Shown piece by piece: positions 1 to 47,398 of a stretch of 47,398 nt of DNA (positions within the stretch are counted from its first letter, which is position 1; the number at the start of each line of letters is the position of its first letter). The DNA is from Nanobdellota archaeon (lineage in GTDB: Archaea > Nanobdellota > Nanobdellia > SCGC-AAA011-G17 > ARS1403), in the NCBI GenBank assembly GCA_002687825.1, contig NZBI01000013.1, positions 1-47,398 on the forward strand. The letters run 5' to 3'. The notes under the pieces are model-generated. The model was not told the origin of the DNA and searched no databases. It worked only from the letters and a program-made list of their open reading frames with translations. Position numbers and translations under genes: made by a program.

Positions 1-2
1 AT

Positions 3-1715
3 GAGGATATATTTTTAGATGTTGCATATGGTTATATTACTTCTTTTGATTTGGAAGAAGGGTATAAATATGTTGATAAGTTATTAAATTATGAAATTCC
101 TGATGAAGCTTCTTTATATGGGATTAATGCTGAACATGGGTTTCATTCTTTAGAAGATTATGATATTGAAACAAAACTAACCTGTGATAAGAGTCTCTTA
201 GAAGGAAAAACACAGGCGTTCCAAATCTGTCCTGATGAAGATGCGTTAGATGTGAATGAAATGATTGATGAAATTAAAAATTTTGATGTTGTATCAATTG
301 GATTGCATGGTCTCCCAGATAGAATGCAAATGCTAAACAATAGGTGGATTGAGGGAGATAGAGAGGGTATAAAACTTAGTTCTCCGTATGGACGTGTTAA
401 ATTAAGAATTGATGGAAAGGATTATGATTTTAAGGTAGATGAAAAACAAGTTATAGAGGGAAAAAGCATTATTATATGGAGTATTGGAGAGGATGGGGAT
501 GTAATTCTAATTGTGGAGGAGGGATTTTACAGAATAAAAACTGGAGAAGAAAAAGATTTGCATGAATTAGATATCTATAATTATGGAGGTATTGCGAGAA
601 AATTTGATTCCTTAGATTTTAATGCTAATTTATTGACAGGACTTTCTTGTACAACAGGCAGGGTTTTTGGTAGTCCAAGTGTTTTGAAGGCAAGTGATAT
701 GGATGTAAGTGGAAAAATAGACAATTCTATCGCTTTATCTTTTTTAAAAAGTGGTGTTTTAAACTATATTAGTCCTTTTAGTATTGCTTATCTTGATATT
801 GGAGATGACTTATCTGCTTTAATTACTTTTGAATCAATTTCAAAAAATGAACCTATAGGAAATTCTCTTAAACATTTTAAAAATAAATTTATTTTTAACA
901 AATATTATCTATCTACAAATTTAGAAAATAAGATAAAACATAAAATAACATCTATGACAAAACCAGAATTTTCAGGAGGGGTTTATTCAATAGAAGATAG
1001 CAATGAATATTTAGATTATAATACTGAAATGTGGATTTTGTTTGGAGATCCTTCCATAAGACTTTCTAATAATTTTATTGAACAAGAAGATTGTGTTAAG
1101 GAATTTAAAGAGACCTTAAAAAATGAAGGAGAAGTTATAACTAAAACTGTGGATTTAGGAATTTTTTTCATAGAAAATGAGAAATATTTAAGTAATTCCA
1201 GAATTAATGCTGTTTCTAGATTTATAGATGACATTCCCACCAGAACCCCAATTACAGATACATTACAAGCTTGTTCTGTTAATATACCTTTAGAGGGAGA
1301 ATTGATTGATTTAGAAATAAATAGCATAGAAGGAGTTGATAATAGTTATATAGACTACTTTAGTCAAGATGGAATAATAAAAGATCTTGGAGATGAGTTA
1401 TTGATGGTAATTCCTGAATCTGTTCTTCCTGAATATTTTGTTTCTATGGAAAGGATTGATTTATTAATAAATTCAGTTAGATATGATGATGTTAAACAAG
1501 GAGATAAATTCTTAGTTGAGGATAAAGAAGTAGAAATTTTTAGAATAACAGATAAAGGGTATGTAATGATTGGTGTTAATGGAGAATTAAAAAATGTGGG
1601 ACCTGAAATTTCAAAGTCAATAAATGGAGTTGAAATTCAAAACCTTGTTGAAATAGAAAGTCCGTATAATAATAAAAAGATTGATTTAAGTATGACCATT
1701 ACAATGAGAAAATAA
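3..1715 (+). CDS. C25-like (gingipain-family) cysteine peptidase, 5' end cut by window
   Basis: The frame is open to the left edge, so the N-terminus is missing; the first possible start inside (TTG at 51) is not convincing. Numbering from that TTG, a His in LHGLP (H86) and a Cys in GLSCTTG (C200) fit the His-Cys dyad of gingipain-like C25 peptidases. MWILFGDPSIRL at 327-338 is the usual closing signature of that domain (GDPSxR). About 200 residues follow, probably a beta-rich domain. Such enzymes are usually exported, but no signal peptide can be judged here. The family call rests on three short motifs. Substrate unknown; a caspase-fold relative is the alternative. Confidence 0.5.
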   Translation, partial: EDIFLDVAYGYITSFDLEEGYKYVDKLLNYEIPDEASLYGINAEHGFHSLEDYDIETKLTCDKSLLEGKTQAFQICPDEDALDVNEMIDEIKNFDVVSIGLHGLPDRMQMLNNRWIEGDREGIKLSSPYGRVKLRIDGKDYDFKVDEKQVIEGKSIIIWSIGEDGDVILIVEEGFYRIKTGEEKDLHELDIYNYGGIARKFDSLDFNANLLTGLSCTTGRVFGSPSVLKASDMDVSGKIDNSIALSFLKSGVLNYISPFSIAYLDIGDDLSALITFESISKNEPIGNSLKHFKNKFIFNKYYLSTNLENKIKHKITSMTKPEFSGGVYSIEDSNEYLDYNTEMWILFGDPSIRLSNNFIEQEDCVKEFKETLKNEGEVITKTVDLGIFFIENEKYLSNSRINAVSRFIDDIPTRTPITDTLQACSVNIPLEGELIDLEINSIEGVDNSYIDYFSQDGIIKDLGDELLMVIPESVLPEYFVSMERIDLLINSVRYDDVKQGDKFLVEDKEVEIFRITDKGYVMIGVNGELKNVGPEISKSINGVEIQNLVEIESPYNNKKIDLSMTITMRK

Positions 1716-1731
1716 TTTTAGTATTGAGATA

Positions 1732-1753
1732 ATGACTTTTGTCTTAGAGTCAT
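1732..1753. terminator. Inverted repeat after the peptidase gene
   Basis: ATGACT (1732-1737) and AGTCAT (1748-1753) are perfect 6-bp complements around a 10-nt loop, 17 nt after the stop codon. No clear T-run follows, so its role as a terminator is a guess. The rest of 1716-1917 is AT-rich with no gene I can support. Confidence 0.25.
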
Positions 1754-1917
1754 TGATTTAGATAAGGGATTTATCATTAAACCGTCTTTTGCTGCTATTG
1801 TTTGTATGTCTGTTTCTTTTTGGATGTTTTTTGCTTCGTATAAATTTTTCTTATTTTTATTTTACTTTTAGTTAAAAAGTAAATGAGTCTAAAAATTAAA
1901 AAGTTAAAACAGTAAAC

Positions 1918-1926
1918 TATATAAAT
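1918..1926 (+). promoter_or_regulatory. TATA box of the PadR/MacB operon
   Basis: TATATAAAT lies 35 nt before the ATG at 1961. Transcription would begin near 1948-1952, on or next to the 1939-1950 palindrome. This is typical archaeal promoter geometry with a very short leader. Confidence 0.6.
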
Positions 1927-1938
1927 ATCTAGTCGTTT

Positions 1939-1950
1939 CCGATATATCGG
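1939..1950. promoter_or_regulatory. Palindromic operator candidate for the PadR repressor
   Basis: CCGATATATCGG is a perfect 12-bp palindrome between the TATA box and the PadR start codon, overlapping the expected transcription start. PadR proteins are dimers that commonly repress their own operon, and a dimer here would block initiation. Confidence 0.5.
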
Positions 1951-1960
1951 TGATGAGTGA

Positions 1961-2449
1961 ATGCATTTAAGATTATTAATTTTAAAGTTATTAAAAGAAG
2001 GTGAGAGAACTGGTTACGATCTTATAAAGATTATTGAAAAAGAGAGTGGTTGGAAACCTAGTCCTGGTTCTATGTATCCTCATTTAAGTGAACTTAAGAA
2101 AAAACATTTAATCAAAGTTAAGGAAGATGGTAGGAAGAAATTATACTTTATTACTGCTAAAGGTGTTAAAGACTTAAAAAAGATGAAGGGAGAGTTAGGA
2201 GGTATGATGGAGGGTATTTCTAAAAAAATAAGTGTTTTTGAAAATTTATTTGGAATGAAGTTTGGGTTAAGTAAACCTATAGGTTTTGTGCTTGGAGAGT
2301 TAAAAAAAGGTAAAATTCCTTTTGGTCAATTAGGAAAAGATATGATGAAGTTCAGAGTATTATTTTTAAAAAAAGCTATGGAGAAAAAAAATCATAATAA
2401 AATGCATAAGATAGTAAAGGATGCTCATAATAAATTAGAAAAAGTATGA
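1961..2449 (+). CDS. PadR-family winged-helix transcriptional regulator
   Basis: The first 75 residues show the PadR fold: LLILKLLKEGERTGYDL (helix 1-2), GSMYPHLSELKKKHLI (recognition helix) and the wing VKEDGRKKLYFITAKG. The C-terminal half is Lys-rich and probably forms the dimerising helices. It is the first gene of the exporter operon and overlaps the ATPase start by 4 nt (ATGA), so the two are translationally coupled. PadR regulators often control adjacent ABC efflux genes in response to toxic ligands. That fits here, as does autoregulation through the palindrome at 1939-1950. The ligand cannot be read from sequence. Confidence 0.88.
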   Translation: MHLRLLILKLLKEGERTGYDLIKIIEKESGWKPSPGSMYPHLSELKKKHLIKVKEDGRKKLYFITAKGVKDLKKMKGELGGMMEGISKKISVFENLFGMKFGLSKPIGFVLGELKKGKIPFGQLGKDMMKFRVLFLKKAMEKKNHNKMHKIVKDAHNKLEKV

Positions 2450-3123
2450 AAACTATAATAAAATTACAGGATGTTTGGAAAACATATCATATGGATGAAG
2501 TGGATGTTACTGCATTAGCTGGGATAAATGTTGAGATTAGGGGAGGAGAGTTTGTGGCTGTTGTTGGTCCTTCAGGATCTGGTAAATCAACTTCAATGAA
2601 TATGATTGGTTGTTTGGATATTCCTACAAAAGGAAAAGTTTTTTTAGAAGGAAAAGATATTTCTAGAATGAGTGAAAGTGGTTTGGCACAAATAAGAGGT
2701 AGGAAAATAGGATTTGTTTTTCAGACTTTTAATTTGATAAATACTTTAACTGCGCTTGATAATGTAATGTTGCCTATGACTTTTCAAAATATGTCAAGAG
2801 GAAAAAGATTGAAGATAGCTAAGAGTTTATTGACTAAGGTTGGATTAGGGGAAAGAGTTGATCATTTACCAGGAGAGTTAAGTGGAGGAGAGAGACAGAG
2901 AGTTGCTATTGCAAGAGCCTTAAGTAATAATCCAGAAGTAGTATTAGCGGATGAACCTACTGGTAATTTAGATTCAAAAACAGGAAAGGAGATTATGGAT
3001 GTGTTGTGTAATTTAAATAAAAAAGAAAAAAAAACAATTGTAATGGTTACACATGATAATTCTTTAACAAAATATGCTCAAAGAGTTATTAGGATTAAAG
3101 ATGGAAAAAATGTAGGGGGATAA
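2446..3123 (+). CDS. MacB/LolD-type ABC transporter ATP-binding protein
   Basis: This 225-residue single-domain ATPase has Walker A GPSGSGKST (about 42-50), Q-loop FQTFNL, signature LSGGERQRVAIARAL, Walker B VVLADEPTGNLDS and the switch His in VTHD. The NLDS after Walker B is typical of the MacB/LolD/FtsE class, which powers permeases with large extracytoplasmic domains. The start overlaps the PadR stop (ATGA). It should energise the two permeases at 4463 and 5674. Exported substrate (drug, peptide or lipid-linked) unknown. Confidence 0.92.
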   Translation: MKTIIKLQDVWKTYHMDEVDVTALAGINVEIRGGEFVAVVGPSGSGKSTSMNMIGCLDIPTKGKVFLEGKDISRMSESGLAQIRGRKIGFVFQTFNLINTLTALDNVMLPMTFQNMSRGKRLKIAKSLLTKVGLGERVDHLPGELSGGERQRVAIARALSNNPEVVLADEPTGNLDSKTGKEIMDVLCNLNKKEKKTIVMVTHDNSLTKYAQRVIRIKDGKNVGG

Positions 3124-3125
3124 AA

Positions 3126-4466
3126 ATGAAAAAAATATTTTTATTATTATTTGTAAGTTTAGTTTTGATAGGTATAAATGTTGAAGGAAGGCAATTATTA
3201 GGGCCGGATTTAGTGATAGAATCCTTAACGATTAATCCTTTTCCTGTAGAACCTGATAGTACTTTTGATGTAACTATGAAATTAAGAAATTCAGATACTA
3301 GAAAAATTATTCGTGATTTAAGATTTAATGTTCAAGAATCCTATCCTTTTTCTATAGAAAGTAATGATAAAATAAAAAGAATTGAGGTTTTGTCTCCTAA
3401 TGAACAAGTATTTTTGAATTTTAAGATTAAGACAGATGTAAATGCTATAAGGGGAGAAAATAAATTGAAAATAGAATTTCAAGAAGGAACTGGTGTTAAA
3501 TATATAAGTGATCCCATAAATGTTGATGTTAAGGGAGCTGCTGTGGATTTATCAATCGCTTCTATAACTACTAATCCTGATGTTATTACCCCTGGTTCAG
3601 AAGTGCAGATAGTACTGGCAATAAAGAATACTGTTCCAGTGCTTATGAAAAATATAGATATTAATTTTGATTTGAGTGCTACAGATAGTCCTTTCACACC
3701 TCTTAAATCAACTACTAAAAGAAGTATTACTTCTTTAAATAAAGGGGATTCTAAAGGTTTAGAATTTGAATTAGCTGTTGATGCGGATACTGAGCCTAAA
3801 GTATATAAAATCCCATTAGAAATAGATTACGAAGATGAGTTTGGTAATGAATATTCTATAGATACTTTAACAGGATTGAAAATTAGTACAGATCCTTTAT
3901 TACAATATTCTATTGATGAATCTGAGGTTTATAATGCTGGTAATGCTGGAAAAGTTACTATTAAGATAGTTAATTCTGGATTGGCAGATACTAAATTTTT
4001 ATCTTTGGAATTAGAAGAAAGTAATGATTATGATATTGTTTCAGTTCCGATTGTTTACGTTGGTAATTTGGAGTCAGATGATTACGAAACTGCGGAATTT
4101 GATATATATGTTAAAAATTCTGGGAAAAATGTTCCTTTAGATTTTGTTGTTAAGTATAGAGATTCTTTCAATGAAGAGTATGAAGTCAATGAAATTATAA
4201 ATTTACCATTGTATTCTCAATCGCAATTAAGTAAGTTTGGGATTAGTAATGGAAAGAAAGGAGGAGGATTTTTCTATTATGTCATAATAGTGATCTTCAT
4301 TTATTTGTTCGTAGTCGAATGGAAAAAAACTAGAAATGTTCCTTTAGCATTGAAATTAACTGTAAGACATTTTTTAGTGTTTGTTAGAAAAGTGATTAAG
4401 TCCATAAGACTAAAGACTTTGAAGAATGCTATTGTTGCTATAATGAAATTTATCAAAGAAGAATGA
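3126..4466 (+). CDS. Exported CARDB/COG1361-like protein with C-terminal membrane anchor
   Basis: It begins with a signal peptide (MKKIFLLLFVSLVLIGINVEG), followed by about 350 residues of repeated beta-sandwich-like units. Phrases such as DLVIESLTINPFPVEPDSTF and DLSIASITTNPDVITPGSEV mark two CARDB-like repeats. A transmembrane segment lies near residues 380-400, followed by a basic tail of about 45 residues. Between an ABC ATPase and MacB permeases it takes the place a MacA-type adaptor has in bacteria. I infer an extracytoplasmic partner of the exporter. It starts 2 nt after the ATPase stop, and its end overlaps the next permease by 4 nt. Confidence 0.7.
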   Translation: MKKIFLLLFVSLVLIGINVEGRQLLGPDLVIESLTINPFPVEPDSTFDVTMKLRNSDTRKIIRDLRFNVQESYPFSIESNDKIKRIEVLSPNEQVFLNFKIKTDVNAIRGENKLKIEFQEGTGVKYISDPINVDVKGAAVDLSIASITTNPDVITPGSEVQIVLAIKNTVPVLMKNIDINFDLSATDSPFTPLKSTTKRSITSLNKGDSKGLEFELAVDADTEPKVYKIPLEIDYEDEFGNEYSIDTLTGLKISTDPLLQYSIDESEVYNAGNAGKVTIKIVNSGLADTKFLSLELEESNDYDIVSVPIVYVGNLESDDYETAEFDIYVKNSGKNVPLDFVVKYRDSFNEEYEVNEIINLPLYSQSQLSKFGISNGKKGGGFFYYVIIVIFIYLFVVEWKKTRNVPLALKLTVRHFLVFVRKVIKSIRLKTLKNAIVAIMKFIKEE

Positions 4467-5677
4467 TCTTTGATTTTTTCATTTATTCTTTTAATAGTTT
4501 AAAGGCGAGGAAAACTAGAACCTTGCTTACTATGGTGGGTATTTTCATAGGTATTGCTGCAGTTGTTTCTTTAATTTCTCTTGGAAGTGGATTTCAAAAA
4601 GCTGTAACAGCTCAATTTTCTAATTTAGGAACTGATATGTTAACTGTTCAAGCAGCTGAAACAGGATTCGGTCCTCCTGGAAGTACAGCATTGACTAAAT
4701 TAACTAATGATGATTTTAATGCGGTTAAGAAAGTAAGTGGGGTCAAAACTGTTGCTAAGAGATATATTCGGGCTGTAAATATTAAGTTTAGAGAAAAAAG
4801 TTTAGTTAATGCTATGTCTTCTTTGCCTCCAGATGAGGGTGCTAGAGATTTGATGTTAACTTCTTTGAATTTAGAAATTGAAGAGGGGAGATGGTTGAAA
4901 ACTGAAGATAAGTTTAAAGTTGTTTTGGGCAGCTCTTTTGCACAAGATAAATTTTCTAGGCCTATCCATAAAGGAGATAAGGTAAAGATTAATGATGTTG
5001 GTTTTGAAGTTGTTGGGATCTTAGTTAGGGCTGGTAGTCCTCAATTTAATGATATGGTGTTAGTTAATGAACCTATTTTAGAAGATTTGCTTGAAGTAGA
5101 AGATGAAATGGATTTAATGGTTGTACAAGTTTCTAATGCTAATGAAATTGAGAAAGTAGCTAGAAACATGGAAAAAACATTAAGAAAAAGTAGAGATGTT
5201 GAAGAAGGTAAAGAAAACTTTAATATCGAAACTCCTCAAAAATTAGTTGAATCCTTTACAGCAGTTTTAGATGTGGTCGCAGTTATTTTAATTGGGATTG
5301 CTGCTATATCTTTAGTTGTTGGTGGAATTGGGATAATGAATACCATGTACACAGCTGTTTTGGAGAGAACTCAAGAAATTGGGATTATGAAATCCATTGG
5401 GGCTACTAATAATGATATTTTATCTATATTTTTAATGGAATCTGGAATGTTAGGGTTGATTGGTGGAGCAATTGGAGTTTTTTTAGGAGCTAGTTTTAGT
5501 AAGTTAGTTGAAGTTGGCGCAGCTGTAGCATTAGGACCTAGTGTTTTAGTTGCGGATGTTAGTTTAGGTTTAGTTATTGGAAGTTTGAGTTTTAGCTTTC
5601 TTATTGGAACTGTTTCAGGAATTTTACCTGCTAAACAAGCTTCTTCGTTACAACCTGTTGATGCTTTGAGAAAATGA
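4463..5677 (+). CDS. MacB-type ABC permease (first of tandem pair)
   Basis: The layout is that of a MacB/FtsX permease: TM1 at about 19-41 (TMVGIFIGIAAVVSLISLG), an extracytoplasmic domain of about 220 residues, then three TM helices at about 270-292, 325-345 and 365-390. The cytoplasmic coupling segment LERTQEIGIMKSIGAT lies between TM2 and TM3, and the family ending PVDALRK is present. It overlaps both neighbours by 4 nt. It is a clear paralogue of the next gene, sharing the C-terminal core almost word for word, while the extracytoplasmic domains have diverged. A heterodimeric channel is likely. Confidence 0.9.
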   Translation: MIFDFFIYSFNSLKARKTRTLLTMVGIFIGIAAVVSLISLGSGFQKAVTAQFSNLGTDMLTVQAAETGFGPPGSTALTKLTNDDFNAVKKVSGVKTVAKRYIRAVNIKFREKSLVNAMSSLPPDEGARDLMLTSLNLEIEEGRWLKTEDKFKVVLGSSFAQDKFSRPIHKGDKVKINDVGFEVVGILVRAGSPQFNDMVLVNEPILEDLLEVEDEMDLMVVQVSNANEIEKVARNMEKTLRKSRDVEEGKENFNIETPQKLVESFTAVLDVVAVILIGIAAISLVVGGIGIMNTMYTAVLERTQEIGIMKSIGATNNDILSIFLMESGMLGLIGGAIGVFLGASFSKLVEVGAAVALGPSVLVADVSLGLVIGSLSFSFLIGTVSGILPAKQASSLQPVDALRK

Positions 5678-6870
5678 TTGGAGATTATTTTAGATACGGA
5701 ATTAGTAACTTAAGACAACAGAAATTAAGAAGTTGGCTTACTATGATGGGAATATTTATAGGGATGGCTGCAGTTGTTAGTTTAATTTCTTTAGGTCAAG
5801 GTTTGGAATCCTCAATAAATGAACAATTTGAAAGTATTGGTGTTGATAAATTATTTATTCAACCTAAAGGAATTTTTGGAGCTCCGACTACAGAAGTTAA
5901 TCCTTTAACTACTAAAGATTTGAAGGTGATTGAAAGTACTTCAGGGGTTGTAGATGCTGCAGGATTGAGTATTGAAGCTGCTAAAGTTGAATTTAATGAT
6001 GTTGTTAGGTATGTTACATTAATTGGATTTGTTGCTGAAGATCCTCTAATTGAAGAGGTTTATAGTTATGACATTGTGGAAGGAGGGAAGCTACTTAAAG
6101 GAGAAAAATCTAAAGTGGTTTTGGGGAATGCTTTCTTAGATGAAGATTTATTTGAAAGACAAATTAGAATAAGAGATAAGATTTTAATTAATGATATTGA
6201 ATATAAAGTTAAAGGATTTTATGAAACTTTTGGAAATGCTCCTGATGATCAAACTGTTTATTTACCATATGAAGTTGTTGAAGAATTATATGATGTTCCA
6301 GATGAATACGGGTTTTTGATTGCTAAAGTTGATGGAGATGCTGAAGCTATTGGTGGAAAGATTGAAAGAAAATTAAGAAAAAGTAGAGATCTTGAGGAAG
6401 GTAATGAAGATTTTAATGTACAAACTCCTAAAGAATTATTAGAATCTTTTAATGCGATTTTGAATATATTACAAATATTTTTAGTGGGGATTGCTGCTAT
6501 ATCTTTAGTTGTCGGGGGAATTGGGATAATGAATACGATGTATACTTCAGTGCTTGAAAGGACAAAAGAGATTGGAATTATGAAATCCATTGGGGCTACT
6601 AATAATGATATATTAGGGATATTTTTAGTTGAAAGTGGTATTTTAGGATTTATTGGTGGAGGAATTGGAGTTCTATTAGGAGTAGGATTTAGCAAATTAG
6701 TTGAAGTTGGAGCTGCTAATGCAGGATATAGTATTATTAAGATTAGTTTTCCTTTGAATTTGATAGTTGGTACATTGGTGTTTGCTTTTATTGTTGGTAG
6801 TTTATCTGGGGCTGTTCCTGCACATAAAGCTTCGAAATTAAAACCGGTTGATGCTTTGAGATATGAGTAA
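5674..6870 (+). CDS. MacB-type ABC permease (second of tandem pair)
   Basis: A 398-residue paralogue of the preceding permease with the same four-TM layout: TM1 TMMGIFIGMAAVVSLISLG, coupling motif LERTKEIGIMKSIGAT and ending PVDALRYE. The outer domain differs from the first copy, as expected after duplication followed by specialisation into a heterodimer. Start overlaps the previous stop (ATGA). It closes the operon PadR-ATPase-CARDB-permease-permease. Confidence 0.9.
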   Translation: MIGDYFRYGISNLRQQKLRSWLTMMGIFIGMAAVVSLISLGQGLESSINEQFESIGVDKLFIQPKGIFGAPTTEVNPLTTKDLKVIESTSGVVDAAGLSIEAAKVEFNDVVRYVTLIGFVAEDPLIEEVYSYDIVEGGKLLKGEKSKVVLGNAFLDEDLFERQIRIRDKILINDIEYKVKGFYETFGNAPDDQTVYLPYEVVEELYDVPDEYGFLIAKVDGDAEAIGGKIERKLRKSRDLEEGNEDFNVQTPKELLESFNAILNILQIFLVGIAAISLVVGGIGIMNTMYTSVLERTKEIGIMKSIGATNNDILGIFLVESGILGFIGGGIGVLLGVGFSKLVEVGAANAGYSIIKISFPLNLIVGTLVFAFIVGSLSGAVPAHKASKLKPVDALRYE

Positions 6871-6901
6871 AGTTTTTAAATTTTAATTAGTTGTAAAGAT
6901 T

Positions 6902-7459
6902 ATGTCTCTTAAGAAAAGAAGATATAGAAAATACGGAGAAAACCCGCTTTCCTATTTTTTTGAACATTTTGAAGAATATGAAGGAATGTCTAGAAGTGAA
7001 TTTGAAAGATTTGATCCTGGATTATCTGCAGCCTTGCGTAAACATGATCAACTTGATGAAGCAATTCCTGAAAATCTAAATGAGGAGTTTAGAGGTTATC
7101 CTAATTCTTTGGAGTACTTTTTGGATCATGAAGAGCTTCATGATTTGGGCAGGGGAGGACTTTTTGGATTGGATGAGAGTCTATATAGGTCTATGTTGAG
7201 AGATGGGACTCTTGGCATAGCTATCTCCGAAGTTGATGAAGATAAATCTGAAGCCGGTAGAAAAGGTGGGATGACAGTTCCATTGACACAGTCTCAATTA
7301 AAAGAAATAGTAGATTCTTATGATAGTTATGACCATAATCCTTCTGAAGCTGCAAAGCATTTAGATTACACTGCAGCAAGAATAAGAAATGTGTGGAAAA
7401 GTGTTGGATTGGAAAGTATAGGAAGAGGAAATTGGCAGAGAAGTATTTTTTCTAAGTGA
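6902..7459 (+). CDS. Probable DNA-binding protein with two tandem repeats and a C-terminal HTH
   Basis: Residues about 15-56 and 68-109 are two copies of a module beginning N-x-L-x-YF-x-x-H and ending with an R-x-x-Y/L-x-x-x-L...A-I pattern. The C-terminal 60 residues start AGRKGGMTVPLTQSQL. They continue with a helix-turn-helix-like stretch (NPSEAAKHLDYTAARIRNVWKSVG). The protein is soluble and acidic to neutral overall. Repeats plus HTH suggest sequence-specific DNA binding, but no target or partner is visible. It starts 31 nt after the permease operon and may be read through from it. Named family not recognised. Confidence 0.6.
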   Translation: MSLKKRRYRKYGENPLSYFFEHFEEYEGMSRSEFERFDPGLSAALRKHDQLDEAIPENLNEEFRGYPNSLEYFLDHEELHDLGRGGLFGLDESLYRSMLRDGTLGIAISEVDEDKSEAGRKGGMTVPLTQSQLKEIVDSYDSYDHNPSEAAKHLDYTAARIRNVWKSVGLESIGRGNWQRSIFSK

Positions 7460-7467
7460 TAGAAACA

Positions 7468-7476
7468 TATATAAAT
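7468..7476 (+). promoter_or_regulatory. TATA box for the ITG-protein trio
   Basis: TATATAAAT lies 36-44 nt before the ATG at 7512, and a Shine-Dalgarno-like AAGGTGAT ends at that start. This probably drives the three paralogous genes at 7512, 7942 and 8441 as one unit. Confidence 0.55.
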
Positions 7477-7511
7477 CATTATCGATATCTAGAAAGTAAT
7501 AAAAAGGTGAT

Positions 7512-7940
7512 ATGATGGATATAAAAAATAACAAATATATTGTTTATTCTGTTATTGTTCTTTTAGTTGCTGTTGTCGCTTTTAATTTTGAAGAGATTAC
7601 TGGTTATGCTGCAAAGATTGATCAACCAGCTTCAATTACAATTTTGAATCTTAAACCAGGAGATGTTTTAAATGATAGAACTGTTGCAAGATTGGAGATA
7701 AAAAATAGTTTTCCTAATCAAAGAATTAGAGTTTATAGAGAGAGATTAGATAAATTTACAGGTTATAGTTTTAAAGCTGAAAATTGTAAAACAATTGGTG
7801 GAAATACTGAGTATACTTGCGAAGCGGATTTATATATTTCTTCTCATGAGTTAGTTGATAATGAGAGGTACTATTTTAGAGCTTTAGCTAGAAAAGGAGA
7901 GCTTGAAGGAAATAAAGCAATTTTTAAGTTTAGGAGTTAA
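7512..7940 (+). CDS. Small membrane-anchored exported protein, ITG family (paralogue 1)
   Basis: An N-terminal TM helix (YIVYSVIVLLVAVVAFNF) is followed at once by EEITGYAA, then about 105 residues of predicted beta-rich extracytoplasmic domain with two cysteines (ENCK and TCEAD) that could form a disulfide. The next two genes share this architecture, including VAFNF-[DE]-x-ITG-x-A and the Cys pair, so they are a tandem paralogous family. SD AAGGTGAT precedes the ATG. Function unknown; a cell-surface Ig-like protein is the best structural guess. Confidence 0.65.
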   Translation: MMDIKNNKYIVYSVIVLLVAVVAFNFEEITGYAAKIDQPASITILNLKPGDVLNDRTVARLEIKNSFPNQRIRVYRERLDKFTGYSFKAENCKTIGGNTEYTCEADLYISSHELVDNERYYFRALARKGELEGNKAIFKFRS

Positions 7941-7941
7941 A

Positions 7942-8424
7942 ATGGAAAACGATACAAAATACCCATTAATAATAATTGGCGTTGCATTACTTGCTCTAGT
8001 AGCTTTTAATTTTGATGATTTTTTTACTGGAGAAGCTATAACAAAATTACAAAATTCTCCCTCGACTTTTCCACAAGAGAGATTGAGTTCTGTAAGAAGT
8101 TTGGATGCTCCTAGTACTGTTTCTGCTGGTAAAACTATGAAGATTGTTTATGTTTCAACTAATAATGATGATTTGATAAAAACAAATAAAGAAAAAATTA
8201 TGTTCTATAAAGTTGATGGTACAACTTCTAGATTTAAAAAACAATATACTTATCCTAAATGTAATGAAGGATTTGCTTCTGCTTGTAAAGAAGCTGAAAA
8301 ATCAGTTCTAATTCCTGTTTCTTGGGAAAACGGACAATATAAAATTCAAATAGAAAGAGAAGGAAGTATTGGTAATAAAGTAGTGACTGAAATTATAGGA
8401 AGAGCTTCTTTCACTGTTAGATAA
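7942..8424 (+). CDS. Small membrane-anchored exported protein, ITG family (paralogue 2)
   Basis: I choose the ATG at 7942, with GGAG just upstream and immediately after the previous stop, over an upstream in-frame start that overlaps the previous gene. A TM helix (YPLIIIGVALLALVAFNF) is followed by DDFFTGEAIT, a variant of the ITG motif. The outer domain of about 120 residues carries YPKC and ACKEAEK cysteines, matching the Cys pairs of the other two copies. Function unknown; part of a three-gene run. Confidence 0.65.
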   Translation: MENDTKYPLIIIGVALLALVAFNFDDFFTGEAITKLQNSPSTFPQERLSSVRSLDAPSTVSAGKTMKIVYVSTNNDDLIKTNKEKIMFYKVDGTTSRFKKQYTYPKCNEGFASACKEAEKSVLIPVSWENGQYKIQIEREGSIGNKVVTEIIGRASFTVR

Positions 8425-8440
8425 AAAAGAGGAGGATTAA

Positions 8441-8875
8441 ATGAAACAAAATAAAGTTGAAAAAAGTAAACCTGTGTTTAGAGATGATAAGCATGTTTTG
8501 CTTACCATGGCTATAATTATTGGGGTTGCATTGGTTGCTTTTAATTTTGATAAAATAACTGGAGGGGCAATTACTGAACCAAATTCTTTGAGTGTTTTTC
8601 AAGATGGTAAGCATATAACTGTACAGGTTAACTATCCTACTGGAAAATATGGTAAACCAAATAACATTGTAGATATGAGAGCTAAGGTGGGTGCTAAACG
8701 TTATGATGTAACTACTGAATGCGATCTTGACAGAGGATATGTTTCAAAAGGAACTTCAAGCTGTAAAAGAGAAATTGCTGAATTTTTAATTAGTGGTGGA
8801 ACTTGGAGCGTTGGAGAAGACGTGGTTTTTTCAGTTAGAGGAACTAATATTAAGAGAGATTATACTTTAAGATAA
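8441..8875 (+). CDS. Small membrane-anchored exported protein, ITG family (paralogue 3)
   Basis: A strong SD (GAGGAGG) precedes the ATG. The cytoplasmic N-tail of about 20 residues is longer than in its paralogues. The TM helix (VLLTMAIIIGVALVAFNF) leads to DKITGGAIT, and the outer domain contains TECDLD and SSCKREI as the conserved Cys pair. It ends DYTLR, comparable to SFTVR and KFRS in the siblings. Function unknown. Confidence 0.65.
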   Translation: MKQNKVEKSKPVFRDDKHVLLTMAIIIGVALVAFNFDKITGGAITEPNSLSVFQDGKHITVQVNYPTGKYGKPNNIVDMRAKVGAKRYDVTTECDLDRGYVSKGTSSCKREIAEFLISGGTWSVGEDVVFSVRGTNIKRDYTLR

Positions 8876-8893
8876 TTTCTTTTTTTCTTTTTT
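8876..8893 (+). terminator. T-rich terminator after the ITG trio
   Basis: Right after the stop codon the plus strand is TTCTTTTTTTCTTTTTT. Archaeal RNA polymerase terminates at such T-runs. The MGMT-like gene begins directly after it. Confidence 0.5.
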
Positions 8894-9202
8894 ATGAATT
8901 TTTTTGATAAAGTATATGGATTATGTAAAGAAATACCTGAAGGTAAGGTTAGTACATATGGTTCTATTGCAGATAAATTAGGAAGTAAAGCTTATAGGTT
9001 GGTTGGGCAAGCTTTGAGAAACAATCCTGACCCTATAAATGTACCCTGCTATAAAATTGTTAGAAATAATGGTGAAATTGGTGGCTATTCCGGATCCGAT
9101 CCAAAAAATATTATGAGAAAAATTAAAATGTTAGAATCTGATGGGGTAATTGTGGAAAACGGAAAAATAGATCTCAAAAAATATCTATTTAAATTTGAGT
9201 AA
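8894..9202 (+). CDS. MGMT-like DNA alkyltransferase domain protein
   Basis: At 102 residues it corresponds to the DNA-binding/active-site domain of O6-alkylguanine-DNA alkyltransferases. Family features include EIPEGKVSTYGSIA (helical start), RLVGQALRNNP (recognition helix with the Arg finger region) and VPCYKIV followed by GEIGGYSG. C52 in PCYKIV is where the alkyl-accepting Cys sits in the usual PCHRV; the His is Tyr here. Because Cys is kept, true repair activity is possible, unlike alkyltransferase-like proteins that replace it. The N-terminal domain of full-length Ogt is absent. Its end overlaps the convergent gene by 18 nt. Confidence 0.8.
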   Translation: MNFFDKVYGLCKEIPEGKVSTYGSIADKLGSKAYRLVGQALRNNPDPINVPCYKIVRNNGEIGGYSGSDPKNIMRKIKMLESDGVIVENGKIDLKKYLFKFE

Positions 9203-10300
9203 ATCATCAATTTTCTTTGCTACATCCATTTCCCAATCTTTTTTAAAATTTGTTAAAATAATATTTATTCTGTACTTGTCTATTATTTTCTTGAAATCTT
9301 TGTTGATTATGGGTCCGCTAACAGTTTCATTGAAGATAAATATTGGTAGGGAATTTTCGTTTATTGTCTTTATTCTAATGATTTTTCCAATTAACTTGTC
9401 TCTATAATTATGATCTCTAACTTGTTTATTCTTAACATACTCTTTTGCGCCCAAGTTTGTAATCTCAATTACTATTCTACTGTTATTCTTGAATACGACT
9501 AAATCCCCTTTTGATCTAGACATATTTGTTGTTCTATTTTTTAATAAACTAAATCCAAATTCTTTCAGTTCTGGATAAAGTATTCTTGCATCTTTATCAT
9601 CTATTAATTCTTCTCTTTTAAACCCAAAATCTTTTGAATCTAAATATATTTTAATAGGAATACTATTATATGATGTTTTTGTGTTTCTAAGAGTTTCTTT
9701 TATTTTTTTTGGTAATGGATAAAGTGAGATAAATAAACCTCCTTCATCATGAGTATTTATTCTCTTAGCAGAACGATCATCTCTCTTTACAAATATTTTA
9801 TCACAATTGTCATTATAAAAAACTTTTACTCCGATTCTTTTTAATTTAGAAAAATTTCTTATGTTTAAACATTTAAAAGTTAAATAAAATGAATTAGCAC
9901 TTTTAGCATATATGGTTCTCCCCATTAATATGCAATTTGCTTTCTTAAACATTTTTTCATCTAAAGAATAAACCATTCTACTTTTTATTTTGTTATTTAT
10001 TTTGTTATGTATTAACGTATGTGAGATAAAAATTCTATATTTCAGTGATAAACATAATGCAATAAATTTACTTCCATACCCTAGCATATATAATTCATTG
10101 ATGTGATCCAACAATATTTTATAATCTTTTTTTCTTTTAAATTTGTTCCATTGTCTTAAAGAATGGTTGCCCAATTTTATTTTTTGTCTCTTCAAAATAT
10201 TGTTTAAATTATTATAATTAACTTCTGATAGTTTTATACCATTAGAACTAAGATCCTCTCTCGTTTTTTCTGTAGCTGTAATGTCGTTTAGAGAAATCAT
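9185..10300 (-). CDS. Putative HTH plus PD-(D/E)XK-like nuclease, accessory
   Basis: Not firmly recognised. Residues about 62-105 look like a helix-turn-helix (GYGSKFIALCLSLKYRIF, then TLIHNKI). Residues 265-281 read GDLVVF...IVIEIT: D266 and E279 in consecutive strands, the layout of a PD-(D/E)XK core, though the usual Lys of ExK is Thr281. The protein is very rich in Lys, Asn and Ile. It is a single gene with its own promoter, overlapping the MGMT-like gene tail to tail. It could be a free-standing homing- or restriction-type endonuclease; without the catalytic Lys, activity is uncertain. Confidence 0.5.
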   Translation of the reverse strand: MISLNDITATEKTREDLSSNGIKLSEVNYNNLNNILKRQKIKLGNHSLRQWNKFKRKKDYKILLDHINELYMLGYGSKFIALCLSLKYRIFISHTLIHNKINNKIKSRMVYSLDEKMFKKANCILMGRTIYAKSANSFYLTFKCLNIRNFSKLKRIGVKVFYNDNCDKIFVKRDDRSAKRINTHDEGGLFISLYPLPKKIKETLRNTKTSYNSIPIKIYLDSKDFGFKREELIDDKDARILYPELKEFGFSLLKNRTTNMSRSKGDLVVFKNNSRIVIEITNLGAKEYVKNKQVRDHNYRDKLIGKIIRIKTINENSLPIFIFNETVSGPIINKDFKKIIDKYRINIILTNFKKDWEMDVAKKIDDLLKFK

Positions 10301-10320
10301 ATGTGTATAGTGCCTTTAAT

Positions 10321-10330
10321 ATTATATAAA
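10321..10330 (-). promoter_or_regulatory. TATA box of the 9185-10300 gene
   Basis: On the minus strand TTTATATAAT lies 21-30 nt before the ATG, so the mRNA would be essentially leaderless. Confidence 0.55.
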
Positions 10331-10371
10331 CATTATGGTTCTATGATAAGGCTTCATTTATAATAGCAAAG

Positions 10372-10380
10372 TTTTAAATT
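10372..10380 (+). promoter_or_regulatory. TATA box of the DUF192 gene
   Basis: TTTTAAATT sits 26-34 nt before the ATG at 10406 with no SD between, fitting a leaderless mRNA. Confidence 0.45.
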
Positions 10381-10405
10381 TTGATAAAGTTTTGTTTAAG
10401 TTCAA

Positions 10406-10816
10406 ATGAAAAGATTAATATTTCTCCTTGCAATTATTATTCTTATTGTGTCAATGAATATTCAAAGTGAGGAAGTTTGTATTGGTGAAAATTGTTTTGA
10501 AATTGAAGTAGTTTCTAATGACCCTGAAAGAAGTAAAGGGTTAATGTTTAGAGAGAAATTAGAAGGAGGGATGTTATTTGTTTATGAAGATGAAGGTGTT
10601 AGAAATTTTTGGATGAAAAATACTTTGATTCCTTTAGATATGATTTGGATTAATAAAAATAAAGAAATAATTTATATTGAAGAAAATGTTCAACCTTGTG
10701 AAAATATTAATTGTGAAAGTTACGGCATTAATGAAAATTCTATGTATGTTTTAGAAATAAATGGTGGGGAAAGTAGTAAAAGAAATATTAAAGTTGGAGA
10801 TAAAGTTATTTTTTAA
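10406..10816 (+). CDS. DUF192 (COG1430) exported protein
   Basis: A signal peptide or anchor (LIFLLAIIILIVSMNIQS) is followed by a compact DUF192 domain. Its hallmarks are ERSKGLMFREKL, GMLFVYEDEG, FWMKNTLIPLDMIWI and a closing VLEINGGE...VGDKVIF. DUF192 proteins are small extracytoplasmic beta-barrels of unknown biochemical function, common in bacteria and archaea. Three cysteines near the N-terminus (EVC, ENC) and a PCENINC insert are extra and may form disulfides. Convergent with the next gene, overlapping by 4 nt. Confidence 0.85.
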   Translation: MKRLIFLLAIIILIVSMNIQSEEVCIGENCFEIEVVSNDPERSKGLMFREKLEGGMLFVYEDEGVRNFWMKNTLIPLDMIWINKNKEIIYIEENVQPCENINCESYGINENSMYVLEINGGESSKRNIKVGDKVIF

Positions 10817-11196
10817 TCTTCAGAGGTATCAACTAATATTTTCCCCAATCCTTCGTTGACTTCTTTAAATTCTTCTTCATTCCATGAACCAATTGTTACT
10901 TTAAGGTCTGTAGTCCTATATTTTTTATTCCCTTCTATTTCTTCTTCAAACTCAACTCTATCATAAGATAAACCAACTGCACCTATCATCCATGAGTGGG
11001 TTACTCCTTGCCCTTCTTTGTCTCTTAAATAATAGACATCATATGGTTTGTTAAGTGTGTCTAGAGGTTTTGCTGTAGGTGTTTTTTCTAGATATGCTTC
11101 TAGCTCAACACGTAAACTTGTATAGTCTGTACCCTCATCTGGATGTGAAGTAAAATCAAAAACATTTGTCAGATATTCTGGAGTTGAATTAGACAT
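10813..11196 (-). CDS. Hypothetical protein, 127 aa
   Basis: An acidic soluble protein with no signal peptide or TM segment and no motif I recognise. The predicted mix of strands (YDVYYLRD, HSWMIGAVGLSYDRVEFEEE, DLKVTIGSW) suggests a small alpha/beta fold. It stands alone between the convergent DUF192 gene and scpA. Codon use matches its neighbours, which supports it as a real gene. Confidence 0.55.
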   Translation of the reverse strand: MSNSTPEYLTNVFDFTSHPDEGTDYTSLRVELEAYLEKTPTAKPLDTLNKPYDVYYLRDKEGQGVTHSWMIGAVGLSYDRVEFEEEIEGNKKYRTTDLKVTIGSWNEEEFKEVNEGLGKILVDTSED

Positions 11197-11242
11197 AAGG
11201 TTTTATTATAATTTAACCTATTTAAGGATTTATATTTTGAAA

Positions 11243-11956
11243 TTATCTTTTGAGAATCTCTATTTCTCCAAAGTGTTCTTTTTGCATTAAATCTATTTTT
11301 CTTTGATTATCTAAATGTAGTAATGGGACGAAAGTAGAGATTTTATCTTCTCTTCTATCGCTTTTTGTGAATTCGTGGAAGGTTAATTTTTTCCCTCCTG
11401 TTTTAAAGAAACTTAAGATTCTTGAATATATACCAGTTATTACTTCTGTTATGTCTACTTTTTTTTCTGGTACCTCTACTTCTGGAATAGATTTCATGTC
11501 TTCCATATGTCTAAAGACTCTTCTTTTGTTAACTTCCAATGCTTTTTGGAGTGCAGAGACTAAATCATTAACACTTACTTTTCTTCTTCTTGGTTGTGGA
11601 GTTTTTGGTATTACAATTATTTGATTTTCTTCCATTTCTCCTAGATCTACATCATCATATAATTCGTTATCAAATTCTTCTGGAGGGTTGATTATGTTTT
11701 CAAACCTTGTTAAGTCATCTTCTACTAAACGTCTTGTTTTTAATTTTAATAAAATTGCTGAGGCTAAAACTATTTTTCCAGAAATATTAAAATTCATTTC
11801 TTTTAGTTTTTTTAAAGTTTCTAGGTATTTTTTTGATAATAAAGAAATATCAATATTCCAAGGATCCATTTCTTCAGATTTTACGAGGTCATAGATGATT
11901 GTTTGCCATGTAATTTCATCCTCTTGAAGAAGCATGTTGTAAAGTTTTTCTTGCAT
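11243..11956 (-). CDS. scpA: Segregation and condensation protein A (kleisin)
   Basis: The N-terminus matches ScpA closely: WQTIIYDLVKSEEMDPWNIDISLL, then the ILLKLKTRRLV helix. The middle is a low-complexity acidic linker, and the C-terminus (ITGIYSRILSFFKTGGKKLTF, then VPLLHLDNQRKIDL) is the winged helix that contacts the SMC head. ScpA links the two heads of SMC in the condensin complex and is often encoded beside smc; no smc lies in this window. At 237 residues it is of normal size. Leaderless start supported by the TATA box at 11977-11987. Confidence 0.9.
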   Translation of the reverse strand: MQEKLYNMLLQEDEITWQTIIYDLVKSEEMDPWNIDISLLSKKYLETLKKLKEMNFNISGKIVLASAILLKLKTRRLVEDDLTRFENIINPPEEFDNELYDDVDLGEMEENQIIVIPKTPQPRRRKVSVNDLVSALQKALEVNKRRVFRHMEDMKSIPEVEVPEKKVDITEVITGIYSRILSFFKTGGKKLTFHEFTKSDRREDKISTFVPLLHLDNQRKIDLMQKEHFGEIEILKR

Positions 11957-11976
11957 GATTTTATAATTTAGAGAAT

Positions 11977-11987
11977 ATTATATAAAC
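11977..11987 (-). promoter_or_regulatory. TATA box of scpA
   Basis: On the minus strand GTTTATATAAT lies 21-31 nt upstream of the scpA ATG, predicting a leaderless mRNA. Confidence 0.55.
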
Positions 11988-12036
11988 TTAGCGTTAGAAC
12001 GTGTATTTTATGTAACTATTTTTAAGTAGTGTATAA

Positions 12037-12052
12037 CCGAAAGGTTTAAATA
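12037..12052 (+). promoter_or_regulatory. Strong BRE/TATA promoter
   Basis: CCGAAAGG (BRE-like) followed by TTTAAATA (12045-12052) is one of the best promoter matches in the window. Initiation is expected near 12073-12078, leaving a leader of about 75 nt before the ATG at 12152. That is unusual in a region where most mRNAs look leaderless. Confidence 0.6.
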
Positions 12053-12089
12053 GGGATTATTTACTTATTATATTATATCACCTCTTTTT

Positions 12090-12119
12090 CCCAGGATCTG
12101 ACTTCGGTTGGGTCTTGGG
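12090..12119 (+). ncRNA. UUCG-tetraloop hairpin in the leader of the 12152 gene
   Basis: CCCAGGATCTGAC (12090-12102) pairs over all 13 positions, allowing G-U pairs, with GTTGGGTCTTGGG (12107-12119). The loop is TTCG closed by C-G, the very stable cUUCGg tetraloop. It sits between a strong promoter and the gene's SD (GGAG, 12139-12142), which can itself pair with CTCT at 12129-12132. It could be a cis-regulatory leader, a stabilising 5' structure or a small RNA; no known riboswitch class recognised. Confidence 0.5.
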
Positions 12120-12151
12120 TTTTACGATCTCTTAGATAGGAGAATATTAAA

Positions 12152-12526
12152 ATGGACCATGATGCAAGTGATGTTAAACAATATTGTAATAAGAGATTTC
12201 TTACAGAACAGTCAAGATTAGGAAGAGGAATTTTTAGTGTTTCTTCTGATGGAAGGTTTCTTGGAAGGGCTAGTATAGAAGGTGCAGAAATTGGACTTAT
12301 CGCGGGATTAAAACCTAGGCATTACCATGAGGTGGTTAGATATTTGAATCCTGGAAAACCAGAATTAGAAGAATTAAGAGATTTAATCAATTCGGAAGGA
12401 AAGGAAATTAGTCCTGGACTTCACTTGGTAGTTGCTTTAACAGATGAAGCTATTGAAGAGCGAGAGAAAAGAGAGCTTGTTAAGAGGAATGGATTTGTAT
12501 CTGCTGTTATTTATGAAATAGAATAA
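12152..12526 (+). CDS. Hypothetical protein, 124 aa, with structured leader
   Basis: Not recognised. The protein is soluble, with a glycine-rich beta-like middle (GRGIFSVSSDGRFLGRASIEG) and a charged C-terminal helix (EAIEEREKRELVKRNG). The ATG is preceded by GGAG at 9 nt spacing and by the hairpin leader. A strong promoter with a long structured leader suggests high or regulated expression. Its end is 2 nt from the convergent eS27A gene. Confidence 0.55.
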   Translation: MDHDASDVKQYCNKRFLTEQSRLGRGIFSVSSDGRFLGRASIEGAEIGLIAGLKPRHYHEVVRYLNPGKPELEELRDLINSEGKEISPGLHLVVALTDEAIEEREKRELVKRNGFVSAVIYEIE

Positions 12527-12528
12527 TT

Positions 12529-12714
12529 TTATTCTTTCTTTTTTACTTCTACAAAACCGCATTTGCCGCATACATATCTATCAGAATGATTTCCTAAGAA
12601 GTAACCTGGGCCACATCTTTGGCAAGATCTTTCTCTAGTTACTGTATCGCCTTCTACCTTATACTTTTTCCAAACTTCACTTTGCTTCTTGTTTTTCGTT
12701 TGTTTCTTTGCCAT
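12529..12714 (-). CDS. rps27ae: Small ribosomal subunit protein eS27A (S27ae, eS31)
   Basis: The 61-residue protein has the four-Cys zinc ribbon of archaeal S27ae: C31/C34 in SCQRCGPGYFL and C49/C52 in VCGKCGF, plus the basic N-terminus with VWKKYKVEGD. It has full family length. It is the last gene of the minus-strand cluster after eS24, as in many archaea. The 30-nt gap before its start holds the third, diverged copy of the hairpin element. Confidence 0.92.
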   Translation of the reverse strand: MAKKQTKNKKQSEVWKKYKVEGDTVTRERSCQRCGPGYFLGNHSDRYVCGKCGFVEVKKKE

Positions 12715-12744
12715 CTAAACTTTCAAGAAAAGTTTAATCAAAAA
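12715..12744 (-). promoter_or_regulatory. Intercistronic hairpin element, copy C (eS24/eS27A)
   Basis: It fills the gap between the eS24 stop and the eS27A start. After TTTTTGATTAAAC the RNA can fold a 9-bp stem (12716-12736) with loop CUU. It shares the order T-run, purine/AA, CTTTT, CTT loop, AAAG with copies A (13314-13346) and B (38172-38209), but has more substitutions, several keeping the pairing. Confidence 0.5.
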
Positions 12745-13131
12745 CTATTTCTTTTCCTCCTTTTTTGGAGCTTCTTTTACTTCTTCCTTAGGAGCTTCTT
12801 CCTTTGGTTTTTCTTCTTTTTTTGCTGCTTCTTGTGCTGGAGGTGGAGAAGCTTCACCTTCTTTTGCTTTCTTCTTTTTCTTATTTATTTTTTCAAAATT
12901 TTCCTTGTCTTCTTTAGATTTGTAAATATTAGCTATAATTTTTGATTTTTCTCTTCCAAAATGTGGATAGATGTGTAATACAGAGATTACATCTTCTGAG
13001 GATTTAGTTTTTTCTGATAACTGTTTAATTATTTCTTTTTCGTTCGGAGTTGGTTTTTTAAAGTGTTCTAGTTCGTATGTAACTCTCGTTCTCTTTAACA
13101 GAGGTAGTGTTTTTTCTTTTATTAATTTCAT
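12745..13131 (-). CDS. rps24e: Small ribosomal subunit protein eS24 with long charged C-terminal tail
   Basis: Residues 1-85 match eS24: LLKRTRVTYELEHFKKPTPN, then VISVLHIYPHFGREKSKIIANIYKS split by the usual turn. Residues about 86-128 form an added disordered tail rich in Lys, Glu, Ala and Pro, ending KKEEKK. A similar tail occurs on eS6 (25922-26422). The start overlaps the end of spt4 by 4 nt, so translation is coupled. Confidence 0.92.
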   Translation of the reverse strand: MKLIKEKTLPLLKRTRVTYELEHFKKPTPNEKEIIKQLSEKTKSSEDVISVLHIYPHFGREKSKIIANIYKSKEDKENFEKINKKKKKAKEGEASPPPAQEAAKKEEKPKEEAPKEEVKEAPKKEEKK

Positions 13132-13313
13132 CTTGCTTTTATTGCATATTCGCCTTTATTTTGAATTTCAGCTTTTTTTGCAACTTCTGAAACATTTGGG
13201 TCTACAACATATAAACGACCTTGCCAGTTTTCACTGAAATCTGAAGATTGACAAATAGGGCAAACTGAGTCCTTTACAAATAATTTACACTTTTTACAAA
13301 CTTTTCTCTTCAT
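13128..13313 (-). CDS. spt4: Transcription elongation factor Spt4 (RpoE'')
   Basis: A 61-residue zinc protein with C6-x2-C9 (CKKCKLFV) and C18-x2-C21 (CPICQ), then SENWQGRLYVVDPNVSEVAK, which is diagnostic of Spt4. Spt4 pairs with Spt5 on the RNA polymerase clamp to increase processivity; no spt5 gene is in the window. Position after rpo7 and before eS24 is the standard archaeal order. Upstream of its ATG is copy A of the hairpin element. Confidence 0.93.
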   Translation of the reverse strand: MKRKVCKKCKLFVKDSVCPICQSSDFSENWQGRLYVVDPNVSEVAKKAEIQNKGEYAIKAR

Positions 13314-13346
13314 TGAACCTTTTTAAGAAAAAGCTTCACCAAAAAG
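13314..13346 (-). promoter_or_regulatory. Intercistronic hairpin element, copy A (rpo7/spt4)
   Basis: It lies between the rpo7 stop and the spt4 ATG. The 27 nt at 13319-13345 match 38176-38202 with one difference. The RNA folds CUUUUU-CUU-AAAAAG (13319-13333); beyond a G-G mismatch the stem can continue with A-U pairs. Two T-runs also make it look like a weak archaeal terminator, so intra-operon attenuation is an alternative to a protein-binding or processing site. Confidence 0.55.
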
Positions 13347-13910
13347 CTATTCCTTATCCTCCTTTGTTGCTTTTTTCTTATCATCAACTAACCACTGTAA
13401 ATTTCCTAAACCTGGTTGTCTCATAGTTAAACCTATTTTTGGATTGTTAAGATCTTTATAACTTACAGCTACTATTCTAGCTTTACATTTATCTTTAGTT
13501 TTTAATACTTTTTTGGATTCTTTACCAGTTAATACGCCTACCTTGCTTATACTGACAAAATCGTCCATTGTTTGAGAAACGTGAATCATCCCATCTATAG
13601 CTCCAATATCAAAGAAAACTCCGAAATCAGTTATATCTGTTACAGTCCCTAAGACTACTTCTTGGATTTCTGGTTTGAATGTTAAAATTTTAAAATTAGT
13701 ATCGTAATATGCTGCTCCATCACCTGGGACTATAACTCCTTCCCCCACCTTTGAAATTTCCTTTATTGCTAGAATTATTCCCCAGTCTTTGTCTATTTTT
13801 CCTTCGTATTGTTCATTAAGACGTTCTTTCAAAGTTTTTTCTAAATTTTTATCGTCAAAATTACTTGGAGGTAATCTGACATGACTTTGGATTTCTAGTT
13901 CGTAAAACAT
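13347..13910 (-). CDS. rpo7: DNA-directed RNA polymerase subunit Rpo7 (RpoE')
   Basis: I start at the ATG at 13910 (MFYELEIQSHVRLPPSNF), the conserved Rpo7 N-terminus; a start further up would run through the 52-aa gene. Residues 1-80 are the tip domain. Residues about 80-165 are the S1/OB domain (GTVTDITDFGVFFDIGAIDGMIHVSQ). The ending (GLTMRQPGLGNLQWL, then a Lys/Glu tail) is typical. Rpo7 forms the polymerase stalk with Rpo4 and binds nascent RNA. The previous gene ends 1 nt before this start. Confidence 0.93.
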   Translation of the reverse strand: MFYELEIQSHVRLPPSNFDDKNLEKTLKERLNEQYEGKIDKDWGIILAIKEISKVGEGVIVPGDGAAYYDTNFKILTFKPEIQEVVLGTVTDITDFGVFFDIGAIDGMIHVSQTMDDFVSISKVGVLTGKESKKVLKTKDKCKARIVAVSYKDLNNPKIGLTMRQPGLGNLQWLVDDKKKATKEDKE

Positions 13911-13911
13911 T

Positions 13912-14070
13912 TTATTCTTCTTTTTCCTTTTCTGCAAGTTTTTCTGCTTCCATAGCACAGAATGTTTCAAACCAACTTAACCCGCTATAATCGATTTCCT
14001 TTTTTTCTTTTTTCTCACCTTGTAAATGGTAAGAATTCTCTCCAGTTTCGTAGGGCATTTTATCTGTCAT
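13912..14070 (-). CDS. Small conserved-position protein, 52 aa, between PIN gene and rpo7
   Basis: The reading frame runs from ATG at 14070 to TAA at 13912. It encodes an N-terminal MTDKMPYETGENSYH, a central SGLSWFETFCAME with an aromatic core, and a charged Glu/Lys helix at the end. It fits between the PIN gene stop (14074) and the rpo7 start (13910) with 1-3 nt gaps, exactly as a real operon member would. I do not recognise the family. Possible role: a small partner of polymerase or of the PIN protein. Confidence 0.55.
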   Translation of the reverse strand: MTDKMPYETGENSYHLQGEKKEKKEIDYSGLSWFETFCAMEAEKLAEKEKEE

Positions 14071-14073
14071 TTT

Positions 14074-14424
14074 TTATATTATTATTAATTTTTTCTTAGC
14101 TCTTATTATTAATTTTTTTCCTTTAATTCTTTTTTTTAATTCTTTATCTTGAGTTGCTATTGTGTAATTTTCTAATCTTGCTAAAGTGTCATCAACTGTC
14201 TCTTCTTCTTTTGATTTTAATTCTTTTATTTTATTTTTCTTAATTAGAGCTAAAATTATCTTCGCTCTCTCTTTATCTTTTGCTTTTCCACCCTTTATAA
14301 GTTTTTCTAGCTCTTCTATCGTCTTATCAACTATGAAAATCTCTTCTCCAGTTAATTCAGTTAAGAAATCTATCTTAAATTTTAGACAACTTATTAGAAA
14401 ATTAGTATCTAGAACTATTTTCAT
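14074..14424 (-). CDS. PIN-domain protein, Fcf1/VapC9-like
   Basis: This 116-residue PIN domain has the acidic residues of a metal-dependent RNase: D6 in LDTNFL, E in DKTIEELEKL, D in VDDTLARL and D in IATQDKELKKR. Archaeal PIN proteins of this type (COG1412, related to eukaryotic Fcf1) sit beside aIF2-gamma and rpo7 and are thought to act in rRNA processing; no antitoxin gene is present. It is the first gene of the minus-strand cluster. Its TATA box at 14448-14457 predicts a leaderless start. In other archaea aIF2-gamma often directly precedes it; here the gyrase genes intervene. Confidence 0.82.
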   Translation of the reverse strand: MKIVLDTNFLISCLKFKIDFLTELTGEEIFIVDKTIEELEKLIKGGKAKDKERAKIILALIKKNKIKELKSKEEETVDDTLARLENYTIATQDKELKKRIKGKKLIIRAKKKLIII

Positions 14425-14447
14425 CTAAATTAATTTTATTTTTTCTC

Positions 14448-14457
14448 CTTTAAATAC
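14448..14457 (-). promoter_or_regulatory. TATA box of the PIN-rpo7-spt4-eS24-eS27A operon
   Basis: GTATTTAAAG on the minus strand lies 24-33 nt before the PIN gene ATG, giving a leaderless transcript for the whole cluster. Confidence 0.5.
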
Positions 14458-14542
14458 TTTACTGAAAAACGATGATTTTTGAAGATTCTTTAGTAGTACA
14501 GAGCTTGTAGTAGCTAAATAATGCAGTTTTGAGGTGGGAAAC

Positions 14543-14552
14543 CTTTTTAAAT
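14543..14552 (+). promoter_or_regulatory. TATA box of the gyrB operon
   Basis: CTTTTTAAAT is followed by the gyrB ATG at 14597, implying a leader of about 20 nt. Nothing else is visible in 14458-14542. Confidence 0.5.
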
Positions 14553-14554
14553 GA

Positions 14555-16482
<1,928 letters not shown>

Positions 16483-16483
<1 letters not shown>

Positions 16484-17415
16484 TGATGAATAAATGTAAA
16501 ATGTGTTTTAAAACATTTAGATCTGAGAAGGGTTTAAGAGATCATATTTTCCATTCTAAATTAATTGATAAAAAACATTTGGAACAAAAAATTAGACTTA
16601 GAGAGAAAAGATATGTAAATGCCAAAAAGGAATGTCATGTTTGTGGTAAAAAAATATTTAGAAACACAGGATTACACCTGACAAGAAGTAAAGATATTGA
16701 GCATACTGAATTTTATAAGAAGCAATCGAAATTTGCAATTGACTTATTTAAGAAACATAATTCTTTTGATGATATTTCTAATGTCGATAGTATTTTTTGC
16801 AGAGAATATCCATCTAAGCATTTTGCTAAGATTTGCGAAGAAAATTTGGGTAAGAATAAAATTATGGAGATTTCAAAAAAGATTTTCTTGGAGAAAAGAA
16901 AGAAATATTGGAGGTCAATTGATATTAAAGAGAGAAAGAAAATTATGGAAAAAGCCAGAGAATCTGAGTGGGGAAGCCTGTCCTCTGAAGAAAGAAAAAA
17001 CCATCCATGGGTTATTACTGGAAGAAAAGCTTCTCTAAGATCTTCTAAAAGAGGTTCCAAAAATCAACAATATGCCTTTGAACTTTTAAAACAAAAATTC
17101 CCAGATTTAGATTGGAAGTATAATTATGTTATAGGGGATAGTTGGCATGTTGATATTGCATCTCCTGAAAAATCTTTATATATTGAATGGGATGGAAGAC
17201 ATCACTTTGTTCCTATTCATGGCCAAAAATATCTGAATAACAGAAAAAATAGAGATAAGATAAAAAATGATCTTGTTATAAACAAATTCAGTGGTTGTAT
17301 GATAAGGATAAGAGATGAGGGTAGAGAGAATAAGAAATTTGTTGAATCTAAAATGAACGAGATATTTAAGATTATAGAAAATAAAATTCCTTTGAAGGAG
17401 TTAATACAATTATAA
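16483..17415 (+). CDS. Free-standing zinc-finger, Vsr-like (EDxHD-type?) endonuclease between gyrB and gyrA
   Basis: Two Cys/His zinc fingers open the protein: C5/C8/H21/H24 and C51/C54/H65/H74. A basic helical middle follows, then a nuclease-like domain at about 190-290 with YNYVIGDSWHVDIA, LYIEWDGRHHF and RKNRDKIKND. E200, D224, H240/H241 and a later Asp could give the E-D-x-H-D arrangement of Vsr-fold homing endonucleases; E235 is another candidate. It shares one base with the gyrB stop (an ATG 3 nt later is an alternative) and ends 1 nt before the gyrA start. It therefore sits inside the gyrBA operon like a mobile endonuclease gene. It is not an intein, since both gyrase genes are intact. 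Confidence 0.72.
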
Positions 17416-17416
17416 A

Positions 17417-19828
17417 ATGCCTGAAAAAATACAAGTTCAATTAATTGAAGAAGAAATGAAGCAATCTTATATAGATTATGCTATGAGTGTTATAACTTCT
17501 AGAGCATTGCCAGATGTTAGAGATGGGTTAAAGCCAGTACATAGAAGAATTTTATATGCTATGCATAAATCTAAATTAACTTCTGATAAACCTTTTAGGA
17601 AAAGTGCCTTTATTGTGGGTAGGGTACTTGGAACTTATCATCCACATTCTGATGTTGCTGTTTATGATTCTTTAGTTAGATTAGCACAAGATTTTTCTAT
17701 GAGATATCCTTTAATACAAGGTCACGGAAATTTTGGTTCAATCGAAGGCTACCCTCAGGCTGCAATGCGCTACACTGAAGCTAGATTGGCAAAGATTTCA
17801 GATGAGATGTTGAAACATATTGAGGAAAATACTGTTGATTTTATTCCTAACTATGATGGAAGTACGAAAGAACCTGTGGTTTTACCTTCTGGAGTTCCTA
17901 ATTTATTAGTTAATGGAAGTACTGGAATTGCTGTTGGAATGACTACGAATATTCCTCCGCATAATTTGAAAGAATCTGTTGATGCTACTATTGCTTTAAT
18001 TGATAATCCTGAAATTGCTATAAATGATTTAATTCAAATTTTACCTGGTCCTGATTTTCCAACTGGTGGAGCTATTGCTGGGAAAGGAGGAATAAGAAAT
18101 GCCTATGAAACTGGAAGAGGTAAGATAACTGTACTTGCAAAACATGAAATTGAGGAAGTTAAGAATAAACAAAAAATAATAATTACTGAAATCCCTTATA
18201 TGGTTAATAAAACATTATTAATTGAAGGTATTGCTGATTTGATTAGAAGTAAAAGAGTTGAAGGTATTTCTGATTTAAGAGATGAATCTGATAGAAAAGG
18301 AATGAGAATTGTTGTCGAGGTTAAACAAGGTTATAATGCTGAAGTTGTTTTGAATCAATTACAAAAGTATTCTTCTTTGAAAACAACATTTGGTGTAATA
18401 ATGATTGCTTTGGTTGATGGAGAACCTAAAGTTTTGAATTTAAAAGAATTATTAGGAGAATTTGTTAAACATAGGAAAGAAGTTACAACAAGAAGATTAG
18501 AGTTTGAGCTGGAAAAAAGTAGAATGAGAGCTCATATTTTATTAGGATTAAAAGTTGCTTTAGAGAAAATTGATGAAGTTATTGCTACAATTAGAGGAAG
18601 TAAAGATCCTGTTGTGGCTAAGCAATTATTGATTGAGAAATTTAAATTAAGTGAGAAACAATCAGAAGCAATATTAGAGATGAGGTTACAGAGATTAACT
18701 TCTTTAGAGACTGAAAAGATAAAAGATGAGCATGATAAATTAGTAAAAAGAATTGCTGAATTAAGAGAAATATTAGATTCCGAAAGTATGATTTTTGATA
18801 TTATTAAAGAAGAATTAACATTAATTAAAGAGAAATATGGGAATGATAGAAGGACAGAATTGAAAGAAGATTTGATTGTTATAGATGATAAGGACTTAAT
18901 TCCTGAAGAAGATGTTGTTGTTACATTTACTCATAATGGTTATGTGAAAAGATTGCCAATTGATTCATATAAAGCTCAGAAAAGAGGTGGAAAGGGAGTA
19001 AAGGGAGCGGGAACTAAAGAAGCTGATTTTGTTGAGAATTTATTCATTACTTCAACACATGATTATATTTTATTTTTTACTAATAGAGGGAAATTATATT
19101 GGTTAAAAGCATTTTATGTTCCTGAAGGAAGTAGATATAGTTCTGGAAAAGCCATTGTTAATTTATTGAAATTAGAAGAAGGAGAGAAAATAACTACTTT
19201 AATTCCTGTTAAAGATTTTAGTAAAGGTTATTTGGTTATGTTGACTAAAAAGGGTCAAATTAAGAAAACTAGATTAGAGTTATTTTCAAAACCTAGAAGT
19301 AATGGTATTAGATGTATTAATTTGAAAGGGGGAGATGAGTTAATTAACGTTATGGAGACTGACGGTTATAAACAATTGATATTAGCTACTAGTAATGGAA
19401 ATGCGGTTAAATTTGATGAGATTGGAGTTAGGCCTATGGGTAGGGGGGCTTCAGGAGTTAGAGCTGTTAGATTAAAAGGTGATGATTCTATTGTTGGAAT
19501 GGATATTGCTAAAGATGGTATTTCTTTATTGACTTTGACTGAAAATGGTTATGGTAAAAGAACTGAATTAAAAGATTATAGATTAATTAAAAGAGGAGGA
19601 AGCGGAGTTATTAATATTAAAACTAGTGATAGAAATGGTAAAGTTATTGGAGTTAAAGCTGTTAAGGAAGAAGATGAAGTGTTTTTGATAACTTCTAAAG
19701 GTATTATGCTAAGGACTTCTGTTAAGAATATTAGTAAAATTGGTAGAGCTACTCAAGGAGTTAGAATTATTAAATTAAATGAAGGCGATAAGTTAAATTC
19801 TATTGCTAAGGTTGTTGGTGGAGAATGA
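17417..19828 (+). CDS. gyrA: DNA gyrase subunit A
   Basis: The 803-residue protein has the GyrA breakage-reunion domain with catalytic Y119 in AMRYTE. Its six-bladed C-terminal wrapping domain starts near 510. The GyrA box QKRGGKG (521-527) marks a supercoiling gyrase rather than topoisomerase IV. The quinolone-determining region reads YHPHSDVAVYD: positions equal to E. coli Gly81 and Ser83 are Ser and Val, while Asp87 is kept. Codons 103-119 are unusually rich in C- and G-ending codons. The next gene overlaps its stop by 4 nt. Confidence 0.96.
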   Translation: MPEKIQVQLIEEEMKQSYIDYAMSVITSRALPDVRDGLKPVHRRILYAMHKSKLTSDKPFRKSAFIVGRVLGTYHPHSDVAVYDSLVRLAQDFSMRYPLIQGHGNFGSIEGYPQAAMRYTEARLAKISDEMLKHIEENTVDFIPNYDGSTKEPVVLPSGVPNLLVNGSTGIAVGMTTNIPPHNLKESVDATIALIDNPEIAINDLIQILPGPDFPTGGAIAGKGGIRNAYETGRGKITVLAKHEIEEVKNKQKIIITEIPYMVNKTLLIEGIADLIRSKRVEGISDLRDESDRKGMRIVVEVKQGYNAEVVLNQLQKYSSLKTTFGVIMIALVDGEPKVLNLKELLGEFVKHRKEVTTRRLEFELEKSRMRAHILLGLKVALEKIDEVIATIRGSKDPVVAKQLLIEKFKLSEKQSEAILEMRLQRLTSLETEKIKDEHDKLVKRIAELREILDSESMIFDIIKEELTLIKEKYGNDRRTELKEDLIVIDDKDLIPEEDVVVTFTHNGYVKRLPIDSYKAQKRGGKGVKGAGTKEADFVENLFITSTHDYILFFTNRGKLYWLKAFYVPEGSRYSSGKAIVNLLKLEEGEKITTLIPVKDFSKGYLVMLTKKGQIKKTRLELFSKPRSNGIRCINLKGGDELINVMETDGYKQLILATSNGNAVKFDEIGVRPMGRGASGVRAVRLKGDDSIVGMDIAKDGISLLTLTENGYGKRTELKDYRLIKRGGSGVINIKTSDRNGKVIGVKAVKEEDEVFLITSKGIMLRTSVKNISKIGRATQGVRIIKLNEGDKLNSIAKVVGGE
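17723..17773 (+). other. Patch of atypical codons around the GyrA catalytic tyrosine
   Basis: Within 17 codons (His103-Tyr119) there are CAC, ATC, GGC, TAC, CAG, CGC and TAC, whereas the roughly 50 codons on either side use CAT, ATT, GGT/GGA, TAT, CAA and AGA almost only. This looks like a short imported or recoded tract. Confidence 0.5.
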
Positions 19829-20193
19829 ACATAGGAGATATTCCAAAAGAAAACTATCCTCCTATTAGAGGATATAAGACTATCGCTAGAAGAAGTTATG
19901 AACGATCTGAATTAGTAAAATTAGCAAAATCAAGAGGGATGAGGTATCTTAAAACTGGAAAGACTCAAGTTTATTTAGAACCTAGAAGTTTTAATGTTCT
20001 TGCATTAATTTTTGAAGAAAACGATCAGGGCAAAATGGAACTTATTGATGAAGTTAAAAGAAGAATTTTAAATGACAAAGGATTTAATCCAAAAAGAGAA
20101 ACTAGAAAATTGAGAAGTGACGTATCTTCTGGAGAATTATCTGATTTAGCTGAAGTCGGAGAAAAATTGAGAGATATTGAAGAGCATCTTTAA
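19825..20193 (+). CDS. Hypothetical protein coupled to gyrA, 122 aa
   Basis: Not recognised. A basic soluble protein with ERSELVKLAKSRGMRYLKTG, which looks like helix-turn-strand, and a charged helical end. It overlaps the gyrA stop by 4 nt (ATGA), so it is translated with gyrase and may act with it or simply ride on its expression. It is convergent with aIF2-gamma, with no gap between the two stop codons. Confidence 0.55.
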   Translation: MNIGDIPKENYPPIRGYKTIARRSYERSELVKLAKSRGMRYLKTGKTQVYLEPRSFNVLALIFEENDQGKMELIDEVKRRILNDKGFNPKRETRKLRSDVSSGELSDLAEVGEKLRDIEEHL

Positions 20194-21420
20194 CTATTCA
20201 ATAATATTACCAATACCAATTAATCTCCATCTTGTACCTATTCTTCTGGAAATTGCAAAATGATCTTTAGTATCTGCACAAACAGGGATTTTTAAAGAAA
20301 CTTGTATTTGATCTTTTTTTAAATCTGTTACAACACCTAATGAGATTGAAGAATTAATGTTTAGCATTAAACTTTCTCCTTTTTTTATGTTCTCTACTTC
20401 TAGATCTTCTTTGCTTCCAACAACACGTTTTAATAAAGTTGGTTTTAAAGTAATTTCATGCCAAACTTTTGGCAATTTATCTTTGTACCCTGCTACGTTT
20501 CCTATTAAGTTATCTGATTTTACTAATGAAGGATCTAATTGGGTCATTACACCTACGCTTCCGCCTGGAGTAATTTCTTTAACATCTTGATTTCCGTGTT
20601 TTAGTCCTGTTATTTTTGTTTCTAAAGGTTTCCATAAAACTTTTCCTTGTTCTTCTACTCTCAACCCGGGTAGGATCGTTATTTCATCATCTAAATTTAT
20701 TTTTCCTTGTTTCAATGCTCCACCTAGAACGCCACCTGTTAATTTATCCCAGTTTGTTCCTGGTTTGTTTACATCAAAACTTCTTGCGATGAATAATAAT
20801 GGAGAAGCTGTTGAATCTCTTTTTGGAGTTTTAAAATTATTTTCAATTTCTTCTATTAAGTTACTAATATTTACATTATGTTGAGCACTTATTGGAATTA
20901 TTGGTGCATTTTCAGCTACAGAACCTTTAACGAATGCTTTAATATCTTTATAATTTTTTATTGCTTCTTCTTTACTTACTAAATCTATTTTATTTTGAAC
21001 TATGATTATATTTTTAATTCCTAGAATTTCTAATGCCATTAGATGTTCTCTTGTTTGTGGTTGAGGACATTCTTCATTTGCTGAAACTAGTAGTAAAGCT
21101 GCATCTATAATCGCTGCTCCTGATAGCATTGTTGCCATTAATGTTTCGTGTCCTGGTGCATCAATGAAAGAGACTTTTCTTAATGGTTCACACTTTTCTT
21201 TGCATTTTGCACATTTTTCTTTTGGAGAGAATAATTTACATTTTGGGCAGTTATAGAAAATAGAATCAGCGTATCCTAATTTTATTGTTATTCCTCTTTT
21301 TAGTTCTTCAGAATGTACATCTGTCCATTTTCCTGATAGGCTAGCAACTAAAGTTGTTTTACCATGATCTACATGTCCTACAATACCAATGTTAATCTCT
21401 GAAATCAATTCTTTTACCAT
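20194..21420 (-). CDS. eif2g: Translation initiation factor aIF2 subunit gamma
   Basis: A 408-residue translational GTPase. Motifs: G1 GHVDHGKTT at about 15-23, G3 DAPGHE and G4 NKID. A zinc knuckle at C58/C61 and C70/C73 (CPKCKLF, CAKCKEKC) separates aIF2-gamma from EF1A and SelB. The C-terminus has the EF-Tu-like domains II and III. As part of the aIF2 heterotrimer it carries Met-tRNAi to the small subunit. Full length. Its own promoter lies upstream (minus-strand TTTATAAAG near 21440). Confidence 0.95.
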   Translation of the reverse strand: MVKELISEINIGIVGHVDHGKTTLVASLSGKWTDVHSEELKRGITIKLGYADSIFYNCPKCKLFSPKEKCAKCKEKCEPLRKVSFIDAPGHETLMATMLSGAAIIDAALLLVSANEECPQPQTREHLMALEILGIKNIIIVQNKIDLVSKEEAIKNYKDIKAFVKGSVAENAPIIPISAQHNVNISNLIEEIENNFKTPKRDSTASPLLFIARSFDVNKPGTNWDKLTGGVLGGALKQGKINLDDEITILPGLRVEEQGKVLWKPLETKITGLKHGNQDVKEITPGGSVGVMTQLDPSLVKSDNLIGNVAGYKDKLPKVWHEITLKPTLLKRVVGSKEDLEVENIKKGESLMLNINSSISLGVVTDLKKDQIQVSLKIPVCADTKDHFAISRRIGTRWRLIGIGNIIE

Positions 21421-21456
21421 TAAAAATTTAAAGAAAATGTGGCTTTATAAATTTAA

Positions 21457-23109
21457 TTACTTTCTTACTTTCTTAATTCCTAATACAATACCCAACATGA
21501 CGAAATAATAAACTATAAGGGCGATTACATAATTAAATACATTATTAAAGCTTATATCATAGAAAACTACTTGTTTAAACGCTTGTAACGATAATGTTCC
21601 TGGCAAGAGCACAGCTAAATTTCCTAAAAGAGGGCTCATACGTTCTATTGGCAAAATAAATCCGGAGAAGAACATTGCTGCAATCAACACAAATGTCGAA
21701 ACTAATAAAGTGATAGATTCTTTCTTTATTAGATATGATAATCCTATCCCGAAGAAAATAAATATACTCATTACTAAGAATAATAATAGCATTGTCGGTG
21801 CTAAATTTGAAAAGACTGAAATTTTGAAAAGAAAATGACCTAAGAAAAGTATTGCTAAAACAGGAACTGAGACTATAAAAAATGATGAAGCATAAGTTGC
21901 CATTATTTCAGAAAATGAAATCTTTACAATTAGATTTACCCTATCATTGGCTGGAGAATTGATGTTGTTAAGACTTATAAAACTAGCTACGAGTAGAGAT
22001 AAGAAAATGATTATTAGAAATAAAATTATTGGGAAAATTGTTTGTAAACTTATTAAATTAAAACCCCTTATTAGATCTTTGATGTCATCTTTTTTTTCAA
22101 TGGCTATGCCCTCTATTTCAGGTATGTAAACCGGTACATTTTGTATAACCACAGGATTTACTAAAGTTTCTGGATTTAGTGTTTCTATTGCTGCGAATCT
22201 ATTTTGGATTACAATTATTTCATCCTCTGCAGCACTTATTCTTGCCCTATAATTTATTAGATCTTGTTTTGTTGTTCTGGCTTTGTTTATTGCTGTATCT
22301 ATTTCGTTTACATAGATACGTCCATCTGAACTAGTTGTTTTATAGCTATTAATTTTATTATCTATTTCTGATAAATGTTTGCTAAATTCTGAATTTAGAC
22401 TATTAATCTGAAATTTGAGATTTGGATCTATTCGGACTGTGTTCATTAGAGAACTTAATTCGCTCCTTTCTGATTCTAGTTGTGTTTTGACGAATTTTAA
22501 AGTGTCAATATCTTGATCCATAGAATTTAAGGCTATTGTTAATTCTGTTTTAGCAGTTTCTAATCTTTCTATGAACTCTTCTGAGGAAGAGACATAATTG
22601 TCGACTTCTGAGTTAGTATTTTTTAAATCATTTTTAAATCTGTCTAACTTATCCATTGTTTCTTTAAAATCTGAAATAAAGTCTGTTGCGACACCTCTTG
22701 TTTTTTCTTTTTGCAAAATATCAACAGTTGCTTTTAGTTTTTGGAGTATTTCCCATATTACAGGTTCTCTCGTGTTGTCGAAATAAACATTAAGAACATA
22801 GCTGGTGTCTCCGGTAATTTGGATGCAAAGATATTGGTTATATTTTTTCAAATCTTCTAGACATTCATCTACACTATTGAAACCCGTTATATGCATTACT
22901 GGAGATATATAATCAGTTAGTTCTGCTAAATTAAAATTTGTGACCTCGCTTATGACTCCTCCATTTATTACTTGCAATCCATCTGGATTAAATGATGCAA
23001 AAATTAATGTAATAAGGATTAATGGGAATACTATTAGGATAACAATTGATTTCCAATCTCTGATAAAACCCTTTAGATTTACTTGTATTAATGAAAATAT
23101 TTTACTCAT
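21457..23109 (-). CDS. ABC-2 type transporter permease with large coiled-coil outer domain
   Basis: One TM helix near residues 18-40 (WKSIVILIVFPLILITLIFA) is followed by about 310 extracytoplasmic residues, then five or so TM helices from about 350 to 545. The outer part contains long heptad-like helices (residues about 130-300), giving a YhgE/Pip-like look. ABC-2 permeases export lipids, polysaccharides, proteins or drugs; the substrate cannot be told. The gene overlaps the end of its ATPase gene by 8 nt, so the two form one transporter. Confidence 0.82.
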   Translation of the reverse strand: MSKIFSLIQVNLKGFIRDWKSIVILIVFPLILITLIFASFNPDGLQVINGGVISEVTNFNLAELTDYISPVMHITGFNSVDECLEDLKKYNQYLCIQITGDTSYVLNVYFDNTREPVIWEILQKLKATVDILQKEKTRGVATDFISDFKETMDKLDRFKNDLKNTNSEVDNYVSSSEEFIERLETAKTELTIALNSMDQDIDTLKFVKTQLESERSELSSLMNTVRIDPNLKFQINSLNSEFSKHLSEIDNKINSYKTTSSDGRIYVNEIDTAINKARTTKQDLINYRARISAAEDEIIVIQNRFAAIETLNPETLVNPVVIQNVPVYIPEIEGIAIEKKDDIKDLIRGFNLISLQTIFPIILFLIIIFLSLLVASFISLNNINSPANDRVNLIVKISFSEIMATYASSFFIVSVPVLAILFLGHFLFKISVFSNLAPTMLLLFLVMSIFIFFGIGLSYLIKKESITLLVSTFVLIAAMFFSGFILPIERMSPLLGNLAVLLPGTLSLQAFKQVVFYDISFNNVFNYVIALIVYYFVMLGIVLGIKKVRK

Positions 23110-23833
23110 TTACAAGTGCCCTTTTGAATAATCCTTCTATGAATAATTCAAAGCTTTTTTCTTTTGTATTGTTGATGGCACGGATTAATTGATTAGTACT
23201 GTAAAATAATCCGTTTATTATGAGGCCATATTTGTTACAATATTTTTGAACATCTGCTAGTGAATGGCTTGATACAATTACTATCCTTCCTTCCTTTGCA
23301 AATTCTTGTATCATGTTCCAGATGAGATTTTTTATGGATACATCTAATCCGCTGAATGGTTCATCTAGTATTAAGATTGAAGGGTTATGGATTAATGCAA
23401 CTGCTAGATCTGCTCTTTTAGCCATTCCTCCAGATAATTGGGTTATTCTTTTTTCTCTGCTGTTGTATAAATCTAGTCTTTTTAGTAAATATTTTGTTCT
23501 TGTTTCTATTTCACTCTTTTTTACGTTTTGTAATCTACCGAAGGTCATTAGGTTTTCTTCAACTGTCAAAAATGGATAAAGAGAATTGTGTTGAGCGGAA
23601 TACCCTACAAATTCTTTTATAGGTGTTGGTTTATTGTCAACTAAGAATTGCATTTCTCCAACTAAAGGATCTTTTATTCCGAGCAAAGCTTTAATTAAAG
23701 TAGATTTTCCGCAACCAGATCTGCCTAATAGTCCGATAATATCTCCATTTTGCAATTTTAAATTTATACCAGAAATATTGAAATTTTTATATGAAACTTC
23801 TAAATTTTTTATATTGAAGTTTATCCTATCCAT
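23102..23833 (-). CDS. ABC transporter ATP-binding protein (partner of ABC-2 permease)
   Basis: A 243-residue ATPase with Walker A GRSGCGKST, Q-loop SAQHN, signature LSGGMAKRADLAVAL, Walker B ILILDEPFSGLD and switch His in VSSHSLADV. The signature has GGMAKR instead of GGQ.QR, as in many ABC-2-type exporters. It is the first gene of a two-gene operon with the downstream permease. Confidence 0.9.
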   Translation of the reverse strand: MDRINFNIKNLEVSYKNFNISGINLKLQNGDIIGLLGRSGCGKSTLIKALLGIKDPLVGEMQFLVDNKPTPIKEFVGYSAQHNSLYPFLTVEENLMTFGRLQNVKKSEIETRTKYLLKRLDLYNSREKRITQLSGGMAKRADLAVALIHNPSILILDEPFSGLDVSIKNLIWNMIQEFAKEGRIVIVSSHSLADVQKYCNKYGLIINGLFYSTNQLIRAINNTKEKSFELFIEGLFKRALVNE

Positions 23834-23872
23834 TATATTATTGATGTTGGAGTATTAAATAAAGGTTTCTTT

Positions 23873-24871
23873 TTAACCGAATAAGTTGCCGAACCATATA
23901 ATTAATTTAGTTATAAATCCTTTTTCTATGCATTGATTATTATTACAGAAATTGCTACCACACTCTAAATTATTATCGCAGTATGCACCATTTCCTCTTT
24001 GGGACATTAATTCTTTACCAATACTACAGTATTTTGTTCCTATTCTGTAATTTATGGGGACGCAATTGTTATTATCATCTAAGCATCCATTACATTCGCT
24101 TTTCTCTTTCGGCGGATCCACAATTGGTTTTTTCTCTTTTGGTGGTGGAATAATAATTTTTTCATCATCTAATAATTTAGCATCTACTATTTTATTATAT
24201 CTTAAAGTGAAAATATATTCTTTTCCAATTTTTACATTTTTTAGAATTGTTGGACTAATTTTTTCAAATTCACTTGAAACACCGTTATTTTCTATAATTA
24301 ATTTTCCTTCTATATCACAATGAAAAACGATTCCTTCTAATGCTGGAGGATCACACATTTCTCTTTCTTTAACTTTGCCTTCTATTTTTACTGTAGCAGA
24401 GTAGCATATATCTTTACCATTTGAAAAACAAATTTCTTGGTATTCTTTTATAGTGTAAATTCTTTCATCTTTTTTAGGAGCTTCGATAGTATCTGCGATA
24501 TATTCCCCATAAGAAATCATTAGAACTGCTGTTCTTTTGGATTGATCTGGATGGAAATTAGTTTCTTCGTTTTTTATATCAATGAAACTACCCGAGGATT
24601 CTCCTTGATGTAAATAGGTTTTTCCAATTTTTTGAGGCGGAATTTTACGAGGAATTCCTCCAATTTGAACAACTACAGTTCCATCTTCTTGTACATCTAA
24701 TAATGTTATTGTTTGGTCAAGAAATTCTAATTTGTTGCGAAAATTAAAAGACCAGCTATCAGAATCTAATTGGGTTGCACTATAATCTATTATTGGTTCT
24801 GGAGGTGAGGTGCTAGTAACAATATATAGATTTAAAAATATAACAAAGAGTAAAAGTAATATCTTTTTCAT
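23873..24871 (-). CDS. Secreted Cys-rich protein with C-terminal hydrophobic tail
   Basis: The protein starts with a signal peptide (ILLLLFVIFLNLYIVTS), then about 200 residues of beta-rich sequence and a Pro/Lys linker (PPPKEKKPIVDPPKEK). A Cys-rich module follows at about 260-318 with spaced pairs such as CNGC, CDNNLECGSNFC and NNQC. It ends FITKLIIWFGNLFG, an amphipathic tail. The Cys module and WFxxLFG tail resemble endings I have seen on other DPANN exported proteins (recall only). The function is unknown; an extracellular disulfide-bonded surface protein is likely. A minus-strand TATA box near 24890-24899 suggests a leaderless mRNA. Confidence 0.6.
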   Translation of the reverse strand: MKKILLLLFVIFLNLYIVTSTSPPEPIIDYSATQLDSDSWSFNFRNKLEFLDQTITLLDVQEDGTVVVQIGGIPRKIPPQKIGKTYLHQGESSGSFIDIKNEETNFHPDQSKRTAVLMISYGEYIADTIEAPKKDERIYTIKEYQEICFSNGKDICYSATVKIEGKVKEREMCDPPALEGIVFHCDIEGKLIIENNGVSSEFEKISPTILKNVKIGKEYIFTLRYNKIVDAKLLDDEKIIIPPPKEKKPIVDPPKEKSECNGCLDDNNNCVPINYRIGTKYCSIGKELMSQRGNGAYCDNNLECGSNFCNNNQCIEKGFITKLIIWFGNLFG

Positions 24872-24902
24872 GTATCTAGAATTGATTATTTTACTATTTA
24901 AA

Positions 24903-25643
24903 TTATTCTATGAATAACAATCCATACATTAAAAATACTCCTACTAGAAAGAAAATGAAATTTAGTAGATTCTTCTTTAATTCTACCTCCTTTTTTATTT
25001 CTGGGATTAAATCTGAAGCCGCTATGTAAATAAAACCACCTGCTGCGAAGGGTAATAAGAACATTACTGATGCTTCTGTGAATGTTGATAGGAAATAACC
25101 TATTACTCCACCTAAAATTGCTCCAGTTGCTGTTAAGAAATTTAATAATAAAGCTTTTAATTTAGAATAGCCGCCATAAACCATAACTCCAAAATCTCCT
25201 AATTCTTGAGGTACTTCGTGTAAGATAACAGCCAAGGTTGTAACGACTCCTAATCTGAAATCTGCTACAAAGCTTGCTGCTATGATTAAACCATCTATGA
25301 AATTATGTATACCGTCTCCAATTAGGTTCATGTGAGCTATTGAATGATCTTCACAATGTCCTTTATGACAATGATGCCAATGTAAGAATTTTTCAACTAC
25401 GAAGAATAAAGTAAATCCGATTAAGATGTATAAGAAAACGGTTTCATTGTTGAAATATGCTATTGCTTCAGGTATTAAGTGTAAAAAAGCGTCTCCTAGT
25501 AAAGCTCCTGCTGCTAATGAAACTAAAGATAATAATATTTTATCTAGTAATTTATCTTTTAAATATAATGTAAAGATTCCTAAAAGAGAAATAGCACTAG
25601 CGATGAATGTCGCGATTATTATCTGTAATAAAGTGTTTACCAA
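24903..25643 (-). CDS. ZIP-family divalent metal transporter
   Basis: This 246-residue protein has about eight TM helices. The metal-site helices are diagnostic: NLIGDGIHNFIDGLIIAASF (TM4, His and Asn ligands) and HEVPQELGDFGVMV (TM5, HExPxE). A His-rich loop, HWHHCHKGHCEDH, lies between TM3 and TM4, as in other ZIP proteins. ZIP proteins import Zn2+, Fe2+ or related ions into the cytoplasm. It is 1 nt from the following gene, so the two are probably co-transcribed with eS6. Confidence 0.9.
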   Translation of the reverse strand: MVNTLLQIIIATFIASAISLLGIFTLYLKDKLLDKILLSLVSLAAGALLGDAFLHLIPEAIAYFNNETVFLYILIGFTLFFVVEKFLHWHHCHKGHCEDHSIAHMNLIGDGIHNFIDGLIIAASFVADFRLGVVTTLAVILHEVPQELGDFGVMVYGGYSKLKALLLNFLTATGAILGGVIGYFLSTFTEASVMFLLPFAAGGFIYIAASDLIPEIKKEVELKKNLLNFIFFLVGVFLMYGLLFIE

Positions 25644-25644
25644 A

Positions 25645-25938
25645 TTATTGTTTACCTCTTATTATTAAATGTCCTTTTTCTTTTTCTAATGTTAACTCTT
25701 TTAAATCATTTATTACTATATCATGTCCTGCTAGTAAATAGTCGACTTTTAATCCTTCTATTATTATTTTATGGACTCCTTTTTTGAAATCATGTCTTTC
25801 TATTGGACCTTGACAGTTTAAATGAGGATCATTTTTGTTAAAAGTGCTTAAAAAAATAGGTCTATCGTTACCTTCGTAATCTTCTTCTTTTTTTGTCTTT
25901 CCGATCAAAATGCTTTTAGCTTCAATCTTTTTTATCAC
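25645..25938 (-). CDS. Hypothetical protein, 97 aa, between eS6 and ZIP transporter
   Basis: Not recognised. Small and beta-rich, with repeated strand-like phrases (GVHKIIIEGLKVDYLL, GHDIVINDLKEL, GHLIIRG). The single Cys and three His (HLNCQGPIERHDF) could bind a metal, though that is speculation. Its start overlaps the end of eS6 by 17 nt and its stop is 1 nt from the ZIP start, so it lies in an operon with both. Confidence 0.55.
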   Translation of the reverse strand: MIKKIEAKSILIGKTKKEEDYEGNDRPIFLSTFNKNDPHLNCQGPIERHDFKKGVHKIIIEGLKVDYLLAGHDIVINDLKELTLEKEKGHLIIRGKQ

Positions 25939-26422
25939 TGGTTTCGCCTTCTTTATTTTCTTTTGGTTTTTCTTTAGCTTTTGGAGCTTCTTTTGTTTCT
26001 TTTACTTCTTCCTTAGGTTTTTCTTCTTGTTTAGCTTCTGGAGTTTCTTCTTTATTTCCAAATAGTTCATCTAATTTTTTATTTCCAGATTTTGTAACTT
26101 TTAAATTAATTTGAATAGTTTTTTCACCAATAGCATTTCCAACAACTGTTTTTCTTACTAATTTACCTTTTTCTTTAATATTTACTCCAACACCTGAGTG
26201 AGCTAAGATTCTTGCTCTTCTGGATCCTTTAACATCTTTTCTCATTGGGAAGCCGCAATGGTCTGATCCGCCCGTAATTAAGAACTCGTATCCTGAGAAG
26301 CCGATAACATCTCCTTTTAATGTTTCTCCTAAACTTCTTCCTATTAAAGGTTCTGTAGATTCTAAAACTTTTTGATAAGTTTTTCCATCAGTGTTTCCAA
26401 TAACTATTTTTGTTTCTGCCAT
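25922..26422 (-). CDS. rps6e: Small ribosomal subunit protein eS6 with charged C-terminal tail
   Basis: Residues 1-125 are eS6: IGNTDGKTYQ, GRSLGETLKGDVIGFSGYEF, ITGGSDHCGFPMRKDVKG, and the close IQINLKVTKSGNKKLDELFG. Residues about 126-166 are a Lys/Glu/Pro/Ala-rich disordered extension, like the one on eS24. The order eS6 then aIF5B is seen in other archaea; aIF5B lies upstream here, with a 93-aa gene between. Confidence 0.93.
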   Translation of the reverse strand: MAETKIVIGNTDGKTYQKVLESTEPLIGRSLGETLKGDVIGFSGYEFLITGGSDHCGFPMRKDVKGSRRARILAHSGVGVNIKEKGKLVRKTVVGNAIGEKTIQINLKVTKSGNKKLDELFGNKEETPEAKQEEKPKEEVKETKEAPKAKEKPKENKEGETSDKKD

Positions 26423-26457
26423 AGTTTAGAATTAAAATTTTGGATTTATAAAGGTTT

Positions 26458-26739
26458 TTATTGAAGTTTTTCTAATTCCGTTTTTCTTTCTACTATTTCT
26501 AATAGACTTTTTGAAAAGGTTTCTTTATTAATTACGTTTTGATATCTATTTCTTAAATCTATTTCTTCATCTAAGAGGTTTATTAATTTTGGAGTTGCTT
26601 TTTTTGTGAATAATCCTGCAGCCCAACAAAGACCTTGTCTTAACCATAAGGATGACATTTTGTAACTATACTCAAGATCATCTCTTGCAGAATAGCCTTC
26701 AAAATTTTCTATGTAGCTTTCTTTTATTTCTTTCCACAT
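26458..26739 (-). CDS. Hypothetical protein downstream of aIF5B, 93 aa
   Basis: The ATG at 26739 (MWKEIKESYIENFEGYSARD) is chosen because the preceding gene ends at 26741; an upstream start would overlap it by over 40 nt. The protein is helical, with a Trp-rich middle (SSLWLRQGLCWAAGLFTKK). It may pack against a membrane or a partner, but has no true TM helix. Not recognised. It is in an operon with aIF5B (1 nt gap). Confidence 0.55.
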   Translation of the reverse strand: MWKEIKESYIENFEGYSARDDLEYSYKMSSLWLRQGLCWAAGLFTKKATPKLINLLDEEIDLRNRYQNVINKETFSKSLLEIVERKTELEKLQ

Positions 26740-26740
26740 T

Positions 26741-28462
26741 TTAGATTCCCCACATTTTATCTGTTTTTCTTTTAATATTGGCAACTAATTTCAAAATATT
26801 TGTTTCTTCTTTATCTAAAAAGTTTTTTCTTTCTTTTAATTCTCTAAATTCATTTTCTGTTATATCAGATAGAATTGTTTCATTTTCAAATAAATTTCTT
26901 CCAACTGTGACTCCTGGTAAAGCAATAGCAACTTGTTGGCCTCTTTTAGCTTCTTTGATATTTTCTCCATCTAATTGAACTGTTCTTACTTCTCCTAGTG
27001 CCTTTCCGGATTCATTCATAATTTTAGAATCAATTTTTAAAGTTCCGTTTATAATTTCAACACCTACAACTGCAGGATTAGTTTGTCTGAATACACAGCC
27101 TGTTAAAACTTTTACAATGAAGGGTCTTGCCAAATTTTCTAATGCCTTTGTTTCTGAACTTTTATTTTCTTTTTCTTCCCAGTCTTTATAATCTTCAACT
27201 ATTTTGTAGATAATATCTTTATTGATAATTTTTACTTCTTTAGTTTTTTCTTGAGTTTTTACATTAAATCCTAAAATAACCTTGTATAATTTATTTTCTT
27301 CTGAAGAGGCTAATGAAATATCTTTTTTGTTAATATCTCCAATACTTGCTTTTTTTATTTTTATGTTATTATCTTTTAATAATCCAATTAAAGCTTCTAG
27401 AGAACCAATAGAATCAGCTTTTACTATTACTCCTTCTTTATCTGTTTCAATTAAAACTTCTTCTATTTCTTCTTGGATCTTTTTTTTGTTAGTTTCTAGG
27501 TTTTCTTTTGAAGAAACAATTAAAGGCATACCTGCAATAATGTTTTCTGTGTCATTAGCTATTAATTTTATGTAAGATGCTGCTTCTGTTTTTTCTATTG
27601 ATTTTAATTTTTTTTCAACTTTAAATAAATTTTTTACTTTAGTTACTGTTGGAGATTCTAATCCTCCTATGATTATTGTATCTCCTTTTTTTATATTTCC
27701 ATCATAGACTATTGTGTCTAGGGCTAAACCAATTCCTTTTTCTTCTTTGATTTCTAAGACTGTAGCTTTTCCTTCTTTCGTTACATCTACATTTAAGCTC
27801 TTTTCTAAGAATCTTTGAGCTAGGCCACATAAAACTAATAATAATTCTGCTAAGCCTTTTTCTAATTTGGCGGATAGTGGGACAATCGCTATGGATTTTG
27901 TGAAATCATCTATTCTGTTAAAAATATCTGAATTGATATTATGTTCTGATAATTTTCCAACAATTTCATATATTTTTGTGTTTATAGTTTCTTTAGTTTT
28001 ATCTTGCTGTTGCTCTATATCTTGTAAAATTGATTCTGATTTAGATTGATAATTTGAGATTAAATCTACTTTATTTGCCGCTATAATAAAAGGAGTTTTA
28101 TTTTTCTTTAAAATTTCAATAGATTCTAGAGTTTGATCTTTTATTCCTTCATTAATATCTATTACTAAGATTGCAATATCTGCTAAAGAACCTCCTCTTT
28201 TTCTTAGATTATTGAAAGCCATATGTCCTGGAGTGTCTATGAATAATAAACCTGGAATTTTTATGTTTTTAAATTCTGGAATGGCTTTACAGACTTTTTG
28301 CATGCCTTTTAATGGTAGTTCGCAGCAGCTAATATTCTGAGTAATTAAACCTGCTTCTTGAGATGCTATAGAAGATCCTCGTAATTGATCTAAGATTGTT
28401 GTTTTTCCGTGGTCAACGTGACCTACAACAGTACAGATTAAATTTCTTAGTTTTTTAGCCAT
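26741..28462 (-). CDS. infB: Translation initiation factor aIF5B (IF2 homologue)
   Basis: A 573-residue GTPase, about the usual archaeal length. G1 GHVDHGKTT at 14-22, G3 DTPGH, G4 NKVD, then the IF2-type domains ending with GCVFRQTNPAVVGVEI and GQQVAIALPGVTVG. Archaeal features: no long N-terminal extension and the short QNISCCELP switch region. It promotes subunit joining. No intein is present, although aIF5B is an intein site in some archaea. The ndk gene that often lies beside infB is 8.6 kb away here. Confidence 0.96.
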   Translation of the reverse strand: MAKKLRNLICTVVGHVDHGKTTILDQLRGSSIASQEAGLITQNISCCELPLKGMQKVCKAIPEFKNIKIPGLLFIDTPGHMAFNNLRKRGGSLADIAILVIDINEGIKDQTLESIEILKKNKTPFIIAANKVDLISNYQSKSESILQDIEQQQDKTKETINTKIYEIVGKLSEHNINSDIFNRIDDFTKSIAIVPLSAKLEKGLAELLLVLCGLAQRFLEKSLNVDVTKEGKATVLEIKEEKGIGLALDTIVYDGNIKKGDTIIIGGLESPTVTKVKNLFKVEKKLKSIEKTEAASYIKLIANDTENIIAGMPLIVSSKENLETNKKKIQEEIEEVLIETDKEGVIVKADSIGSLEALIGLLKDNNIKIKKASIGDINKKDISLASSEENKLYKVILGFNVKTQEKTKEVKIINKDIIYKIVEDYKDWEEKENKSSETKALENLARPFIVKVLTGCVFRQTNPAVVGVEIINGTLKIDSKIMNESGKALGEVRTVQLDGENIKEAKRGQQVAIALPGVTVGRNLFENETILSDITENEFRELKERKNFLDKEETNILKLVANIKRKTDKMWGI

Positions 28463-28522
28463 TTTTTCACTCTCAGTAACGATAATTAGGAAAATTTGGT
28501 TTTAAATGTTTTCGGTTTAGAA

Positions 28523-28825
28523 TTAATGTTGTTTTCGTACTGCTTTTAATAGATGGAGCATCCTTTTGTCTAACTCATCATTTTCTGGATCAGGTTTGAA
28601 TTCTTTTAAGATTTCGAATGTACTAATAGGTTTTCTTGGATAACTATCTGGATTTTCGTTTATAATTGCAGATTTTTGTGCCCTACTTAAGTAAACATAA
28701 CTTCTATCTGCACGTTGATAGTACCCTGTTACGAAATCTGTTGCATTTTCTAAAGGAAAGGCTAATTCAATTAAGTCTCCGAAGCTTACATATTCTTCAA
28801 TTGTTTCTATTGGATGTTTTGTCAT
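28523..28825 (-). CDS. Hypothetical protein, 100 aa, island edge
   Basis: Not recognised. Soluble, with mixed charged and aromatic residues (DFVTGYYQRADRSYVYLSRAQ) and a helical end (DELDKRMLHLLKAVRKQH). It sits divergent from the 28881 gene, with its stop 60 nt from infB. It marks the left part of the accessory block. Confidence 0.5.
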   Translation of the reverse strand: MTKHPIETIEEYVSFGDLIELAFPLENATDFVTGYYQRADRSYVYLSRAQKSAIINENPDSYPRKPISTFEILKEFKPDPENDELDKRMLHLLKAVRKQH

Positions 28826-28847
28826 AATAAAAATGCCTTTGCATAGC

Positions 28848-28856
28848 TTTATAAGC
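28848..28856 (+). promoter_or_regulatory. TATA box of the 28881 gene
   Basis: CTTTATAAG lies about 25-33 nt before the ATG at 28881, which decides that start over an earlier in-frame ATG at 28833 lying upstream of the promoter. Confidence 0.5.
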
Positions 28857-28880
28857 CTTTGTAAGGGTAATCCTATTGAA

Positions 28881-29447
28881 ATGAACAGAATTGAACTAGA
28901 CGGCCTTGTTATTGGTTTTAATGGTGGAGATATTGAAATAAAACACTCCCCTGATGAAATTTTCCATACTTTAAACAGTGGGTTTCTCGAAACATATAGG
29001 GAGGAAGTTATTGATCCTGAATTGTTTGATGATAATGCTTCTTCACAAAGTATGTCTGAACCGTATGAAGCTAATTATCGAAGATTTCTTGGTCCTAGAA
29101 ATATTCATCTGGGCAATTTAGGAATGACGGGATTTCTTAATCCGAATTATGATGTTTCCTTTTGTTTTGATTTACCTTATATTTTATCTTTACCTAATCG
29201 AATTTGCGATCATGATATTTTTGTACAAGCGTTACTTTATGGTGTTGATCATCCTATAAAAAAAATATTTAAAAAAACATATGAAGTTGGGGACGAAGTT
29301 TTAGTTAGAAAATTAGATCTTAAAGAGGCTAAAAAGGCTTTTTATTACTCTGAAGGAGCTGAAAGCAACCTTACTCAATTCTCATCTCTTGAAGGCGATA
29401 AGAAATACGACCTTTCTAGTATTAGAACTGTAGCAATTGGATTATAA
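28881..29447 (+). CDS. Hypothetical island protein, 188 aa
   Basis: The start at 28881 (MNRIELDGLVIGFNGGDIEI) follows a TATA box, so the mRNA is leaderless. The N-terminus is strand-rich, the centre holds NYRRFLGPRNIHLGNLGM, and the C-terminus is charged. I see no catalytic motif and cannot name a family. It ends convergent with the coiled-coil gene, overlapping by 6 nt. Confidence 0.5.
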   Translation: MNRIELDGLVIGFNGGDIEIKHSPDEIFHTLNSGFLETYREEVIDPELFDDNASSQSMSEPYEANYRRFLGPRNIHLGNLGMTGFLNPNYDVSFCFDLPYILSLPNRICDHDIFVQALLYGVDHPIKKIFKKTYEVGDEVLVRKLDLKEAKKAFYYSEGAESNLTQFSSLEGDKKYDLSSIRTVAIGL

Positions 29448-30272
29448 TTCAAATAAATCTTTGTATTTTTCTATAAATGTTGATCTGAAGATTTTGTTGT
29501 TTTTGAAAAAATAACACTTTAAATAATCTCTTAATTTTTCCACTGTAATTCTTTTAGATTCGATTTTTTTTACTTTTTTTGTATCTGTTTCTACATTGTT
29601 CTCGAAAGAAGTATTGATGAAACTATCTAAAGTTCCTCCAGCTATCTGATTAATGTTTCTTGTGCTTGGTCCAATTTCGCTTTCAAATAAACTAAAATTA
29701 ACACCGAAGTGATCTCCTTTTCCTCTTTTTTCAACTATCTTGCCTCCTAATTTCCCGACATCTCTTTTAAATTCAGTTTTTGATACAAAGTTTTGACCTA
29801 AATCATAATTTTTTTCTAACGATTTTTTTGATTGTTTATTGAATGAAACCATTTCTTTTTCAAGTTTTACTAAAATTTTAGGTATTTCTTTACGTAATTT
29901 CGAGCTTTCTTCTATGAATTTTTCAAAATTTTCTTTGTGGAATTCTTTGTTAATTGTTCTGAGGATTGTAAGCAATTCTTCATTCAACTTATCTATGTTG
30001 CTAAGATAATCTTGTTCTTCGATTGATGTGATAACAAAAAGAACTAATTTTTCTCTTTGTTTTGTTATTTCCTTTTTGAATTCTAAAAACTTTTCTTCAA
30101 GTTCTTTCATATGTTTGTTAATAGTGTTTCTTGCTATATTTTCATTAACAGGTTCGTCTTCAATCAATTTGTCCATGACCTTATCAATCATCTCTAATTC
30201 TTTTAGCTCTTCTTCAAATTTCTTAAATTCACTTTTTTTCTTATTTTTTCCAAAGAACCATTCGAATACCAT
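29442..30272 (-). CDS. Coiled-coil protein with possible N-terminal membrane-associated helix
   Basis: I start at ATG 30272 (MVFEWFFGKNKKKSEF), which follows a TATA-like TTTTAAATATTT by about 26 nt; a GTG at 30326 is an alternative. The short aromatic N-terminus followed by a Lys run resembles a membrane-surface anchor, and the 43.5-kb gene starts similarly (MGIFSKLKFWKKD). Residues about 15-160 are long heptad-like helices. The rest contains GGKIVEKRGKGDHFGVNF and a C-terminal helical domain (ITVEKLRDYLKCYFF). Function unknown. Confidence 0.5.
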   Translation of the reverse strand: MVFEWFFGKNKKKSEFKKFEEELKELEMIDKVMDKLIEDEPVNENIARNTINKHMKELEEKFLEFKKEITKQREKLVLFVITSIEEQDYLSNIDKLNEELLTILRTINKEFHKENFEKFIEESSKLRKEIPKILVKLEKEMVSFNKQSKKSLEKNYDLGQNFVSKTEFKRDVGKLGGKIVEKRGKGDHFGVNFSLFESEIGPSTRNINQIAGGTLDSFINTSFENNVETDTKKVKKIESKRITVEKLRDYLKCYFFKNNKIFRSTFIEKYKDLFEL

Positions 30273-30341
30273 TGTGGTTTTGAAACTTTTGAAATATTTA
30301 AAATTTTGTATGTTTTTATTAACCACATTTTGATAGTAACG

Positions 30342-30350
30342 TTTATAAAT
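30342..30350 (+). promoter_or_regulatory. TATA box of the 30375-33030 pair
   Basis: TTTATAAAT is 25-33 nt before the ATG at 30375, so the start at 30375 is preferred over a more upstream in-frame ATG. Confidence 0.55.
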
Positions 30351-30374
30351 AGCAGATTAGTGGTTTTCAATATA

Positions 30375-31199
30375 ATGATTAAAATTAGATCTTTCAAAAA
30401 GCCACATCTTGAAGCGTTGACCTTTTTGGTTGAGGAGTTTGTTATTAGAGATGGAAATCCAATTGGTATGGATGCTGTAAGAAAATATAGAGAAATGTGT
30501 CCTAGAGATGCTAGAAGTGATAAAGCTATAAAAGTTAAAATGCGTAAAATGCATGGTGAATTAAAAAATGGAGATTCTAAAGTTCCTCCAAAAAGGAAAA
30601 GCCATCATAAAAAAAGTGTAAGTTATCAAAATTCTGGATTGAATTTAAAGGAATATGATGAAAAACATTTAATTGGTCCTTTGAGAAAAAGGATGGATTT
30701 TGCACTTACTGAGTTAAGATCCCAAGCGGATTTATTAAGAAATTATGATGCATATGCTATGGAGAATGGTAGATTCGAAGGAGTTTATGCTGCTCTTAAA
30801 GAGGTTGAAGTTGATGAAATTCAAAGAAGAGAGATTGTTGAAAGTATTTCTGGAAAGACGTTTGTTGATGTAAAAGGAATTGATATTTTAGCTATGCAAA
30901 ACTTTAGAGAGGGAAGAACTTCATTGATTTTGCCTATTCATTTTAATGAAATTGAAGAAGCTTTAAAAGAAAAAGAATTAAGAGCATGTCTTTATACAGT
31001 GGTTGGTGTTGTTTTACCAGGATTTGGGGTTAATGGTTCTGAACCTGATGATTATAATGGTTTGACAAGATGTGATTTTGAAGGTGATTTTTCTTATAGT
31101 GAAACTGAAAAATCTTTATTGGAAAAAGTGAATGAAAGACATAATAGTGTAGAAAAAGTCTCTTTAATTGATTATTTCTCTTTTTTAAATACGGAGTAA
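30375..31199 (+). CDS. Hypothetical island protein, 274 aa, basic N-terminus
   Basis: The N-terminal 80 residues are basic and helical (KPHLEALTFLVEEFV, KAIKVKMRKMHGEL, PPKRKSHHKKS) and could bind nucleic acid. A long helix (MDFALTELRSQADLLRNYDAY) and a mixed domain follow. Not recognised. Its stop is 1 nt from the start of the next gene (31201), so the two form an operon and probably work together. Confidence 0.5.
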   Translation: MIKIRSFKKPHLEALTFLVEEFVIRDGNPIGMDAVRKYREMCPRDARSDKAIKVKMRKMHGELKNGDSKVPPKRKSHHKKSVSYQNSGLNLKEYDEKHLIGPLRKRMDFALTELRSQADLLRNYDAYAMENGRFEGVYAALKEVEVDEIQRREIVESISGKTFVDVKGIDILAMQNFREGRTSLILPIHFNEIEEALKEKELRACLYTVVGVVLPGFGVNGSEPDDYNGLTRCDFEGDFSYSETEKSLLEKVNERHNSVEKVSLIDYFSFLNTE

Positions 31200-31200
31200 A

Positions 31201-33030
31201 ATGAAAGATCCACAAGAAATGTCTCAAGATGAGATAATCGACTACTGTCTGGAAAATGGTTTAGATGTGTTTAAATTTATTGCTGAAAATTATTCTACTA
31301 AGGAAGAAGTTGTGGAAGTAAGGAATTCTGATGAAGAAAATAAAACCAGTTATAATAAATTAGAAGCTGATTTGAGCTCTTGTAGAAACATCGAAGAAAT
31401 TGTCTTGGGAGTTTTAGATGCTTTGAAAGGTGCTAATAATATTACTTTAGATGAATTTACTTCTTATGTTAAAGCTGAACTTGAGGATAGGAGAATGAGG
31501 TTTGATGAACCTTTGAAAGGGATTATCTCTGGAGTGCTATACAATCATGCTGAGAAAGTAGAACATGGGAGCGAATATAAGAAAAAGATTTTGCATCCAG
31601 TTACTGCTTCTGATTTGGAAAGGTTATTGGAAGTTAGCTTTCCAGAGGATGATTTATTACATATTTCTGGAGATTTAGACTCAGGATATGTTCGTGAAAA
31701 TTATGAGTTAGATCCTGATAATGGGTTTGTTGATGAAGAAAGAAAAATAAAACAAATAGAAGGAACAAATTGTTGGGATGGAAGTGAAAAAGGTGAAACT
31801 AGAGGGATGCTAACTTCTTTTGTGGAAAGGCATCTTTTGGAAGAACTTAAAGAAGAAATTGATGATGAACTTGAAAGATTTGATGAAAGACGAAAAGAAC
31901 TTGAAGTTAGATTAGGGAAAGTTAGTAAAGTTAGATCTAAGAGATTTTATGTCTCTGGTAATTCTTCAGAAATTGGTGCATTTAATAGATATTTTTTGAA
32001 AGGTCACTTAGGTTATGGAAGAGGGGTAGTGTGGGATAAAACTGAAGGTCTTGAATTTGATATCAATATAAAAAAAGGGAAAGTAGATATTGTTGCTAGG
32101 AATGATGAAATAGCTAAAAAATTGCTTTCTGAATGGGATGAATATGTACGAAGACGTGGTAAAAGCAGAAATAATATGGCAAAAAATATTAAAATTGTTG
32201 AAAATAGAATTGGAGATAAGCAAGTTAGAGAAGTTCAAGGAGAGATTGATAAGGTTGTTGAGGAAAGAGCTGTTGCTCTTCTTGATGGTATGGTTCCTGC
32301 GGTGAATTATTTAGAACTGGGATCTCCTAATTTTGTTAGTTATCTTGCTATGAATAAACTATTTGAAGAATTTCCAGGAATCACTTTGAAAGCTACTATT
32401 CCTGAATATAATTTTAGACTTTTCAATTTGATGAAAAGTATGAATGTAGCTAATACTAAAACTTTTGGAAATGTTGATTTAGTTTATGCTAATTTAGATG
32501 ATTTAGTTTTACTTGATTTTGTTAATAGTTCAGATTTTGTTATAGATCAAAGACAAAAACTTGTTAGATTTAATGGAAGCAGTATGCCTATCGAAAAATA
32601 TAGAGAAATGTTAAATCATAGAGATGGGGGAATTAGTATAGCAGATTTAAGTAAAGGTTATGAAATTCCTGAATTATTTGTTAAAACTGTAGATGATAGA
32701 GATAGAAAAAAATTTGGAATAGTATTTTTGGATTATTTAGGAGGATATGCACCTTATACTAAGAATGGGGAAGCTGGGAGTAAAAAGAGAGAAATTTTAA
32801 GGAATTTAGCTGAGCGAAGGTTGGAAGATAATGCTGTGGTTGCTATGACTTATAGTTTAATTGGTAGAAAAAATACTGGAGATAATAATGAAATCCCAGA
32901 TATGGCTCGTAATCATGCCGAAGTGGAATTCGCTAGTGCTGGATATAGAATAAATGACTGGGACTGGAAAGAATATCAAGATAATAAAGAAAAAATGTTG
33001 TTTATAGTATATAATATAAGAAAAAGTTAA
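31201..33030 (+). CDS. Large island protein with methyltransferase-like C-terminal domain
   Basis: The N-terminal 350 residues are charged and helical, with no motif I know; a long heptad-like helix runs at about 215-245. From about 360 to the end the order resembles a Rossmann methyltransferase. A strand-turn YLELGSPNF near 368-376 stands where motif I would be, but lacks the usual GxGxG. IVFLDYLGGYAP (about 506-517) fits motif IV, then a helix and AVVAMTYSLIG like motif VI. The glycine loop is weak, so SAM binding is uncertain. It is coupled to the 30375 gene and its end overlaps the convergent HTH gene by 4 nt. Confidence 0.5.
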   Translation: MKDPQEMSQDEIIDYCLENGLDVFKFIAENYSTKEEVVEVRNSDEENKTSYNKLEADLSSCRNIEEIVLGVLDALKGANNITLDEFTSYVKAELEDRRMRFDEPLKGIISGVLYNHAEKVEHGSEYKKKILHPVTASDLERLLEVSFPEDDLLHISGDLDSGYVRENYELDPDNGFVDEERKIKQIEGTNCWDGSEKGETRGMLTSFVERHLLEELKEEIDDELERFDERRKELEVRLGKVSKVRSKRFYVSGNSSEIGAFNRYFLKGHLGYGRGVVWDKTEGLEFDINIKKGKVDIVARNDEIAKKLLSEWDEYVRRRGKSRNNMAKNIKIVENRIGDKQVREVQGEIDKVVEERAVALLDGMVPAVNYLELGSPNFVSYLAMNKLFEEFPGITLKATIPEYNFRLFNLMKSMNVANTKTFGNVDLVYANLDDLVLLDFVNSSDFVIDQRQKLVRFNGSSMPIEKYREMLNHRDGGISIADLSKGYEIPELFVKTVDDRDRKKFGIVFLDYLGGYAPYTKNGEAGSKKREILRNLAERRLEDNAVVAMTYSLIGRKNTGDNNEIPDMARNHAEVEFASAGYRINDWDWKEYQDNKEKMLFIVYNIRKS

Positions 33031-33542
33031 TTTCCGTTCATTACTTTATCGTAATGTGGATTATTTTTTCTGTTGCCACCCCAATGTGCGAAATAAGCTG
33101 TTAATGTTTCTGGAGTAACATCTCTTAATTTTTTATCTTTTCTAATTTCATCATACGATTTTCCAGCTTTACGTAATTTAATTACTCTTAATTTTATTGG
33201 ATCGTCTACCGATCTTTTAGAATAAGTTTTCTTAGAAGTTGGTTCTTCTGGTTCAACTTCTTCTATTATATTTAGATTCCTATCAAGACTATCGCATGAA
33301 ATTGTTTCCATATAACAAACGAAATCTGATAATTCGGATGGTTCTAATCTAGCTATTTTATGTTCAGGAATGCCATAAACTTGATTTAATTCTCTTCTTA
33401 ACCCTCTAGTTTGACCTGCTCGGTATGCATCTACAGTTTGAGGACTTATTTTTAATTTCTTAACTATGTAGTCTCTTGATTCTCCATCATTAAGTAAGTC
33501 TAAAACTTTTTCTCTTTCTTGAGCTTTTTTGTTTTTTTGCAT
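33027..33542 (-). CDS. Double helix-turn-helix protein
   Basis: Residues about 8-45 form a HTH of the resolvase/LuxR kind (VLDLLNDGESRDYIVKKL, then ISPQTVDAYRAG). A second candidate HTH lies at 115-155 (RVIKLRKAGKSYDEI, then VTPETLTAYFAHWGG). The two are joined by a linker rich in Glu, Ser and Pro. It probably binds DNA as a regulator of the island. TATA-like GTTTTAAAAAG (33567-33577, minus) precedes it. It is divergent from the HTH-GHKL operon and could control it. Confidence 0.6.
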   Translation of the reverse strand: MQKNKKAQEREKVLDLLNDGESRDYIVKKLKISPQTVDAYRAGQTRGLRRELNQVYGIPEHKIARLEPSELSDFVCYMETISCDSLDRNLNIIEEVEPEEPTSKKTYSKRSVDDPIKLRVIKLRKAGKSYDEIRKDKKLRDVTPETLTAYFAHWGGNRKNNPHYDKVMNGN

Positions 33543-33613
33543 AATGAGATTTTAGATGAACTAAAGCTTTTTAAAACTTTCCACTGTTATCATTTCTAAA
33601 AGGTAACAGGAAT

Positions 33614-33623
33614 GTTTATAAAG
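33614..33623 (+). promoter_or_regulatory. TATA box of the HTH-GHKL ATPase operon
   Basis: GTTTATAAAG lies 26-35 nt upstream of the ATG at 33649. The divergent promoter of the double-HTH gene lies about 40 nt away, so one protein bound between them could affect both. Confidence 0.55.
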
Positions 33624-33648
33624 GGGTTTTTAATATATATTTTTTAAA

Positions 33649-34227
33649 ATGGTAGATTTACTTGGTGAAGTTGTAAGCTGGAGAAAAGAAAAAGGTATTT
33701 CGGATGAAAGATTTGCTGGAATGATAGGAAAACCTAGATCATCTCTTAGAGGTTATCTTGCTCAAAATCAAAGAATGCCTGAAGATGTAAGAGAAAGAAT
33801 TTACGAAATTACAGGATTAGAAACATTTGCAGAACCTATAGAATTTGTTAGAATTGAGAAAAAAAGTAGAAAATATACTCCTCGTAGAAATTCTTCTAAA
33901 AATGAAGATTTAATGGAAGCGATGATAGGTTTGGAGAAAAGAACTGCTCAAGTTGTTAAACTAATAAAAAAAGGACGTAGGACTAGTAGAGAAGAAATGC
34001 GTGAAGACGTGAGAGTTATTAAAAACGCTTTTTATGATTTAACTGATGCTTTGGAATCAATTACAACTGCTACTGATGATAGTTTAAGAGAAGGAGTTAC
34101 GAAAGCAATACCTCGTAATGATGTTGGTTATTTAACTTCCCTTTTGGGTGCTATGTACTCTAAAGAAGGACTTTCTAGATGGGTATTAAGATCTGGATAT
34201 GTTACTGAAGGAGATAGAAATGAGTAG
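33649..34227 (+). CDS. XRE-like HTH protein coupled to the GHKL ATPase
   Basis: The N-terminal 50 residues look like a Cro/XRE HTH: VVSWRKEKGISDERFAGMIG, then PRSSLRGYLAQNQRMP as the recognition helix. A basic linker (KKSRKYTPRRNSSK) and a helical C-terminus follow (EAMIGLEKRTAQVVKL, then REEMREDVRVIKNAFYDL) that may bind the ATPase. The stop overlaps the ATPase start by 8 nt, and AAGGAG at 34207-34212 is that gene's SD, so the two are tightly coupled. It could be a regulator or a targeting subunit. Confidence 0.62.
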   Translation: MVDLLGEVVSWRKEKGISDERFAGMIGKPRSSLRGYLAQNQRMPEDVRERIYEITGLETFAEPIEFVRIEKKSRKYTPRRNSSKNEDLMEAMIGLEKRTAQVVKLIKKGRRTSREEMREDVRVIKNAFYDLTDALESITTATDDSLREGVTKAIPRNDVGYLTSLLGAMYSKEGLSRWVLRSGYVTEGDRNE

Positions 34228-35812
34228 AAGCGAAAGAGTTGCTTACGAATTTGGAGATCAACATTATGCTTTAGACCAAATCGCAAACTTATATAAGAAT
34301 CCTAAACTTGCGTTTAAGGAATATCCTTCTAATAGTTTAGACAATAGATTAGATGGGCAAACATTACATATAGAAGTTTTAGTTAATAAAGAAGCTGGAA
34401 CAATATCTATTAGAGATGATGGTGTTGGTATGGTGTATGATGAACTAGTGAAAATACCTTCAAATATAGGTAAATCCTCTAAGAGAGAAATTGAAGATCT
34501 AATAGGGGAGAAAGGGTTTGGTATTTTGGCTTATCCTAGTGTGGGAGCTGATAAATGTACAGTGACTACTAAATCTATGGGAAGTCCTGTTTCTCATGTA
34601 GCAAACAGATTAAGAATGACATATCCTATGGAAAGAAAAGGAGCTGTAGTTGAAGAAGTTAGAATGAAGGATTTACGTTTTGAGTTAGGTCATGGAACTG
34701 TAGTTGAATTAGAAGGGATTTCAAGAAAAAATATGGAAAAATATTTTACAGTTACAAAAATTAAAAGTTTATTGTCAGAAATGTATTCTCCAATGTTAAG
34801 AAGGGACGACATTAACGTGGTTGCTGAAATGAGGGTTGGAAATGAAGGAGGAAAAAATCAACCAAGTATTGTTAAACCAATTGATTTTAAGGGAGATTTA
34901 GTTCATTCTCAAACTCAGGAAATTGATTTGGGAGATGGGACTGGTAATTTAGATTTCTATTTGTTTGTAAAAGCTAAAGGATCAAGTGAAAAAGTTAGAA
35001 CTTACAACAAAGGTGTACAAGTATTACAATCTATTACCGAATTAGATGAACTAAGTGGATTACCTTGGGCAAGCGGAAAATTATTGGGAGAAATTGATAC
35101 TGATTTCTTAGAGTTAATACCTTCAAGAGATGGGTATAAAAGAAATGAAGCTTTTGATATTTTTGTAGAGTATGTTCATGGTATTAGTGATGATTTGATT
35201 GATGAAATTGAGAAAAGAAGAACTGAATCCCAAAAAGATGAACTTACAGAGTTTACTTCACTATGGATGAGAAATTTGAATGATGTATATCAGGATATGC
35301 TGAATAGAAGTACTGGTTGGAAACCTAGTAGAGATGGGAAAGAGACTAGAAGAGTTGGTGATCAAGAAAAAGAACCTGGAGAAAAAGGATCTGGTAGAGG
35401 AAAAGGAGGATCTGGAGGAGAAAAAGAACCTAAGAAAGAAGAGGATGAAGATAGTGGTGGAAAAGAGAGAAAAGTTAGAAAAACTAGAAGAAGACTTAGT
35501 TATGGTACTCATTTTGAATCTTTTGAAGAAGCAGGAGATATAGGAAATTTAGGAAAAAGAAGCCTTTTAGACCCTTCCTTTAATCAAATAAGGATTAATA
35601 TAGACCACCCTGAATTTGAGAATTCTAAGAGAAGAGGAGAAGATGCTCATTATAAATATATCGGATTTTTGATGGGAAGTGAAGTCGCTGGAGGAGAATT
35701 TCAAAGGTTGTGTGATGACGGAGTTTTAGATCAAGTTGAAGATCAACATACATTAGTTGGAATGGTTCAGGACCTTTGCCAAGGTGCATTGAATTTATCT
35801 CATTTAGACTAA
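34220..35812 (+). CDS. GHKL (Hsp90/MORC-like) ATPase
   Basis: With the ATG at 34220 the protein has 530 residues. The Bergerat ATP fold is clear: E34-x3-N38 in KEYPSNSLDN (N-box), DDGVGM at 66-71, and GEKGFG at 97-102 (ATP lid). The second domain (about 170-330) fits an S5-like transducer. Residues about 370-430 are a Gly/Lys/Glu-rich linker. The end has IRINIDHPEF and a helical domain, as in MORC-type proteins. MORC/Hsp90-like ATPases close around DNA or partners in an ATP-dependent cycle and occur in some conflict systems. Here it follows a HTH gene and precedes an HNH nuclease. Confidence 0.82.
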   Translation: MSRSERVAYEFGDQHYALDQIANLYKNPKLAFKEYPSNSLDNRLDGQTLHIEVLVNKEAGTISIRDDGVGMVYDELVKIPSNIGKSSKREIEDLIGEKGFGILAYPSVGADKCTVTTKSMGSPVSHVANRLRMTYPMERKGAVVEEVRMKDLRFELGHGTVVELEGISRKNMEKYFTVTKIKSLLSEMYSPMLRRDDINVVAEMRVGNEGGKNQPSIVKPIDFKGDLVHSQTQEIDLGDGTGNLDFYLFVKAKGSSEKVRTYNKGVQVLQSITELDELSGLPWASGKLLGEIDTDFLELIPSRDGYKRNEAFDIFVEYVHGISDDLIDEIEKRRTESQKDELTEFTSLWMRNLNDVYQDMLNRSTGWKPSRDGKETRRVGDQEKEPGEKGSGRGKGGSGGEKEPKKEEDEDSGGKERKVRKTRRRLSYGTHFESFEEAGDIGNLGKRSLLDPSFNQIRINIDHPEFENSKRRGEDAHYKYIGFLMGSEVAGGEFQRLCDDGVLDQVEDQHTLVGMVQDLCQGALNLSHLD

Positions 35813-35813
35813 A

Positions 35814-35822
35814 CACTTAAAT
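35814..35822 (+). promoter_or_regulatory. TATA-like box before the HNH gene
   Basis: CTTAAATTT lies 24-32 nt before the ATG at 35846, followed by a T-rich stretch that may also end the ATPase transcript. Confidence 0.35.
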
Positions 35823-35845
35823 TTTTTCTTATTTTATTTTATTTA

Positions 35846-36121
35846 ATGGCTAGAACTTATGTTGATGAGTATGGATATTTAAGATATGTAGAGTCTGATT
35901 TATTGATACATAGAGCAGTAGCTAGAACTCATATATGGGCTCCTAATTCTGAAAAATACACTTTACCATTTGAAGATTATGAAGTTCATCATAAAGATGA
36001 AAATAAGATGAATAATGAGATTTGGAATTTAGAAGTTTTAACTGAAGAAGAACACATGAGGAGACATGGATATAAAAGAAATAAAGTTAAAAAGGGAAGA
36101 ATTCCTATAAAACGTTGGTAA
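35846..36121 (+). CDS. HNH endonuclease, small
   Basis: The 91 residues are almost all HNH domain. HRAVARTHIWAPNSE is followed by the beta-beta-alpha metal finger VHHKDENKMNNEIWNLEVL: H48/H49, N57 and N61 are the catalytic/metal residues, with H70 and H74 after. This is the HNH_3 type found in group I intron and phage homing enzymes. The C-terminus is basic (KRNKVKKGRIPIKRW). It starts 33 nt after the GHKL ATPase and is 1 nt from the 36123 gene. It may be the nuclease arm of the system, or a mobile gene by itself. Confidence 0.82.
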   Translation: MARTYVDEYGYLRYVESDLLIHRAVARTHIWAPNSEKYTLPFEDYEVHHKDENKMNNEIWNLEVLTEEEHMRRHGYKRNKVKKGRIPIKRW

Positions 36122-36122
36122 A

Positions 36123-37103
36123 ATGGCAGATAAAGATTTTTTTAAGGAACCAAGTGCTAAAGAAATTAGAGATCTTGGTTTGAGAGGATTTAGCAGTAAT
36201 TTAGTTAGAAATGTTGAGAGGTTATATGAAGATCAAGGTGGAGTTATAGAATTAAGATTAATTCCTGAAGGTTTTGATTCTGGAAGCAAATGGATGAAAC
36301 ATGGTGAAGAGGTTAAATTACGTAGATTTAGAACTTTAGATGACATTGCTCATGTGAATCCTATAGAATTGAGGAGGGAGGCTTTTTCTAAAGTTGGAAA
36401 GAGAATATGGAACCAATACTCTATTAGACCTGTTGTTGGTGATAGAAAAACTAGAAGAGTTTCTTTAGTTGAATGTATAGAGGGAGCTAAGATTTTTTCT
36501 TATGTTCATCAAACTCCTCAAATAGGTGGGAATCCTAGTATTGATGTTGAAACTTATGCTGATGTTGAACGCTTTGCTAAAGGTGTTGCGAGAGAAGGTG
36601 GTGAAGTTATTGTTACGGTTCCTTCTAGAACTGAAAAAGAATCAAGATATAAATTTGGTTTTAAAGCTGTACCTATTGTTGATAATGATGCTAAGTGGGA
36701 AATTGCTTATAGTTTAAGTTCTGATCATGTTTGCGAACACAAAAGATATCAACAAATTAGATTTACAGGTCCTGACGACCAAGAACGTTCTGATGTGAAT
36801 GATTTTTGTGCACATGAAATTGCAGGTTATTTCGCTACAATAGCTTATTTTATGGAGAGAGGAAATATGGTTCCTTCAGATATGAATCAATTTGCTATTA
36901 TTACTCAAGATGGTGTTGATTTTTATGACAGGTTAGGATTTAATCTATTAATTAAAACTCCTGAAGATAAAAGACCTAGAAAATTGACTGTACCTGAGAA
37001 AGTTGTTATGATGGGAGGATATAATCGTAAAAGAGGACATGATAAAGGGTTTTCTGGAGATTTGGAAGAAGTTAAGAATTATAGATGGAGATCTACCGAG
37101 TAA
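36123..37103 (+). CDS. Hypothetical island protein, 326 aa, downstream of HNH gene
   Basis: Not recognised. A soluble alpha/beta protein. Notable phrases are VIELRLIPEGFDSGSKW, EVIVTVPSRTEKESRYKFGFKAVP and DFCAHEIAGYFATIAYFMERGNM; a short HExAG stretch (CAHEIAG) is not enough for a metalloprotease call. It starts 1 nt after the HNH stop, so it is co-transcribed with it. Its end overlaps ndk by 11 nt tail to tail, which marks the right edge of the island. Confidence 0.5.
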   Translation: MADKDFFKEPSAKEIRDLGLRGFSSNLVRNVERLYEDQGGVIELRLIPEGFDSGSKWMKHGEEVKLRRFRTLDDIAHVNPIELRREAFSKVGKRIWNQYSIRPVVGDRKTRRVSLVECIEGAKIFSYVHQTPQIGGNPSIDVETYADVERFAKGVAREGGEVIVTVPSRTEKESRYKFGFKAVPIVDNDAKWEIAYSLSSDHVCEHKRYQQIRFTGPDDQERSDVNDFCAHEIAGYFATIAYFMERGNMVPSDMNQFAIITQDGVDFYDRLGFNLLIKTPEDKRPRKLTVPEKVVMMGGYNRKRGHDKGFSGDLEEVKNYRWRSTE

Positions 37104-37584
37104 ATTTATCTTGAGAATGTGGGTAATCGTGTAACTCCTCTTTCGTAAACCAAAGTTCTATTTCATTTTTAGCATCTTCCTTATTTCCTGATGCGTGGAT
37201 TAAATTTCTGATTGCTTTCTCTTCTTTATCAGCGTAATCATAACTAACATGGCAATAATCTCCTCTAATAGTTCCTGGTTGAGCTCCTTTTGGTTCTGTG
37301 TCTCCTACTATTTTTCTTACGTTTTCAATTACATGAACTCCTTCTAATACAATTGCCACAACAGGACCTTCTACTATGAAATCTAATAAGAAGTTTCTAA
37401 GTTTTTCTCCTAATCTTTTGACAATGTCTTCAGCGTAATGTTTTCCTGCAAATTCTTTGTCTACCCATTGCATTTTCATTCCTATGATTTTCAATCCTTG
37501 TCTTTCAAACCTAGAAATTACTTCTCCAATTAATCCTCTCGCTACTCCATCCGGTTTTATTAATACTAAAGTTTGTTCAATCAT
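37093..37584 (-). CDS. ndk: Nucleoside diphosphate kinase
   Basis: The 163-residue protein has LVLIKPDGVARGLIGEVISRFE at the start, and the phosphate-carrying H130 in NLIHASGNKEDA (usual form NxIHGSDS). PGTIRGDY is also typical. NDK transfers gamma-phosphate between nucleotides to balance NTP and dNTP pools. It is slightly longer than the usual 150 because of a charged C-terminal end. The start overlaps the eL24 stop by 4 nt. It is the last gene of the eL8-eS28-eL24-ndk operon before the island. Confidence 0.95.
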   Translation of the reverse strand: MIEQTLVLIKPDGVARGLIGEVISRFERQGLKIIGMKMQWVDKEFAGKHYAEDIVKRLGEKLRNFLLDFIVEGPVVAIVLEGVHVIENVRKIVGDTEPKGAQPGTIRGDYCHVSYDYADKEEKAIRNLIHASGNKEDAKNEIELWFTKEELHDYPHSQDKFTR

Positions 37585-37751
37585 TTTTCATAAGAAGTAG
37601 TCCACTTAAAGTTTCTTGGTTTTCTTTTTAATTTTAGCATATTTTTTTCACATTTCATTTTATCAAAATGCAATATCTTTCCATCTGTTTTTATGAATAT
37701 CTTACCAGTTCCAGATTCAATATCTTTTCCGCAAAATGAACATTTAGGCAT
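37581..37751 (-). CDS. rpl24e: Large ribosomal subunit protein eL24
   Basis: The 56-residue reading frame runs from ATG at 37751 to TGA at 37581-37583. It encodes MPKCSFCGKDIESGTGKIFI, then DGKILHFDKMKCEKNMLK and PRNFKWTTSYEK. C4/C7 and the H28/C34 region fit the eL24 zinc finger. SD GGAGG at 37757-37761 has 5-nt spacing. It overlaps ndk by 4 nt. The order eL8-eS28-eL24-ndk is standard in archaea. Confidence 0.93.
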   Translation of the reverse strand: MPKCSFCGKDIESGTGKIFIKTDGKILHFDKMKCEKNMLKLKRKPRNFKWTTSYEK

Positions 37752-37829
37752 CGTAGCCTCCTATACTAATTCCATAAGAATCATTTGAATTGTAAGGATT
37801 TATTGTGTAATGATGAGTAATTTGATACA

Positions 37830-38171
37830 TTAGTTTCCGCCTCTCTTAACTTGAGTTAATTTTCTAGCTTCTATTTCAGTTTCTCTTAACATTAAAGTGT
37901 CTTCAATTCTTATAGGACCCTTTACGTTTCTTCTGATAACTTTTCCTTGATCTCTTCCGTCTAGGATTTTACACCTAACTTGTATTACTTCTCCTCTCGT
38001 TCCTGTTCTTCCAACTATTTCTTCAACTGTTGCTGGAACTGCTTTTGAGAAGTTAATACCTTGGGAAGTATCTTGTTTTTCTTTCTTTTGTTGTGAGAAT
38101 GTAACATTTTTTTGTTGCTTTCGCTTTTCTTTCTTTAACGCTTTCTTTTCTTTCTTAGCTGCTTTAGCCAT
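37830..38171 (-). CDS. rps28e: Small ribosomal subunit protein eS28 with N-terminal extension
   Basis: Residues about 45-113 are a full eS28: [39 protein letters not shown] and [13 protein letters not shown]. Residues 1-44 are an extra Lys/Gln-rich N-terminus ([18 protein letters not shown]). No other start codon exists between this ATG and the core, so the extension appears real; eS28 is normally about 70 residues. The start follows copy B of the hairpin element. Confidence 0.93.
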
Positions 38172-38209
38172 AAATCTTTTTAAGAAAAAGCTTTACCAAA
38201 AATGGTAAA
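38172..38209 (-). promoter_or_regulatory. Intercistronic hairpin element, copy B (eL8/eS28)
   Basis: It fills the gap between the eL8 stop and the eS28 ATG. The 27 nt at 38176-38202 match copy A at 13319-13345 with one difference. The CTTTTT-CTT-AAAAAG hairpin is at 38176-38190, and the stem can extend by three A-U pairs past a mismatch. Upstream, TTTACCATTTTTGGTAAA can form a second small hairpin absent from copy A. Confidence 0.55.
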
Positions 38210-38587
38210 TTATTCCTTTTCCTCCACTTTTGATCCTGTTGTTTTTGTTGCTATTTCTTTTATTAGATCTTTAGCTTCGCCTTCTTCTGTTATTACAACT
38301 CCAGAACATGGGACAGATAAACCTGCTGCTGCACCTAACTCTAATTTAGCAGTTACTCCGATGCATGGAACATTTTTTTCTTCACATAAAGCTGGAAGAT
38401 GCATTATAACTTCTTCAGGTTGAGTGTCTTGTGCTACTACTACTAACTTAGCTACACTTCTTTCTATAGCTTTTGTAACTTCATTAGTACCTTTTTTTAA
38501 TTTTCCAGATTTTCTTGCGAGTTCTATAGCTTCTAGAGCCTTTTCAGAAATTTCTTTTGTTATTTCGTATTTAAATTGAATTGCCAT
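38210..38587 (-). CDS. rpl7ae: Large ribosomal subunit protein eL8 (L7Ae)
   Basis: A 125-residue L7Ae with GKLKKGTNEVTKAIERSVAK (RNA-contacting loop), LVVVAQDTQPEEVIMHLPAL, CEEKNVPCIGV and a short Glu/Lys tail. L7Ae binds kink-turns in rRNA, box C/D and H/ACA guide RNAs and RNase P. It is the first gene of the operon. SD AGGAGG lies close to the ATG and is partly in a hairpin (38592-38616). L7Ae regulates its own mRNA through its leader in some archaea, so autocontrol is possible. Confidence 0.95.
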   Translation of the reverse strand: MAIQFKYEITKEISEKALEAIELARKSGKLKKGTNEVTKAIERSVAKLVVVAQDTQPEEVIMHLPALCEEKNVPCIGVTAKLELGAAAGLSVPCSGVVITEEGEAKDLIKEIATKTTGSKVEEKE

Positions 38588-38591
38588 TTGT

Positions 38592-38616
38592 TAACCTCCT
38601 AGTTAATCATAGGTTA
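38592..38616 (-). promoter_or_regulatory. L7Ae leader hairpin that covers the SD
   Basis: TAACCT (38616-38611 on the minus strand) is complementary to AGGTTA (38597-38592), which overlaps the SD of eL8; the loop is 13 nt. A TATA box (CTTTATAAAC, minus, about 38638-38647) gives a leader of about 25-30 nt. I see no clear kink-turn. Confidence 0.4.
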
Positions 38617-38692
38617 GAGAAAAAGTTGAAATTGGGGTTTATAAAGATTTTGGATAAATTTAAATAATAGTTATTGGATTATATATTTTAAG

Positions 38693-38941
38693 ATGGTGAT
38701 TGATGTAACTGGCATGTTTGGTAAGGCTATTGGTGGCATGGGTTATCATGGTAATGCTTTTGGTTTAAAATTTTCTCCTTTAATTATTGCTGTTTTGGGT
38801 GCTTTTTGGATTTGGATGTTAATTGATGCACTTAAGAAAAATTTTAAAGGTAATGATAAATTAGTTTGGGTTATTGTATTATTATTTAGTCATATAATTG
38901 GTGCTGTGATATATTTCTTTTTGGTTAAAAGTAAGAAGTGA
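38693..38941 (+). CDS. Small two-TM membrane protein, PLDc_N-like
   Basis: The 82 residues contain two hydrophobic helices (LIIAVLGAFWIWMLIDAL and LVWVIVLLFSHIIGAVIYFFLV) joined by a short basic loop (KKNFKGNDK). The order FWIWMLIDAL...W-x-V-x-x-L...GAxIYFFLV is the PLDc_N motif, which also occurs as stand-alone membrane proteins. Function unknown. The GxxG-rich N-terminus (GKAIGGMGYHGN) is outside that motif. TATA-like sequence near 38655-38664 supports a short leader. Confidence 0.65.
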   Translation: MVIDVTGMFGKAIGGMGYHGNAFGLKFSPLIIAVLGAFWIWMLIDALKKNFKGNDKLVWVIVLLFSHIIGAVIYFFLVKSKK

Positions 38942-39139
38942 TTAAAGTTTTTTATTTATACTTTCTATAATTGGTAATTCTATTTCTAAAGTGTAATGGT
39001 TTGAAATTTGGTTTATATCTCTCATAAATTGAGCACGTTCTTCTGAGTTTAATGCTTCTAAATCTAGTTTTCTTGAAGGCATTGCCTCAGCAGCTTTGTC
39101 TTCAATACTTGGGTGATATAAATAAAAATCTAATTTCAT
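38942..39139 (-). CDS. Hypothetical microprotein, 65 aa (third after receiver)
   Basis: Not recognised. A soluble protein that begins MKLDFYLYHPSIEDKAAEAM and has a helical second half. It follows the 39141 gene with a 1-nt gap and is the last gene in the operon led by the receiver protein. Its start codon lies in the 22-nt direct repeat at 39137-39158. Confidence 0.5.
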   Translation of the reverse strand: MKLDFYLYHPSIEDKAAEAMPSRKLDLEALNSEERAQFMRDINQISNHYTLEIELPIIESINKKL

Positions 39140-39158
39140 TTTAAGCTACTCTTTTGTC
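39137..39158. repeat. 22-nt direct repeat, copy 1
   Basis: Identical to 39339-39360. It spans the coding sequence for the KRVA tail, the stop codon and the next start codon on the minus strand. Confidence 0.75.
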
Positions 39159-39341
39159 CAACCCTTCTGAGTCTTCTTCAGCTAATTCAATAAGTTCCCA
39201 CACTTTTGAATCAGATTTGTTAACCCAGGATATAACTTCACCCATTCCAGGAAAGTATATGTCTTTAGTCCAGTAGGAACCTATTTTTTTATGAATTTTG
39301 TTTACTAAGTCACGACTTTCGTCATAAGTAAAAGTTTCCAT
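39141..39341 (-). CDS. Hypothetical microprotein, 66 aa (second after receiver), flanked by direct repeats
   Basis: Not recognised. Acidic, with aromatic residues (SYWTKDIYFPGMGEVISWV) and ending LDKRVA, the same six residues that end the 39343 gene. The 22-nt direct repeats at 39137-39158 and 39339-39360 cover both its ends, so it looks like a unit that was duplicated or inserted between the LDKRVA tail and the next start codon. Confidence 0.5.
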   Translation of the reverse strand: METFTYDESRDLVNKIHKKIGSYWTKDIYFPGMGEVISWVNKSDSKVWELIELAEEDSEGLDKRVA

Positions 39342-39360
39342 TTTAAGCTACTCTTTTGTC
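39339..39360. repeat. 22-nt direct repeat, copy 2
   Basis: Identical to 39137-39158, 202 nt away, which is the length of one small gene plus its junction. Confidence 0.75.
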
Positions 39361-39546
39361 TAAATCTGTAGAATCCTTTTCTTGAGCTTTTTTAGCTTCA
39401 GCTTCTAAATCTACGCCTAATTCTTTTAAAGCTTTAATGTGAGCTTCCATCAATTGTTCTGTTATTTTAACTATTTTTAATAATTCTTCTCTTTCTTTAG
39501 ATAAAGTTGCTAAAGATCCTTTATGAAATCCTATTTGTTCTGACAT
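39343..39546 (-). CDS. Hypothetical coiled-coil microprotein, 67 aa (first after receiver)
   Basis: Not recognised. Strongly helical (SKEREELLKIVKITEQLMEA, then HIKALKELGVDLEAEAKKAQ), probably a coiled coil, ending LDKRVA. It lies 2 nt after the receiver gene stop. Its likely role is a partner of the receiver, since no histidine kinase or output domain is encoded nearby. Confidence 0.5.
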   Translation of the reverse strand: MSEQIGFHKGSLATLSKEREELLKIVKITEQLMEAHIKALKELGVDLEAEAKKAQEKDSTDLDKRVA

Positions 39547-39548
39547 TT

Positions 39549-39914
39549 TTATTCTCCTAAAAGATGATATAATAAAGGTTCCAATCCTATGAATACATCC
39601 GGCTTTTGTACGTATCCGTCTGCGTTAACAGTTTCTCTTCTTTCTTTACTTATGTCTCCGCTCATACAAAGTACAGGTATTGCTTTTGTTCTTTCATTTT
39701 CTAACAATCTTTGTCTTAATTGAGGACCGTCCATTTTTGGCATATCATAATCTGTTAGAACTAGGTCTGGTAAGCTTCCATTTTGTTCAATTAAATCTAA
39801 TGCTTCTTGTCCATTACTTGCTGTGTACGTGGAATATCCTAATGAGTTTATCATTTTAGGTATTAAATTCCTTAACATACCATCGTCATCTACAACTAAT
39901 ATTCTTTTTGCCAT
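39549..39914 (-). CDS. Single-domain response regulator (CheY-like receiver)
   Basis: The 121 residues are one receiver domain: D9/D10 (Mg2+ site) in ILVVDDDG, phospho-acceptor D55 in VLTDYDMPKMDG, S85 in LCMSGD and K104 in YVQKP. All catalytic residues are present, so it should accept phosphate. There is no output domain and no histidine kinase in the window. It leads an operon with three microproteins. Promoter: CTTTATAAAG at 39951-39960 (minus), SD AAGGAA. Confidence 0.92.
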   Translation of the reverse strand: MAKRILVVDDDGMLRNLIPKMINSLGYSTYTASNGQEALDLIEQNGSLPDLVLTDYDMPKMDGPQLRQRLLENERTKAIPVLCMSGDISKERRETVNADGYVQKPDVFIGLEPLLYHLLGE

Positions 39915-39976
39915 TTTATTTCCTTTTTGTTACTATTAATTAGTAATTAACTCTTTATAAAGTTATTGTTTTAGGA

Positions 39977-41614
39977 TTATTTGTGGAGATATATAAATTT
40001 ATTGTTGTCTAAACATTTTAGGAAGGCGAAACGTTCTGCTTGGATTATATCTCCTTTTTTTACTTTTTTAATTGATTCTTCTGCTAATCCTTTTGTAATT
40101 TTGTTATTTTCTTGTAAAACTTCGATTTCTATTGCATTTTTTGTGGGTAACCAGTGAATCATCTTTGCTGATAAACGTTCATCTTGTTCTTCAGATAAGA
40201 ATTCTCTGTTTTTTATGTTATATAGATGCATTAGTCTGTAGACTTGGTCTTTTTTGAATTTTTCTTCGAAATAAAACTCGCTCTCTGTGTAGAATTTTCT
40301 TCCGCCCAGTCTAACTCCCGGATATAGATCTAATTGAATATTTTTTTTAGGTGCGTTTTTAATTTCTAATTTTTTATAGGGTTCTAAGATTAGAAAATAT
40401 CTATCTGAAGTTTCATCTACTAAATCCCTATTAAAGGAATTAATACTTTTAAAAAATTCTTTTTTGTTGGTTACTTTGTCTGCTTCTGAGAGTCCAATTT
40501 CTTCTGCGAATTTTAATAAAGCATTGGGTTGGTATCCTCTTTTTCTCAAAGCTGGTAAGAAAGGTAATCTAATATCATCCCAGTCAGTTCTTCTTTTTTC
40601 TTTTATCATTCTTTTTGCTAGAGATGCGGAGACTTTCATATCTGAAAAATTAATTCTACCAACGTACAAACACTTTGGAGATTCCCATTTAAAATAATCA
40701 TATAAATATTTTTGACGTTTTTCATTATCTCTATGTTCTTTCGCTCTTATTGTTACATTTACTTTCATTTCATGATCATCTATGGTAACTGCGAAATTCA
40801 TTAGAGGCCATACTCTAAATTTGTTTTTTGTTTTTACATGTTCTTTCTCTGATATTCTAAAAGCTGGCCAATCTCTCATGGCTGGATTTTTATGTTCTAT
40901 ATCTGTTTTAATTCTTAGGACTGCATCTCCTGGTTTGTATTTAGAAAACATTAACTTCCATCTTTCTAATTGTTCTTTAGCTTCTAGATTTCTACAAGGG
41001 CATGCTTTTCCACTGTTTATTTTGGATCTAGCATCTTCGGGATCGCAAGTACAGATGTAAGCTTTTCCTAATTCTAAAACTTTTTTTGCATATTTGTAAT
41101 AAATTTCTAATCTTTCTGATTGAATTGGAAAGGAATCAATAGAGTTATTTGTTAGCCAATTTGCGTCTTCTTTTATTAGATCATATGCTTCTTTTACTAT
41201 GTTTCCTGGATTTGTATCTCCTATTCTGACTATTAGTTTTCCATTGTTTTTTTTACAAACTAAATGAATTAATCCTAGAACATAAGCATGACCAATATGT
41301 AAAGCTCCTGATGGGGAAGGTTCGAAACGCATTACTAAATTTTTTATATTTAATTCTGGTAACTCTTTCTTTTTAACTTCTTTTTTTTCTAATAGTTTTG
41401 GATCTAAGCTTAATAATTGAGTTCTTTGTTCTTCTATGTTTAATTTGTTAATATCTTGAACTATTTTATTTATTTCTTTAGAAATTTCTTTTATTTTTGG
41501 CTTTAAATTTGGTTTTTCTTGTAATACTTTTCCTATTATGGCTCCGGGGTTTGCTTTACCATTGTAATTTATTGCATTTTGTAATACATATTTAAGAATT
41601 AATTCCTTTTCCAT
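39977..41614 (-). CDS. gltX: Glutamyl-tRNA synthetase, archaeal type
   Basis: A 545-residue class I synthetase. HIGH motif at 106-109 (ALHIGHAYVLG) follows MRFEPSPSG, and the KMSKS counterpart is DMKVSASLAKRMIKE. A Cys-rich loop (ICTC...CPCR) is present. The N-terminal 90 residues are the extra helical region of archaeal GluRS; the C-terminus is the beta-barrel anticodon domain of the GlnRS/archaeal GluRS class. In most archaea it also charges tRNA-Gln with Glu, which is then amidated. Divergent from the 41667 gene across a shared AT-rich promoter. Confidence 0.95.
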   Translation of the reverse strand: MEKELILKYVLQNAINYNGKANPGAIIGKVLQEKPNLKPKIKEISKEINKIVQDINKLNIEEQRTQLLSLDPKLLEKKEVKKKELPELNIKNLVMRFEPSPSGALHIGHAYVLGLIHLVCKKNNGKLIVRIGDTNPGNIVKEAYDLIKEDANWLTNNSIDSFPIQSERLEIYYKYAKKVLELGKAYICTCDPEDARSKINSGKACPCRNLEAKEQLERWKLMFSKYKPGDAVLRIKTDIEHKNPAMRDWPAFRISEKEHVKTKNKFRVWPLMNFAVTIDDHEMKVNVTIRAKEHRDNEKRQKYLYDYFKWESPKCLYVGRINFSDMKVSASLAKRMIKEKRRTDWDDIRLPFLPALRKRGYQPNALLKFAEEIGLSEADKVTNKKEFFKSINSFNRDLVDETSDRYFLILEPYKKLEIKNAPKKNIQLDLYPGVRLGGRKFYTESEFYFEEKFKKDQVYRLMHLYNIKNREFLSEEQDERLSAKMIHWLPTKNAIEIEVLQENNKITKGLAEESIKKVKKGDIIQAERFAFLKCLDNNKFIYLHK

Positions 41615-41635
41615 AGTTAATCTTTAATGAGTTAC

Positions 41636-41646
41636 GTTTAAATATT
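41636..41646. promoter_or_regulatory. Shared TATA region between gltX and the 41667 gene
   Basis: CGTTTAAATAT is nearly symmetrical and lies about 21-31 nt before both start codons, so it can serve both directions and predicts leaderless mRNAs on each side. Confidence 0.45.
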
Positions 41647-41666
41647 TTACTTAATTAAAAAATTAA

Positions 41667-42119
41667 ATGGATACATTAAAAGCATTGAACAGGAAAAAGA
41701 TTAAGGAAATAATTGCTAATTTGGAGAGTGTTTATGGTATTTCTAATTTGAAATTAGATTATGTTTTTTATCAGAATACTAAGGGGAAGATATATTTATT
41801 GTCTAATGATTTTAAAAGTTTTGACTTTGATTTAAAAGTTAATTCTTTAGGAATGTATTTTGCTACTGAAAGTAAGAATGAAATAAGATTAAGTGTTGAG
41901 GGAAGTCAGATAATTGGTGAAAAAGCTAAGGAAAATATATTAGAGTTAAATGATGATGAATTAAGAAGATGGTTATTGGGTGAAGACTTTTTAGTTAAAG
42001 AAAATTTAAAAGGATTTGTTTTAATAAAAAATAAAGATGATTTCTTTGGTACGGGTAGGATTGTTAATGATAAATTGTTAAATTATGTTCCAAAAGATAG
42101 AAGAATTGATGTGATTTAA
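41667..42119 (+). CDS. Stand-alone Nol1/Fmu-type PUA-like domain protein
   Basis: The 150-residue protein matches the C-terminal RNA-binding (PUA-like) region usually fused to m5C RNA methyltransferases: NEIRLSVEGSQIIGEKAKEN, LRRWLLGED, LKGFVLIKNKDDFFGTGRI and NYVPKDRRIDV. The methyltransferase half is absent. Stand-alone forms (COG3270) exist in archaea and are presumed to bind rRNA or tRNA. The start follows the shared promoter at 41636-41646. Confidence 0.78.
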   Translation: MDTLKALNRKKIKEIIANLESVYGISNLKLDYVFYQNTKGKIYLLSNDFKSFDFDLKVNSLGMYFATESKNEIRLSVEGSQIIGEKAKENILELNDDELRRWLLGEDFLVKENLKGFVLIKNKDDFFGTGRIVNDKLLNYVPKDRRIDVI

Positions 42120-42159
42120 GCTAGAAAAGCTTTTAAATTGGTATTTTTTAAGTTTTTTT

Positions 42160-42278
42160 ATGAGAAATGTTAAGAGTAAGGATTTAAAGAAAATGATAAA
42201 ATTGTCTTTAATTAGGATGGGGAGTTTACGTATTCTAATATAATTACTACAGCTATTGAGATTATGGATGCAGAGTAA
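42160..42278 (+). pseudogene. Frameshifted mini-gene remnant
   Basis: From ATG 42160 the frame encodes MRNVKSKDLKKMIKLSLI and then stops early. Shifted by one base near 42217-42219 it continues DGEFTYSNIITTAIEIMDAE to TAA at 42276-42278. One base added there restores a plausible protein of about 39 residues. A TATA-like TTTTAAATT (42131-42139) sits at leaderless distance, so this was or is a gene. It may be decayed, a sequencing error, or a programmed shift. Confidence 0.45.
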
Positions 42279-42296
42279 TTCTTAACCTACATAAAC

Positions 42297-42305
42297 TATA
42301 TAAAT
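42297..42305 (+). promoter_or_regulatory. TATA box of the methyltransferase gene
   Basis: TATATAAAT lies 23-31 nt before the ATG at 42328 with no SD, so the mRNA is leaderless. Confidence 0.55.
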
Positions 42306-42327
42306 AAAATTTTGATAGCGTTTAGTA

Positions 42328-42918
42328 ATGAATGTTATAAATTCATTTAATAAATTTGCTGAACAGTATGCTGATTTTACTTTTGATAATATTTTACAAT
42401 TTGAGTTAAACAAGTTTATTTCTTTAGTTCCTGAAGAAAGTAAAATTTTAGATTTGGGATGTGGGTGTGGTAGAGATGTTCAATACTTTATCGAGTATAA
42501 GTTTGATGTTTTTGGTATTGATGCTTCTGAGAAAATAATTGAAGAAGCGAGGAAGAGAGTTGAAGGAAAATTTAAAATTATGGATATTAATAATTTAAGT
42601 TTTGAGGAAAATAGTTTTGACGGAATTTGGGCTCAAGATTCTATTTCTTATCTATCCAAAGGAAATATTGGAGAAGTTTTTAGAAAAATCTTTAATATTT
42701 TGAATGAAAATGGAGTGTTTTTTATTTCTGTTAGAGAAGGAGAAGATGAAAAATTAATTGAGCATGAAAAATTAGGGAAAAATGAAATAATGATTAGTTT
42801 CTTTAATAAAGAAGAATTAGAAAAATTTTTAGAGAAAGCTGGATTTGAAATATTGAATAGTTATGTTCAAGAAGGTGAAGATTTTAAATGGGTTAACGTT
42901 TTTGCTAAGAAGAACTAG
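42328..42918 (+). CDS. Class I SAM-dependent methyltransferase
   Basis: The 196-residue protein has SAM motif I ILDLGCGCGRD at 40-50, motif II VFGIDASEKII, and the motif IV region FDGIWAQDSISYLS. It belongs to the Methyltransf_11/25-like group that acts on small molecules, lipids or proteins; the substrate cannot be inferred. The GCGCG loop has two Cys. Its end overlaps the convergent 61-aa gene by 14 nt. Confidence 0.88.
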   Translation: MNVINSFNKFAEQYADFTFDNILQFELNKFISLVPEESKILDLGCGCGRDVQYFIEYKFDVFGIDASEKIIEEARKRVEGKFKIMDINNLSFEENSFDGIWAQDSISYLSKGNIGEVFRKIFNILNENGVFFISVREGEDEKLIEHEKLGKNEIMISFFNKEELEKFLEKAGFEILNSYVQEGEDFKWVNVFAKKN

Positions 42919-43090
42919 AATATTTTCTTATTACGGCTTCTAAAAATGATATAGCATAGGGATTTTCCATCGTACGCATCATTAATCTTGCTCTAATTGA
43001 GTAACTTTCTTGCATTCCTTCTTTACATGGATTAATTATATGGTGAGCTAGTTCTCCGGCTAATTCTATATCTGAGATTTGATCTGTCAT
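42905..43090 (-). CDS. Hypothetical microprotein, 61 aa
   Basis: Not recognised. Helical, with one Cys and a His pair (LAGELAHHIINPCKEGMQ) and a basic second half (SIRARLMMRTME). It lies after lspA on the same strand, 31 nt away, and overlaps the methyltransferase gene end by 14 nt. Supported by codon use only. Confidence 0.42.
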   Translation of the reverse strand: MTDQISDIELAGELAHHIINPCKEGMQESYSIRARLMMRTMENPYAISFLEAVIRKYSSSS

Positions 43091-43121
43091 GAGATTTCTT
43101 GCTTATTTTGTGTTTAAAAAA

Positions 43122-43490
43122 CTACTCTTTGTACATCTTATAGATTATTAACAAAGCGCCTAAAACATTAGAGAAATCTGCTACATTAAATGAAGGGATT
43201 ATTGAAATTTTGATAAAATCTATCACTCCAGAATAAACTAATCTATCAATTAAGTTTCCGATTGTTCCTCCCAGCAAGAAACCCATTCCTAATTGGTATT
43301 GTTTTTCATTTCTACTCATTATAATTATTATTGTGACTATAACGGCTGCTAAGATAAATAACCAAGTGTAACCTTGTAAGATACTAAAAGCTGCACCTTT
43401 GTTTATTGAAGAGGATTCAAAGAAAATAAATTTAGTAATTCTATCAATTATTATTACTAAAAATGCTATTAGGAAAACCTTACTTACCAT
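43122..43490 (-). CDS. lspA: Lipoprotein signal peptidase (signal peptidase II)
   Basis: The 122-residue four-TM protein carries the LspA blocks: IIIDRITK (D16), INKGAAFSILQG, LGGTIGNLIDRLVYSGVIDFI and FNVADFSNVLGA. Catalytic Asp pair: D91 in VIDF and D105 in NVAD. It is shorter than the bacterial enzyme because of reduced loops. LspA cuts lipoprotein signal peptides before the lipidated Cys. None of the exported proteins here has a clear lipobox. It overlaps the end of the 43484 gene by 7 nt. Confidence 0.85.
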   Translation of the reverse strand: MVSKVFLIAFLVIIIDRITKFIFFESSSINKGAAFSILQGYTWLFILAAVIVTIIIIMSRNEKQYQLGMGFLLGGTIGNLIDRLVYSGVIDFIKISIIPSFNVADFSNVLGALLIIYKMYKE

Positions 43491-43795
43491 TTTACTTTGG
43501 CTTCATTTAAGTTTCTCTCAACATTGCTTAATCTTTCGTTTAAAACTTCTAATTTTGCGTTTAAAACGTCTAACTTTGAGGAAATAACTTGGAATTCACT
43601 ATTATTATTTTGCTGAACTGGTTCTTCAAATTGAGGTGGTGGAGGGTATGAAAAATCTCTTCTTTGTTCTTCTGGTGGAAATCTGCCTGATTCTGCTGGT
43701 GGCAATTGATCTGGAAGGGACATATCTGGAAGAGGGTCTGGTAAGTCTGGTAGTTTGTCTTTTTTCCAAAATTTAAGCTTGCTGAAAATTCCCAT
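43484..43795 (-). CDS. Proline-rich protein with C-terminal coiled coil
   Basis: The N-terminus MGIFSKLKFWKKDKLPD is short, aromatic and basic, suited to binding a membrane surface. It is followed by a Pro-rich acidic linker (PDPLPDMSLPDQLPP, PPPPQFEEP). The C-terminus has heptads (SSKLDVLNAKLEVLNERLSN) likely to form a coiled coil. I do not recognise a function. It precedes and overlaps lspA, so they may be co-expressed, and is divergent from the 43871 gene. Confidence 0.55.
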   Translation of the reverse strand: MGIFSKLKFWKKDKLPDLPDPLPDMSLPDQLPPAESGRFPPEEQRRDFSYPPPPQFEEPVQQNNNSEFQVISSKLDVLNAKLEVLNERLSNVERNLNEAKVKW

Positions 43796-43870
43796 GTTAA
43801 CTTAAAATAAGATTTACTATAAAAAGTTTTTTATATTACTAACTTCTAATAATTGTTAAAGAGGTTTGAA

Positions 43871-45436
43871 ATGGTTGTAATTGACTCTACTGTGGTGAAG
43901 GCTGTAAAGAAGCATTATGAAGATAAATATAAAGATCTGAAGGATGATGAGAAAAAGAAGAAGATTGAAGGTCATTTGAAAGCTATGGTAAGTGATAGTG
44001 GAGGAGGTATTTCTGGTTCTAATATGTCTAGCATGGGTTATAGCTTTGATGCGGATGAAAAGAAAGAGATTGATAAGAAAATTAATGAGAGCGGATATAG
44101 AATTGTTTATGATTCTTTTTCTGAGGGTTTAGAGCCAATTTATTTTTGGGTTTTAGATTGGATGAGAGATACTTATTGGGGTTTAGGTGCTGATGTTGAA
44201 AAAACCATTGATCAATTTGAAGCAGCTGCTGGTTCTGGATTTTTTGGAGATTTGGGGACTAGAGGAAGTATAATGCAAGATAGGGCTATGAAGTTGTTAG
44301 GGACAATAAATACTGTTACTAGGAGTGTTATTAATATTTTATATGATTTAAAAGAATTTGATCAAAGATTACAATTGTATAAAGATTTGAAGGATGATGA
44401 TAAAAAAGAAAATGCCAGATTGTCTTTGAAACAGTTTTGGATGGATAAGGTTGATGTTCAAAGGGGCAGAGGTAGTATTAATATGATGGCTCAACAATTA
44501 CAATTTGTTACTTTAAGAGATGCTTTTATGGCTGCTGAAAATGAAAAATTGGAATTAAATGGGAGGGTTATGGATTTGAATGAGAGGGTTAAAAGGATTT
44601 TAGGTCCTAGGATGGCAGATTATTTAACTTGGGAAAGGTTGAGTGGTAAGGAATTAGAAAGAAGATATAAAATTGAAAGAAATTATTTAAAATCCCAGAT
44701 TGAGAGTTTAAAATTATATGGGCAATGGGCAAAACCTTATTTTCAAGCTGCCAAAAGATTAAATTCTGAGGTTAGTAGATCTCCTGATTTAGTTACAACT
44801 TTTAATACTTTACAAGTGCAAGCTTCTTTATTAGGAACTAAGAAACAAGGAGATTTTTTTATGGCTGTTGAGGCTACTTTTGATTTTAGAACTATTCCAC
44901 ATACGATGAGACAGAGTCAAGCTGGAGTGCATTATACTCAAGGTGGGAGAGTGGATATGCAATTTAGAGGATTTGCTTTAAATGCTGATGAGAAGAAAGC
45001 AGTTGAAGAATATGAATTACATGAAGCTTTTGAAATGGCTAATTTAGGAGATGATATTATTAAAGAAGTTGAGGAAAGCTTAAAAGATTATTTTGAAGGT
45101 GAAGATAAAGAATTTGAGGATCCTAGGGAAAGATTGGGATTTTTGCAAGAATTTGTTGAAACTATTGATGACAAGAAATTGAGAAAAAATGTTGTTAAAG
45201 ATATTGAGAAATTGAAAGATAAAATAAAAAAAGAAGATAAAGCAAAGAGTCCTGGTCCTTTACAAGCTTTAGGTGAAAATTTTAAAGGTGTTCCTGAGTT
45301 TATTAAGAAAATAAGTAAAAATACTGTTGAGAGAGTTGAAGGAGAGGATAGGAGTGATGTTGCTAAATCTTCTAATCAATCGGCATATGCTGTTTATTTG
45401 GTTTATAAGAAAGCTCATGGGATGTATACAGAGTAA
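43871..45436 (+). CDS. Large helical protein of unknown function, 521 aa
   Basis: The ATG at 43871 has AAGAGG just before it; a TTG 18 nt upstream is less likely. The protein is soluble and largely helical, with conserved-looking phrases GLEPIYFWVLDWMRDTYWGL, RGRGSINMMAQQLQFVTLRD, GPRMADYLTWERLSGKELER and ATFDFRTIPHTMRQSQAGVH. There is no TM segment and no catalytic motif I know. The C-terminal 120 residues are charged helices. Its size and rare aromatic clusters suggest a structural or scaffold protein. Confidence 0.55.
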   Translation: MVVIDSTVVKAVKKHYEDKYKDLKDDEKKKKIEGHLKAMVSDSGGGISGSNMSSMGYSFDADEKKEIDKKINESGYRIVYDSFSEGLEPIYFWVLDWMRDTYWGLGADVEKTIDQFEAAAGSGFFGDLGTRGSIMQDRAMKLLGTINTVTRSVINILYDLKEFDQRLQLYKDLKDDDKKENARLSLKQFWMDKVDVQRGRGSINMMAQQLQFVTLRDAFMAAENEKLELNGRVMDLNERVKRILGPRMADYLTWERLSGKELERRYKIERNYLKSQIESLKLYGQWAKPYFQAAKRLNSEVSRSPDLVTTFNTLQVQASLLGTKKQGDFFMAVEATFDFRTIPHTMRQSQAGVHYTQGGRVDMQFRGFALNADEKKAVEEYELHEAFEMANLGDDIIKEVEESLKDYFEGEDKEFEDPRERLGFLQEFVETIDDKKLRKNVVKDIEKLKDKIKKEDKAKSPGPLQALGENFKGVPEFIKKISKNTVERVEGEDRSDVAKSSNQSAYAVYLVYKKAHGMYTE

Positions 45437-45437
45437 A

Positions 45438-45446
45438 GTTTATATA
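45438..45446 (+). promoter_or_regulatory. TATA box of the 45469 gene
   Basis: GTTTATATA is about 23-31 nt before ATG 45469, giving a leaderless mRNA separate from the 43871 gene. Confidence 0.5.
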
Positions 45447-45468
45447 GGGTAGATTTTTAGTTTTTACT

Positions 45469-46134
45469 ATGTCAAAAGGATTTAGACCAGGAGATAGAGG
45501 AAATAAACATATCTCTAATGGTAGGGCTAGAAGAGCTTTAGAACAGATGACTGATGAAGCTGCTAATGCTATTTTTGTAATGGATAGGATGAGACAAGAA
45601 GAATCTGATGCTTCTTTACTTTATAGATTGGGGGAATCAGTATTTAAAAATAGATTTCATAGGGAAGATTCAATTGTTGTTATTGATGGGGAAAGAGTAA
45701 GTATTTGGACCTATGATGCTTTTCTAAGAGATATGGAAATGGATAACAATGAATTTCTGCAAAAATACGCGACTAAGGAATTATTTGAAAAAGCAGAAGA
45801 TGAAGGTGTTTTCGATAGACCTTTGATGGAAGCTGATGAAGGTTTATATGCGGGAGATATTTCACCTGATCTATTAGAAAGATTAAATTCTGCTAATCAT
45901 TATGGTAATCGTGCTAAGGGAAATAGGTATAGGGTTGGAAAGACTATGGTAAAAGTTGTTAAGCCAGAAAATAGAAATGAGGATGGTACAAAAAAACATC
46001 CTAGAACATCTGGATTTATTCCTTCTGGAGAAAAAGAAGTTGTAAGGGCGGAAATTGCTAAGAATAATGCAAGAATAGATGCTAATCCTCAGAGCGCATT
46101 TGGTAGAGTAAACCCTTATCCTAAATATAGATAA
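45469..46134 (+). CDS. Hypothetical protein, 221 aa
   Basis: Not recognised. Charged and soluble. N-terminus GFRPGDRGNKHISNGRARRA, a middle SIVVIDGERVSIWTYDAFLR that looks like strand-helix, and a basic, Asn/Pro-rich end (NRYRVGKTMVKVVKPENRN). Flexible basic ends suggest a nucleic-acid or scaffold contact. It has its own promoter and lies between two other unknown genes on the same strand. Confidence 0.52.
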   Translation: MSKGFRPGDRGNKHISNGRARRALEQMTDEAANAIFVMDRMRQEESDASLLYRLGESVFKNRFHREDSIVVIDGERVSIWTYDAFLRDMEMDNNEFLQKYATKELFEKAEDEGVFDRPLMEADEGLYAGDISPDLLERLNSANHYGNRAKGNRYRVGKTMVKVVKPENRNEDGTKKHPRTSGFIPSGEKEVVRAEIAKNNARIDANPQSAFGRVNPYPKYR

Positions 46135-46179
46135 TTTTTAGCATAAATAATATAAATAAAGTAATATACTAATTCTAGT

Positions 46180-46758
46180 ATGGAAATGAAAGATATTATT
46201 GAAGGACTTAAAAAAGCCAGAAATAAGGAGAAATTTATTAGAGATTTAATTGAAAAAACTAAAGATAAAAAATTAAAAGAATTATTAAAACAACTATTAG
46301 AGAAGAAAAAATCTTATGGTAGTTCTAAATTAGAAAAATTAGTTACAAAAGAAAATGTTGAGTTAGAGCCTGAGGAACCTAAATTAACAGTACAATTACC
46401 TGAACCTGAAGTGGAATTAGACATTCCTAATCAGGAAGCTACGCCAATACAAGGGCAAGATGTTGACTATACTTCAAATAAAAGTGGAAGTGTAAACTAT
46501 ACCACGGGAAGTACACATCAACAATTAGAACAGAGCAATCAAATAGCTAGTGGTGGGCACATAGGTAATGCGGAAACTCAAGGTTTGATAGATAGTAAAA
46601 TGGGATCTTATCATATGAGTAAGGATAATGATAAATATCAAGAGGACAATGTGGAATATCAAACTAAGAGAGATAGTTTTGTTGATAAAACTGCCTTTGA
46701 TGATACTTTAGGAGTAGATAGAGATAAGAAGAAAAAAAGATTAGGAGATTATATTTAA
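46180..46758 (+). CDS. Hypothetical protein, 192 aa, low complexity
   Basis: A helical Lys-rich start (EGLKKARNKEKFIRDLIEKT, KELLKQLLEKKKSYGSSKLE) is followed by an acidic Pro-rich stretch (EPEEPKLTVQLPEPEVELD), then a polar Gly/Ser/Thr/Gln-rich half. Mostly disordered. A TATA-like AATATAAAT near 46149-46157 precedes the ATG at leaderless distance. Its stop abuts the next start (TAAATG without a gap), so the two are coupled. Unknown function. Confidence 0.5.
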   Translation: MEMKDIIEGLKKARNKEKFIRDLIEKTKDKKLKELLKQLLEKKKSYGSSKLEKLVTKENVELEPEEPKLTVQLPEPEVELDIPNQEATPIQGQDVDYTSNKSGSVNYTTGSTHQQLEQSNQIASGGHIGNAETQGLIDSKMGSYHMSKDNDKYQEDNVEYQTKRDSFVDKTAFDDTLGVDRDKKKKRLGDYI

Positions 46759-47398
46759 ATGGCTGATGAAAAAGAATTGGGAATAAAGAAAGACTATTCT
46801 AGTAGTATGGATTCTAAATATCAATTTTCTATGGAAGCTTCTAGAATTGGAGCTACTACTTCTCCGCAAGTCGCGAATCAAATTGGGGAATTAAATTCTA
46901 GGTTAAATCAAGGTTTAAAGGCTGTTGAATTAGGAACTATGAATCAGAGATTACTAGATCAAGTTCCTAAGGAACATTTTACTGAAATACATAGAATGGC
47001 TAAGTTAACTGGCGCTGAACCCTCATTACATGCACCGATTCAAGATTTGGATTTAGCTGGATTTTCACAGCAAGGATGGGATCCTCATGAACAACAGAGG
47101 AAAATAAAACAATTAGAGGGCGTTATGGATAAGGCTCATTTATTGGATCCTAAAGGAAGTACGCCGATTGTTGTACATGCTGGTAGTTTTCCTGCGATGA
47201 AATGGGAGAAAGAGGGATTGAAGGAGTTGGATGAGGATAGGAAGATAAAAGATGTTACGGATAGAAAATCTGAGATGATGTTGATAAATCAGCAAACTGG
47301 AGAAGTTAGACCTACTAGGTATACAACAAGTCAAAGAATAGGTAGAGATGAGCCAGAACCGCATACTGTTGAGGATCAAATGGAAATGATGAATAGGA
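46759..47398 (+). CDS. Possible endonuclease-IV-like TIM-barrel protein, 3' end cut by window
   Basis: The frame opens at ATG 46759, next to the preceding stop, and runs without a stop past the window edge (213 codons seen). Phrases SPQVANQIGELNSRLNQGL, LTGAEPSLHAPIQDLDLAGF and STPIVVHAGSF resemble strands of the xylose isomerase/endonuclease IV barrel, where His residues bind metals (HAP, VxHxG). I recall similar proteins in DPANN genomes but cannot name a function. An AP-endonuclease role is possible but not proven. Confidence 0.45.
   Translation, partial: MADEKELGIKKDYSSSMDSKYQFSMEASRIGATTSPQVANQIGELNSRLNQGLKAVELGTMNQRLLDQVPKEHFTEIHRMAKLTGAEPSLHAPIQDLDLAGFSQQGWDPHEQQRKIKQLEGVMDKAHLLDPKGSTPIVVHAGSFPAMKWEKEGLKELDEDRKIKDVTDRKSEMMLINQQTGEVRPTRYTTSQRIGRDEPEPHTVEDQMEMMNR

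Follow-up and report, generated by a model that had tools for sequence, protein, structure and literature searches.

What are the closely similar hairpins that separate genes in ribosomal and transcription operons of this Nanobdellota archaeon? The 47,398-nucleotide stretch of DNA that was analyzed (the window) carries three of them, all on the minus strand: copy A (13315..13346) fills the gap between rpo7 and spt4, copy B (38172..38203) lies in the gap between the L7Ae and eS28 genes, and copy C (12715..12744) fills the gap between eS24 and eS27A. Pfam matches identify the flanking pairs eS24/eS27A, Rpo7/Spt4 and L7Ae/eS28, and the downstream gene in each case, also on the minus strand, begins at the element: the start codon of spt4 (13128..13313; PF06093) lies 1 nt past copy A, that of eS28 (37830..38171; PF01200) immediately past copy B, and that of eS27A (12529..12714; PF01599) immediately past the gap filled by copy C. 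A sequence-only reading of this DNA had proposed a dispersed regulatory RNA, processing site or internal terminator that coordinates translation genes. We consider that the three hairpins are probably copies of a short palindromic repeat of the mobile type that, at certain sites, has been retained as a folded structure spacing a Shine-Dalgarno (SD) motif from the AUG.

The hairpin copies and their repeat family

The minus-strand letters of copies A (TTTTTGGTGAAGCTTTTTCTTAAAAAG, 13345-13319) and B (TTTTTGGTAAAGCTTTTTCTTAAAAAG, 38202-38176) confirm that these differ at one position in 27 nt, and copy C (TTTTTGATTAAACTTTTCTTGAAAGTTTAG, 12744-12715) is a genuine, diverged copy of the same repeat. 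As that reading had described, all three separate a stop codon from the ATG that follows, and each forms a stem with a CUU loop. Copy A is composed of a T-tract (13345-13341) and a hairpin (13337-13315), GAAGCTTTTT-CTT-AAAAAGGTTC, that has one G.G mismatch; the hairpins of copies B and C occupy positions 38194-38172 and 12736-12716, respectively, and a second hairpin, TTTACC-ATTTTT-GGTAAA (38209-38192), overlaps that of copy B. The MFE z-scores of copies A, B and C obtained by single-sequence folding are modest (-1.2, -2.8 and -1.0), and so folding of this kind is, by itself, little proof of a hairpin. When the window was simulated 20 times with a first-order Markov model, pairs of 27-mers with at most one mismatch and at least 60 nt apart occurred 0 times; the remaining near-identical pairs of the real window come from tandem MacB/FtsX-like permease paralogues (4463-6870, plus strand; 79% identity over 300 nt). 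No Rfam match above the gathering score is found at copies A, B or C, and the element overlaps an Rfam family only in RNase P RNA, where one copy is located. The window also contains genes for DNA gyrase B (14597-16483) and DNA gyrase A (17417-19828), both on the plus strand of this archaeal genome, and a tandem pair of short ORFs (39141-39546, minus strand; 66 and 67 amino acids) with similar ends and no confident Pfam match.

The complete element is ~31 nt in length and consists of a T-tract tail and an imperfect hairpin, the stem being flanked on its 5' side by TTTTGRT, TTTTCGT or TTTTGCT. Searching the archaeon's own genome (G000) for the 18-nt core with up to three mismatches gives 35 matches, compared to 7 for a reversed control. 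A sequence-only model (R1) gives 60 matches at E<=1, of which ~29 are at E<=0.01; R2, a model that includes structure and represents a shorter subtype, gives 40 matches at E<=1. With ~40 copies in 775 kb, the repeat is indeed dispersed, and the many additional copies remove the possibility that the three in the window stand alone. Among relatives in the same order, R1 at E<=0.1 finds 101 matches in G036, 70 in G020, 41 in G009, 39 in G003, 38 in G005 and 17 in G004, with 0-10 mostly weak matches in each of the remaining genomes; expansion of the repeat has thus been patchy. At E<=1e-4, a strict threshold applied to a single subtype, R2 has matches in just 10 of the 279 genomes of the phylum.

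Covariation, proposed earlier as a check on the hairpin, is seen at the basal pair of the stem, which is Watson-Crick in 91 of 104 distinct copies (G-C in 44, T-A in 37 and A-T in 10). The mean over 5000 shuffles is 40.6 and the maximum 57, this control leaving the kinship among the 104 copies in place. Despite that kinship, the presence of three pair types across several genomes is strong support for the hairpin. One stem mismatch, mostly purine-purine, is located beside an A/U stem in ~70-80% of copies. A triple helix formed by the T-tract with the U-A stem was also considered; the lengths of tail and stem show a weak overall correlation (r 0.27) and none within G036, G009 or G005. A sense peptide, FLVKLFLKK(I/V), for which the frame is open through the sense copies, is an unneeded explanation because the basal pair covaries and the hairpin is retained in non-coding copies.

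Genomic locations, and filled and empty sites

Gene contexts were read in the genome stretches around matches, the names eL18, eL43, uS15, uL13, uS9 and EF-1alpha being assigned by reading translations. In G000, copies precede spt4, eS28, eS27A, eL18, uS15 and eL43, and others are found within RNase P RNA, beside tRNA-Leu, near the 3' end of 23S rRNA and past the EF-1alpha stop codon. They occur in both orientations and are intergenic as well as intragenic; some form clusters, with close inverted pairs among them, in a region of short genes (C4:541-2514) and near 23S rRNA (C22:39480-40226). Copies internal to ORFs are antisense and read in a single frame, giving KLLEKPSPKE-like stretches in the tail of uL1, an adjoining 434-aa ORF, the tail of an AAA protein and, three times, a 651-aa protein. 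In the own-genome sequences, to which this observation applies, open frames run through the protein-gene copies and encode one recurring peptide. A match in uL3 (R2 E 1e-3) was taken as a false positive, sister proteins being about equally long at this position. Relatives have copies inside tRNA genes with large insertions (L331, L317 and L341). Large insertions holding this same hairpin and its tail are also present in the D-loop or anticodon loop of tRNA genes from Aenigmarchaeota/DPANN bins (L161 and L122). An excess of translation and transcription genes is confined to the copies at start codons that belong to the window's own family (eL18, eL43, uS15, eS27A, spt4 and eS28). The proposal that the hairpin specifically coordinates translation genes is not supported: the element is also housed by RNase P RNA, by introns of tRNA genes and by the tails of proteins, it occurs past stop codons and in antisense orientation, and the gaps in question are without it in most relatives.

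Comparison of sister genomes bears out part of the expectation that the copies recur there. The rpo7-spt4 gap is filled in G000, G003, G005, G009 and G036, which represent three families, and most other genomes have a gap of 0-6 nt or overlapping genes at this location. The eS24-eS27A gap is filled in G000 and G003 and partly in G005. The expectation fails for copy B, since among the genomes read the L7Ae-eS28 gap is filled in the own genome alone; in G005 (L392) this gap contains another, perfect hairpin, CTTACTTTT-ACA-AAAAGTAAG. At the P3 arm of RNase P RNA, the element is present in G000, G004, G005 and G021, with diverged forms in G010 and G033, and G020 has one copy at another place in the molecule. 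P3 is a plain, short hairpin in most genomes, and for this reason we rejected it as the ancestral source of the repeat.

Most relatives lack the element at the spt4, eS27A, eS28 and RNase P sites, and in this it behaves like a mobile palindromic repeat of the RPE or REP kind. The pattern of filled and empty sites is consistent with insertion events and their later inheritance or loss, or with recurrent insertion at the same places, and the filling of the same gaps in distant lineages would not be favored by neutral, random insertion. In the mechanism that we propose, a ~31-nt repeat would have increased in number in certain lineages of the order, inserting wherever a compact genome tolerates it: stop-start gaps, 3' flanks of genes, flanks and introns of tRNA genes, loops of RNase P RNA and the tails of proteins. 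Its mobility would depend on an enzyme supplied in trans. An IS200/IS605 origin was rejected because the Y1_Tnp (PF01797) transposase is absent from the own genome, as it is from G003, G009 and G036, and no copy of the element is found in the flanks of four PF01797 genes in relatives. Virus and plasmid carriers were also set aside: the exact core pattern is absent from viral contigs, the bacterial form described below has no plasmid match in a search whose low-complexity filter may have masked it, and phage matches are partial.

Orientation and conservation at start and stop codons

The placement of the element relative to start and stop codons is far from random. Among 141 copies, the stem end abuts a sense start codon in 25 cases (2.9 expected) and an antisense stop codon in 22 (1.5 expected), while the tail end abuts a start codon in 5 (2.6 expected), all expectations being for random placement within the same loci. 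SD-like GGAGG motifs are present upstream of copy A (13358..13362), within the end of rpo7, of copy B (38221..38225), within the end of the L7Ae gene, and of copy C (12756..12760), within the end of eS24, each on the minus strand and putatively used in initiation. In all three, GGAGG lies in the K/E codons that close the preceding gene; the sequence shared by the preceding genes of copies A and B, which had been remarked on before, is best read as an SD-like motif. More generally, an SD-like motif is present at most 32 nt upstream of the element in 17 of 27 start copies and in 14 of 113 others (Fisher p 2e-7); it is missing from the other 10 start copies. Because the motif is on the far side of the hairpin, the repeat at such sites sits between SD and AUG.

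Conservation at two of these sites exceeds that of the surrounding coding sequence. In G000 and G003, which belong to different genera, 59 of 60 nt are identical at the eS27A site, including GGAGG and the start region, compared to 133/184 and 165/247 (67-72%) in the coding flanks, and copy C itself is identical to the element in the same gap of G003 at 29 of 30 positions. At the spt4 site, 28 of 33-34 nt agree, against 60-72% within the gene. Neutral sequence at these two sites would have drifted further, and gene conversion or re-insertion could be part of the cause. The EF-1alpha stop site is similar in G000 and G005. Some start-site copies fold weakly, the spt4 copy of G009 at just -1.1 kcal/mol.

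These observations suggest how an inserted repeat may have been domesticated. With a copy lying between the SD motif and the AUG, folding of the hairpin would let the 30S subunit still use the SD on the far side, and selection would then retain the fold at start sites; copies located 3' of genes such as EF-1alpha would be the stop-proximal counterpart. The specific proposal that the folded spacer keeps SD and AUG near enough is tentative, and we hold it with somewhat less than even confidence, since the distances from SD to hairpin and from hairpin to AUG still amount to ~18-21 nt in the folded state, above the usual spacing.

The strict orientation of the stem end to start and stop codons, the same-site conservation in excess of the coding flanks, the recurrence of the spt4 site in three families and the covariation of the hairpin would also be expected of a functional cis-acting RNA hairpin for processing or translation control that mutation and selection, without transposition, had produced at many boundaries between genes. 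We regard this explanation as unlikely, however, because the element also lies in the coding tails of proteins, in loops of RNase P RNA and in tRNA introns, the gaps are compact or overlapping in most relatives, and dozens of independent origins of near-identical 30-mers would be hard to achieve. A U-tract-dependent archaeal terminator or attenuator inside operons, of the aCPSF1/FttA type, would account for the conserved T-tracts and for the copies positioned past stop codons, but is very improbable. Sense copies have the T-tract 5' of the stem, stop-side copies have an A-rich unpaired tail, and a copy immediately before the ATG in a highly expressed operon would cut off the next gene; past the EF-1alpha stop, moreover, a separate T-run lies behind the element, so that the internal terminator suggested earlier is not required. 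Least credible is a signal, for DNA uptake or for binding by a nucleoid protein, whose dispersal would be due to biased recombination; it suits a palindrome of ~30 bp with A/T tracts that is dispersed in both orientations and also intragenic, but leaves the start/stop polarity unexplained and accords less well than insertion with the difference of about one whole element between empty and filled sites.

Relation to known repeats and occurrence beyond the order

Archaeal examples of short palindromic repeats have received little study, unlike the familiar bacterial ones, and spread without a visible transposase is one of the questions that such repeats pose. Rickettsia palindromic elements (RPEs) occur in frame in proteins and in the gene for RNase P (M1) RNA (PMC2229807, PMC10969869). 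They resemble the archaeal element in being palindromic, in having many intergenic and intragenic copies and in their presence in RNase P RNA, but are ~105-150 bp in length with long inverted repeats, a size class that excludes a ~31-nt element, which also differs in its locations within tRNA introns and between SD and AUG. By analogy, the element appears to work like an RPE without being one. REPs, hairpins of 20-40 nt of which some families have stem mismatches, include the archaeal element in their size class; they are tagged at one end, of high copy number and patchy between species (PMC3733652). GTAG REPs are linked to RAYTs, whereas CGTC-type repeats, which by assignment include the RPEs of R. 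conorii, are without a known transposase and are reported missing from Acetobacteraceae (PMC3733652). The archaeal element differs from REP/RAYT systems in the absence of a GTAG tag and of a Y1 transposase in its own genome and several copy-rich relatives, and in its presence within coding and RNA genes. An archaeal repeat in a 2005 paper cited in PMC2229807 is, by its title alone, similarly archaeal, palindromic, dispersed and peptide-encoding. RepRanger reports archaeal repeats (PMC12306157), the present family not being among those in the accessible part of that source, and the core string has no occurrence in the literature searched. The filled and empty sites of this family, together with its SD-AUG subset, make the spread and domestication of such repeats testable.

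The pattern GGTGAAGSTTTTTCTN{0,3}AAAAGSTTC matches 49 stretches among 84,980 species genomes, for a rough chance expectation of <0.1. Nearly all are from acetic acid bacteria, Thermococcaceae, Micrarchaeota, Aenigmarchaeota, another DPANN bin and an Altiarchaeota bin. Applied to acetic acid bacteria, the archaeon-derived R2 model gives 122 copies for Novacetimonas hansenii, 99 for Acetobacter musti and 3 for Gluconobacter vitians, the last of these being a useful background level. A core common to an archaeon and acetic acid bacteria calls for explanation. One doubtful, though conceivable, account is that one element, its 30-nt core nearly unchanged, has spread both among acetic acid bacteria and in Archaea (several DPANN groups, Thermococcaceae and the Altiarchaeota bin), either through transfer between domains or through a conserved recognition factor, and was recruited in this archaeon as a hairpin bridging SD and AUG in ribosomal and transcription genes. 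The bacterial repeat carries TTTTTGGTGAAGCTTTTTCTAAAAAGCTTC, which is almost identical to the archaeal copies, but there forms a 30-nt arm of a longer nested palindrome, together with another, GC-rich hairpin and with inverted repeats on the outside. This longer repeat (L118-L166, for example L120:2620-2790) is present at ~100 copies per genome and is often located at contig ends.
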